Positions 1 to 53,259 of a stretch of DNA of 53,259 bases are shown piece after piece. The first letter of the stretch is position 1, and the number at the start of each line of letters is the position of its first letter. The translations under genes were made by a program, and so were the position numbers. The notes beneath the pieces are model-generated. The model had not been told where the DNA came from. It saw nothing but the letters and a program-made list of their open reading frames with translations, and ran no database searches. Origin of the DNA: an uncultured Patescibacteria group bacterium (GTDB lineage: Bacteria > Patescibacteriota > Minisyncoccia > Phycocordibacterales > UBA12088); NCBI GenBank assembly GCA_947259245.1, contig CAMYLP010000004.1, positions 1 to 53,259 of the forward strand. The letters are read 5' to 3'.

Positions 1-1
1 C

Positions 2-229
2 CAACTCTCCGTATAAATTTAATTGTGCCTCGATATTACCACAAACCGCTACAGACCCTCGTCCTGTGCAGTTCGTAGCATGGCTACGAACGCTTTCGAT
101 CCACAGAGCACAACTCTCCGTATAAATTTAATTGTGCCTCGATATTACCACAAACCGCTACAGACCCTCGTCCTGTGCAGTTCGTAGCATGGCTACGAAC
201 GCGTTCGATCCACAGAGCACAACTCTCCG
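2..229. repeat. 109-bp tandem duplication (about 2.1 copies), each unit with a TTCGTAGC-ATG-GCTACGAA hairpin
   Basis: CAACTCTCCGTATAAATTT... starts at 2 and 111, and CAACTCTCCG again at 220; one visible mismatch (GCTTTCG/GCGTTCG); hairpins at 72-90 and 181-199. Confidence 0.93.
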
Positions 230-302
230 CTCTAGCGTCTCTGCACGGTACCACTTTCAACAACTGCCTCATCCTAGCATATTTCATTTATATGCTCATC
301 CC

Positions 303-956
303 TTAATGTGCGGCAGCGATACACAGCACATCACGTGCGCCAGCGGTGAGCAAAGCCTCCCGCGCGGATGTAAGTGTCGCGCCTGTTGTCATTACGTCGT
401 CCACAAGAAGTATGTACTGTTCGGCCACAAACGCCTCATCCGCATGAAACGCCCCCAGCATACTTCTGAGGCGGTTTTTTCTGTCGGGTTGCTGTGCTTG
501 CGATGGCGTGTTCTTTGTCCGAACGAGAAGTTTGCCCTGGTCTGCATAGTTGAGTTCTAGTTCGTCCGCGAGTGCTAGCGCTATACGTGCTGATTGATTG
601 AAACCTCTTTCACGCAGGCGAGATGTATGCAGGGGTACAGGCACGACGAGTGGTTGAAGATACTCACCAAACGCCTGTCGTTCAGACAGCTCATCAGCTA
701 CAGTTGGTGCTATAGCTGCGCCAAGCAGCCACGCTGCACGTGCGTGGCCATGGTATTTGCTCGCGTGCACGGCCTCACGAACGAGCGTCGACCGATAGGA
801 CAATGGGGCAATGCAAGGGTAAGAATGCTCTGCGACAACACCATCTGTGCACTGACCAAGCGCTTGAACGGGTAGGCGATCAAACTGCGCTACCGAAGGT
901 GAGCGCGGAAACAAAGCGTCCAAGAGCCATCCCAATCTTGTATACAGGTGTTTCAT
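303..956 (-). CDS. comF: ComF family phosphoribosyltransferase
   Basis: VPVPLHTSRLRERGFNQS and PRPP-binding motif ILLVDDVMTTGATL. Confidence 0.85.
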   Translation of the reverse strand: MKHLYTRLGWLLDALFPRSPSVAQFDRLPVQALGQCTDGVVAEHSYPCIAPLSYRSTLVREAVHASKYHGHARAAWLLGAAIAPTVADELSERQAFGEYLQPLVVPVPLHTSRLRERGFNQSARIALALADELELNYADQGKLLVRTKNTPSQAQQPDRKNRLRSMLGAFHADEAFVAEQYILLVDDVMTTGATLTSAREALLTAGARDVLCIAAAH

Positions 957-1014
957 GCATGTAGTCTATCCCGTGAGGGGCGCTATACGCTATACTACAT
1001 ACACATTATCTCAT

Positions 1015-2172
1015 ATGGACCTGTCCTTTCTTAACCAGGCGAAGAATTTCCTTGAGTACAAGCTGGCGACGCAGCACGAGTCCAGCGTTGTTGGTGTTGA
1101 TATTGGAAGTTCGTCCATCAAGGTGGTACAGATAAAGAACGACAAGGGAGTCGCAGTCTTGGATACGTATGGTGAGATCGCCCTCGGTCCGTATAGCGAA
1201 AGTGCGGTGGGTCAAGCCACGAACCTTACGGCAGAAAAGCTTGCTGAAGCACTCACAACACTTATGGAGGAGGCAAAGGTCACCAGCCATCTTTGTGGTG
1301 TTTCAATACCATTCTCTGCCAGCCTGGTAAAACTTATTGAGGTGCCCGCTGTGGATCAAGATAAATTAAAGACCGTTGTTCCCATTGAAGCGCGAAAGTA
1401 TATTCCGGTCCCTATGAACGAAGTACAACTCGACTACTTCATAGTACCCGAGACGGAACAAAAACTCTTCATGGGTGCACGAAGTCCCGAGGAAGCGGAG
1501 TCGACCCAGCTTGAGAGCCGCATGGCGCTCGTAGTGGCGATGCACAATGAAACGCTTCGCAAGTACGCACGAACTCTGGAGCTGGCAAAGATGCGCCCGG
1601 GTTTCTATGAGTTAGAGGTATTTTCCAACATTCGCGCCACCGTATCACGCAGTCTCGCACCCGTCGCAATTATCGACCTGGGCGCTGCAACAAGCAAGCT
1701 GTATTTGGTTGAGCTCGGTATCATTTTAGCTTCGCACGTCGTGCCGTCCGGTTCGCAGGACATCACCCGGTCGCTCGCGAGCTCTTCGCACATGAGCATC
1801 GCCAAGGCGGAAGAGATAAAACGGCAAGCGGGAATACTCTCCGGGAGTCAGAATGACGACGCCACCCGCGTATCGCACGCGGCTACGCTAACCATGGAGC
1901 AGATATTTGTCGAAGCACGGCGCGTGCTCATGGGTTTTCAGAAAAAGTACAACAAGGTTATTACAAAGGTCATACTCACCGGTGGCGGGGCGACCCTAAA
2001 GGGCCTGCCGGAGTTTGCTCGACAGCAGCTTGAACTCGAGATAGAGATAGCGAATCCATTTTCACTGGTACAGGCACCCGCATTTATGGAGGAGACGCTG
2101 CGTCAGGCGGGACCAGAGTTTTGTACGGCGATTGGTCTCGCATTACGGCAGCTAGGTGAAAACGAAGCATAA
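1015..2172 (+). CDS. pilM: Type IV pilus assembly ATPase-like protein PilM
   Basis: VGVDIGSSSIKVVQ, AIIDLGAATSKLYLVE, ILTGGGATLKGLPEF; first gene of a pilM-N-O-B cluster. Confidence 0.9.
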   Translation: MDLSFLNQAKNFLEYKLATQHESSVVGVDIGSSSIKVVQIKNDKGVAVLDTYGEIALGPYSESAVGQATNLTAEKLAEALTTLMEEAKVTSHLCGVSIPFSASLVKLIEVPAVDQDKLKTVVPIEARKYIPVPMNEVQLDYFIVPETEQKLFMGARSPEEAESTQLESRMALVVAMHNETLRKYARTLELAKMRPGFYELEVFSNIRATVSRSLAPVAIIDLGAATSKLYLVELGIILASHVVPSGSQDITRSLASSSHMSIAKAEEIKRQAGILSGSQNDDATRVSHAATLTMEQIFVEARRVLMGFQKKYNKVITKVILTGGGATLKGLPEFARQQLELEIEIANPFSLVQAPAFMEETLRQAGPEFCTAIGLALRQLGENEA

Positions 2173-2250
2173 ACGTGGATAACCAACCACGTGCAGAGTC
2201 AGTAGTGCATGTATAATAGTAGGTGACTCATGTTATGAGCTCCAGGTACC

Positions 2251-3003
2251 ATGGAACAACAGTTCAATACATCGTTCATTCCAAAAAAGTCCTTACAAGA
2301 ACAACAACTTGGGGGCGATCCGCGTAGCTATGTACGCCGCCGCTCTGTCATGGGGCCGGGGTACTATCTGAGCTTGCTTATTCTAATCGCCACAATACTA
2401 GGCGCGGTAGCGGTCTTTATGCTCACGCGCATCACTATTGGCGTGATCGATGAGCAGAGGGTGCAGCTTGAGGAACGTGCGTCACAATTTCAAGATGAAT
2501 TGGTCGCGGAGTTCATACGAACGGACGCCCGGCTTAAGAGTGCCTCGACATTGTTGGAGAACCACTTCAGCGTGAGCGAAATGTTTGACCTTCTGGAGCA
2601 AGTAACGCTGAAAAACGTAGTCCTTGATGAGTTGGCGTATAGAGTTGCGTACCCGCAGGGGACAATCGAAATGGCGCTCGTGGGAAGAACAGACACCTTT
2701 GAATCAATCGCACTTCAACTGGATGAGTATCGTCTCAACGAGTTTCTATTCTCCCCTGAAGTGAACCAGGTCGAAAGAAAGGAGTCCGAGGGTACTTCAT
2801 TTTCGATGGTGGTGGGTGTAGAACCGCGGCTTGTTTCGTACGTGGAGTCGCTCTCTGATGGTAGAAAAAGTGCAAACGATGACGTACCACCATTACTCAC
2901 GCTGCCCGACGCTGAAGCCCAAGGCAGTGTAGAACAAGTATCGACGGAAGAAGCACCCGGCCAGCAAGACGGCTCTATCGTTGGCGTCCCTGACGTTGAA
3001 TAG
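2251..3003 (+). CDS. pilN: PilN-like pilus assembly protein
   Basis: Single N-terminal TM segment then coiled region; position between pilM and pilO. Confidence 0.65.
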   Translation: MEQQFNTSFIPKKSLQEQQLGGDPRSYVRRRSVMGPGYYLSLLILIATILGAVAVFMLTRITIGVIDEQRVQLEERASQFQDELVAEFIRTDARLKSASTLLENHFSVSEMFDLLEQVTLKNVVLDELAYRVAYPQGTIEMALVGRTDTFESIALQLDEYRLNEFLFSPEVNQVERKESEGTSFSMVVGVEPRLVSYVESLSDGRKSANDDVPPLLTLPDAEAQGSVEQVSTEEAPGQQDGSIVGVPDVE

Positions 3004-3057
3004 TGCCGTGTCTATACGCATTATCATGAGATCCTTTTAAAAAACGACACACCGATT

Positions 3058-3618
3058 ATGTCCAAAGTGCTCACACCAATACTGTTCATCATCGCGGCAA
3101 TCGGATTGTATTTTAGCTACATTAGTGGCGCGCTCGATACGCTAAACTCAGCTCAAAAGCTGAGTGAACAGCTCGGTGTCGCGATCGAACAATACGACCG
3201 TCTGTTTGAGCGACGAGACGAACTGAGGGAACGATACATGAGCGTATCCTTAAAGGACGAAGCGAGTTTGATGCAGTTAGTGCCGGACGATATCGATCCG
3301 GTCCGCATCATAATCGACATTGACCAAATGGCCAACGAAGCGGGTGTTCTTGTAAACACGTTTCGGCTTCCTGTTGAGAAACGTAATGTCGGCACAGACA
3401 GTAATCAATCGGGTGGTAACATTTTGGGTACGGCTTTCATGCAGGTCATGGTTGAGGGCGACTACGCCACCTTCAAGGAGTTTTTGAAATTGCTCGAGAA
3501 CTCACGCACTATGTTTGATGTTGTGGGACTCGATATCCAAAAGAAAGATTTGATACTCGGTAGTGAAGCAGTACAGCAGTACACGGTCGCCCTGCACGTC
3601 TATTGGCTAAAGAAGTGA
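3058..3618 (+). CDS. pilO: PilO-like pilus assembly protein
   Basis: N-terminal TM, coiled coil, ferredoxin-like C-terminus (GDYATFKEFLKLLENSRTMFDV); synteny. Confidence 0.7.
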   Translation: MSKVLTPILFIIAAIGLYFSYISGALDTLNSAQKLSEQLGVAIEQYDRLFERRDELRERYMSVSLKDEASLMQLVPDDIDPVRIIIDIDQMANEAGVLVNTFRLPVEKRNVGTDSNQSGGNILGTAFMQVMVEGDYATFKEFLKLLENSRTMFDVVGLDIQKKDLILGSEAVQQYTVALHVYWLKK

Positions 3619-3626
3619 TCAGTCAT

Positions 3627-3923
3627 ATGCAAAATATTCTCAAACATGTCATCGTCCTGCTGATCGTCGTCCTAATATTGGGAGGTATATTCTACATCAT
3701 GAACTACACCTCACTATTAAGTGCATCACGATTGCACGTGGAGACGGTCGAAATGGAAACGGCAGAGCTTCAACAGGGACCTATCCGTAATCTGGAGCTA
3801 TTGAATGCTATACGTTTTGATACTGGGTATATCGATCACCCGGTCTATGACTCACTGCATGACATGCGTGTTCCGCTTCGGAAACCAGAACTGTCACGAG
3901 AAGATCCGTTTGCAGAACTGTAG
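3627..3923 (+). CDS. Small single-TM protein in pil operon
   Basis: MQNILKHVIVLLIVVLILGGIFYIMNY; between pilO and pilB. Confidence 0.6.
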   Translation: MQNILKHVIVLLIVVLILGGIFYIMNYTSLLSASRLHVETVEMETAELQQGPIRNLELLNAIRFDTGYIDHPVYDSLHDMRVPLRKPELSREDPFAEL

Positions 3924-3971
3924 CGACAAAGTGATGGAGCCAGCGTACACATGTAGCTACACACTGCAGCT

Positions 3972-5858
3972 ATGAAACTAACCCAACTACTACTAGACAG
4001 AAACATTCTCGACGATAAAGACGTTGCAGAAGTAGAAGCAGAAGTCGGATCAACAGGTAAAAGTGAGGAAGAGGTACTGCTTGCCCGCGGAATCGAGAAG
4101 GACACACTACTGCAAGTAAAGGGAGAGCAGTGGAACATACCTGTCCGAACCATAGATGAGGGGGATATTGCATATGAAAACCTCCAGTACATCCCTGAGG
4201 AGTCCGCCAAACACTATCAAGTCGTACCACTAGCATTTAAAGACAACGTGCTCGAGGTTGGCATCGTGGACCCCGACAACATTGACGCACTCGACGCGCT
4301 CAACTTCATCTCCACGAAACAAGGTGTACCGTTCAAAGTGTACCTTATCTCAGAGGCGGACTACCGCATGGTACTGAACACGTATTCGGGTGTGTCGAGT
4401 GAGGTTGGAAGGGCGCTCAAAGAAATAACAGCAGAGGAAGCTCGTGCGGAAACATCCGTCGCAAGGAAAGGACTGATGAGATCCGTAGAACCCGCAAACC
4501 TTGACGACCTTGAGGAGCAAGTGCAAAGCGCTGGTAAAAAGGGAGACCATGTTGATGTGCGTGAGGATGCCCCGGTCACCAAAATTGTAGCAACGATACT
4601 GCGCAGCGCCATTGGCGAGCGCGCGTCAGACATACACGTCGAACCACAGTACGAGCGTGTGCGTGTCAGGTACCGGATAGATGGGGTACTGCAACAGTCG
4701 CTAGTACTCCCCAGTAAAGTGCAACAGGCGGTCATCGCACGAATAAAAATTCTTGCGAGCATCAAGCTTGATGAAAAACGTAAACCACAGGACGGGAGAT
4801 TTTCCGCGACCATAAACGGGCGACGGGTTGATTTTCGTGTTTCCACCATGCCAACGTACTACGGTGAAAAGGCGGTGCTTCGTATTCTCGACAGCGAACG
4901 CTCCAACATAACGCTCGAGGATCTCGGCATGGATCACGCACAGCTTATGACTGTACGGAGGGCGGTCAAAGCGCCTTATGGCATGATACTCATTACAGGT
5001 CCAACTGGTTCTGGTAAGTCAACGAGTCTCTATGCGATGTTGAATGAAGTGGACAGGGAAGGACACAACGTACTCTCGCTCGAGGATCCGGTCGAATACA
5101 ACATTGAAGGTGTAAGCCAGTCGCAGATGCGTCCGGAGATTGGGTATACATTTGCTGCTGGTATCCGCAGCGTGCTCCGCCAGGATCCGGACATCATCAT
5201 GGTAGGTGAGATACGCGACAAGGAAACAGCACAGCTCGCGGTGCAGGCGGCACTTACCGGGCACCTGGTGCTCTCTACTCTCCACACGAACAATGCCGCT
5301 GGGGCTGTACCTCGGTTGGTGGACATGGGGGTCGACCCATACCTTCTGGCCCCAACACTCGTGTTACTTGTAGCGCAACGCCTGGCTCGGCGCCTCTGTC
5401 CCGACACGGGGAGGCCGATCAAGATAGAGGGTCCCATAAAGAAGTTGATAGATGATGAGTTCGCAGATCTTCCCAGACACTATCGAGAGCAATTGCCACA
5501 GACAAACGAGATGCTCAGCCTGGAAGCAACCGCCACTTGTCCGACAGGTACACGAGGACGCGTCGGCGTATACGAAATGATCGAGATTGATGATGACATA
5601 CGTCAGGCCGTGTTGCATAGTGCCGACGAGTCCATCGTGCACGAGATCGCACGGAAGAAGGGAATGCTGACACTGAAAGAGGATGCCATCAAAAAGGCGA
5701 TGGAGAAGGTCATACCGTACGAGGAGATTGCCACGATAGGCGGAGCACTGACCCTTAGCGATGAAGAGGAGTCAACAGAGATGGATGTAGTCTCGAGCAG
5801 CTCCACCGACGAAGATGAGAATGCAAACGTTGTCAGCAATGAGCCAGACCTAGTATAA
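3972..5858 (+). CDS. pilB: Type IV pilus assembly ATPase PilB (GspE family)
   Basis: Walker A GPTGSGKSTSLYAML, SDIHVEPQ, GEIRDKETAQLAVQAALTGHLVLSTLHTNNA. Confidence 0.95.
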   Translation: MKLTQLLLDRNILDDKDVAEVEAEVGSTGKSEEEVLLARGIEKDTLLQVKGEQWNIPVRTIDEGDIAYENLQYIPEESAKHYQVVPLAFKDNVLEVGIVDPDNIDALDALNFISTKQGVPFKVYLISEADYRMVLNTYSGVSSEVGRALKEITAEEARAETSVARKGLMRSVEPANLDDLEEQVQSAGKKGDHVDVREDAPVTKIVATILRSAIGERASDIHVEPQYERVRVRYRIDGVLQQSLVLPSKVQQAVIARIKILASIKLDEKRKPQDGRFSATINGRRVDFRVSTMPTYYGEKAVLRILDSERSNITLEDLGMDHAQLMTVRRAVKAPYGMILITGPTGSGKSTSLYAMLNEVDREGHNVLSLEDPVEYNIEGVSQSQMRPEIGYTFAAGIRSVLRQDPDIIMVGEIRDKETAQLAVQAALTGHLVLSTLHTNNAAGAVPRLVDMGVDPYLLAPTLVLLVAQRLARRLCPDTGRPIKIEGPIKKLIDDEFADLPRHYREQLPQTNEMLSLEATATCPTGTRGRVGVYEMIEIDDDIRQAVLHSADESIVHEIARKKGMLTLKEDAIKKAMEKVIPYEEIATIGGALTLSDEEESTEMDVVSSSSTDEDENANVVSNEPDLV

Positions 5859-5883
5859 TGGAGCGATAGCAAACACAATAATC

Positions 5884-6288
5884 ATGTCCGAAGAAAATCC
5901 ACAAAAGATATGCATTGTCGATGACGACCCCTTTTTACTTGACATGTACAACCTTAAGTTTCAGCAGGCAGGGTACGAGGTTATGTGTTACACAGATAGT
6001 AGCGAGGCACTCCAAGCACTGAGGGGTGACACACACTTCACGGCTGTGCTCTTGGACCTTGTGATGCCTAAAACCGATGGTTTCGAGGTACTAAAGACAA
6101 TACGTGAGGAAAATCTGTGCAACGCCGGCACCGTGGTCTGCATACTGACCAATCAAGGTCAGGACAAAGACATTGAACGGGCAGAGTCGTACGGCATAGA
6201 TGGTTATCTCATTAAAGCCAATACGCTGCCCTCAGAAGTACTTGAGTACGTACAGAAGTTGATAGAAGAAAAAACAAACGGCCAGTAA
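5884..6288 (+). CDS. Response regulator receiver-domain protein
   Basis: CIVDDDPFLLDMYNLKFQQAGY, LLDLVMPKTDGFEVL, K in GYLIKAN. Confidence 0.9.
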   Translation: MSEENPQKICIVDDDPFLLDMYNLKFQQAGYEVMCYTDSSEALQALRGDTHFTAVLLDLVMPKTDGFEVLKTIREENLCNAGTVVCILTNQGQDKDIERAESYGIDGYLIKANTLPSEVLEYVQKLIEEKTNGQ

Positions 6289-6312
6289 CACATTTCTAAT
6301 CTTGTTCTTTTT

Positions 6313-7398
6313 ATGGCGACAAGCGCAAATACACAGCAACATCAGAAGGTACTCAACGAACTTGCCCACGTCGTGGTAGAAGAGGGTGCTTCAGACTTGC
6401 ACCTGAACGCGTTCTATAAGCCCATGATACGGGTCTCGGGCTCACTTTTGCCGTTGACCAATGTGCCGGAGCTCACACACCAGGATACCGCATCTCTCTT
6501 GGCACTCATGCTAACGCGTGCACAACGTCAGCGTTTTGACGATACGTGGGAGATAGACTTCTCATACTATAACGACCAGAACAAGGTGCGCTTCCGTGGC
6601 AACGCGTGTATTCAGCGTGGCGCCATTTCTATCGCGCTTCGTGTCATACCATCGAAAATAAGTACACTGGAGGAGCTCAACCTCCCCGGGCAGCTGTTGG
6701 ATTTTACGAAGAAGCGTCAGGGATTCTTCCTCGTGGTCGGTCCGGTGGGTCAAGGCAAATCCACCACGCTTGCGTCCCTTGTTGAGCACATAAACCAAAC
6801 ACGGCCCGCACACATCATTACCATTGAGGATCCGATAGAGTACATTTATACGCCGAAGCAGTGTCTCATTGACCAGCGTGAAGTGCGCCTCGATACTGAA
6901 TCGTTCGAGGCAGGTCTCTACAGCGCCTTCCGCCAGGACATGGACGTGATACTCGTAGGTGAGATGCGCGGGCACGAGGCTATTGGCGCGGCAGTCTCTG
7001 CTGCGGAGACGGGCCACCTTGTTTTTTCCACCCTGCATACGAACAATGCCGCGCAAACGATAGACCGAATCGTCGACTCGTTCCCAAGCTTTCAGCAGGA
7101 CCAAATACGTGTGCAGCTTGCAGCAAGCTTGAGCGGTATTTTTTCGCAACGGCTTGTGCCTCGCATAGCAGGTGGGCTCACACCGACGTACGAGCTCCTC
7201 ATTAACACACGAGCCGTGTCGAACATGATTCGTGAGCGACGGACGCACGAAATAGACACCATGATAGAGACCGGAAGCGAGGAAGGCATGATCAGTATGA
7301 ACGGTTCACTCGTTGCACTCATTCGTAAGGGAGAGATCACCGTGGAGACAGCGATGCAGGTGTCCCTCGACCCGAAGGGTCTCGAACGGCTGCTATAA
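6313..7398 (+). CDS. pilT: Twitching motility ATPase PilT
   Basis: GASDLHLN, GPVGQGKSTTLASLVEHIN, VGEMRGHEAIGAAVSAAETGHLVFSTLHTNNA. Confidence 0.93.
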   Translation: MATSANTQQHQKVLNELAHVVVEEGASDLHLNAFYKPMIRVSGSLLPLTNVPELTHQDTASLLALMLTRAQRQRFDDTWEIDFSYYNDQNKVRFRGNACIQRGAISIALRVIPSKISTLEELNLPGQLLDFTKKRQGFFLVVGPVGQGKSTTLASLVEHINQTRPAHIITIEDPIEYIYTPKQCLIDQREVRLDTESFEAGLYSAFRQDMDVILVGEMRGHEAIGAAVSAAETGHLVFSTLHTNNAAQTIDRIVDSFPSFQQDQIRVQLAASLSGIFSQRLVPRIAGGLTPTYELLINTRAVSNMIRERRTHEIDTMIETGSEEGMISMNGSLVALIRKGEITVETAMQVSLDPKGLERLL

Positions 7399-7405
7399 GA
7401 TCACC

Positions 7406-8614
7406 ATGTTATTTAGATACAAAGCGATTGACAAAGAGGGGACCGAACAGGACGGCACCATAGACACCATCAATGAGGATGCTGCCATTACTGCACTGCA
7501 ACGGAATGGTCTCGTCATTACCAGTATTGAACCGGCCAACAAAACATCGTTCTTTAGCGGCGACATGGTGCTGTTTGAACACGTATCCAACAAGGAGATC
7601 GTCATTCTCTCCCGCCAGATAGCAACGCTCTTCGAGGCACAGGTGAGCGCCCTGCGCGTCTTCCGTTTGCTCGGCGCTGAGTCTGAAAATCCCATCATAA
7701 ACAGGGTACTCAATGAGGTGGCGGAAGACATTCAGGGTGGATCATCCATCAGTAAAGCGCTATCGAAGCATCCACAGCTCTTCAGCTCGTTCTACTGCAA
7801 CATGGTGCTAGCGGGTGAGGAGTCAGGACGTCTGGAGTACACTTTTAACCACCTCGCAGACTATATTGACCGCACGTACGCTGTTACCAGCAAGGCACGG
7901 CACGCGCTCGTATATCCAGCGTTCATCATCGCGACGTTCATCATCGTCATGGTGCTCATGCTCACGCTGGTGATACCCCAACTGACCGGCATGATCGAAG
8001 AGTCGGGAGTGGCGATACCAGTCTATACCCGCATTGTGATGTGGATCAGCGACGCGTTTCGTGACTTCGGTCTCGTAATCTTTCTTGCACTTGCGGCACT
8101 GTCAGTTTTGGCGTGGCGATATTCCAAGACTGACAGCGGCAGGGCATACTTCGACCGGCTCAAGCTCGATATACCCGCCATCGGCAATCTTTACAGGAAA
8201 CTCTACCTTTCAAGAATTTCCGACAACCTTAGCACTATGCTAGGGAGCGGTATAGCTATGATACAGGCGATAGAGATCACGAGCGCAGTGGTCGAAAATG
8301 TACACTTTGAACGTGCGCTGCTGAAGTCGCGTGACGATATCAAGAACGGTTCTTCCATAAGCAAGGCCTTCAGTGCCTACGACCAAATACCAACCATCAT
8401 GGTTCAAATGATACGAGTGGGTGAGGAAACGGGAGAACTTGGAAATATTCTCGAAACCCTAGCAAAATTCTACAGCCGGGAGGTAGAAAACGCAGTGGAC
8501 ACCGTTGTGGGCTTGATAGAACCGATAATGATCATATTGCTAGCCGTGGGAGTTGGCACGCTCGTCGCCTCCGTACTCATCCCGATCTACAGTGTTACAA
8601 TGAGCATTCAATAG
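7406..8614 (+). CDS. pilC: Type IV pilus inner-membrane platform protein PilC (GspF family)
   Basis: MLFRYKAIDKEGTEQDGTI; duplicated GspF domain (GEESGRLEYT / GEETGELGNILE). Confidence 0.93.
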   Translation: MLFRYKAIDKEGTEQDGTIDTINEDAAITALQRNGLVITSIEPANKTSFFSGDMVLFEHVSNKEIVILSRQIATLFEAQVSALRVFRLLGAESENPIINRVLNEVAEDIQGGSSISKALSKHPQLFSSFYCNMVLAGEESGRLEYTFNHLADYIDRTYAVTSKARHALVYPAFIIATFIIVMVLMLTLVIPQLTGMIEESGVAIPVYTRIVMWISDAFRDFGLVIFLALAALSVLAWRYSKTDSGRAYFDRLKLDIPAIGNLYRKLYLSRISDNLSTMLGSGIAMIQAIEITSAVVENVHFERALLKSRDDIKNGSSISKAFSAYDQIPTIMVQMIRVGEETGELGNILETLAKFYSREVENAVDTVVGLIEPIMIILLAVGVGTLVASVLIPIYSVTMSIQ

Positions 8615-8717
8615 CGAAACCGTAAGGACTGGTTTTCCACAGAATCTAGACAAAATTACTCCCATGTTGTCAGGTGTGTCTGTATACTACGTATATAGCA
8701 AGCGCATTCGTGCTTGT

Positions 8718-8733
8718 GTACTTTCGAAAGTAC
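8718..8733. promoter_or_regulatory. 16-bp perfect palindrome GTACTTTCGAAAGTAC in the leader of the first pilin
   Basis: Direct reading; lies between a TATACT box (8683-8688) and the pilin ATG (8768). Confidence 0.6.
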
Positions 8734-8767
8734 CATTTATAAGCCCCTTATTTATTAACACATAGAT

Positions 8768-9196
8768 ATGTATAAGAAATTAACGCGAGGTTTTACACTC
8801 ATCGAGCTTCTCGTTGTGATAGCCATCATCGGCATCTTGGCAACGGTTGTCCTCTCCTCGCTCTCGGGCGCTCGTGAACGTGCTCAGTTGTCGAACTTCA
8901 AATCTGAGGCAACGTCAGCACAAGCACAGATGATTCTTGACTGTGACGAGACCGCGTTTGCGGATGCCGCCGCATTTCAGGCGCACATACGCAACGCAGC
9001 CAATTTCCCAGTTGGTTCACAAGCAAACTGGGCAGGTGCTAGTGTAACCGCAGCTCCAAGCTGTGGTACAGCAGGTACAGGTGCATTCAGTGCCACGGTT
9101 GATACAATAACGACCAATATTTGTGACGATACAGGCGATGGTATGACCACACCTGCGGCGACAATTGCAAATACGGGTGTTACGTTCGACTGCTAA
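8768..9196 (+). CDS. Type IV prepilin (major pilin candidate)
   Basis: [26 protein letters not shown] prepilin signal. Confidence 0.92.
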
Positions 9197-9212
9197 TTAG
9201 GTCACCGATTGA

Positions 9213-9250
9213 ACTATACAAAAACGCCCACTGGGGCGTTTTTGTATAGT
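9213..9250. terminator. Rho-independent (bidirectional) terminator
   Basis: ACTATACAAAAACGCCC-ACTG-GGGCGTTTTTGTATAGT, 17-bp perfect stem. Confidence 0.93.
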
Positions 9251-9328
9251 GTACCGTGCACCAACATGAGCACAATTACCTGAAAGTGGCCGCACACAAA
9301 GCCTTCAGGAATGGTATGATATAACGGT

Positions 9329-9721
9329 ATGTCAAGCGCGGAAAGACACCGGGCATTTACCCTTATTGAAGTGCTTATCGTGATGGCGATTATTGGCATA
9401 CTTGCCACGGTAGTAGTAACAGAATTGATGGGGGGTCGTACCAGCGCTCAGCAAGCAAAGACGATGGCAAGTTTACGTTCCGCACAGACCATTGCAATGT
9501 TTTGTCGTGACGATGGTTATGATCTCAGTGTACCCAGCATCACTAACGTCATATGTACTGGTCAAGAGAACTGGCCAGCCCCTGTTGGCGATACGTGGCT
9601 TTACGGTACCGTCGCGACCTGTGGTTTTGACGGAGATGTCAGCGATGGAGATTTTTACTTCTGTGCGACAAACGGTACCGTGGTAATTAATTGCACCGAG
9701 GATGGTTGCTTAAGCGGGTAA
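9329..9721 (+). CDS. Type IV prepilin
   Basis: [23 protein letters not shown]. Confidence 0.9.
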   Translation: MSSAERHRAFTLIEVLIVMAIIGILATVVVTELMGGRTSAQQAKTMASLRSAQTIAMFCRDDGYDLSVPSITNVICTGQENWPAPVGDTWLYGTVATCGFDGDVSDGDFYFCATNGTVVINCTEDGCLSG

Positions 9722-9729
9722 AAAGGCAC

Positions 9730-10206
9730 ATGAGAAAAGATCATAATGCTAGTAGGGCACCAGGCGGGTTTTCTCTTGTCGAACTAATGCTTGTTGTAGC
9801 GATTGTGGTAGCTCTTACGGTTGTGACGATATCGTGGCTCATGCAGGCACGTGAGACTGGGAGAGACGCAGCACGAACTGCAGATGTCAAAAAGGTATCT
9901 TTGGCGCTCGATATGTACTATGAACAGTGTCGGCAACACCCAGCCACCCTCTCAACCACGGCCGCAAACGGATGTCCAAGCGGCACTACATTTGCTGACT
10001 TTTTACCTGACATCCCGACAGACCCGCTTGGCAGCGTGTACGCATACGACACGAACGGTGCAGGCAACAACCACGACGCATACGTTGTTCGCGCAACGCT
10101 TGAGGCAAACAACAGCGAGCTTGCGACCGACCTTGATGGTGCGACACACCAGGGTGTATCGATGGACTGTGATGATGCGAGCTTGTACTACTGTCTAGGT
10201 AGCTAA
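9730..10206 (+). CDS. Type IV prepilin-like protein
   Basis: GGFSLVELMLVVAIVVALTVVTI. Confidence 0.88.
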   Translation: MRKDHNASRAPGGFSLVELMLVVAIVVALTVVTISWLMQARETGRDAARTADVKKVSLALDMYYEQCRQHPATLSTTAANGCPSGTTFADFLPDIPTDPLGSVYAYDTNGAGNNHDAYVVRATLEANNSELATDLDGATHQGVSMDCDDASLYYCLGS

Positions 10207-10268
10207 CAGCTATCCACTCTGTTAGTTCAAGAGCGTAGGTACGAATGCTATACTGAAGAGACAGTAGT

Positions 10269-11108
10269 ATGCTAGCGCTCTACTTTTGGATATTTATTCT
10301 CGGTGCCGTTATCGGCAGTTTTTTAAACGTGGTTGTGTTGCGAGTGGAGGGTAATATGACGCTTCGTGGACGTTCAGCGTGCCCACGCTGCGCCCAAGCG
10401 CTCAAATGGTATGAGCTCGTACCCCTTGTCTCCTATGGCATCCAGCGGGGCCGTTGTCGATCGTGTCATGGACGCATTTCATGGCAATACCCGCTTGTGG
10501 AACTGACCACAGGTCTCATCTTCGTACTCACGGCTTCTCTGGCTCTCCCCGCCTCTCTAACGTCTGTAACAACACTACCTATGCATGCATGGTTTGTTCT
10601 GTTACTCCACATGGCGGTCTGGGCAACGCTCATAGTGATAACTGTATACGACCTACGCACAAAACTTATCCCGGACATTTTTTCGTATACGTTCATGGGC
10701 CTTGCCCTCGCACTGTACGCGCTGTTGGTGGTCTCAGGTGTTCAGGCATTCTCATGGTGGTGGCTCGCCGCCGGACCGCTCTTCTACCTTCCATACTGGT
10801 TGTTGTGGAGAGTCTCAAACGGTGGGTGGATAGGACTTGGGGATGCAAAGCTGTCGTGGGGCATAGGGTGGTACTTGGGACCGCTGTATGGAGGAGCTGC
10901 CATCTTACTTGCGTTCTGGATCGGAGCACTCGTCTCGCTTGGGTTGATGGGTGTGCAAAGATTGCAGCACAGGGATGCACAAAATAGCGATACTCGTGCA
11001 CCGAACCTCACACTGAAAAGTGAGGTACCGTTTGGACCGTACCTCGTGCTTGGCATTGCACTTGCGCACTTTCTTGATATATCAATAGGGACGTTGATGT
11101 TCTTGTAA
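10269..11108 (+). CDS. pilD: Prepilin peptidase PilD (A24 family)
   Basis: GAVIGSFLNVVVLR, CPRC/CRSCH cysteine pairs, VYDLRTKLIPD, GLGDAKL. Confidence 0.93.
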   Translation: MLALYFWIFILGAVIGSFLNVVVLRVEGNMTLRGRSACPRCAQALKWYELVPLVSYGIQRGRCRSCHGRISWQYPLVELTTGLIFVLTASLALPASLTSVTTLPMHAWFVLLLHMAVWATLIVITVYDLRTKLIPDIFSYTFMGLALALYALLVVSGVQAFSWWWLAAGPLFYLPYWLLWRVSNGGWIGLGDAKLSWGIGWYLGPLYGGAAILLAFWIGALVSLGLMGVQRLQHRDAQNSDTRAPNLTLKSEVPFGPYLVLGIALAHFLDISIGTLMFL

Positions 11109-11162
11109 ACGTACCACTTGCACATACGCTATTGCTAGCCCTGTACACAAACGTATAATTAA

Positions 11163-11570
11163 TTGATGGATTTGAAAGTAAAGACCAATATGATGCGCAG
11201 AGAAACATGTTCGGGAATCAGCATGGTGGAATTGCTGGTCATACTCTCGATTATTGGTGTGCTGGCAAGTGCGACACTCATAGCGGTTGATGTGATACGC
11301 AAAAAGAGCGTCACTAAAACGCAGGTCAGTTTACTTGAGACGGTACGCGCTGGTGCAGCACTTTGTCTTTTCAACGGCGAAGAGCTTACGAGCCCCGCCA
11401 TTGTCCATGAGGATCTCTGCGCCGGTTCGGAAAACCGTTACCCGCCGCTCTCCGGTGGATGGGAGTACGACAGTGTTACATCAGACACGGGTTTGAAAAC
11501 GTTCTCCATCAGCATTACACGAGACACCGAGACCATAACCTGCACACAGGAGGCGTGTACGGGACCCTAG
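11163..11570 (+). CDS. Pilin-like protein
   Basis: CSGISMVELLVILSIIGVLASATLIAV. Confidence 0.82.
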   Translation: MMDLKVKTNMMRRETCSGISMVELLVILSIIGVLASATLIAVDVIRKKSVTKTQVSLLETVRAGAALCLFNGEELTSPAIVHEDLCAGSENRYPPLSGGWEYDSVTSDTGLKTFSISITRDTETITCTQEACTGP

Positions 11571-11602
11571 TACTCCATTATCATCTTTTGCTAATAAAGG
11601 CC

Positions 11603-12013
11603 ATGAACACAAACACAAAGCACGGATTCACGCTCATCGAGCTTCTAGCTGTGATAGCCATCATAGGCATTTTAGCGGGCGTGGTGACAATGAACCTGAC
11701 CAAAGCTCGTGACCACGCACGGGACAAGAGCGCGATAGCGAGCATGGAAAACCTGCTTATCGAAGGCCGTCTCTATAAATCAAGAAATAATTTTGAATAC
11801 GAGGATTTTTGTGCAGACGAAGCCAAGACCCAACGCGAGTCACTGGTCGAGCAGTTAGAGGCGCTGACCAGCAACACGCTCGCTTGTGCGGACGATGCCG
11901 ATGCCTTTGTAGCAAGTGTAGAGTTGCGCAGCGGCGAGACCTACTGCGTTGATAGCACAAATTACCGCGGCATCGTATCGGACAGTGTTACCGGTACGGC
12001 ATGTCCTGAGTAG
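11603..12013 (+). CDS. Type IV prepilin
   Basis: [27 protein letters not shown]. Confidence 0.9.
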   Translation: MNTNTKHGFTLIELLAVIAIIGILAGVVTMNLTKARDHARDKSAIASMENLLIEGRLYKSRNNFEYEDFCADEAKTQRESLVEQLEALTSNTLACADDADAFVASVELRSGETYCVDSTNYRGIVSDSVTGTACPE

Positions 12014-12072
12014 TGTGCCGTTTCGACAAATGGGGAATTACAGGGTAGTAGTCTGGTCCAGTAGCTGTATTG

Positions 12073-12561
12073 CTATAGGTCCCCTTTTCTCGTGCGGAAG
12101 GTACTTGGGTTATCACAATCATCGAGTCCTTCTATGTCCACTATAGTCTTACACGCGTAGCCACCCTCCAACTGCTCCACCGACACCACCGCATGGGCGC
12201 ACGAGCCGTTGGAAAGCTCCAGTGTGAAGGCATTGTATGTTTTATCGTTACATGTCGACCCGCCGTAGTCCTCGTCGCTCGTAGTAAAGGTCACCGACGA
12301 CGTTCGTGACTCGCATGTGACATCGTAGGCGGCTGTGTTTGTGTTGAAGGCGTAGATAGTGTCAGGATTGTCGTTCCAGTACAAGATACATTCGAGTGCA
12401 GCGTCAACTGCACCATTAGCGAGAAGTGCTGTTAACTCTCTATCCACGATGTTGAGTTCGCGGAAGGTGCTCTGCGTGAGCTGAGTTGCGAGTACCGCAA
12501 AGACAGTGATCGCTATCACCGTGTATATCAGTATGTATCCTTGCTCTCTTTTTCTGCGCAT
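12073..12561 (-). CDS. Minor pilin, PilX/GspK-like
   Basis: REQGYILIYTVIAITVFAVLATQLTQSTFRE; follows PilW- and PilV-like genes. Confidence 0.65.
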   Translation of the reverse strand: MRRKREQGYILIYTVIAITVFAVLATQLTQSTFRELNIVDRELTALLANGAVDAALECILYWNDNPDTIYAFNTNTAAYDVTCESRTSSVTFTTSDEDYGGSTCNDKTYNAFTLELSNGSCAHAVVSVEQLEGGYACKTIVDIEGLDDCDNPSTFRTRKGDL

Positions 12562-12596
12562 GTGGTGTGCTTAATGGTGTCCAAGTGCGAATGTTG

Positions 12597-14816
12597 CTAT
12601 GTGGTAACTTGCTTATGAAAGACTGACACCTGCACGTTCTTTGTCACAGATTCTGCTTCAGACGCGGTTGCCTGTACGCGTAAAGTATACGAGCCCTCTG
12701 GAGTATCTGTAGGCAGACGCAGGTCGATATACGCACTTTCACCGGGAGCTAGCGTAGTCTTCTGAAAGACAACCTCAGCATTTTCAATGGCGGCTCCAGA
12801 CCAACCTACGTGTGAGATCGTTTGTGTTTGAGAGCTCGACGTGTTTCGTATAGTGGCCCCACCCTGGATGGCCATTCCTCCTGGTTCACCAGAAATTTTG
12901 GCTAGGATGTAGTTTTCTATTGTGAATGAGACGGACGGTGTATCACCACCGCCACCGGAGTCACCATCATCATCACTGCCGCCCGAGCCCTCCGGGCAAG
13001 AAAAGATACCTAGGTACTCGCAATACTCAAGGGTTTCCATGTGATTATTCTCACCACCGCACCATATCTTTTCATTGCAATAGTTTTTTGTATAGCATGC
13101 GTAGGGTTGCTTGCCGCTGTTGTACGTCGCGCAGTCCGTCGTTGCGCCGCCCCCTGTCGGTCCTATGCCTCCACCTGCCCCACCTTCGTCGAAGTCCTGC
13201 ATGACGACCTCACTCTCGCCGCCGCCGCTACCCACGAGGTCGGGGTCCACGATAGTAATGCCAAACCTGTGATAGGCGCCCCATATCGGATTAGACCACT
13301 CCTTGTCATTGAAAGACCGAATTTCCAAATGGTTCCGCTCACTATACAGCATTTCTATCCTCCCCTCGTCCGAGTCCGCATATTGTGCTGTGTGCCAGAA
13401 CACCTCCTTATCGCCGTCCTCGGGCAGTATCCACATCCCCACATCCCCATCGAACTCCGCCGTGGGATCCCACCTGAATATCCACCAATCCTCAAAGTCG
13501 TCCGGTCCCGGCATACAGGTTCTCGTATCCGCCTGGCAACGGTACACTTTGATCCATATCGATTCGCTTTCATCTGTTGGTAGCACCCACAGGTCCGTCC
13601 ACAGGGTCGGGCGTCCTGGGGAACTCAGGGGAACGTCTGTGTCCTTAATGCACGCGCCATACTTCTGCTGCGTGTTACACCAGGTCCATTCACAGCAGCA
13701 CCCAAGGCTCAGTCGGCTAAAATCGATGCTACTGGTAGACGGTTCTGCGTAGGGTAGAAGTGATTCTAACTCGATTTTCGCAGTGCGTATGTTGTCGTTT
13801 GAGTCGGTTGCAGCTATCGTCACGAAGTTGGTAAGCCCATGCTTCAGGTACATGTCGTCTATGGAGTAGGTGACGGGAATGTGGAGGCACGCCTCCGGTC
13901 CGGCATCAATCAATGTTTCAGCAGGTCCGCTAAAGAGTGATCCTCTATACGTGAGCTTGGTGATACAGCTTGCATCATCCCACGCCTGAAAAGTGATGGT
14001 GATCCTGTCACAATCTGTTTTCCAGGGTCCGTATTCAGATTGATTTGTAGAATATGGCCCACCATTTACATCGTATATGATGTCATACACAGGTCCATAG
14101 GAATTGCTTCCGACCTCGAAGCCACACGCCCCACCCGATTCCTGTGTGCCGGACACAGAGATAAGCTTAATGTTAGGCGCATTGACGTCATCTGCTGCAA
14201 GGTCCGACGCATCCATGAGCGTGCGTGGGGTATATGAGCTTGAGTAGTGAAACTCGTTCGTTTCATCAGCCTCCTCGCCAGAGAGTGATATGTGTATGAT
14301 CGGTCGTACGTCACCCGTCGGTGTCGGAGCATACTCAACAGCAAAGTTCGCATCACTGAGGACAACAGAGTCGGATGTAACAGGGAAGAAACACTCGGGC
14401 CGGTCGTCGATATCCAATGTGCCGGCGCAGGATGGTTCACGCCCAACTCCCTTTATCAAGGTCCCTTCCTCATTGATACGGTACTGTACCATGTAAGAAG
14501 ACACATCATCCCGGGAGCGTGTCCTGAACTCTATGCCGTTACAGGCACCCGCTACACAATCAATACCAAGGAAGTTTGAACCCCACACCACCTCCTGCTC
14601 CATGGTGTCGAGCACGAGCCGCAGTTCGTCGCCCACCTGCTGCGTAAGTCTCATCTTGTCCTTCACCTGATACAGCGTGAGGAAGGATGACGTTACCACG
14701 AGCGTCACGAGGCCGAAGATGGTAAGTGTCACCAAGAGTTCAATAAGCGTCGTACCGCTTTCCTTCATAGTCGCGGGATATCGCGAAGCCGGTTTAAGTG
14801 AGTAGGGTGTGCGCAT
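12597..14816 (-). CDS. Large minor pilin (PilW/GspJ-like N-terminus) with long Cys-rich ectodomain and C-terminal Ig-like domain
   Basis: SGTTLIELLVTLTIFGLVTLVVTSS prepilin signal; 739 aa; Gly/Asp/Ser linkers; C-terminal SVSFTIENY..TYTLRVQATASEAESVTKNVQVSVF beta-sandwich-like region. Confidence 0.8.
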   Translation of the reverse strand: MRTPYSLKPASRYPATMKESGTTLIELLVTLTIFGLVTLVVTSSFLTLYQVKDKMRLTQQVGDELRLVLDTMEQEVVWGSNFLGIDCVAGACNGIEFRTRSRDDVSSYMVQYRINEEGTLIKGVGREPSCAGTLDIDDRPECFFPVTSDSVVLSDANFAVEYAPTPTGDVRPIIHISLSGEEADETNEFHYSSSYTPRTLMDASDLAADDVNAPNIKLISVSGTQESGGACGFEVGSNSYGPVYDIIYDVNGGPYSTNQSEYGPWKTDCDRITITFQAWDDASCITKLTYRGSLFSGPAETLIDAGPEACLHIPVTYSIDDMYLKHGLTNFVTIAATDSNDNIRTAKIELESLLPYAEPSTSSIDFSRLSLGCCCEWTWCNTQQKYGACIKDTDVPLSSPGRPTLWTDLWVLPTDESESIWIKVYRCQADTRTCMPGPDDFEDWWIFRWDPTAEFDGDVGMWILPEDGDKEVFWHTAQYADSDEGRIEMLYSERNHLEIRSFNDKEWSNPIWGAYHRFGITIVDPDLVGSGGGESEVVMQDFDEGGAGGGIGPTGGGATTDCATYNSGKQPYACYTKNYCNEKIWCGGENNHMETLEYCEYLGIFSCPEGSGGSDDDGDSGGGGDTPSVSFTIENYILAKISGEPGGMAIQGGATIRNTSSSQTQTISHVGWSGAAIENAEVVFQKTTLAPGESAYIDLRLPTDTPEGSYTLRVQATASEAESVTKNVQVSVFHKQVTT

Positions 14817-14831
14817 AGTGCTGTTTAGTTG

Positions 14832-15421
14832 TTAAAGTCGTAAGTCATAAATAATGGTCTCTACCTCAAACTCCTCACCGGAACCCCACGTTACCCTGCT
14901 TACCACCTCGACCGAATAGTCGTTGATAGGTCGTGCACGCACGACACGCTTGAAGTTACCGGCGAGCTCTTCCGTGCCCGTACTGTCACAGTATGTATAC
15001 CGACCGTAGGTGGTGTCAGTGTTCACCGAAATGCATATGGAAGCGGTATCGTCCAGATCTTCCCAATCTCCATGGTAGGGGACAAACGTTCCACTCGGCC
15101 CTATCGCAAGTACGTCTGCAGCGTCGGTTCTCCACATAGCGTCAGACCCACTGTCGCTCAAGATGTTCTTGGTCCACGTGGTCACTGCAGGCGGGCACGT
15201 GCCTGTACGTAGGCAGAGTACATTGTTGTCCCGTTTGACCCGCATCAGCTCTACCCCCTGCATGGCGAGCTTCGAGGCCTGAAAGCCCTGCGACGTGTAC
15301 GTTGTTATTTGCAGTGTACGTACGATCATGGTGGTGATAGCTGTCAGCGTGAACGACAGTATGAGTACTGCGACCAAGGTCTCCACTAATGTGAATCCGC
15401 CGGTTGTGTGATTGCGATAGC

Positions 15422-15425
<4 letters not shown>
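14832..15425 (-). CDS. Minor pilin, PilV/GspI-like
   Basis: GGFTLVETLVAVLILSFTLTAITTMIVR. Confidence 0.82.
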
Positions 15426-18168
<2,743 letters not shown>

Positions 18169-18201
18169 TAGCTGTTTCGTAGCTGTGTTATAGTAACCGC
18201 C

Positions 18202-18483
18202 ATGATATCGCGCACCGATGTGGAAAAGCTTGCAGAACTCTCACTCATTGCTGTACCAGACAGTGAATTGGATGATGTTGCGAAGGAAATGGGTGCCATC
18301 CTGGAGTACGTAGCAGATGTGAACAAGCTTGCAGGTGAAGAAGGCGAGCGCGAAAAGCCCGTACTCAGGAACGTCATGCGTGATGATGTGGTCACAAACA
18401 CACCCGGAGAATATACGAAAGATATCGTTGCCCAGTTCCCTGACAAAGAGGGTGACGCATTGCGTGTGAAGAAGATACTCTAA
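18202..18483 (+). CDS. gatC: Asp/Glu-tRNA amidotransferase subunit C
   Basis: VEKLAELSLIAVPDSELDDVAKEMGAILEYV; adjacent gatA. Confidence 0.88.
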   Translation: MISRTDVEKLAELSLIAVPDSELDDVAKEMGAILEYVADVNKLAGEEGEREKPVLRNVMRDDVVTNTPGEYTKDIVAQFPDKEGDALRVKKIL

Positions 18484-18484
18484 T

Positions 18485-19906
18485 ATGGCAGGTTCGGACG
18501 TGACATCTATACAAGAAGCGCGGGCACTGCTTGATACGGGGAAGATCTCAGCAACTGAACTAGCTCAAGGATACTTGGACAGGATCAAGGAGAAGGACGG
18601 CACGATACACGCCTACCTTGAAGTGTTCGATGATGTGATGAAGCAGGCGAAGGACGCGGACAAGCGTCTTGCATCTGGGGAAAAAGGTGCGTTTCTGGGC
18701 ATACCACTTGCCATCAAGGACAACATACTCATACAGGGAAGAACAGCCAGCGCAGCATCAAGGATGCTCGAGAACTACACTGCAACGTACGATTCGACGG
18801 CTGCCGCGAAGCTCAAAGAATCTGGCGCCGTACTCCTCGGCAGGACAAATATGGACGAGTTTGCAATGGGGTCCAGTACCGAGACCAGCGCGTTTGGTGC
18901 TACCAAGAACCCACATGATACGGAGCGTGTACCGGGAGGTTCTTCAGGCGGTTCTGCAGCGGCGGTTGCGGGAGACATGGCACTTGCAGCACTCGGCTCC
19001 GACACGGGCGGCTCTATACGCCAGCCCGCTGCACTGTGCGGTGTAGTGGGCCTAAAGCCGACCTACGGCAGCGTGTCGAGGCACGGTCTCATGGCGATGG
19101 GCTCCTCGCTCGACGTCATTGGACCGCTGACGCGCACTGTTGCGGACGCGGAGACCTTGTTTTCTGCTGTACGGGGACATGACCGCATGGATGCGACGAG
19201 CGTACCTGATGATAGAGAGCGTATCACGAGAAAGGCGAAGTATACCGTGGGCGTTCCGCGCGCCTTTCTTGAGAAGGGAGTCGACAAGGACCTGTTGGAG
19301 GAATTTGAACGGGGACTCGACACCCTCACCGCACATGGCGTGCACGTACAAGACATCAAGCTTTCGACCATAGAGCATGCGCTCGCAACCTACTACATCA
19401 TCATGCCTGCGGAAGTGTCGGCAAACTTAGCGCGCTTCGATGGAGTACGGTACGGTCTCCACGTCGATGGTAGAGACCGAAAGGACGATTATAGAGAAAG
19501 CCGTGGCGCGGGCTTCGGCAGGGAGGTTCGACGGCGCATACTGCTCGGCACGTATGTGCTCTCGAGTGGCTACTATGACGCATACTATGGCAAAGCCATG
19601 CAGGCGCGTGACAGGATTCGGCGCGATGTACGTACGGCATTTGAGTCGGTGGATGCGATAGCCATGCCGACGACGCCCGCTCCTGCGTTCAAGATAGGGG
19701 AAAAGACCAGCGACCCTCTCTCTATGTACCTCGAGGACATCTTCACCGTCTCAGCAAATATCATAGGTATACCTGCACTCTCAGTACCGTACGGCACAGT
19801 GACGAGAGACTCCAAAGAGCTACCTGTCGGTTTTCAACTCCTCGCACCCGAGCTTGGTGAGGAAACGCTCTTCACCCTCGGTAAAAAACTCACAGCTGAA
19901 GGATAA
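18485..19906 (+). CDS. gatA: Asp/Glu-tRNA amidotransferase subunit A
   Basis: Amidase signature GGSSGGSAAAVAGDMALAALGSDTGGSIRQPAALCG. Confidence 0.95.
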   Translation: MAGSDVTSIQEARALLDTGKISATELAQGYLDRIKEKDGTIHAYLEVFDDVMKQAKDADKRLASGEKGAFLGIPLAIKDNILIQGRTASAASRMLENYTATYDSTAAAKLKESGAVLLGRTNMDEFAMGSSTETSAFGATKNPHDTERVPGGSSGGSAAAVAGDMALAALGSDTGGSIRQPAALCGVVGLKPTYGSVSRHGLMAMGSSLDVIGPLTRTVADAETLFSAVRGHDRMDATSVPDDRERITRKAKYTVGVPRAFLEKGVDKDLLEEFERGLDTLTAHGVHVQDIKLSTIEHALATYYIIMPAEVSANLARFDGVRYGLHVDGRDRKDDYRESRGAGFGREVRRRILLGTYVLSSGYYDAYYGKAMQARDRIRRDVRTAFESVDAIAMPTTPAPAFKIGEKTSDPLSMYLEDIFTVSANIIGIPALSVPYGTVTRDSKELPVGFQLLAPELGEETLFTLGKKLTAEG

Positions 19907-19947
19907 AACGTAGCGCGTTCATGAGCGCGACGGTGTACAATGCCACT

Positions 19948-21285
19948 ATGGCAGAGGAGAATCGAACGAAGAGGAACACATTCGAAGACATGGTCTTCAC
20001 CTTGTTTGCTCTTCTGTTGCTGGCCCAGATACTCAATAACATACCGATTTTTCTTGAGGAACGTTTTGGACTGACCTTTGGTGGCAGTCCGAGTGGTGTA
20101 CTCCTCGCTTCAGCCGCGCTCTCCATGGACACACCGCTGGGGACGCGTGTGAGTACGCCAAACGGCACGGCATACTACGGCACCGCGGGAGACGAGGGTA
20201 GCGAACTGGGAACATTCCCGCCCGGCACGTCTTTGGTACTGAAGGACGGACCTGTCGAGGACGCTCTGGGCGAGCGCTGGTGGTATGTTGAAGATCCTGA
20301 TACGGGTAACGGCGGATGGGTGTTGGAGGATGTGCTCGTGAAAGATGGGGTGGGCGGTTTAAGTGCGGCGACAAAGCTAGGTACGAAGGTGCGCTCAATA
20401 GTTGACGGCATCCTGTGGCAGAGTCCTGCAGCACTTGTGGCACTCGGAAGTATGCGGGTGGGTGAATGGGGCATCCTTGCCGACGGACCCAAAGAGAAGA
20501 ATGGAACGCGGTGGTGGTACTTCGATCGTGAGGGAAGTGACGATGACGGGTGGGTTCCTGAGAGCATGCTCACGTTGTTTAGTGAGAAAGGGTGGCACAG
20601 CGGCAGTCTTGTCGTAGGAACGCGTGATACAGACCTCTTCGAACGCGCTGGGGGCGGTACTGTCCTTGGTTTCCTGAGGGAGGGTGAAAGGGCGAAGGTT
20701 GTCGGCGGACCTACCATGATAGGTGGTGTGTATTGGTGGGAAGTCGAGAAGGACGATGGTACACGAGGATGGATAACCGAAAGTGCACTTGAGGACGGCG
20801 GTATGCGGGGGGTGATGAAGGGCATTGTGACCACGATCGTCGTCATCGGCACGATAATCACCATCATCCTTGTCGGTGGCATTGTGTACGTGACAGTGCG
20901 CACGAACCAAATACGAGCACGCGAAGCCAAACGCATAAAGGCGGCAGTGCCGAAAGCGATGCAGCCGAAGCGAAACGACCGGTGGGACAGGGTACAGGAG
21001 CACGTGGCGAGCGACAACCCGAACGACTGGCGACACGCCATCATTGAAGCAGACATCATGCTCGATGAGATTGTCACGCGTATGGGCTACCAGGGCAACA
21101 CGCTCGGCGATCGGCTGAAACAGGTGGCTCGAGGTGATATGAGAACGATCGACTCCGCATGGGAGGCACACCGTGTGCGCAACCAAATAGCACACGAGGG
21201 GAGCGACTACATCCTCACCCAGCGCGAAGCGAAACGCATTATCGACCTCTACGGCGCAGTGTTTGAGGAGTTTAAGTTTATATAG
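19948..21285 (+). CDS. Membrane protein with SH3-like repeats and a C-terminal cytoplasmic domain
   Basis: N-terminal and central TM segments, repeated WWYxxxPxxGxGGWV/GWV(P/L)E units. Confidence 0.75.
   Translation: MAEENRTKRNTFEDMVFTLFALLLLAQILNNIPIFLEERFGLTFGGSPSGVLLASAALSMDTPLGTRVSTPNGTAYYGTAGDEGSELGTFPPGTSLVLKDGPVEDALGERWWYVEDPDTGNGGWVLEDVLVKDGVGGLSAATKLGTKVRSIVDGILWQSPAALVALGSMRVGEWGILADGPKEKNGTRWWYFDREGSDDDGWVPESMLTLFSEKGWHSGSLVVGTRDTDLFERAGGGTVLGFLREGERAKVVGGPTMIGGVYWWEVEKDDGTRGWITESALEDGGMRGVMKGIVTTIVVIGTIITIILVGGIVYVTVRTNQIRAREAKRIKAAVPKAMQPKRNDRWDRVQEHVASDNPNDWRHAIIEADIMLDEIVTRMGYQGNTLGDRLKQVARGDMRTIDSAWEAHRVRNQIAHEGSDYILTQREAKRIIDLYGAVFEEFKFI
21160..21285 (+). repeat. 126-bp direct repeat, copy 1 (3' end of the SH3-like gene)
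   Basis: Matches 22006-22131 with 3 visible mismatches, no gaps. Confidence 0.95.
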
Positions 21286-21298
21286 AGGTACACCACGT

Positions 21299-21335
21299 AA
21301 AAAAACCGCCCGAGATGAAATCGGGGCGGTGTTGG
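21299..21335 (-). terminator. Terminator for the minus-strand ORF at 21360-21785
   Basis: On minus strand ACCGCCCCGATTTCATCTCGGGCGGTTTTTTT: GC stem followed by T-run. Confidence 0.75.
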
Positions 21336-21359
21336 TTCGTGCGAATCGTCTGCTCACAA

Positions 21360-21785
21360 CTAGTGGACGTAGCTCTGCGGATGTCGGATACGATCCTGCA
21401 TACCATACATTCGCAGCAGCGCTTGGTTGTCATCTGAATGGGTGTACCTGCTTAGTTCTCGCGCAGCTTCGATTTGACCCTCAAAGCCACGTTGAATCCC
21501 CGGTATCTGTGCATAGTACAGGGAACACACCATGGTGGGCTGTCCACCGGGAGTGCTGGGGTGGTCGTACAGCACAAGTGCAAATCCATAACTTGTAGAC
21601 TTCAGATGACAAGGGAGACAATACTTCCCTATTAGGTGTTGGATGTGATTCCATTCGTACCTTGTGATTTCTCGTCTATAAATGTGATCACAGCCAGAAT
21701 AATCAGAGCCGACCACCACGTTGATTTCATTGTGGAGCTTCCGGAACCACGCACTGTCTTTCAATGATAGTGCCTCTCGACGCAT
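21360..21785 (-). CDS. Hypothetical cargo protein of the inserted segment
   Basis: ORF with GAGGAG 6 nt before ATG (GAGGAGAACGTAATG) and own terminator; an upstream in-frame ATG at 21836 is possible. Confidence 0.55.
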   Translation of the reverse strand: MRREALSLKDSAWFRKLHNEINVVVGSDYSGCDHIYRREITRYEWNHIQHLIGKYCLPCHLKSTSYGFALVLYDHPSTPGGQPTMVCSLYYAQIPGIQRGFEGQIEAARELSRYTHSDDNQALLRMYGMQDRIRHPQSYVH

Positions 21786-22005
21786 TACGTTCTCCTCAAT
21801 GTAGGGTACGTTGACAATGCCACAAATAGAGTACATCTATTACACATAAGGTCAAGACGGAGTGTAACATACTGCAACACGAGCAGTTGAAACACTGAAA
21901 ACTTTTATTGAAGGACCTCATCTCATGGTGGTCTACTAAGTTTCTACATTCGCTCTGATTTTGAAATGCCAGGTACTCACGAACTCACCTCGCCAGTTCT
22001 TCGCC

Positions 22006-22131
22006 TGGGAGGCACACCGTGTGCGCAACCAAATAGCACACGAGGGAAGTGACTACATCCTCACCCAGCGCGAAGCGAAAGGCATTATCGACCTCTACGG
22101 CGCAGTGTTTGAGGAGTTTAAGTTTATATAG
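22006..22131 (+). pseudogene. 126-bp direct repeat, copy 2 (C-terminal fragment of the SH3-like gene)
   Basis: Encodes WEAHRVRNQIAHEGSDYILTQREAKGIIDLYGAVFEEFKFI*, near-identical to the end of 19948-21285. Confidence 0.93.
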
Positions 22132-22221
22132 TATTGCGCATGCGACATGCTCATTCACGCTCGTGTTGAGTGTAGCAGTTGACAGAGAGAGTGCGTGCTG
22201 CACACTGAGGTTCAACAGCGT

Positions 22222-23295
22222 ATGAATACAACTCTCGTTTTCCTACTGTTCATAACGGTCGGCTGGGGCATTATGTTCCTAGTGCACTCGGTGGCATACA
22301 TACCCATAGCGCGGGTGTTAGAGATAGAGATGCCGCACTGGCCGCTTGTGCTGGCACTACTTTCCGTAAGCTATTTTGCAGCAAGTGTCGGTGTCCGTAC
22401 GATACAGAGTGTGCTTGCCGACTACTTCTACTTTGTTGCGGCGACATGGCTTGGTGTCGTGTTTCTGCTGTTTTCATTCTTGGTCGTCTATGAGTTGGCG
22501 CACCTCACGACAGGTTTCGACTCAGTACTGGTTCTCAGTAGCATACTAGTACTTGTTGGCGGTCTTTCCACGTACGCGCTGGTGCAAGGCCGAGCACTGG
22601 TCGTGCAGGAACATACGGTACCCATCGAAAGCTTGGAGCATCCGATACGCGTCGTGCATCTTTCTGACATTCACGTAGGGACCGTGCACCAGCGACAGTA
22701 CCTCCAGCGAGTTGTTGCGGAGACCAATGCGCTACATCCAGACATCATCCTCATCACGGGTGACCTCTTTGACGGCTCAGCACCTATAGATGAGGAGATA
22801 CTGACACCGCTCAACGAGCTCAAGGCGCCGAGCTTCTTCTCAAATGGCAACCATGAGGAGTATGAAGGTCTCACGCGCGTGAAGGACACCATCAGAAACC
22901 TTGACCTGCAACTCCTCGACAACACCATGGTGGAATGGGAAGGTATACAACTTATCGGCGTGAATGACCGGCAAAGTTTGCACGGTACGTCGCTTGAAGG
23001 AGTGCTTGGCTCTATACAGATAGATGAACACAAGCCGACTCTTCTGATGTACCACTCACCGTCTGACTGGAACGTGGCACGGAAGCATGGTGTCGACCTC
23101 ATGCTCTCTGGTCATACACACAATGGGCAGATTTACCCGTTCAATGTACTGGTACGTTTGTTTTTCAACTACATGAACGGCATCTATACCGAAGAAGGGA
23201 AACATCTCCACGTATCACCGGGTACCGGAACGTGGGGACCGCCGATGCGGTTGGGTTCACGGAACCAGATTACACTCCTCCACCTCCGTCAATAA
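22222..23295 (+). CDS. Membrane-anchored metallophosphoesterase
   Basis: HLSDIHVGT, ITGDLFDG, FFSNGNHEEY, LSGHTHNGQIYP. Confidence 0.92.
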   Translation: MNTTLVFLLFITVGWGIMFLVHSVAYIPIARVLEIEMPHWPLVLALLSVSYFAASVGVRTIQSVLADYFYFVAATWLGVVFLLFSFLVVYELAHLTTGFDSVLVLSSILVLVGGLSTYALVQGRALVVQEHTVPIESLEHPIRVVHLSDIHVGTVHQRQYLQRVVAETNALHPDIILITGDLFDGSAPIDEEILTPLNELKAPSFFSNGNHEEYEGLTRVKDTIRNLDLQLLDNTMVEWEGIQLIGVNDRQSLHGTSLEGVLGSIQIDEHKPTLLMYHSPSDWNVARKHGVDLMLSGHTHNGQIYPFNVLVRLFFNYMNGIYTEEGKHLHVSPGTGTWGPPMRLGSRNQITLLHLRQ

Positions 23296-23393
23296 CAAGA
23301 CTAAGCAGAACTATAACGGGAAATACAAAACTACGGCACCAGACGCGCCGTTGTTTTATTGTCAAGATACTCCGTTCATTGAGCGACAGCAAC

Positions 23394-23427
23394 AAAGAAA
23401 GACGCGCCATGAGGCGCGTCTTTCTTT
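23394..23427. terminator. Bidirectional hairpin terminator
   Basis: AAAGAAAGACGCGCC-ATGA-GGCGCGTCTTTCTTT perfect stem. Confidence 0.9.
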
Positions 23428-23430
23428 ATG

Positions 23431-23649
23431 CTGGTTGCGGGTCTCCATTGGTCACGAGTTGCTTAGCATTTCTGTTCACGTTGTTCCAGAAATGCTAAGC
23501 ACTCTCGACCCCACCTCGGCTGTTCTTCGCTAGCTCAGAACATGCCTCCGGCCTGCAATTCCGGACGAAAGGTGCGAAGGCACCTTTCTCCCTACGCACC
23601 AGTTAGCAAAATCCAGTCATGCGACTGGATTTTGCTAACTGGTTGCGGG
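23431..23649 (-). repeat. Hairpin-rich segment bounded by a direct repeat of the tRNA-fMet tail (CTGGTTGCGGG on + strand)
   Basis: Direct repeats 23431-23441 and 23639-23649; hairpins at 23461-23500, 23567-23588, 23599-23642 (20-bp perfect stem). Confidence 0.75.
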
Positions 23650-23714
23650 GGCCGGAATTGCACCGGCGCCTAGGGGTTATGAGCCCCTCGAGGTACTACT
23701 CCTCCACCCCGCAA
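23640..23714 (-). tRNA. tRNA-fMet (CAT), initiator-like, CCA encoded, atypical D and T loops
   Basis: Cloverleaf with GGG/CCC-type anticodon stem (AGGGG-CTCATAA-CCCCT), TGCGGGG/CCCCGCA acceptor; D loop AGTAGTA, T loop TGCAATT. Confidence 0.8.
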
Positions 23715-23799
23715 TGTTGCAACACCTTACCACACCAGCGTACCGTGTGGCAACTTGTGCAAGGAAGACCAGACTCACACGTCTGGTACAATACCTACT

Positions 23800-24993
23800 A
23801 TGAACAAGCTTCTCGCAGCGATCGCTTTCGTATTGTGTAGTGTTCTCATGCCAGTACCATTTGTCGAGGCAGGGCTTTTACTTGGTGAAAAAGACCGACA
23901 AAAAGCTGAATATGAACGTGCAAAGCGCGACGTCGACGGTCCGTGGCTCATGACCTACTACGTGGGCTATCAAAACGGATACCTCAAGCCGCGCGATGTC
24001 GATTACTCGCTCATGACCCACATCGTGGTCGGTGGCGTGGGAGTGACCGCTGACGGCACGCTCAATGAACACTGGCACCTTGAGAACGGAGATGGGCGAG
24101 ACATGGCTGAAGATGTGGGCCGGCGTGCAGACCGGCAAGGTGTGAAAAAGCTCATCTGGCTGGGAGGACCCAATGAAGAGGATGCATTCTTTTCCGCAAC
24201 GTCAGACCGATACCGCGCACGTTTTGTTGAGAACATACTCGAGCTTGTCGACGAACTTGACTACGACGGGGTAGACATTGACTGGGAGCCCATTCGAACA
24301 AAGGACGAGTACGGCATACTTCGACTGGTACGCGACCTGCGCAAGGCAGATCCTGACCTCATCATCACCGTACCTGTAAACTGGGTACCGAGCACCATAC
24401 TTACGTCGAAAGATCTCTCCGTATACCCCGAACTGGCACAGTACGTCGACCGGCTATTTGTGATGAGCTATTCGATGGCAGGGCCGTGGCCCGGCTGGCG
24501 GAGCTGGCACGGGGGAGCACTCAAGGGCGACACGCTCTCAACTCCCGGCTCCATCCGTACCTCCATATATGCATACGAGCGGGCAGGGGTGCCGGAGGAG
24601 AAGCTCGGTATCGGCATTGGCACGTACGCGACATGCTGGGAGTACCCGGTTCGTGAGCCACAGCAAGTGCTGCCGAGCACCTTTTACCCACGCGACACGC
24701 ACGTGATGAGCATGCGTACACTCTACGACGACTACTACTCCCGCAAGTACGAAGAGTGGGATCCACGTGCAGAGGTGCCGTACCTGTCCTTCAACAGGGC
24801 ACGGGGCTACTTCGACTGCGGCTTCGTTTCGTACGAGAACGAACGCTCTATAGAGGCAAAGATGGAGTACATGCTAGAGCAAGACCTCGGTGGTGCTATC
24901 GTCTGGAACATCGGCACCGGCTACTTTACGGAAGAGCGCCGCAGTGAGCGGCACCGCCTGCTTGAAACGGCGTGGGACACACTCGACCGTTGA
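23800..24993 (+). CDS. Secreted glycoside hydrolase family 18 (chitinase-like)
   Basis: Signal peptide MNKLLAAIAFVLCSVLMPVPFVEA; catalytic DGVDIDWEP; DRLFVMSY. Confidence 0.9.
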   Translation: MNKLLAAIAFVLCSVLMPVPFVEAGLLLGEKDRQKAEYERAKRDVDGPWLMTYYVGYQNGYLKPRDVDYSLMTHIVVGGVGVTADGTLNEHWHLENGDGRDMAEDVGRRADRQGVKKLIWLGGPNEEDAFFSATSDRYRARFVENILELVDELDYDGVDIDWEPIRTKDEYGILRLVRDLRKADPDLIITVPVNWVPSTILTSKDLSVYPELAQYVDRLFVMSYSMAGPWPGWRSWHGGALKGDTLSTPGSIRTSIYAYERAGVPEEKLGIGIGTYATCWEYPVREPQQVLPSTFYPRDTHVMSMRTLYDDYYSRKYEEWDPRAEVPYLSFNRARGYFDCGFVSYENERSIEAKMEYMLEQDLGGAIVWNIGTGYFTEERRSERHRLLETAWDTLDR

Positions 24994-25032
24994 AGCAGCG
25001 CACCAATCGTGATAACCTTGCGTGTACCATAT

Positions 25033-25106
25033 CCCGGGGTAGCTCAGTTGGTTAGAGCGTAGGACTCATAAACCTAAGGTCGGCAGTTCAATTCTGCCCC
25101 CCGGGA
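25033..25106 (+). tRNA. tRNA-Met (CAT), elongator-like
   Basis: CCCGGGG/CCCCGGG acceptor, AGTTGGTTA D loop, CTCATAA anticodon loop, TTCAATT T loop; CCA not encoded. Confidence 0.9.
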
Positions 25107-25273
25107 CACGAACGAAGTGAGTTTACGGGGAGCAGTGTGCCTTCGCGTGCCATGTTCAATTCTGGTTCTTACAGAACCTGTCAGTTCATTGGATCTTTTG
25201 TTTCGCTGTGCTCACAAAAGCTCTCAATGAGTCTAGCGAAGCAGCCTTGGCTGCTTCTCACCCCGGGACACGA
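25099..25273 (+). repeat. Hairpin-rich segment bounded by 13-bp direct repeats of the tRNA-Met tail (CCCCGGGACACGA)
   Basis: Direct repeats 25099-25111 and 25261-25273; hairpins GGTTCT-TAC-AGAACC (25164-25178) and GAAGCAGCC-TT-GGCTGCTTC (25238-25257); second GTTCAATTCTG at about 25154. Confidence 0.75.
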
Positions 25274-25345
25274 TGATACCCACTTGATTTGAGCACCAAA
25301 CTATTGTTGTTACCAACCACTGGCTCTCGCAGTTATCAAGTGTGT

Positions 25346-25564
25346 ATGAGAGATATCGCCTTTAAAACATTCCTCACAGCCATGCTCATATGTGCCTCGC
25401 TGGTGCTTACAATTATATGGTCGGGTCCACACGACTCTGATCCAGAGACATTATTGAAATTTGTCGGCACTACATTTGTAATAGGTCTCGCGTCGGCTTT
25501 GTTCTGGCTTGCTGTGCACATCAAGGATGTCTGCCAACGATATCTGAACAGCACGAGCCAGTAA
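25346..25564 (+). CDS. Small two-TM membrane protein
   Basis: Two hydrophobic segments (FLTAMLICASLVLTIIW, FVIGLASALFWLAVHI). Confidence 0.5.
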   Translation: MRDIAFKTFLTAMLICASLVLTIIWSGPHDSDPETLLKFVGTTFVIGLASALFWLAVHIKDVCQRYLNSTSQ

Positions 25565-25625
25565 CGTGTAACACAACACAAATATATTCTGGAGGCAAGT
25601 CACGCTGGTGCTATACTGCAAATGT

Positions 25626-25829
25626 ATGGCACGGAGAAAATTTGAGGAACGAAACGTGCGCTCTCTCTTCAAACTTGCAGGAGGAAAGAGTTTTGCACTA
25701 ACCCTTCCCATCGAAATCGTGCGCGCGTGGGGCTGGCACGACCGCCAGAAACTCAAGCTCACGATCGACGAAAAGAAAAAACGCGTCATCGTCGAGGATT
25801 GGCACAAAGCCAACAACAACAAGAAGTAG
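25626..25829 (+). CDS. AbrB/MazE-like small DNA-binding protein
   Basis: RSLFKLAGGKSFALTLPIEIVRAWGW..KLKLTIDEKKKRVIVED swapped-hairpin-like pattern; TATACT 8 nt before ATG. Confidence 0.6.
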   Translation: MARRKFEERNVRSLFKLAGGKSFALTLPIEIVRAWGWHDRQKLKLTIDEKKKRVIVEDWHKANNNKK

Positions 25830-25946
25830 ACGCCAGTAAATGCACCAGCCCCAGGTGCTTGATTTTTATTTGGCTAGACAGTAGTAAGACTGTGGTGGTG
25901 GATATCGCGCACGAGCAATATACTGTATTATGCTACCGTATGTACC

Positions 25947-26630
25947 ATGCCGGTGCGTCGCAAGGTTGACCAGTCGTTCTTTCATTCCTGGAACCCAGGC
26001 ATGGCATATGTCCTCGGTTTCTTTGTGGCGGATGGCACCATGACCTACACCAAACATGGTGGGAGGTACGTAGCATTTCACGTGACAGACCGGGACCTGT
26101 TGGTCGATATTCGTACGCTGTTACAGTCGAACCATACCATCGCTGTACGCGTACGGGATCCGAGATGGAAGCTGGGCTACCGTATACAGATAGGGAGTAA
26201 ACAGATGTGTCGCGACCTGGAAGTGCTCGGCATGACGCCAAACAAAAGTAAGACGTTGCAACTGCCCGACATACCTCCAACGTATGTGGGTGAGTTTGTG
26301 CGGGGATATTTCGATGGTGATGGTTGTATCTACTTCAACAAGCTACAAGTTTCAGACCGGAAAAAGAAACGATACGTGCTTCAGACAAAGTTCACGTCAG
26401 GCTCAGAACAGTTTCTTACGGATTTCCAGAGTCTTCTTCAAAACCATGGGGTGAAGGGCGGTACTATCGTCACAAAGCAGAGGGGGTATGAACTAGGTTT
26501 GAGTCACAGGGACAGTCTTGCTATTTATCGCCTAATGTATAATAATGCTCCAACGTGCGACGTGAGATTGGAACGTAAATGGAAGAAGTTCGATCGCGCG
26601 ATTCAGACAATGTATGCGGATGTAGCTTAG
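25947..26630 (+). CDS. LAGLIDADG-family homing endonuclease-like protein
   Basis: Two LAGLIDADG-like helices: MAYVLGFFVADGTM and FVRGYFDGDGCI; stop codon lies inside tRNA-Asp. Confidence 0.88.
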   Translation: MPVRRKVDQSFFHSWNPGMAYVLGFFVADGTMTYTKHGGRYVAFHVTDRDLLVDIRTLLQSNHTIAVRVRDPRWKLGYRIQIGSKQMCRDLEVLGMTPNKSKTLQLPDIPPTYVGEFVRGYFDGDGCIYFNKLQVSDRKKKRYVLQTKFTSGSEQFLTDFQSLLQNHGVKGGTIVTKQRGYELGLSHRDSLAIYRLMYNNAPTCDVRLERKWKKFDRAIQTMYADVA

Positions 26631-26689
26631 CTGGTTAAAGCGCCGCCCTGTCACGGCGGAGATCGAGGGTTCAAATCCCTTCGTCCGCG
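26616..26689 (+). tRNA. tRNA-Asp (GTC)
   Basis: GCGGATG/CGTCCGC acceptor, CCGCC-CTGTCAC-GGCGG anticodon arm, GAGGG-TTCAAAT-CCCTT; CCA not encoded. Confidence 0.93.
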
Positions 26690-26693
26690 CAAA

Positions 26694-26724
26694 GAAAAGA
26701 GCCTTGCTATGCAAGGCCCTTTTC
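26694..26724. terminator. Terminator hairpin after tRNA-Asp
   Basis: GAAAAGAGCCTTGC-TAT-GCAAGGCCCTTTTC. Confidence 0.85.
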
Positions 26725-27430
26725 AGTCGGTAGTAGGGACTATGGAACTGGTACGATAATGATATAGTTTTCTGCCACCAACAACGGCGCAAATGAGTGC
26801 GACTATCAATAATGTGATGAATCCATCTCGGTTCTCAATCTTCTGTACATCAAGGACGTGTGGGAGCAGGTATGTTATCACAAGCATTACCAAACTGACA
26901 CGCAACTTTACCCAAACCGAGGAACGAAACACTCTGAACGGTTCGCCTCCTTCGGCAACCTGTGCCACCTCGTAGTTTGCACGAAAGGGCGGAAACCATG
27001 TTGCCCACGGACGTCCCCGTACCTCCATCTCCAAATCGTGGGTAGTGCGAAGTACACGAGTTCGATAGAGCGACGCACCGTAAATATTCACTGCACCTGC
27101 AACACACCACCCTACGAATATGGTGCATATTGTTGCCAAAAACATACCAGTACCACCTGCTTGCGATAGTACTGCCAGGAGTGCGGCAAGTGAAGATCCG
27201 GGAAAGAAGTTTCCGATGATATAAAGACCTTCAATAACAATAGTGAGAAATGCTGCCACAAGGACGTGCCAACCCTCGGCTGATGCAAAGTAACCAACAA
27301 GTTCTTCGATACCAGGGATACTCTGGTTGTACAAAGCCATGAACCCATATGCCAAGAGTGCAAAAGCGCTAATGAGCCACACAATGCCACCATATAGCTC
27401 TCCCTTCTCGCGCGTCTTGTTGCCAGACAT
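26723..27430 (-). CDS. Multi-TM membrane protein, possibly DedA/VTT-like
   Basis: Several TM segments, FFPGSSLAALLAVLSQAGG; start MSGNK chosen because TACACT lies 7 nt upstream. Confidence 0.5.
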   Translation of the reverse strand: MSGNKTREKGELYGGIVWLISAFALLAYGFMALYNQSIPGIEELVGYFASAEGWHVLVAAFLTIVIEGLYIIGNFFPGSSLAALLAVLSQAGGTGMFLATICTIFVGWCVAGAVNIYGASLYRTRVLRTTHDLEMEVRGRPWATWFPPFRANYEVAQVAEGGEPFRVFRSSVWVKLRVSLVMLVITYLLPHVLDVQKIENRDGFITLLIVALICAVVGGRKLYHYRTSSIVPTTD

Positions 27431-27477
27431 ACCGTCTAGTGTAGCAGACAAGGTGTATTGAAATCTATTCTTTGTCT

Positions 27478-27513
27478 ACGTATCTCAGTTCCAACATCGT
27501 CCACGAGCCCGCG
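27478..27513 (+). repeat. Junction repeat core, copy 1
   Basis: ACGTATCTCAGTTCCAACATCGTCCACGAGCCCGCG; followed by hairpin 27548-27575. Confidence 0.92.
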
Positions 27514-27630
27514 CTCCTTGCTCGACCGCACAGAAGAACCATACGCAGAAAGACCGTTCACATGAGCAGTCTTTCCGATTCTTTTGATAGATGCTATCGT
27601 ACAGTGATTAATGAACATATCTTTCCTTTT

Positions 27631-28926
27631 ATGCGATTCAAAATCACCCCCCTTGTTCTTGCATTAGTCTTTTTATCAGGTTCGGTCGCCTTTGCAGCAT
27701 CCGACAACAGTGCGACACCTGCACCAGACGTTGTCACGGGACACATCATTGTGCAGTTTGAAGACGACACAGCTCCATTCCGGATAGTCCCGGTCGCCCG
27801 TGGAAATGAAGTAGCCGCGGCGCAAAGGGTGGCAACGGGCAAGGGTGTCATCTATGCAGAGCCAGATTTCATAGTGAAAGCAGTGGGATCAAATGATGCC
27901 TTCTATGCTGATCAGTGGTCACTCCACAACACTGCACAGACCATTCACAATGGCGTTGCAGAGGTTTTGGGAGCTGGCACGTTGGACGCAGACATAGACT
28001 GGGAAGAAGCGTACACCTCCTTTGCTAGTGACACATTCTCAGAAGTGACCGTAGCCATTATCGACTCTGGTGTGGACACATCACATCCAGACTTGGACGA
28101 CAAAATGGTGTCCGGTTGGGACTATGTTTCGAATGATGCAATACCAGAGGACGTGTACGGTCACGGTACCCATGTGGCCGGCACCGCAGCAGCCGAAACA
28201 GGAAACAGTATTGGTGTTGGTGGCGTTGCGTTCCCAAGCACTGTGAATATCATGCCATTGCGCGTCCTGAATGACGACGGGTCCGGATACACCTCAAACA
28301 TCGCAAACGCTATTCGTGATGCGGTTGATAATGGTGCACAGGTAATAAACCTGAGTCTAGGAAGCTATCGCAAGTCCCGCACTATGCAGAATGCCGTCAA
28401 GTATGCGTGGCAAAAAGGTGCAGTATTAGTTGCTGCCGCAGGAAATGATGCGTCTGGTGCAAAGCTCTACCCAGCAAGCTATCCCGAGGTAATATCAGTA
28501 GCAGCGACTGACTGGTATGACGATCCTGCTTACTTCTCGAACTTCAATAGCGAAGTAGATGTTGCAGCACCTGGAGTCAACGTGCTGTCCACATTTCCGA
28601 CCCACCCATTCACCATCGAAGAGAAGTATGGACGCTCACAGAACTACGATGTGGCAAATGGCACCTCCATGGCCTCTCCACATGTAGCAGGTCTTGCCGC
28701 ATTACTTTTTGCTCAAAATGCTTCACGTGACAATGTGGTGGTACGAGGACTGATTGAAACAAGTACCGACGATCTCGGTGATATAGGACACGATGTGCAC
28801 TATGGCTGGGGCAGAATAAATGTAGCGAATGCTCTTGAAGCGACCTTTACGCCCCCTGTTGACGATGACGGCGATAATAATGGTCCAAGTTGTCCTCCCG
28901 CAAAGGCAGCAAAAGGGAAGTGCTAG
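27631..28926 (+). CDS. Secreted subtilisin-like (S8) serine protease
   Basis: Signal peptide; Asp VAIIDSGVDTSHPD, His GHGTHVAGTAA, Ser NGTSMASPHVAGLAALL. Confidence 0.92.
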   Translation: MRFKITPLVLALVFLSGSVAFAASDNSATPAPDVVTGHIIVQFEDDTAPFRIVPVARGNEVAAAQRVATGKGVIYAEPDFIVKAVGSNDAFYADQWSLHNTAQTIHNGVAEVLGAGTLDADIDWEEAYTSFASDTFSEVTVAIIDSGVDTSHPDLDDKMVSGWDYVSNDAIPEDVYGHGTHVAGTAAAETGNSIGVGGVAFPSTVNIMPLRVLNDDGSGYTSNIANAIRDAVDNGAQVINLSLGSYRKSRTMQNAVKYAWQKGAVLVAAAGNDASGAKLYPASYPEVISVAATDWYDDPAYFSNFNSEVDVAAPGVNVLSTFPTHPFTIEEKYGRSQNYDVANGTSMASPHVAGLAALLFAQNASRDNVVVRGLIETSTDDLGDIGHDVHYGWGRINVANALEATFTPPVDDDGDNNGPSCPPAKAAKGKC

Positions 28927-28978
28927 CAACCATTTCGAAATCCGCGGCTCAACCACGTAAACTGGTATAGTTTTATGT

Positions 28979-29527
28979 ATGAAGATAGTACTTATTGATA
29001 ATGGCACCACGCTTCTGGAAAAGCTCCGCGATCTTATCCCAGGAGATGAGGTTGTGTTGTCACAAAGTTGTGAAGGAATTGTAGCAAACGACTATGATGT
29101 CCTCGTTCTTTCCGGCTCTAGCCGCGGTCCTTTGTAGGGAAACGAAGAGACATATCGCAAGGAAATACAACTTGTCCGAGTCAGCACAAAACCGACCATA
29201 GGTATTTGTTTTGGATGCGAGCTTGTGGCACACGTGTATGGTATGGAATTGATTGAAATGGAAACACGGGAGCATGGTCTTTGTACATATAACGTGGTCA
29301 AAGACTCGCCATTGTTTGGTGCACGTGACACTTTTCAGTCTTACGAAAACCACAAGTGGAGGATACGGGAGGTCCAAGATCCGTTTGAAACGCTCGCCGA
29401 ATCAGAGCACGCACCTGCGGTCATTCGGCACAAGGAGATGCCCACGTATGGATTACAGTTTCACCCTGAACACCTGACCGAGCTCTCCTTTGGTGATGAG
29501 CTTTTTCTAAAACTGATAAAGGGCTAA
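28979..29527 (+). pseudogene. Class I glutamine amidotransferase-like gene interrupted by an in-frame TAG
   Basis: MKIVLIDNGTTLLEK...SGSSRGPL*GNEETYRKE...PTIGICFGCELVAHVYG...YGLQFHPEHL; TAG at 29135-29137. Confidence 0.8.
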
Positions 29528-29544
29528 ATGCGTGCCGTGTTGCT

Positions 29545-29579
29545 CGTATCCCAATTCCAACATCGTCCACGAGCCCGCG
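29545..29579 (+). repeat. Junction repeat core, copy 2
   Basis: CGTATCCCAATTCCAACATCGTCCACGAGCCCGCG; followed by hairpin 29587-29616 (GACAAAACG...CGTTTTGTC). Confidence 0.92.
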
Positions 29580-29662
29580 TAAATGGGACAAAACGAGGTA
29601 GCCACCCCGTTTTGTCGTACCTAGAGTCACGTAAGCAGTTCAGGTGATGAGCAAACACCCGC

Positions 29663-29697
29663 TTGACAGTGGTATACTATTGTATATACTTTGGTAT
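29663..29697 (+). promoter_or_regulatory. Sigma70-type promoter giving a leaderless start
   Basis: TTGACA (29663-29668) - 16 nt - TATACT (29685-29690) - 7 nt - ATG (29698). Confidence 0.8.
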
Positions 29698-29976
29698 ATG
29701 AATACACACACGATTCTCAACGTAAAAACTGATAAAAAGCTCAAGGCGGAGGCGCGAAAAGTGGCCGACGAGATCGGTGTACCACTCTCTACCGTTGTGA
29801 ACGCCTTTCTCAAGCAGTTTGTTCGTGATAAGGAACTAACATTGTCTGCGAGTGAGTATCGACCAACACCGTATCTTGCAGCACTCATAGAAGATGCGAG
29901 AGCGGAATACGAGGCAGACGATGCGATTGGACCAATGAGTGGCAAAGAACTCATTACCCACCTTAAGTCGCTCTAG
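29698..29976 (+). CDS. RelB/DinJ-like antitoxin
   Basis: ILNVKTDKKLKAEARKVADEIGVPLSTVVNAFLKQFVRDKEL ribbon-helix-helix pattern; precedes RelE/YafQ-like toxin. Confidence 0.82.
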   Translation: MNTHTILNVKTDKKLKAEARKVADEIGVPLSTVVNAFLKQFVRDKELTLSASEYRPTPYLAALIEDARAEYEADDAIGPMSGKELITHLKSL

Positions 29977-29979
29977 GGT

Positions 29980-30240
29980 ATGGAGTACATACTCTCAAAG
30001 CAGTTCGAAAAACAGTTTGCGAAGTTACCAAAGAGAGTAAAGGTCAAAGCAATTAAGGCATTTGAAGTGTTTGTCCAGAATCCCGGGGATATGACCTTGC
30101 GAGCACACACCTTGGCAGGTAGATGGCGTGGACACTGGAGCATCGATGTAACGGGGGACTATCGAGCTGTGTACGTACAGGTGGATGAACAGATAGTACG
30201 GTTTATAGCAATAGGTACGCACAGTGAATTGTACGGGTAG
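29980..30240 (+). CDS. RelE/YafQ-like toxin (mRNA interferase family)
   Basis: SKQFEKQFAKLPKRVKVKAIKAF, HTLAGRWRGHWSIDVTGDYRAVYV, RFIAIGTHSELYG. Confidence 0.85.
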   Translation: MEYILSKQFEKQFAKLPKRVKVKAIKAFEVFVQNPGDMTLRAHTLAGRWRGHWSIDVTGDYRAVYVQVDEQIVRFIAIGTHSELYG

Positions 30241-30265
30241 AAGGTATTCGCTACATCACTGACCA

Positions 30266-30300
30266 CGTAAGCCGGTTCCAATACCGTCCCATAGCCCGCG
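30266..30300 (+). repeat. Junction repeat core, copy 3 (divergent)
   Basis: CGTAAGCCGGTTCCAATACCGTCCCATAGCCCGCG; followed by 14-bp hairpin GAAAACACCCATAC-AAC-GTATGGGTGTTTTC (30306-30336). Confidence 0.88.
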
Positions 30301-30376
30301 CATATGAAAACACCCATACAACGTATGGGTGTTTTCAGTCGGGCAACGGGACGTTTGAACTGGTATGATGTGTTGT

Positions 30377-30967
30377 ATGAAAAAGCTACTACTGATAGGT
30401 CCTTGGCTTGCCGATTTTGGTCACGGGATTCTCATTACAGTTCTCCTCCTACATTTGTTTGGTATGGAACCGAGCGCTTTGTACTTCGTCCTCGGATTGG
30501 TGTTTTCCGTGATGCCAGATCTTGACGGTCTAAAGGAGTTGGTTCGCTTTGGTAGCGTTGACGCTGGTGAGCATGGTGATCATCGTGACGGACTACACTA
30601 TCCTCTTGTGTGGGTTGTTGTAGGTATGGGGATTATTTTTTTCAACCTGTTTGTTGGCACGCTATTCATACTATGCGTTCTTGCACACTTCCTGAATGAC
30701 AGTTGGGGTACAGGGTGGGGTGTTGAATGGTTGTGGCCACTCAGCAACCGCAGCTATAAATTCTTTTCTCGTAACGACGTTGATGCGGACGTAACGTTAC
30801 AATCATTGGTTACGTCGTGGGATCCACAGAGCAAGAATGAGACTGCCCAACGACTTGGCAACCGTGATTGGCTCAATTACCACTACGGTCGTCTGAGTAT
30901 TATCTCCAGTATCGAATACGGTACATTCGTAGTTTCGCTTGTCGTCCTGTTCATATACCTAGGCTAG
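30377..30967 (+). CDS. Membrane-bound metal-dependent hydrolase-like (YdjM-type) protein
   Basis: VFSVMPDLDGL, HRDGLHYP, LAHFLNDSWGTGWGVEWLWP. Confidence 0.65.
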   Translation: MKKLLLIGPWLADFGHGILITVLLLHLFGMEPSALYFVLGLVFSVMPDLDGLKELVRFGSVDAGEHGDHRDGLHYPLVWVVVGMGIIFFNLFVGTLFILCVLAHFLNDSWGTGWGVEWLWPLSNRSYKFFSRNDVDADVTLQSLVTSWDPQSKNETAQRLGNRDWLNYHYGRLSIISSIEYGTFVVSLVVLFIYLG

Positions 30968-31003
30968 TTGTTTACAACCACTTCAAAATCCACGGCCAAC
31001 CTC

Positions 31004-31038
31004 CGTACCCCAGTTCCAACATCGTCCACGAGCCCGCG
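31004..31038 (+). repeat. Junction repeat core, copy 4
   Basis: CGTACCCCAGTTCCAACATCGTCCACGAGCCCGCG; followed by hairpin AGAAAGACCGTTC-GTGT-GAGCGGTCTTTCT (31055-31084). Confidence 0.92.
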
Positions 31039-31126
31039 CATATGAAGATTTCCTAGAAAGACCGTTCGTGTGAGCGGTCTTTCTGGTTCATACCAGAGTG
31101 CTCGCAGGGTGGTAGGTTTGAACTGG

Positions 31127-31217
31127 TATACTGCAGCCAATGTCACTGGAAGAACTCGGCTGGAAACAATACGTGCAGACGGTAGACCTTGGGGCAAGTA
31201 TCGATACCGAGCAGGTC
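31127..31217 (+). pseudogene. Promoter plus N-terminal fragment related to rsgA
   Basis: GAACTGGTATACTGCAGCCA-ATG; MSLEELGWKQYVQTVDLGASIDTEQV resembles MTLEELGWNEYKQSLDDYNSVAVEQV at 31881. Confidence 0.8.
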
Positions 31218-31528
31218 TACCCCTTCAGCTTCTCGAGTATTTTGGTAGCGTCGTCTACACCAATGCTGTCCACTTTGTCACCAAGTGTACTCTTCAGCAC
31301 TGCACCAAAGTTCTTCACCTCACCGTCGTCTGAGCTGAGCAAGCTTTTTATCACGTGTGTGATGGCGGCGACCGGTCCATCTTTCTGCAAGATGCTAAAC
31401 GCTTCGGTCACTATTTCTGTGGGTATGGCAGGTATGTTGAGCTTTCCCACCAGGTCGCCCATGTCCGGGAGGTCAACGCCGAACTTTTCGGCAGCTTTCG
31501 CTGCATCACCAAGGTTTCCTAGATCCAT
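31217..31528 (-). CDS. Hypothetical small protein
   Basis: ORF from MDLGNLGDAAKAAEKFGVDLPDMGDLVGKLNIP; inserted between rsgA fragment and rsgA. Confidence 0.6.
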   Translation of the reverse strand: MDLGNLGDAAKAAEKFGVDLPDMGDLVGKLNIPAIPTEIVTEAFSILQKDGPVAAITHVIKSLLSSDDGEVKNFGAVLKSTLGDKVDSIGVDDATKILEKLKG

Positions 31529-31880
31529 AATGTATGTGTGGTTAGTATTGTGGCAGTATATCACGATACGTAGCTCCAAGGTTTAAGGCTACGTCTGGCT
31601 CAGCAACCAAGTAGCTACCCCCTACTTCCCGTAGTACTGTGTATGTATCGAGTTCAACAACAGCTAATTCTACATGATGCTGTCACACAAAAAGCGCGGT
31701 ACCCCCGCGCGTTTGTTCGTAGCATCATGCAGTTGTCGTTTGGGAGGTAGAAATGAAATGGTGGTGAGATCGTGCTGAGGAGGTGCTGTAGGCGTTGTCA
31801 CGTATTGCATTCGGGACATCGTTCTCCTTGCGTATGTTCTCTCAGTCAGCAACGCTGTAGAAACTGGTATACTACTGCCA

Positions 31881-32957
31881 ATGACACTTGAAGAGCTTGG
31901 ATGGAACGAGTATAAGCAGTCTCTGGACGATTACAATAGTGTCGCTGTAGAGCAGGTCGGTCGTGTTATTGCTGAGCATAAAACAAACTACACGCTGATA
32001 ACGTCCGCAGGCGAATGCACGGGGGTGTTGCGCGGGAAAACACATTTAATGCTAGACGATACTACCAAACCAAGGGTTGGTGACTGGGTGGTATGTGCAG
32101 ACAGTGAATCAAAAGGGGTGACGGCCATTGAGTCTATCTTGCCCAGGTTTTCAACATTACGCAGGCATGCGGCAGGTGTCGGCCAGGGTACACAAGTGTT
32201 GGTAACAAACATTGATTTTGTATTTATCGTTCAGGGTCTCGACCAAAACTTCAATATCAATCGGCTTGAACGGTACTTGGTGATGGTAGAGAACAGCGGC
32301 GCAGCTCCAATAGTAGTGCTCAATAAAGCTGACTTGGTAGAGGATGCAGACTCACGTAGGGCGCAGGTGCTAGTAATAGCACCGCATGTTCCTGTGGTGG
32401 TACTATCTTCACTGTCACGCGAGGGGGTGCACGACGTTGAGCCGTATTTGAAACCCGGAACTACGTCTGTGTTTGTCGGGTCATCGGGCGTTGGCAAGTC
32501 GACCTTACTCAACACACTGCTTGGCGACAAGGTGCAGGAAACACAGGGATTGCGAGATGATGATCAAGGTAAGCACACAACCACACGACGTGAACTCTTT
32601 GTACTAGACAACGGGGCAATTGTTATCGACACGCCTGGTATGCGTGAATTGTCGGTCGAGGGGCTGGACACTCTCGCAGACACATTTTCGGACATCGAAG
32701 ACCTCACGCAGGAATGCACGTTTCGAGACTGTGATCATGAAAGGTCAGAAGGCTGTGCTTTGCAGCAAGCTATTGCAGCAGGCCAGCTCGATGCCAAGAG
32801 AGTAGCAAACTATATGAAACTGCAGAAAGAGATTGCGTACGAGGAGAGTCAGGTAACTGAAGAAAGTAAACGAAAGCGCAAAGAGCAGGTGAACAAGTTA
32901 CATAAAAGGTACAGAAAAATTACACGAGCGAAGTACAAAGACCGCGGCTTCAAGTGA
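31881..32957 (+). CDS. rsgA: Ribosome small-subunit-dependent GTPase A
   Basis: Circularly permuted G motifs: VLNKADLV, GSSGVGKSTLLNTL, DTPGMREL; Zn motif CTFRDCDHERSEGCAL. Confidence 0.93.
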   Translation: MTLEELGWNEYKQSLDDYNSVAVEQVGRVIAEHKTNYTLITSAGECTGVLRGKTHLMLDDTTKPRVGDWVVCADSESKGVTAIESILPRFSTLRRHAAGVGQGTQVLVTNIDFVFIVQGLDQNFNINRLERYLVMVENSGAAPIVVLNKADLVEDADSRRAQVLVIAPHVPVVVLSSLSREGVHDVEPYLKPGTTSVFVGSSGVGKSTLLNTLLGDKVQETQGLRDDDQGKHTTTRRELFVLDNGAIVIDTPGMRELSVEGLDTLADTFSDIEDLTQECTFRDCDHERSEGCALQQAIAAGQLDAKRVANYMKLQKEIAYEESQVTEESKRKRKEQVNKLHKRYRKITRAKYKDRGFK

Positions 32958-33224
32958 TGTTCTGCGTGTAGTTCAGTGCATACGAGTAACCATCGAAAAT
33001 CCCACACTGGCATACTTCCAGCGCGACATCTTCAAGATGCTGTTCCGGCGGCTGTAAGGTGCGTACGCAGGCACGACCACCATGTAGCTATGATAAAGCA
33101 CTGCACATGAGTAACAGACCTCCGGTCAGGACAGGCCACAACCGAGCTCAGTTACTACTGCATGAGTCATTTGGCGCAGTGCGGGATTTGAATAATGTAG
33201 CGACCCGAACTATACTAGCAGGAC

Positions 33225-33995
33225 ATGCGACTGTCTTCTCCAACGGTACTACTTATCATCATTGTGCTTCTGATCATCGGGGGAGCTATCTTTTTCGCTC
33301 ATACACGATCTGACACCACTGGATCACTTTTTAAGGGGGAACCAGAGCCTCAGTATGAGCCAAATATTATACCGGAAGCATTTCGTCCCGTTGTTCAGAA
33401 CCGCTTCCTGTCACTGCGCGAAGGTGAACAACTGCTCTATACGGGGCCGGTGCGGCGAGAGCTTACCCTCACCGGTGAGACACAGCAGATCATGGGTGTA
33501 GACACGGTTGTGCTCGATGAAAAAGTGTATGCAGCGGACATACTGAAGCAAGATTCGAAACACTTTCTCGCGCAAGATAGTGAAAAAAATGTATGGTGTT
33601 TCGGGCAGACTATTTCTACGACAGTAGGTACGACCACCAGCACACACGGCTCGTGGATGGCCGGGGTGGATGGCGCGAAACCTGGGATATGGATGAAGGA
33701 TACACCACAGGTGGGTGAGAGCTTTCCTGAGGAGTATTACGAAAATGGCGCGATGGACATGGCAGAGATTCTCTCAACAAGTGACACCGTCGATACGCCA
33801 CTTGGAACATACTTCGGATGCATCAAGGTTCGCAGATGGAGTCCTCTGGATACGAACATGAACACGATCCGTTACTATTGCCCACAGATAGCCAAGATGG
33901 TACTCGAGGAAGGTGGAGGAGGGAAGACAGTTCTTACAGAGGTGCGTGCACCCACAGCGGAAACGGACAGTGAAGAGTCTGACGCAGCTGAATAA
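33225..33995 (+). CDS. Membrane-anchored hypothetical protein
   Basis: N-terminal TM TVLLIIIVLLIIGGAIFFA; TATACT 8 nt before ATG. Confidence 0.65.
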   Translation: MRLSSPTVLLIIIVLLIIGGAIFFAHTRSDTTGSLFKGEPEPQYEPNIIPEAFRPVVQNRFLSLREGEQLLYTGPVRRELTLTGETQQIMGVDTVVLDEKVYAADILKQDSKHFLAQDSEKNVWCFGQTISTTVGTTTSTHGSWMAGVDGAKPGIWMKDTPQVGESFPEEYYENGAMDMAEILSTSDTVDTPLGTYFGCIKVRRWSPLDTNMNTIRYYCPQIAKMVLEEGGGGKTVLTEVRAPTAETDSEESDAAE

Positions 33996-34126
33996 CACGC
34001 CGTCCGGTCAGCTAGACAGAATAACCGTGCCCCACCGTTTGACGAATCTAGCAAAGCCAGGTGTCTCTTTACCGTCGCTCGTGTGAGCGTATACTGGTGA
34101 GTACTTATTGGTAACTCATACACACT

Positions 34127-34375
34127 ATGGGAATTTTTGACTCAGTATCCGACAAAGCAAAGGATGCAGCCGACGCTGCAAAAGATGTGACGGGCGATGT
34201 CGTGGACAAGGCAAAGGACGTTGCGGGTGACGCCACGGACGTTGCGGGAGCTGCGCTTGATAAAGCAGGTGATGCCGTTGATACAGCGCGCGATGCAGTA
34301 GGTGATGCCCTGCGCAAAGCCGGTGATGTCGTCGATACGGACGACGACAACGAGGAGGAAGCCAAAGAGGTATAG
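34127..34375 (+). CDS. Asp/Ala/Lys-rich LEA-like repeat protein
   Basis: Repeated (A/D)KDVAGDAxDxAxDxx units over 82 aa. Confidence 0.65.
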   Translation: MGIFDSVSDKAKDAADAAKDVTGDVVDKAKDVAGDATDVAGAALDKAGDAVDTARDAVGDALRKAGDVVDTDDDNEEEAKEV

Positions 34376-34398
34376 TGCACAGACTCTGTCAACGAGAA

Positions 34399-34432
34399 AC
34401 AGCCCGCATAGCGGGTTGTTTTCGTCCCGCGA
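34399..34432 (+). terminator. Hairpin terminator
   Basis: GAAACAGCCCGCATAGCGGGTTGTTTTC. Confidence 0.75.
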
Positions 34433-34493
34433 ACATGAAGTATTACCCACACACTACTGATCTTCCTCATACGGGTGCTGCTATACTGGAGGC

Positions 34494-35252
34494 ATGGACT
34501 TTCTGCCGTTCTTTATGGTACTGCTCGCAACTGTACTGTTTTCCAGTGCATTCAGACGATTCCATCTTCCGTGGGTTCTCGCTCTCATTCTTGCAGGTAT
34601 CACGATAGGTCCGCACGGCCTTGCGCTGGTCGAACTCAACCCCACGATAGAGTTTCTTGGGCAGGTAGGTCTCATTTTTCTCATGTTTATGGCGGGGCTC
34701 GAAACGCAGCTCTCAAGCTTTCGTGAGTTTGGGCACAAGATACTCCTCCTTGCGCTCCTGAACGGTGCCATACCACTTGGTGTCGGCTTCATGATAGGCG
34801 TACTGTTCGATTTTCCGCTGATTTCCTCCATACTCCTTGGTGTTATTTTCATGTCCTCATCTGTCGCGGTAATCGTGCCCGCGCTTGAAGAAACGAATCT
34901 TATAAAGAAACGACTGGGTAGAAGTATTGTGGCGGCGACCATCATGGTGGACGTTGCCAGTCTCGTGCTCCTCTCAATAATTCTCCAAAATATAAACCCC
35001 GTTACTGAGCTCCCGCTGGTATCTTTCTACGTTCTCCTTAGCGTTGTTGTTATCGCCTTTGGCTATGGGCTCCCACGCATCCGTGCTCTCATACCTCACA
35101 AACGACACGACAGGGATTTGTTCGAATCAGAGGTGCGTCTGGTGTTCCTCATGTTGATCGGTACTGTCGTGACGTTCGAGTTACTCGGTCTGCACCCCAT
35201 TATAGCCGGCTTTTTCAGTGGCTTGGTGCTCTCTGATTCCATACGAACATGA
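34494..35252 (+). CDS. Cation:proton antiporter (CPA2/Kef-like), N-terminal part
   Basis: LPWVLALILAGITIGPHGL, GLIFLMFMAGLETQ, GVIFMSSSVAVIVPAL; ends LSDSIRT*. Confidence 0.82.
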   Translation: MDFLPFFMVLLATVLFSSAFRRFHLPWVLALILAGITIGPHGLALVELNPTIEFLGQVGLIFLMFMAGLETQLSSFREFGHKILLLALLNGAIPLGVGFMIGVLFDFPLISSILLGVIFMSSSVAVIVPALEETNLIKKRLGRSIVAATIMVDVASLVLLSIILQNINPVTELPLVSFYVLLSVVVIAFGYGLPRIRALIPHKRHDRDLFESEVRLVFLMLIGTVVTFELLGLHPIIAGFFSGLVLSDSIRT

Positions 35253-35611
35253 GCTACGGAATCTTCATACCGGTATTCTTTGTGATAGTCGGTTTCAATA
35301 CGGACATGTCGGTCTTCTTGAATGGGGGTGGCACCTTGGGTCTTGTGCTTGTGATACTGCTCGGATCCATCGTGGCAAAGTACGGCAGCGGTTGGCTCGG
35401 CGCGCGCCTGAGCGGTTTTAACGCACACGAAGCTCGCGTAGTGGGTATCGCAACAGTCCCACAACTGTCGACCACACTCGCTGTGGTGTACACAGCGGTT
35501 GAGTTAGGAATACTACGGAGTGATCTTATTACGAGTATGGTTATACTCAGCATTGTCACAACCGCCATCGCACCATTGGTACTTCGGCGTTTACGGTTGG
35601 CACGGTACTAA
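35249..35611 (+). CDS. Cation:proton antiporter, C-terminal part (split gene)
   Basis: MSYGIFIPVFFVIVGFNTDMSVF continues the antiporter fold; ATGA overlap with the upstream ORF. Confidence 0.8.
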   Translation: MSYGIFIPVFFVIVGFNTDMSVFLNGGGTLGLVLVILLGSIVAKYGSGWLGARLSGFNAHEARVVGIATVPQLSTTLAVVYTAVELGILRSDLITSMVILSIVTTAIAPLVLRRLRLARY

Positions 35612-35658
35612 ACAAGCCCCAATGTGCGGGGCTTGTTTAGTACTACTGTGTACGGCCT

Positions 35659-36318
35659 CTACCCGAGCATTTTGTCGAGGAATGCGCGCGCCTTGTCCTT
35701 ACCCGCAAGTCCAAACGAGATGACGAACACTAACATCACCGCCCCAAAGAGGATGGCAATGAGATTTTCAGCTATCTTGAGTTGCGTCAGCGCCGCCATG
35801 ATCGCAAATGCCACAACCGCCCACTTGGCGAGTGACGCTAACGTTTCAGGCGACCTGACCGGCGTTTGGGCAGTTTTTAGACCGCGCACTACCGCACCCT
35901 CAACGAACGATGCGACAATGAGTCCAATCGCCAGTATGATGACCGCCACAAGCACCAGTGGTATGTAGCGAAGTACATCGTTCAAGAACTGAATAATTTG
36001 TGTCCAACCCAGGATTTCCACGGCAGCGTTGAGGAAGACGATGATGAAGAACCATTTCACAATGGTGCCGAGCACATCAGAGAACGTGAATGAAAGACCC
36101 ATGTTCCCGAGCGTTTCGTGCACCTTCATGCGGTCCGCAAGACTGTCCACCTTCAGAAAGGTCACCAGCTTGCGCGCCAGTCTGCCCGCCACGGAGGCAA
36201 TGAAAAGACCTACTATAAATACGACAAGCGCCGCAACGAACTCCGGTATGATGTTGATCACATCGGTCCAGAGGTCGACAAAAGCTGTGCGTACTGCGTC
36301 TTGTATTGATTGACCCAT
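35659..36318 (-). CDS. Mechanosensitive-channel-like membrane protein
   Basis: VAALVVFIVGLFIASVAGRLARKLVTFLKVD, FSDVLGTIVKWFFIIVFLNAAVEILGW. Confidence 0.65.
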   Translation of the reverse strand: MGQSIQDAVRTAFVDLWTDVINIIPEFVAALVVFIVGLFIASVAGRLARKLVTFLKVDSLADRMKVHETLGNMGLSFTFSDVLGTIVKWFFIIVFLNAAVEILGWTQIIQFLNDVLRYIPLVLVAVIILAIGLIVASFVEGAVVRGLKTAQTPVRSPETLASLAKWAVVAFAIMAALTQLKIAENLIAILFGAVMLVFVISFGLAGKDKARAFLDKMLG

Positions 36319-36495
36319 ATAAGATAATGATTACTGTGTAAAGAGATACATGATTGGTAACAATTACAGTATAGGGACATTACTATCGTTTCGCCATGGA
36401 CAAAGTGCGGAGAATAGGTTCTTGTACGACGTAAGTGTCAGGATGTCTAGGTATCGCGGCGGACGCTCATCAAGTACGATATAAGTACTAGTGGT

Positions 36496-37893
36496 ATGCA
36501 ACATAAGGCACTACACCTATTTTGGCGCGATCTTCGTCTTCAGGACAACACTGCGCTGCTTGCAGCTCTCGAGGAAAGTGAGCGGGTGATACCCGCTTTT
36601 ATTTTTGATCCGCGCCAGTGCGACCCTTCAAGAAACAAGTTCTTTAATCCACGCTTGCTTGCTTTTCGGCTACAGTCACTAGAAGCGCTCGACAGGGCAC
36701 TACAAAGGAGGGGATCACAACTATACGTGTTCCATGGTTTTGTCGAGGATGTGCTTGAGGAGCTTATACGTCGTGATGCCGTCGATGCAGTGTACTTGAA
36801 CAGGGACTACGGACCTACCGCCCTAAAGCGGGACCAGCGCCTGCGACAGACCTGTTCAAGACACAGTATCCCGCTGCACGTCCACCGTGACAGCACACTA
36901 TCTCCTGTGGAGGACATTGCCTCCACTACCGGTGATCCGTATACGGTGTTCACGCCATTTTACAAGCGTGCGCAGAGCTATGAGGTGCCTTCGCCACGGA
37001 AGAATACGTACGGTACCTACGTCACAGGGAGGTTGGCAACGAGACGTGATGTTCTGGGTCGGTTTGCAGAACGCGCAACTACGAGCCACATAGCTGGCGG
37101 TCGTCCTTCTGGTCTCAGAATGCTCAGGAACATGTCGTTCTTGGTGGATTATAGTGATATGCGTGACATACCTGCGCTTGCAGGTACATCCCAACTGTCT
37201 GCCCACCACACCCTTGGTACCATAAGTATCCGAGAAACGTACCACGCTGCAAAACGTCAAGGAAGTCACGGTCTGGTACAATTCATCACCGAGTTGTATT
37301 GGAGAGACTTCTACTATCACGTCGCTCACTTCCACCCGTACATTTTTAAGAAACCGCTTGCCCCGTGGGGTGACGCGCTACCGTGGCGTGATGACAAGGC
37401 AGACTATCGTGCGTGGCGAAAGGGGGAAACGGGAATCCCAATCGTGGATGCTGGTATGAGACAGTTGAACGGTACAGGATGGATGCACAATAGGGTACGC
37501 ATGATAGTTGCATCCTTCCTGACAAAGAACCTGTTGATAGATTGGCGGAAGGGAGAACGCTACTTTTCCCGGCACTTAGCGGACTATGACCCAGTGGTCA
37601 ACACGTGCTCATGGCAGTGGTGTGCACAGGTAGGGACCGATCCCCGTCCGCTACGAATCTTCAACCCGTACACGCAGGCAGCAAAGCATGACCCAGATGC
37701 TGAGTACATAAAACACTTCGTGCCAGAGCTGCGAGACGTGGACAGCGCACTTTTGTCGGACGGAAAGGAGCGTGACTATCACTGCCTGGTACCTCGCTAT
37801 CCGGAGCCACTCGTGAGCACCCGATTCTCATACCACCGTGCACGAGAGGTCTACGCTAAGGCAAAACGCGACAGTCGGGGGGTAGGTACCTAG
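36496..37893 (+). CDS. phr: Deoxyribodipyrimidine photolyase
   Basis: LFWRDLRLQDNTAL, ELYWRDFYYHVAHFHP, GIPIVDAGMRQLNGTGWMHNRVRMIVASFLTKNLLIDWR. Confidence 0.95.
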   Translation: MQHKALHLFWRDLRLQDNTALLAALEESERVIPAFIFDPRQCDPSRNKFFNPRLLAFRLQSLEALDRALQRRGSQLYVFHGFVEDVLEELIRRDAVDAVYLNRDYGPTALKRDQRLRQTCSRHSIPLHVHRDSTLSPVEDIASTTGDPYTVFTPFYKRAQSYEVPSPRKNTYGTYVTGRLATRRDVLGRFAERATTSHIAGGRPSGLRMLRNMSFLVDYSDMRDIPALAGTSQLSAHHTLGTISIRETYHAAKRQGSHGLVQFITELYWRDFYYHVAHFHPYIFKKPLAPWGDALPWRDDKADYRAWRKGETGIPIVDAGMRQLNGTGWMHNRVRMIVASFLTKNLLIDWRKGERYFSRHLADYDPVVNTCSWQWCAQVGTDPRPLRIFNPYTQAAKHDPDAEYIKHFVPELRDVDSALLSDGKERDYHCLVPRYPEPLVSTRFSYHRAREVYAKAKRDSRGVGT

Positions 37894-37924
37894 GCAAATA
37901 GTTGAGCCGGAGTAATATGTAGCT

Positions 37925-38422
37925 ATGTCATCTGTACAGGCTCGACACAAACGACTACTCATCGGTACCATTCTAGTACTGCTCCTTCTTGTCATCTTTT
38001 GGTTTGCGCTGAAAAATACACGCGCGAACACAGAACCCATCGAGGTCGTACAACGATTTTACAGCCACTGGATACTGGCAGAGGACCCTATTGGTGACGA
38101 ACTGCATCTCCGGAGTACGTATGTTACTGACGGATTTGGGAGACAGACCAGCCGCGCAGCCGAGAAAGGTGTGGACACTGTCTTATGCGGCACTCCGACG
38201 CAAACTTTCAGTCTTGGAACCTCGCGAACAGTTAACGATGACTCGATGGCGACTGTTGAGGTACACACAGATACGACCACGGTGCACGTGGTGCTCATAC
38301 GAGACGATGCCGGGTGGTGGCGCATTGACGAAATAGACTGTGAGGAGAAGACAGAATTAGATCTTGAGAAAGCACTTGAAGACGCACGCACCTTATACGG
38401 TGACAAATTATTGAATGGGTGA
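37925..38422 (+). CDS. Hypothetical membrane-anchored protein
   Basis: N-terminal TM then DUF-like region with conserved W/C. Confidence 0.6.
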   Translation: MSSVQARHKRLLIGTILVLLLLVIFWFALKNTRANTEPIEVVQRFYSHWILAEDPIGDELHLRSTYVTDGFGRQTSRAAEKGVDTVLCGTPTQTFSLGTSRTVNDDSMATVEVHTDTTTVHVVLIRDDAGWWRIDEIDCEEKTELDLEKALEDARTLYGDKLLNG

Positions 38423-38424
38423 TC

Positions 38425-38709
38425 ATGACTCGATCGTACAAGCCCGTACAGACGTTTGCCGAACAGGTGCGCGCAATTGTCCGCAGCATCCCGCCGGGCA
38501 GAACGAGTACCTATAAAGACGTGGCTGCCGCCGCGGGAAACCAGCGTGCTGCGCGCGCAGTGGGAAGTATTTTGCACGCAAATCATGACCCGTCAGTACC
38601 GTGTCATCGTGTCGTGCGTAGCGACGGAACGCTTGGCGGTTACAACAGAGGTATCAGTAGGAAGCGTACGTTGCTCGATCAAGAAGCACGAGCGTCACGC
38701 GGTGTTTGA
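38425..38709 (+). CDS. MGMT/ATL-family DNA alkyl-repair protein
   Basis: FAEQVRAIVRSIPPGRTSTYKDVAAAAGNQRAARAVG, VPCHRVVRSDG. Confidence 0.9.
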   Translation: MTRSYKPVQTFAEQVRAIVRSIPPGRTSTYKDVAAAAGNQRAARAVGSILHANHDPSVPCHRVVRSDGTLGGYNRGISRKRTLLDQEARASRGV

Positions 38710-38777
38710 CGACAGAGTGTCGCACAAACGTGCAAGTTTTGATACGCTCAGTATTACAAGCAGTTAACAATCGAACC

Positions 38778-39164
38778 ATGAAAGGATACATCACACATAT
38801 CGAGAAAGAGACACGAGAGAACGAATACTATAGAAAGGTGCTCTATACCTCAAAACATAGCCAGCTCGTGCTCATGACCATCCAGCCGGGTGATGAGATC
38901 GGTGCAGAAGTGCATGAGCTTGATCAATTCATACGCCTAGAAGCGGGTTCGGCGAACGTCGTGCTTAACGGAGAAGCACACGAGCTACACGCTGACTGGG
39001 CAGCGATGATACCAGCGGGCGTAGAACACAATGTGGTAAACACAGGAACCGAACCTCTACGTCTGTACTCCATATACTCGCCACCTGAACACAAGGACGG
39101 CACAGTTCATAAAACCAAGGCGGATGAGACGGAGGAGCACTTCGACGGGATAACGTCCGAGTGA
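38778..39164 (+). CDS. Cupin-domain protein
   Basis: MTIQPGDEIGAEVHELDQFIRLEAGSANVVLNGEAHELHADWAAMIPAGVEHNVVN. Confidence 0.9.
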   Translation: MKGYITHIEKETRENEYYRKVLYTSKHSQLVLMTIQPGDEIGAEVHELDQFIRLEAGSANVVLNGEAHELHADWAAMIPAGVEHNVVNTGTEPLRLYSIYSPPEHKDGTVHKTKADETEEHFDGITSE

Positions 39165-39323
39165 ATGCAACGACGCTGATAGTCTGTATGCCAACACGTA
39201 CACGAAGTAGCGTGGGTGGTACGTATGAGCGCACGCTAGTGCAAATGCGCAACGAAAGAGAAATTAACAGCCCCATCGGATAACTTTCGATTGACACACT
39301 GTAGCTCTGGTATAGTAGAAGGT

Positions 39324-40730
39324 ATGAATCGATATGGTGGGCAACAGGACAGTGTGCCCGTTGATGCAGGTAGGGTGTCAAACGTACCAACGAGCTGGAC
39401 CGACGAGTCTGGTAGTGGTGGACTTGATGTTCAACTGCGCGAGCGTCAGCCGCATGCCCCCACGCCTCCAGAGAAGAAGGCGCAAAAAGAAACAGGCAGC
39501 GCTCACCATGACGCCATCCTGTTTTTACGGGGGATTTTGAGTGAAGCTATTTCAAAAGGATCTTCCGACGTTCATCTTGAACCTCATGCGGATATGTACC
39601 GCATACGATTCCGTATTGATGGCGTGCTTACCCATTACCTGGAGCGCCCGCTGTCAGAATACACCACCATGCTCAATACCGTAAAAGTATTGGCTGATCT
39701 GGATATTGCGACCCACATGATACCGCAAGATGGTCACATAGAGCTTGTCCTGCAAGAAATTGACCGACGCGTGCAGGAGCACACACGCCCACCAGAAGAT
39801 ACTGCGTCCAGTCCACCATCTACCGTTCCGGCGAAGAGCCACTACTACGACATCCGCGTCTCAGTCTTCCCCTCGGTAAACGGTGAGGTGGTGGTGATGC
39901 GCATACTCAATCGGGCAAATGCACTCCTGTCCGTCGAGGAGCTCGGTATGGACATGGTGCAACTACAACAGCTGCAGACAATGCTGCTCGCGTCTTACGG
40001 CATGATCCTCATTACAGGACCCACCGGTTCAGGCAAGACCACCACACTGTATTCAGTGCTGAGTGAACTAAAGAGCAGTGACAAGAACATCATTACTCTT
40101 GAAGATCCGATAGAGTTTCACTTAGACTGGCTTCGGCAGTGTGAAATAAATGAGGAGCGCGGCTTTACGTTCGAGCGCGCGATGTCGAGTGTATTGCGAC
40201 AAGACCCAGACGTGCTGATGGTCGGAGAGGTGCGCGACCCTACTACGGCCGAGTATGCGGTCAGAAGTGCTCTCGTCGGTAGGATAGTCGGCTCGACCAT
40301 TCACGCAAACACTGCCATCGGGACAATCGCACGTTTGCTCGAACTCGGCATTCCACGAAGTCTCTTAGCACATACGATAAACGGCATCATCGCGCAACGG
40401 CTCGTGCGCATGACATGCTCACACTGTCAGGAGCAGTACGAGCCGGAACCTCTGCACTTATCACACCTCGGGCTGGAGAACGCGCCAGCACCATTCTTGC
40501 GTGGGGCAGGCTGTGATGAGTGTGGCGGAACAGGATTTAAAGGCCGCACCGGTCTCTTCTCAACACTGCTGTTCGACGAAACACTACGGGGATTGATCTT
40601 TGACCAGCGTCCGCTTATCGAGATACAGGAATATGCCATCACACAAGGTATGCGCACGCTTAAGATGCATGCAGCTGCCAAGGTGCTTGCCGGGAAGACC
40701 ACCGTCGAAGAGGCGGTACGGGTCGTTTAG
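39324..40730 (+). CDS. Second PilB/GspE-family ATPase
   Basis: SSDVHLEPH, GPTGSGKTTTLYSVL, VGEVRDPTTAEYAVRSALVGRIVGSTIHANTA, CSHCQEQY/CDECGGTGF. Confidence 0.9.
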   Translation: MNRYGGQQDSVPVDAGRVSNVPTSWTDESGSGGLDVQLRERQPHAPTPPEKKAQKETGSAHHDAILFLRGILSEAISKGSSDVHLEPHADMYRIRFRIDGVLTHYLERPLSEYTTMLNTVKVLADLDIATHMIPQDGHIELVLQEIDRRVQEHTRPPEDTASSPPSTVPAKSHYYDIRVSVFPSVNGEVVVMRILNRANALLSVEELGMDMVQLQQLQTMLLASYGMILITGPTGSGKTTTLYSVLSELKSSDKNIITLEDPIEFHLDWLRQCEINEERGFTFERAMSSVLRQDPDVLMVGEVRDPTTAEYAVRSALVGRIVGSTIHANTAIGTIARLLELGIPRSLLAHTINGIIAQRLVRMTCSHCQEQYEPEPLHLSHLGLENAPAPFLRGAGCDECGGTGFKGRTGLFSTLLFDETLRGLIFDQRPLIEIQEYAITQGMRTLKMHAAAKVLAGKTTVEEAVRVV

Positions 40731-40756
40731 CAACAGACGCATTAACATCAAACATC

Positions 40757-41569
40757 ATGGATGTGACCGTACTACACATACTACTGCACCTGAATGCCGC
40801 AACCCTCCTCATATTTGCGTACGTTACCTTTTGGTTCATTGTCTCTCTGTCGGTGAAGCGCAACGACGTCGCGGACATTGCATGGGGCCCCGGTATTGCT
40901 CTTGTTGCCATGTACATGCTGCTACTCACACCCATGGCGTCACTGCGCATGGAACTTCTGGCAGCCATGGCGTTCGTGTGGGGTGTTCGTTTAGCGTTGC
41001 ACATTTTTCAACGGTTTGCCGTGCAGAGTGAGGACCGTCGCTACGTGGCAATGCGAGCGCACTGGAAGGGCTGGTTCATGCCGCGAAGCTACGCCCAGGT
41101 GTTTCTCCTCCAAGGACTGCTCATGCTGGTGGTTAGCTATCCCTTCGTACATGCAAACGCATACGCAACCGTGCCATTTACATGGTTCGACCTGCTCGGC
41201 GTACTTATCTGGACAATCGGACTTCTCACCGAGTCATTGAGCGACCGCGCACTTCGGTTGTTCAAAGCGAACCCACAGAACACAGGGAAGGTTCTCGATT
41301 CGGGCCTCTGGAAGTACAGCAGACATCCAAACTACTTTGGTGAGGTACTGCAGTGGTGGGGTATAGGGATCGTACTGCTCTCCGTTCCCTATGGATGGGT
41401 GGCGCTCATCAGTCCGCTACTTATGACATTGCTCATCACCCGCATTAGTGGCATACCTGCAATCGAACGCACGTTAGCACGCAACGCTCAGTACCGTGCA
41501 TACATGGAACGCACATCAAGACTCATACCGTATCCGCGCAAGACGCCGCTTGTAGTGGATGAAGAGTGA
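40757..41569 (+). CDS. DUF1295/steroid 5-alpha-reductase-like membrane protein
   Basis: DSGLWKYSRHPNYFGEVLQWWGIGI signature. Confidence 0.85.
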   Translation: MDVTVLHILLHLNAATLLIFAYVTFWFIVSLSVKRNDVADIAWGPGIALVAMYMLLLTPMASLRMELLAAMAFVWGVRLALHIFQRFAVQSEDRRYVAMRAHWKGWFMPRSYAQVFLLQGLLMLVVSYPFVHANAYATVPFTWFDLLGVLIWTIGLLTESLSDRALRLFKANPQNTGKVLDSGLWKYSRHPNYFGEVLQWWGIGIVLLSVPYGWVALISPLLMTLLITRISGIPAIERTLARNAQYRAYMERTSRLIPYPRKTPLVVDEE

Positions 41570-41613
41570 CGGTAGGATAGTACTATTGGTAACGAGCTCG
41601 TGCTATTGAATCT

Positions 41614-41997
41614 ATGAAATTAAAGTCAATACTAGGTAGATCAAAAAAGGTCCTGTTGGTAGAGGACGACGTGACATTGCGTAGTGCACTTGCCGACAAG
41701 TGCAAGGAGCATGGGTTTACGGTCCTTGAGGCGAGTGCTGCCGACGAGGTACTTGCTGTACTGGGATCGGAACAGCCGGACGCGCTCGTTCTGGACCTCA
41801 TACTGCCCATGAAGGACGGGATCACGCTGCTTGAGGAGCTGCGCGAAACAGGGTACGACTTGCCTGTACTCATCTTGTCGAACCTACTCGGCTCCGAGGA
41901 CCTGCGCGCTGACGCAGAGCGGCTCAGGGCGAAGTTTTATAACAAGAGCGCGGTAACGCTCGATGAGATAGTCGCCGCACTCGATGATTCCTTATAA
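41614..41997 (+). CDS. Receiver-domain protein
   Basis: VLLVEDDVTLRSALADKC, LVLDLILPMKDG. Confidence 0.88.
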   Translation: MKLKSILGRSKKVLLVEDDVTLRSALADKCKEHGFTVLEASAADEVLAVLGSEQPDALVLDLILPMKDGITLLEELRETGYDLPVLILSNLLGSEDLRADAERLRAKFYNKSAVTLDEIVAALDDSL

Positions 41998-42006
41998 CGT
42001 ACACGT

Positions 42007-42408
42007 ATGGGTCTATTTAATTTTTTGAAGCAAGGCGGCAAGAAAAAGGTTCTCATAGTAGAGGATGACGTGCCATTGAGACGTTTTATGGCAGACCGCC
42101 TCATGCAGCAAGGTTTGGAGGTGCACGAGACCGGGGACGGTGGCTCAGCCATCTCTCTTGTGCACGAGCATAAGCCAGACACGCTTGTTCTTGATGTCAT
42201 GCTGCCGGGGAAGAGCGGCATGCAGATACTTGCCGAGCTCCGGGAAAAAGATAAGACAACACCGGTTGTCGTTCTCACGACGCTCTCGGGCGAGGGCGGC
42301 CTGAAGCTTGAAGCGGCAAAACACGACGCGGTGTTCCTCAACAAGGCCGACACTTCACTTGATGTGGTCATAGAGACCATCCTCAAGCATGTATCAACAC
42401 ACGGATAG
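42007..42408 (+). CDS. Receiver-domain protein
   Basis: VLIVEDDVPLRRFMADRL, LVLDVMLPGKSG. Confidence 0.88.
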   Translation: MGLFNFLKQGGKKKVLIVEDDVPLRRFMADRLMQQGLEVHETGDGGSAISLVHEHKPDTLVLDVMLPGKSGMQILAELREKDKTTPVVVLTTLSGEGGLKLEAAKHDAVFLNKADTSLDVVIETILKHVSTHG

Positions 42409-42409
42409 C

Positions 42410-43102
42410 ATGAAGTATGAGATCGAGCACAATGCACTGCTGTTACAGGTCATGGCGCATGACCTGTTAGCGCCTCTCACTGCCACAAAGTGGCAGGCGG
42501 AACTCTTGAATAAAGAGAATATTGCACCAGCGAAACGTATCTCGTACTTACAGGGCATTGCGGATTCGACGGCTCTCGGTATAACCTTGACAAAACACGC
42601 ACACGTCGCCGGTCAGGTGTTGGTTGGTTCGTATGCCAAGCAGGACGAACAAGTGTTGCTGCCAAAGCTGATACGCGAGGCAACCCACGCGCTGCGACTG
42701 CAGTACGAGCGCCACGGTCTTGATATCATCGTGGATGCAGCCGATGAATCAAAAGAGCGTGTGCTGGACCGCGAACTCGTCTCCCTAATGATATGGTGCC
42801 TCGCCAAGTTTTTCCTGACCTGCACACCGGCAAACGCAACAGTTACCGTTCGTGGTGTTCAGGGGGAGGATGAAACCGGCGCGCCTTTGTACACTCTCAT
42901 CATGTCGGCGCCGAATGTGCCTGAACCCGACACGTTGGTGCGGCTCTTCACGAGCGTGGAGGCGCGCGACCCGTATGACCAAACCTACGTTTTCGTGAAG
43001 TTAATACATGCGATCGCCCCAATGCTTGGGGCCACAGCGGTGGCGACCACGCCGTCCAACCTGCTTGCTCTCGAACTGACCTTTGGCGCCCCTACAGAGT
43101 AA
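42410..43102 (+). CDS. Histidine-kinase-like protein with degenerate catalytic domain
   Basis: HisKA-like MAHDLLAPLTATKWQAELL; no clear N/G1/G2 ATP-binding boxes in the C-terminal half. Confidence 0.6.
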   Translation: MKYEIEHNALLLQVMAHDLLAPLTATKWQAELLNKENIAPAKRISYLQGIADSTALGITLTKHAHVAGQVLVGSYAKQDEQVLLPKLIREATHALRLQYERHGLDIIVDAADESKERVLDRELVSLMIWCLAKFFLTCTPANATVTVRGVQGEDETGAPLYTLIMSAPNVPEPDTLVRLFTSVEARDPYDQTYVFVKLIHAIAPMLGATAVATTPSNLLALELTFGAPTE

Positions 43103-43130
43103 TCTGTGGGGAACTCGACCGTACGAAACA

Positions 43131-43147
43131 AGTATACACGGTATACT
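43131..43147. promoter_or_regulatory. Inverted repeat AGTATAC-ACG-GTATACT overlapping the -10 of the MacA-like gene
   Basis: Perfect 7+3+7 dyad; TATACT 43142-43147, ATG 43154. Confidence 0.6.
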
Positions 43148-43153
43148 GTACCC

Positions 43154-44728
43154 ATGAAGAAACGTACCATCGTGGTGCTCTTGATAGCCGTGGGCGTCGT
43201 TGTGGCTGCTGTGTATTTTTTAGGCCGTACAAACGGTAGCGAACTTGTGTATGAGTCAGCCGTCGTACAACGTGGGGACGTAAGAAATGTCGTTTCAGTG
43301 ACCGGTCATGTCGAGCCGCTCGAGCGCCTCGAGCTCGCATTTACTCTCGGTGGTGTACTTGCGCAAGTACCAACAGAGGGAACGCGAGTGGCTGTTGGCG
43401 ACACAGTCGCACGACTGGATGCAGGTGTATTTGAAAGCCAGGTTGCTGAAGCAGAGGCGCGCCTCGCGAGAGAGCAGGCGGTTCTAAACGACGTGCTAGC
43501 ACCGCCGCGTACTGAAGAAGAAGAGATCAAGCGCATTGCCGTGGAGAACGCAGCGCGTACACTCGAACAAGCTCGATGGAGTGCAGCGACCGCCATCGCA
43601 CGAAGCTTTACGTACGCAGATGATGCGTTGCACGAAGAAGCAGACGAACTTTTCCGAGAGTCACGAGGCGAGTCGCCGGAGTTTGGTATACGATTTTCCT
43701 ACGGCACGACAGAGTATATTCTCTCCGCACCAGCAGCCACTAAAGCTGCTCTCACCTCTGCACGTGCAGACGCTGAGGTTCGACTCGACAACATACAGGC
43801 TCGGATCAACTCAGCAGATGACCCGCTCGAGCTGATTGCGGCAACTGATGCAGATCTTCTCGTCATAGAGACGTTCCTGAGCGATCTTGCAGATGTGGTC
43901 AATCGTTATATACCAGATGACACACTTGCCCAAACAGTCTACGAAAGTTTCCAAACGTCCGTCGCCAGTGCGCGAACGGCGCTCGCTACCGCACGAGCTG
44001 ATATTACCGCAGCACGAAGCGAGTATCAGGCAGCAGAGAACACACTCCTCCTCGCAGAACGCGACCTATCACTTATACTTGCTGATGCACCAGAGTTCAG
44101 TGTTTCTGCGCAACAAGCTTCAGTCATTGCTGCACAGCAGAGCGTTGGTACAGCTCTCGAGCGTATATCTGATATGGTCTTGCGTGCACCGATCGAGGGC
44201 ATCGTGGCAGCGGTGGAACACAGTGTCGGTGAAACGATTGCGCCATACGAGCACGTTGCACTTCTCATTACGGAAGGGGCATACGAGCTCGAGGCGTTCA
44301 TTCCTGAAGCAGATATTGCCGATGTGAAACTCGGCGACAGCGCGGTGGTGACGCTGGATGCATTTGAGCGCAGTGACGAGTTCACGGCAACTGTTGCGCG
44401 CATTGCGCTGACTGAAACGTATCGTGAAGGAGTACCCACGTACAAAACAACGCTCATACTACAAGGCGAAGTACCAGAGGGCCTTGTAGTTCGTCCGGGT
44501 ATGACTGCCGACATCGAAATTGCAACCGATGACATGACCGACGTCTTATATATACCATCACGAAGTGTTTTGCGTGAAGGGAGTCGTACGTATGTGCGCA
44601 TCGTGGAAAATGGGGAGCTGGCTGAACAAGATATCACCGTGGGTCTCCGTGGTTCAGCTGGAACGACGGAAGTCGTTTCGGGACTCAGTGAAGGAGACGA
44701 GATAGTCCTCTTCGTGGAAGAACCATGA
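43154..44728 (+). CDS. HlyD/MacA-type periplasmic adaptor-like protein
   Basis: N-terminal TM, VSVTGHVEPLERLELAFTLGG.VAQVPTEGTRV, coiled coil, VLRAPIEGIVAAVEHSVGE. Confidence 0.87.
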   Translation: MKKRTIVVLLIAVGVVVAAVYFLGRTNGSELVYESAVVQRGDVRNVVSVTGHVEPLERLELAFTLGGVLAQVPTEGTRVAVGDTVARLDAGVFESQVAEAEARLAREQAVLNDVLAPPRTEEEEIKRIAVENAARTLEQARWSAATAIARSFTYADDALHEEADELFRESRGESPEFGIRFSYGTTEYILSAPAATKAALTSARADAEVRLDNIQARINSADDPLELIAATDADLLVIETFLSDLADVVNRYIPDDTLAQTVYESFQTSVASARTALATARADITAARSEYQAAENTLLLAERDLSLILADAPEFSVSAQQASVIAAQQSVGTALERISDMVLRAPIEGIVAAVEHSVGETIAPYEHVALLITEGAYELEAFIPEADIADVKLGDSAVVTLDAFERSDEFTATVARIALTETYREGVPTYKTTLILQGEVPEGLVVRPGMTADIEIATDDMTDVLYIPSRSVLREGSRTYVRIVENGELAEQDITVGLRGSAGTTEVVSGLSEGDEIVLFVEEP

Positions 44729-45399
44729 GCCCTCTCATTGAGGCAATAGACCTCACGAAGTCATACGATGATGGTACTCGAGCACTCCGTGGCGCGAGCT
44801 TCACGGTACAAGAAGGTGAGTTTGTCGCGATCATGGGACCGTCTGGTTCTGGTAAGTCGACATTGCTGCATATCTTAGGTTTCCTCGACCCGCAATCATC
44901 GGGCACTTTTCGATTTCGCGGTAAGACACTCAACGAGATGTCGCACGAAGAAATTGCTCGAGTACGCAATGAAGAACTTGGTTTCGTCTTTCAACAATTC
45001 AATCTTTTACCCAGACAGACGGTTCTCAGCAACGTGATTCTACCCATGTACTACAGCTCTGTTCCGAAGCGCGAATGGGAGGAACGAGCTCGTACTGCCG
45101 TGGAGCAGGTTGACCTCACGCACAGGATCGATCACGAAGCGTTCACGCTCTCGGGCGGGGAAAAACAACGTGTAGCTATTGCACGTGCATTGGTAAACAA
45201 TCCAAATCTTATTTTCGCCGATGAACCAACAGGCAACCTAGACACAAAGTCAGGAAAAGCAGTCATGGACATTCTCAAGAGCCTTCACGAACAGGGACAC
45301 ACCGTGATATTGATCACACACGATATGGAAATCGCAAAACACGCAAAGCGCATGCTGTATATACGGGATGGCATGCTCGAAAGTGACACACAAACGTAA
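44725..45399 (+). CDS. MacB/LolD-type ABC transporter ATPase
   Basis: [44 protein letters not shown]. Confidence 0.95.
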
Positions 45400-45400
45400 G

Positions 45401-46645
45401 ATGAAACTGATCAACACAGTTGAACTCGCACTTCATGGGCTCGGCACAAAACCCTCGAGAACGTTCCTAACCTTGCTTGGCATAGCCATTGGCGTTGCAG
45501 CTGTGATCGCTATTGCTTCGCTTGGTGCGGGAACACGCGGACTGATCATTGCAGAGATCAGCGGTCTCGGTGCCGATGTTATTGCGGTACAGCCGGGACG
45601 CCCACCTACAGGTCTCGCTGACATCGGCTCGGTATTTTATGCAGAAACGCTCACACAGAAGGATATCGACGCGGTCTTGCGGAAGGAGAATGTTCCCCAC
45701 GCGGTAAATGCACAGCCGTTCGTGCTGGTTCCAGGAGCCGTTACCTACGGGAATGAAACCTACTACCCACAGATAATTGGCGGTGGTGCAGAATTCTACC
45801 GTGACGTGTTCGATGTTTACCCGGAAGAGGGTGTAATGTACGGCGACTCAGACACAAATGAAAAGGCAGCAGTAGCCGTCATTGGCTATAAGGTGAACAA
45901 GGAACTGTTCGGTCAGAGCTCGGGCCTCAATGAGAAGATCACAATAAGTGGTAAAAAATTCAAGGTGGTGGGCGTGCTGCCTAAACTCGGACAAGTGGCA
46001 TTTGCTGAAGTAGATGAAATGGTGATGATACCCCATACCACGGCGATGACGTATTTGCTGGGACAAACACATTTCAACGAGTTTATCGTGCAGGTTGATG
46101 ATCCTGCGAATGTAGCACGTACGGAGCTTGATATTGAGGCAACGCTTCGTGATACCCATGACCTTGAACCGGGAGAGGAAAATGATTTTGCGATACGTAC
46201 TCCGAGTCAGCTCATGGAACAGGTCGATACCATCCTACTCTCTCTTACCATCTTCCTTAGCGCTGTGGTGGCGATCGCGCTTGTGGTGGGGGGTATTGGT
46301 ATTATGAACATCATGCTCGTCTCGGTCACAGAACGTACGCGAGAGATCGGTTTACGCAAGGCGGTTGGCGCAACAAATGGCGATATCCTTACACAGTTCC
46401 TCCTCGAGGCAATGCTCCTCACGATGCTGGGTGGCGCGTTTGGTATTTTGGTGGGCGGGGCATTCGCATACCTTGCCGGTGTACTGATAAACACGTACAC
46501 GCAACTGGAATGGACATTCGCTCTCCCGTATGAGGCGGTACTCGGTGCGCTGCTGTTTACCATGTTCATTGGCCTTGTGTTCGGCATATATCCAGCACGA
46601 AAAGCATCGCGCAAGAGCCCCATGGAAGCACTACGCTACGAGTAA
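45401..46645 (+). CDS. MacB-type ABC transporter permease
   Basis: FLTLLGIAIGVAAVIAIASLGAG, GGIGIMNIMLVSVTERTREIGLRKAVGA. Confidence 0.93.
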   Translation: MKLINTVELALHGLGTKPSRTFLTLLGIAIGVAAVIAIASLGAGTRGLIIAEISGLGADVIAVQPGRPPTGLADIGSVFYAETLTQKDIDAVLRKENVPHAVNAQPFVLVPGAVTYGNETYYPQIIGGGAEFYRDVFDVYPEEGVMYGDSDTNEKAAVAVIGYKVNKELFGQSSGLNEKITISGKKFKVVGVLPKLGQVAFAEVDEMVMIPHTTAMTYLLGQTHFNEFIVQVDDPANVARTELDIEATLRDTHDLEPGEENDFAIRTPSQLMEQVDTILLSLTIFLSAVVAIALVVGGIGIMNIMLVSVTERTREIGLRKAVGATNGDILTQFLLEAMLLTMLGGAFGILVGGAFAYLAGVLINTYTQLEWTFALPYEAVLGALLFTMFIGLVFGIYPARKASRKSPMEALRYE

Positions 46646-46737
46646 GGGTGTTGCATTGAGCAAACCGAACACTGTATGATACCCACACACGTTTATGGTG
46701 TCCGAACGATCGGTACTGAACAGCGTGACGTGGTTAT

Positions 46738-47196
46738 GTGGCAACATCTCTAACAATGAAAGAACGAGAAAAAGTACAGCGAGTAGAGCGTGCCTGTGGG
46801 TGCATACCATTCATGCGCGACCGTAACCGCGGTACCGTTGCACTGATGATTCTACGCGCGGGTGGCTACTGGGAGTTTCCAAAGGGGAAGAGAGAAAAGA
46901 ATGAGTCTGACCGCCAAACCGCCGAGCGCGAACTGAAAGAAGAGACAGACCTGGAAGGCATGTTTACCGAGGAAGAACCATTGCATATGGTGTATCAGTT
47001 TGAACGCGATGGCGAAACCGTACGTAAAGAGGTAACATATTTTTTCTGTCGTCTACCCGACGGATCTACAGCAGCCATTGATCGCACTGAGGCCAATGAC
47101 TCTCAGTGGTTAGCGCTCGAAGATCTTGCGGAACGCGCAACATATCCGGAGATGAAAGAGGTGGCACGACAGGTACCATTAACACTTGCTGATTGA
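46738..47196 (+). CDS. NUDIX hydrolase
   Basis: Nudix box GKREKNESDRQTAERELKEETDLEG; GTG start or ATG at 46756. Confidence 0.88.
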   Translation: MATSLTMKEREKVQRVERACGCIPFMRDRNRGTVALMILRAGGYWEFPKGKREKNESDRQTAERELKEETDLEGMFTEEEPLHMVYQFERDGETVRKEVTYFFCRLPDGSTAAIDRTEANDSQWLALEDLAERATYPEMKEVARQVPLTLAD

Positions 47197-47233
47197 GCTT
47201 GTGTGGTAAGTGTAGTAGGATATCGTTTGATTT

Positions 47234-47309
47234 GCCGAGATAGCTCAGTTGGTAGAGCACACCCATGGTAAGGGTGAGGTCCGGAGTTCGAACCTCCGTC
47301 TCGGCTCCA
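47234..47309 (+). tRNA. tRNA-Thr (GGT)
   Basis: Complete cloverleaf, CACCC-ATGGTAA-GGGTG, CCA encoded. Confidence 0.95.
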
Positions 47310-47331
47310 TCTAAGGAAGAAATGTATTACT

Positions 47332-47407
47332 GCCGAAGTAGCTCAGTTGGTAGAGCAATGGTATCGTAAACCATCGGTCGCGAGTTCGAGTCTCGCCTTC
47401 GGCTCCA
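47332..47407 (+). tRNA. tRNA-Thr (CGT)
   Basis: Complete cloverleaf, ATGGT-ATCGTAA-ACCAT, CCA encoded. Confidence 0.95.
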
Positions 47408-47430
47408 TGGAAACATTGAATATGTAACAC

Positions 47431-47465
47431 AAAGGTCTGGAGTTCTAACCTCCGCCCCTACTCCA
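47431..47465 (+). pseudogene. tRNA 3'-end remnant (T arm, acceptor strand, CCA)
   Basis: AGGTCTGGAGTTCTAACCTCCGCCCCTACTCCA resembles AGGTCCGGAGTTCGAACCTCCGTCTCGGCTCCA of tRNA-Thr(GGT); no 5' half. Confidence 0.8.
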
Positions 47466-47476
47466 AGAGAAAAAAA

Positions 47477-47493
47477 GCCCGCTTAAAGCGGGC
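47477..47493. terminator. Terminator hairpin after the tRNA cluster
   Basis: GCCCGC-TTAAA-GCGGGC preceded by A-run (favours minus-strand termination). Confidence 0.7.
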
Positions 47494-47507
47494 GTAACTC
47501 TTGTACA

Positions 47508-48150
47508 CTATTCCTGTGCTCGAATGTAATCAAGGAGTCCAACAAACGATGTTGTTGCGAAATCAATATTCGTTGAGCTTCCAAATATATCTCTCGGTAC
47601 ATGTTCGTTCACATACACGAGCCCATGTATGCCAGCTTCCTTTGCATGTATGGCGTCAGACGGAAGGTCACCCATCATGAGACATTCGGAACGTTTCAGG
47701 TCCATGGTGTCTATGACAGCTTGCACCTGCCGTGCCTTGTTGTGAATGTGTACATGTACACATTCACAGTATTTACGTATGTCTGTCGCGTCGATTAAGT
47801 GTTCAGCCATATCCTTGCGCGCCATCGTCACGATGTGCACTTCCTTTTTTTGCACGTCGCAGTTCCCGCAACGTTTGCAGTGCTCCGGGAACAAGCCGAA
47901 CCATTTCTTGATGTTCTTGATATGACGCATGATACACATCATATATCGTGTCCTTGTCCAAGTGTGCAAGACCATGTTTATGGTAAAAGGAAAGGTAGTC
48001 TCCAGTTTGTGAGACAAAACGCAGAAACTCGGCCAAAGCTGGCTCCGGTAGGCCGTTCGTCCGAAACACCGCTTGAATACCAGCCTCATGTGACGGCCAG
48101 TCATCGATCAGCGTTCCATTGAGGTCTAAAAAGACCATTCGTATCGCCAT
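47508..48150 (-). pseudogene. HAD-superfamily hydrolase with a frameshift at an A7 run
   Basis: MVFLDLNGTLIDDW...LRELRRAKK in one frame; KKEVHIVTMARKDM...MMGDLPSDAIHAKEAGI in another; break at GCAAAAAAAGGAAG. Confidence 0.8.
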
Positions 48151-48252
48151 GAGCCTCTCCTCGGTTGATGATATCTGCATCCAGACTACTGATTTGTGCT
48201 GCAAGTGCAAGCGCATCGCTTTTTCTGCCCGTGTGGGATACAATCACAGCTA

Positions 48253-49125
48253 ATGAACGACACTGACATGCGCATCAAAGAGATAGAGGCCGCCATGCTT
48301 CAGCCGGACTTTTGGAACAACCCGCAGGAAGCACAGGACATGATAGCAGAGCTGCAGGACTTGAAGACCATCGCCGCGGGGGGCACGCCGTACGACAACA
48401 GTAAGGCGGTCGTCTCCATCTACGCCGGAGCAGGAGGGGATGATGCCGAGGACTTTGCGGGCATGCTCTTTCGAATGTATCAAAAGCTGTGTGAGCGCAA
48501 GGGGTGGGGATGGCACCTTCTGCATGACCACACCAACGACCACGGTGGCTACCGGAATCTCTCGTTCGAGGTTGCAGCCAAAGGTGCGTACGGAGCACTC
48601 CGCGGCGAGTACGGAGTACATCGTCTCGTACGCATCTCACCCTTCAATGCAAATGCAAAGCGACATACTTCCTTTGTGCTTGTAGAAGTGTTGCCGGTCA
48701 TTGAGAAAAAGCAACTGGAAATCCCGGAGACGGAACTAGATATCTCGTTCGCACGCAGCAGCGGTCCGGGCGGGCAGAACGTTAACAAGCGGGAAACAGC
48801 TGTTAGGATAGTGCACACACCCACCGGCACGTCTGCGCATGTCGACGGAGAGCGCACGCAACAAGCAAATCGCGAAAAAGCGCTTGCAATTCTTGAAGCG
48901 AAGCTTGTACGACGGCTCGAGGAGGAGCACAAGGACACGCTCGAGGATTTGACGACGGACCTAGGAAAAATTGAATGGGGGAGCCAAATACGGTCATATG
49001 TGCAGCACCCGTACCAGATGGTAAAGGATCACCGTACCGGAGTAGAAACGGCCAACATTGAAGCCGTTCTCGAAAAAGGGGAGATCGACGACTTTTTGGA
49101 GGCAGAAAAGAACATCAAGGAGTAG
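48253..49125 (+). CDS. prfB: Peptide chain release factor 2 (short domain 1)
   Basis: SPF in RISPFNANAKRHTSF, GGQ in SSGPGGQNVNKRETAVRI. Confidence 0.93.
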   Translation: MNDTDMRIKEIEAAMLQPDFWNNPQEAQDMIAELQDLKTIAAGGTPYDNSKAVVSIYAGAGGDDAEDFAGMLFRMYQKLCERKGWGWHLLHDHTNDHGGYRNLSFEVAAKGAYGALRGEYGVHRLVRISPFNANAKRHTSFVLVEVLPVIEKKQLEIPETELDISFARSSGPGGQNVNKRETAVRIVHTPTGTSAHVDGERTQQANREKALAILEAKLVRRLEEEHKDTLEDLTTDLGKIEWGSQIRSYVQHPYQMVKDHRTGVETANIEAVLEKGEIDDFLEAEKNIKE

Positions 49126-49182
49126 TTGCCACCGGGTGTGCGCTCCGTGGTATACTACCTTTCGTACAGAGACACTTTCTGT

Positions 49183-49208
49183 GTGCCTGCCACAAATGAG
49201 ACAGGCAC
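49183..49208 (+). other. Hairpin in the 5' leader of ftsE
   Basis: GTGCCTG-CCACAAATGAGA-CAGGCAC, downstream of TATACT at about 49151. Confidence 0.55.
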
Positions 49209-49232
49209 GGTGATGCTGATTGCTTTGCACTC

Positions 49233-49913
49233 ATGATCTACTTCGACAACGTATCAAAATACTACGCCGATAAGTCGATAGCCCTGCGCGAGATCACTCT
49301 TTCGATAGCTCCGGGTGAGTTCGTATCTGTGGTTGGACACTCTGGCGCGGGAAAGACGACACTTCTGAAACTGCTGCTTGCTGAAGAACGACCCACCGAA
49401 GGCGCTGTGTATTTCCAGTCGACAGACGTGCACCGACTGAAGCGTACGCACTTGACACGATACCGGCAAAAAATGGGTACTGTCTTTCAGGACTTCAGGT
49501 TGCTTCCCAATCGTACGGCATACGAGAATATTGCGTTCGCCATGGAAGCGGCCGGACGGGTTGATGAGGAGATAGCTAGCGATGTACCGTATGTACTTGA
49601 CCTTGTCGACCTGAGGGAGAAAATGTGGAATTTCCCAAACGAGCTTTCCGGCGGTGAACGTCAGCGAGTCGCCATAGCACGCGCCATCGTGAACCAGCCG
49701 GATGTTATCATCGCAGACGAGCCGACCGGTAACCTTGACCCAATAAACACGTATGAAATCGTGCAAATTCTGAAAAAGATTAACGACCTTGGCACAACGG
49801 TCATACTAACCACACACAACAAAGGCGTCATCGACTCCCTCGGCAGGCGTGTGATTACCATGGATTCTGGTAAAGTTGTACGTGACGATGCAAGTGGGCG
49901 ATACGTCCTGTAA
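49233..49913 (+). CDS. ftsE: Cell division ATP-binding protein FtsE
   Basis: [53 protein letters not shown]; followed by ftsX. Confidence 0.93.
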   Translation: MIYFDNVSKYYADKSIALREITLSIAPGEFVSVVGHSGAGKTTLLKLLLAEERPTEGAVYFQSTDVHRLKRTHLTRYRQKMGTVFQDFRLLPNRTAYENIAFAMEAAGRVDEEIASDVPYVLDLVDLREKMWNFPNELSGGERQRVAIARAIVNQPDVIIADEPTGNLDPINTYEIVQILKKINDLGTTVILTTHNKGVIDSLGRRVITMDSGKVVRDDASGRYVL

Positions 49914-49922
49914 TACGATCAT

Positions 49923-50849
49923 ATGTTTCTATCTTTCAGACGCATTGTAAAAACGGGCTTCATCAACTTTTGGCGCAATGGCTTTGTGTCGATTTCATCG
50001 GTTGTCGTCATGACGATAACCCTCTTTGTTATCGGCTCGCTTATCTTTCTGGACGCAATGCTTGATGCGTCGCTTGGGCTTCTCCGCGATAAAGTCGATG
50101 TCAATGCGTACTTTGTCATCGATGCACCCGAGGAAAGCATACAGAATGTGAAACAGGCACTCGAGGGTCTGCCAGAGGTTGCCGCTGTCATGTTCACCTC
50201 TCGGGAGGAAGCATACGAACAGTTCAAGGAACGTCACAAAGAGGACCAGATCGAGCTACAGGCACTCAATGAGCTTGGTGAAAATCCGCTGCTTGCATCA
50301 CTTTCAATAAAAGCTAAAGATCCGAGTTACTATGAGCGTATCGATACATTCCTGCAGAGTGACCAGTCAACACTTTCCAGCGAGGGCAGTTCGCTCGTGT
50401 ATAATGTCAATTTCAACGACAATAAAGCCGCAATCGAAAAACTGCAGCAGGTTATCGGAGGTATTGAACTGTTCGGTCTCGTTGTCTCTATTGCCCTCAT
50501 AACTGTTTCGATAGTCATCGTATTCAATACGATCCGCATGGCGATATACATATCGCGCGAGGAAATTGCTGTCATGCGTCTGGTAGGCGCGTCAGATGCG
50601 TACATACGCGGGCCTTTCGTGTTCGAGGGCATCATGTATGGCGTGATCGCAGCACTCTTGACCTTGGTGTCATTCTACCCGCTCGCGTTGTGGTTGGGGC
50701 CGGCAACGCAGGACTTCTTCGGCAACATCAATCTCTTCACATACTACACTGCTCACTTCGGACCGATATTTCTCATCATCATGTTGACGGGAGTACTCCT
50801 TGGGGCGATCTCCAGTTTTCTGGCCGTCAAGAAGTACCTCCGCACATAG
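49923..50849 (+). CDS. ftsX: Cell division protein FtsX
   Basis: FxSFRRIVKTGFINFWRNGFVSISSVVVMTITLFVIG; four TM; follows ftsE. Confidence 0.92.
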   Translation: MFLSFRRIVKTGFINFWRNGFVSISSVVVMTITLFVIGSLIFLDAMLDASLGLLRDKVDVNAYFVIDAPEESIQNVKQALEGLPEVAAVMFTSREEAYEQFKERHKEDQIELQALNELGENPLLASLSIKAKDPSYYERIDTFLQSDQSTLSSEGSSLVYNVNFNDNKAAIEKLQQVIGGIELFGLVVSIALITVSIVIVFNTIRMAIYISREEIAVMRLVGASDAYIRGPFVFEGIMYGVIAALLTLVSFYPLALWLGPATQDFFGNINLFTYYTAHFGPIFLIIMLTGVLLGAISSFLAVKKYLRT

Positions 50850-50852
50850 CGT

Positions 50853-52505
50853 ATGCCAACACGCAAAAAAGCACGACGCACGAAATTCGTATTTGTTGTT
50901 GGAGGTGTCATGAGTGGTGTGGGCAAGGGAGTCGCCACCAGCTCCATCGGTACCATATTGAAAGCACGTGGTTTCTCAGTAACGGCGCTAAAAATAGACC
51001 CGTACATCAATGTTGACGCCGGCACCATGAATCCAACGGAGCACGGCGAGGTGTATGTGACGGAAGACGGTGACGAGACCGACCAGGATATGGGCAACTA
51101 TGAGCGGTTCCTTGATACTACACTTACGAGTACCAACTACATGACAACCGGTCGAGTGTATCGTGCTGTTATCGAAAAAGAACGTAACCTTGGCTACAAG
51201 GGCAAGTGTGTCCAAGTAGTACCTCACATTCCGCACGAGGTCATCCGTCGACTTCAGAAGGCGGGAAAGGGACACGATGTGGCGGTGGTGGAAGTGGGGG
51301 GTACGGTGGGCGAGTATGAGAACATCCTCTTTATTGAGGCGATACGTATGCTCAAACTTCAGTTCCCGGATGACGTGACGACGGTCATGGTGAGCTACCT
51401 TCCGGTACCCAGCAAGGTTGGGGAAATGAAGACAAAGCCAACGCAACATGCCGTACGAACACTGAACACAACCGGTGTACATCCTGACTTCATCATCGGC
51501 CGCAGTGACCGGCCACTCGATAAAAAAAGGAAGGAGAAGATAGCACTATTTTGTAACGTCGAGGAAGACCGTGTCATAAGTGCTCCTGACGTCGAAAGCA
51601 TCTATCAGGTTCCCATCAACTTTGAAAAGGACAACATGAGCGGTTTGCTGCTCAAGACTCTCGGGCTTCGTCCGCGTACGTCCTCAAAGCTCGGACCGTG
51701 GAAATCATTTGCACGTAAAGTACAGCGTGTTGAGGATGAGGTGCAGATCGCAGTGGTGGGTAAGTACTTTGATACCGGTGATTTCGTGTTGTCAGATGCC
51801 TACATTTCGGTACTTGAGGCGATAAAATTCTCAGCGTACGGGCTCGGTGTCCGTCCAAAGATACACTGGCTCAACAGTAAGGAATTCGAAAAAGGAGTAC
51901 CACGTGGCGCGCTTTCAAAATATGATGGCATTTTAGTCCCCGGTGGCTTCGGAGAAACTGGTATAGAGGGAAAGATACATGTTATCGAGTTTGCTCGTAA
52001 GCATCGCATTCCGTACTTCGGACTCTGTTACGGTATGCAGCTCATGGTGCTTGAGTACGCTCGGCACGTTCTCAAGCTCAAGGAAGCGCACACGGTTGAA
52101 ATAGATCCTGATACCAAGCACCCGATAGTAGACATCATGCCGGAGCAGAAAGAACTTATGGCAGTTGCAAATTATGGTGGTACCATGCGCCTCGGCGCAT
52201 ATCCAGCCGTGTTAGAAAAGGGCACTATCGCAGGAAGACTCTACGGTACTGACCATATAGAGGAACGTCATCGGCATCGGTATGAGATAAATCCAGAGTA
52301 CATTCCACAATTGATTGAAGCCGGCCTCGTGTTCTCTGGCCGGTCACCGGACGGTGTACTTATGGAGATCGCTGAGTTGCCACGAGCCAGACATCCATTC
52401 TTTTTGGGAACACAGTTTCACCCGGAGTTCACTGCCCGACCACTTTCACCACATCCGCTGTTCACAGGATTCGTACGAGCTGCAAAAGTTCATCGACGGA
52501 CGTAG
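50853..52505 (+). CDS. pyrG: CTP synthase
   Basis: FVVGGVMSGVGKGVATSSIGTIL, DPYINVDAGTMNPTEHGEVYVTEDG, GLCYGMQLMVLEYARH, FHPEF. Confidence 0.96.
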   Translation: MPTRKKARRTKFVFVVGGVMSGVGKGVATSSIGTILKARGFSVTALKIDPYINVDAGTMNPTEHGEVYVTEDGDETDQDMGNYERFLDTTLTSTNYMTTGRVYRAVIEKERNLGYKGKCVQVVPHIPHEVIRRLQKAGKGHDVAVVEVGGTVGEYENILFIEAIRMLKLQFPDDVTTVMVSYLPVPSKVGEMKTKPTQHAVRTLNTTGVHPDFIIGRSDRPLDKKRKEKIALFCNVEEDRVISAPDVESIYQVPINFEKDNMSGLLLKTLGLRPRTSSKLGPWKSFARKVQRVEDEVQIAVVGKYFDTGDFVLSDAYISVLEAIKFSAYGLGVRPKIHWLNSKEFEKGVPRGALSKYDGILVPGGFGETGIEGKIHVIEFARKHRIPYFGLCYGMQLMVLEYARHVLKLKEAHTVEIDPDTKHPIVDIMPEQKELMAVANYGGTMRLGAYPAVLEKGTIAGRLYGTDHIEERHRHRYEINPEYIPQLIEAGLVFSGRSPDGVLMEIAELPRARHPFFLGTQFHPEFTARPLSPHPLFTGFVRAAKVHRRT

Positions 52506-52598
52506 CGGCGTAGACTGCCATAAACCGCTCTGTTGAGCCGTTGAACGGACACAAGTCGCACTGTACGGAGGGTTGACTGTGTGCTATAGTGTTGCTCT

Positions 52599-53259
52599 AT
52601 GAATACGCTTCGTATTCCCCGCCACATGGCGGCGTTTATGTTTGCAGCGGTAGTACTTGCTACCGGTACAGCGGTTGGTGCACAAGAGGAAGAGGTGTTC
52701 GCGACCGACAGCACAAGCACACAGTATATCGGGACAAGCTCTCTGCTTTTTGGCGAAGGTGAGTCGACCGATAGCGGTATCATTGAGGCGCTCAGCGGCC
52801 CGAAACAGGACCTCACTAAGCCGGAGGAGGACATAGAGAAGTCAGAAATCCAGGAGCTGCTTGCTGAACGTCCCGTTCAACAACCCAGTTTCTTTAATTT
52901 CATGGCGTACTGGGTGCAAAAAGCGATAGCACTCGGCATACCGGCGAACACCATCGTACTTATCTTTCTTGTTCCCGTATTGGCAACACTGATCGCATTC
53001 GTGCGCGTGATCATAGGTCTGCCTTCACTGGAAATGCTCGTACCCATCGTTCTTGCATTTGCCTTTGTTGCCGTGGGTATTACTGCAGGGGTTATTATCC
53101 TGAGTGCAGTGGTGCTCGCTTCATTCGTCTCGCGAACACTCTTGAGACGAGTGCCTATCATGTACTTTCCAAAACGGTCGCTATCCCACCTCCTGCTGGC
53201 AATTTTCGTATTTGCAGCACTGACCCTTGCCATAATTCTTGATCTGGAATCTATACGTG
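52599..53259 (+). CDS. Exported multi-TM protein (7TM-type), truncated by window end
   Basis: ATG 8 nt after TATAGT; signal peptide MNTLRIPRHMAAFMFAAVVLATGTAVGA then several TM segments; no stop before 53259. Confidence 0.65.
   Translation, partial: MNTLRIPRHMAAFMFAAVVLATGTAVGAQEEEVFATDSTSTQYIGTSSLLFGEGESTDSGIIEALSGPKQDLTKPEEDIEKSEIQELLAERPVQQPSFFNFMAYWVQKAIALGIPANTIVLIFLVPVLATLIAFVRVIIGLPSLEMLVPIVLAFAFVAVGITAGVIILSAVVLASFVSRTLLRRVPIMYFPKRSLSHLLLAIFVFAALTLAIILDLESIR

Follow-up and report, generated by a model that had tools for sequence, protein, structure and literature searches.

The SH3/HEPN gene and its variable downstream interval

The window, that is, the whole 53,259-nucleotide stretch of Patescibacteria DNA analysed here, carries an intact gene on the plus strand at 19921-21285, recognised from the open reading frame list and Pfam. 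Its product has an SH3-like domain, a transmembrane segment and a C-terminal HEPN-like domain, although neither Pfam match, SH3_3 at E 1.4e-4 or HEPN_Swt1 at E 0.19, reaches its cut-off. Orthologues of this SH3/HEPN gene exist in 9 of 10 genomes of the family. Across the genus, the same order of features is observed: gatA, the SH3/HEPN gene, a variable stretch, and a tRNA-Met on the opposite strand. The tRNA-Met (CAT) of the window, a tRNA call that is syntenic in relatives, lies at 23640-23713 on the minus strand and anchors the variable interval.

In the window, the interval between the SH3/HEPN gene and tRNA-Met contains ORF142, a second copy of the 3' end of the SH3/HEPN gene, a gene termed MPE and a hairpin. 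The 720 bp at 21286-22005 that hold ORF142 constitute one occupant, and MPE is the second (22195-23295, plus strand), encoding a calcineurin-like metallophosphoesterase (PF00149, E 8.7e-18). Since a 62% homologue of MPE in relative G001 adjoins a copy of a tRNA-Val 3' end, MPE also looks like tRNA-associated cargo. On the tRNA side, all on the minus strand, are a tRNA-Met-anchored hairpin element at 23450-23553, a short copy of the tRNA-Met 3' end closing this element at 23431-23447 (CCCGCAACCAG), and, located by repeat search at 23598-23643, a terminator-like perfect inverted repeat of 21 bp that lies between the element and tRNA-Met. The hairpin element scores 104 bits (E 6.7e-18) with the covariance model R1 described below, for which it was one of the training sequences.

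The content between gene and tRNA-Met differs in every genus relative examined. It is about 60 bp long in G004 and about 150 bp in G002; in G001, a 46-bp duplicated tRNA-end and terminator surrounds other DNA; in G003, a peptidase-E-like gene and a hairpin are present; and in G005, a deletion in the interval extends into the SH3/HEPN gene. All five genus relatives have a single 3' end of the SH3/HEPN gene and neither ORF142 nor the insert, the state for which the initial annotation had proposed to look in relatives. In this region, the likely hot spot for mobile DNA is the side of the interval next to tRNA-Met.

Two other features of the window were observed outside this interval. A LAGLIDADG-type reading frame at 25947-26630 (PF14528, E 5e-15) overlaps with its end the start of a tRNA-Asp (26616), and a 119-bp tandem repeat of 99% identity opens the contig at positions 2-229 and may be an assembly end effect.

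Duplicated 3' end and the 720-bp insert

The last 126 bp of the SH3/HEPN gene (21160-21285, plus strand) recur directly at 22006-22131. The two copies are identical at 123 of 126 positions in an ungapped alignment, exactly as first described from the sequence, with 720 bp between them. The mismatches fall at 21201/22047, 21204/22050 and 21235/22081, and the repeat can be stretched to 133 bp at 96% identity; the next best 126-mer within the window matches at just 52 positions. Both copies terminate precisely at the stop codon (TATATAG), and the DNA beyond is unrelated. The start of the repeat at 22006 coincides with no landmark, and its end is the stop codon, where the homology of relatives also stops.

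The 42 duplicated codons include the motif RNQIAH. Two of the three mismatches are synonymous, and the third changes an Arg codon, kept by the relatives, to Gly in the downstream copy. With this replacement at a conserved residue, the downstream copy looks non-functional, and it is probably still attached to the MPE block. The upstream copy leaves the host gene intact and is taken as the functional one. That the insert was acquired is supported by its absence from the genus relatives, by the homologue of its reading frame and by the host gene being kept intact. No second copy of the insert was found in its own genome.

ORF142, the gene of the insert

ORF142 lies on the minus strand at 21360-21788 and is the sole gene of the insert, which holds no recombinase gene. 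Its product comprises 142 aa from the ATG at 21788, or 158 aa from an upstream ATG at 21836. The GAGGAG upstream of the gene and the terminator of its own, which the initial annotation had reported, are both present, the latter as an intrinsic-terminator-like hairpin at 21299-21330 on the minus strand (ACCGCCCCGATTTCATCTCGGGCGGTTTTTTT). Conservation at the protein level, to which that annotation had also pointed as a check, was found in the form of one distant homologue (34% identity, E 1.5e-13) in a Paceibacterota genome from another family of the class (G363). The Paceibacterota contig JAGOPO010000014.1 (L180) represents the same locus, which was the only one recovered by scans of genome contigs, and there is no tRNA near it.

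No Pfam domain was detected in ORF142, and its family is one without a known domain. The gene is absent from 40 relatives, and no homologues were found in viral contigs, plasmids or phages. A weak match in its own genome (contig C1, E 0.0015) was rejected as spurious, because the frame is unrelated. An AlphaFold2 model computed without an alignment reached a pLDDT of 43. Judged by its one homologue, ORF142 is a genuine protein-coding gene, and its distribution among the sequences searched is that of rare accessory cargo.

Hairpin-like piece at the junction

The 42 bp at 21963-22004, ending one base before the downstream copy, match 23489-23530 at 34 of 42 positions (blastn E 3e-4), compared with 26 for the best of 200 shuffles. 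Positions 23489-23530 are one arm of the hairpin beside tRNA-Met, and among about 90 loci compared this was the only significant match. The piece, on the minus strand, would represent a truncated half of a tRNA-Met-type hairpin element, with part of the side hairpin and the left arm of the main hairpin. It runs from close to the side-hairpin loop to the tip of the main hairpin. As covariance model R1 gave no significant score on the piece, its assignment was made from 42 bp of sequence similarity. Compared with the way in which tRNA hairpins place their tRNA-end copies, the piece has the wrong orientation and lacks a part. It seems, then, that the insert terminates in a cut hairpin piece of the type found at tRNA-Met. 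Between this piece and the downstream copy stands a single extra base, 22005.

A family of tRNA-anchored hairpins

About 16 of the 43 tRNAs in the genome are followed, 80-260 bp downstream, by a second copy of their last ~20 nt. The intervening DNA comprises a terminator, a segment that is in part antisense to the end of the tRNA, a side hairpin and a long, imperfectly paired hairpin. Covariance model R1, built from eight such hairpins of this genome, finds 7-14 matches in each genus genome and up to 18 per genome. Matches were present in 57 of 98 sampled genomes of the order; in a phylum-wide set, only 2 of 145 genomes contained them, both from the same order. Of 77 matches, 65 lie 3' of a same-strand tRNA or tmRNA, at a distance of no more than 400 bp. 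A copy of the tRNA's own 3' end, defined as at least 12 of 14 bases within 60 bp after the hairpin, follows in 43 of these 65, mostly directly at the hairpin end, compared with 2.8% for the ends of other tRNAs used as a control. The antisense stretch likewise matches its own core over those of others in 17 of 47 cases (2.6% in the comparison).

When 91 matches were aligned by fitting them to R1's own structure, 90.5% of the pair cells were standard, compared with 65.6% for shuffled and about 35-40% for slid sequences, and 31 of 32 hairpin pairs had changed on both sides. The main arm contains 16 G.U and 1106 Watson-Crick pairs, and the tRNAs of the same loci 219 and 2675 (Fisher P ~1e-16), a comparison of G.U with Watson-Crick pairs only, in which ARAGORN brackets mark paired bases and mismatches are uncounted. 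The scarcity of G.U pairs suggests that the structure is used as DNA rather than RNA. The hairpins are an order-specific, covarying DNA family. Rfam recognised only tRNAs in the window at gathering scores and does not contain the family, and nothing relevant on such elements in Patescibacteria or CPR was found in open-licence full texts. The family is apparently undescribed, and its hallmarks in sequence and structure were found neither in Rfam nor in the literature searched.

Tandem hairpins occur at one tRNA, and at tRNA-Asn there are two gene-bearing units, each closed by a tRNA-end copy. The direct repeats bracketing hairpin elements can be as long as 41-63 bp, terminator included. At the minus-strand tRNA-Asn locus (L070, G000:C28, tRNA at 2500-2575), downstream copies of the tRNA 3' end at about +156, +900 and +1600 enclose two small genes, one lipoprotein-like and one glyoxalase-like. 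R1 misses the hairpins of this locus, so a second hairpin subfamily is likely there. Two tRNA-Ser loci (L058 and L062) carry near-identical mini-elements. Although the acceptor stems of the two tRNAs differ, each mini-element closes with the 3' end of the tRNA to which it belongs; the element seems to adjust its end to the host tRNA. At three loci (L085, L097, L128), hairpin elements lie directly 3' of tmRNA genes. Upstream of a tRNA-Gln (L069, 5100-5550, minus strand), two tandem ~113-bp copies start like the 5' half of that tRNA (GCCGGATCGTCTAATGGTAG).

The genome encodes one tyrosine recombinase (PF00589), XerC/D-like, on contig C21 and not on the contig of the window. It scores 126 bits to TIGR02249, whose cut-off is 265; its best scores are to XerC/XerD and likewise fall short of the respective cut-offs, and no integron integrase above cut-off was found in the genome. 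A tentative interpretation of the family, to which the SH3-tRNA interval would belong, somewhat less probable than its converse, is an undescribed integron-like system in one Patescibacteria order. Its attC-like DNA hairpins would have the 3' end of the host tRNA as terminal repeat, and tRNA genes would serve as attachment sites of cassettes, perhaps acted on by the only Xer-type recombinase of the cell. Cargo would pile up between tRNA ends and neighbouring genes, and the 126-bp duplication and similar structures would be by-products of recombination at such slots. If the hairpins are recombination sites, they would form a cassette system with tRNA ends as docking sites and would explain gene gain and swapping in very small, reduced genomes.

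Origin of the duplication

For the duplication itself, we favour, at about an even chance, the end-to-end joining of two alleles of the SH3-tRNA interval by homology-facilitated illegitimate recombination. In this reading, the hypervariable stretch from the SH3 stop codon to the tRNA-Met 3' end serves as a slot for cargo and is accompanied by hairpin elements of the tRNA-anchored kind. One allele would have contained the SH3 3' end, ORF142 and a hairpin element, now cut; the other would have contained the SH3 3' end, the MPE gene, a hairpin element and tRNA-Met. Incoming DNA from a sister strain would have used the SH3 gene for homologous pairing at one of its ends; its other end, at a point within its hairpin element, would have been joined illegitimately to the resident gene, 126 bp short of that gene's end. 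This would leave the gene with a working 3' end from the donor, followed by the ORF142 insert and a dead remnant, 126 bp long, of the resident 3' end. In favour of this reading are the genus relatives with one gene copy and unrelated content ahead of the same tRNA-Met, and a repeat whose end, unlike its start, falls where the homology of relatives stops.

In this type of recombination, one junction lies in a homologous gene and the other has 0-10 bp of microhomology. Joins with 3-10 bp are typical (PMC3240628), and the two sides of the junction at 22005 share no more than CGC, or 3 bp. Such recombination has been invoked for older genes that lie displaced behind a recombined locus (PMC5361080). 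Among the sequences compared, the 42-bp piece matches only the hairpin of the same tRNA-Met, which fits an origin from another allele of the same interval. The genome encodes ComEC, and therefore DNA uptake by this organism is possible. We infer the two-allele origin, because neither single allele, nor a donor allele, was found among the genomes examined; the direction of transfer and a RecA-type pairing with microhomology joining are likewise presumed. The extra base at 22005 and the lack of a significant R1 score for the 42-bp piece count against two-allele joining. A looser parallel, partly similar in topology, was seen in the same genome in the interval from tRNA-Tyr to clpB (L057, G000:C6), in which a partial duplication of 108 bp and 88% identity, comprising the clpB 3' end with its terminator (1657-1764 and 2571-2677), brackets a gene for a 146-aa lipoprotein-like protein.

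The initial annotation had proposed that an element integrated at the gene 3' end and restored the reading frame. The acquired insert and the gene kept intact by the upstream copy agree with this, and the site-specific part of the proposal is not supported. A small element inserting site-specifically at the SH3 gene, bringing a replacement 3' end and displacing the original in the manner of phage-like elements in genes such as icd, would produce the observed topology of intact gene, insert and displaced 3' end, the empty sites in all genus relatives, and an accessory gene with its own terminator. Nevertheless, the insert has no recombinase and no second genomic copy, the only tyrosine recombinase of the genome is the one XerC/D-like protein, no att-like flanking repeat was detected at the insert other than the copied coding sequence, and the downstream copy abuts a cut tRNA-type hairpin piece in the wrong orientation, which makes this origin unlikely. 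In a similarly improbable scenario, an 846-bp unit (3' end, ORF142 and part of the hairpin) was duplicated in tandem through slippage or a template switch at the hairpin, and the MPE block then replaced the distal ORF142. This would yield an identical product, which counts against two-allele joining; the bounds of the 42-bp piece, at the side-hairpin loop and the main-hairpin tip, are plausible stalling points, and the sampled genome contains short tandem duplications at other places. A second replacement event is needed, however, and a second ORF142 copy has left no trace in the genome.

The hairpin piece at the junction could also indicate that the hairpin element itself moved cargo into the 3' end of a protein gene and duplicated 126 bp as it does with tRNA 3' ends, given that the elements are bracketed by copies of their target ends, sometimes 41-63 bp long with the terminator. 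This is quite improbable, as the orientation is reversed, half of the element is missing, 126 bp exceeds every other element-bracketing repeat seen, and R1 matches are nearly always beside a tRNA or tmRNA (65 of 77). An assembly chimera of two strains is the least credible explanation. The draft consists of 37 contigs, and two strain alleles are already part of the proposed history; yet the junction at 22005 shares no more than 3 bp with the flanking allele, too short for joining by an assembler, and the two 126-bp copies differ at three sites. The 126-bp duplication is a clear but ordinary recombination scar of modest interest that points to the tRNA-anchored family of DNA hairpins.

Comparison with known systems

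Among the features of a site-specific integrative element, the 3'-end direct repeat with an intact gene and the empty site in relatives are present at this locus, and an integrase of its own is absent. Tyrosine recombinases integrate at gene 3' ends, as in e14 in icd, tRNA-targeting islands and tycheposons. The insert resembles these in that a duplicated 3' end brackets it and the host gene is intact, and copies of tRNA 3' ends flank the members of the hairpin family in the same way. Unlike them, neither the insert nor the hairpin elements read here contain an integrase, and the hairpin elements are only ~100-250 bp long with a conserved hairpin.

Homology-facilitated illegitimate recombination is known from transformation in Streptococcus, Acinetobacter and Pseudomonas stutzeri, and has also been put forward to explain Vibrio T6SS immunity arrays and Rhs orphan 3' ends (PMC3240628, PMC5361080). 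In those systems, as would be the case here, one end is anchored in a common gene, the other lies at little or no microhomology, and the older 3' end or older genes are left downstream (PMC3240628, PMC5361080). The present case differs in that the event is deduced from one genome and that the illegitimate end would lie in a tRNA-side hairpin element.

Compared with integrons, the repeat bracketing the tRNA hairpins is the host tRNA 3' end and not a GTTRRRY/RYYYAAC core, and the hairpins are only candidate recombination sites in a genome whose recombinase stays below the integron integrase cut-off. In other respects, they are similar to attC sites: each is a long imperfect hairpin with one-sided unpaired bases, covarying arms and few G.U pairs. 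As in integron cassette arrays, the hairpins also occur in tandem, with gene cargo between the copies at tRNA-Asn and tRNA-Met.
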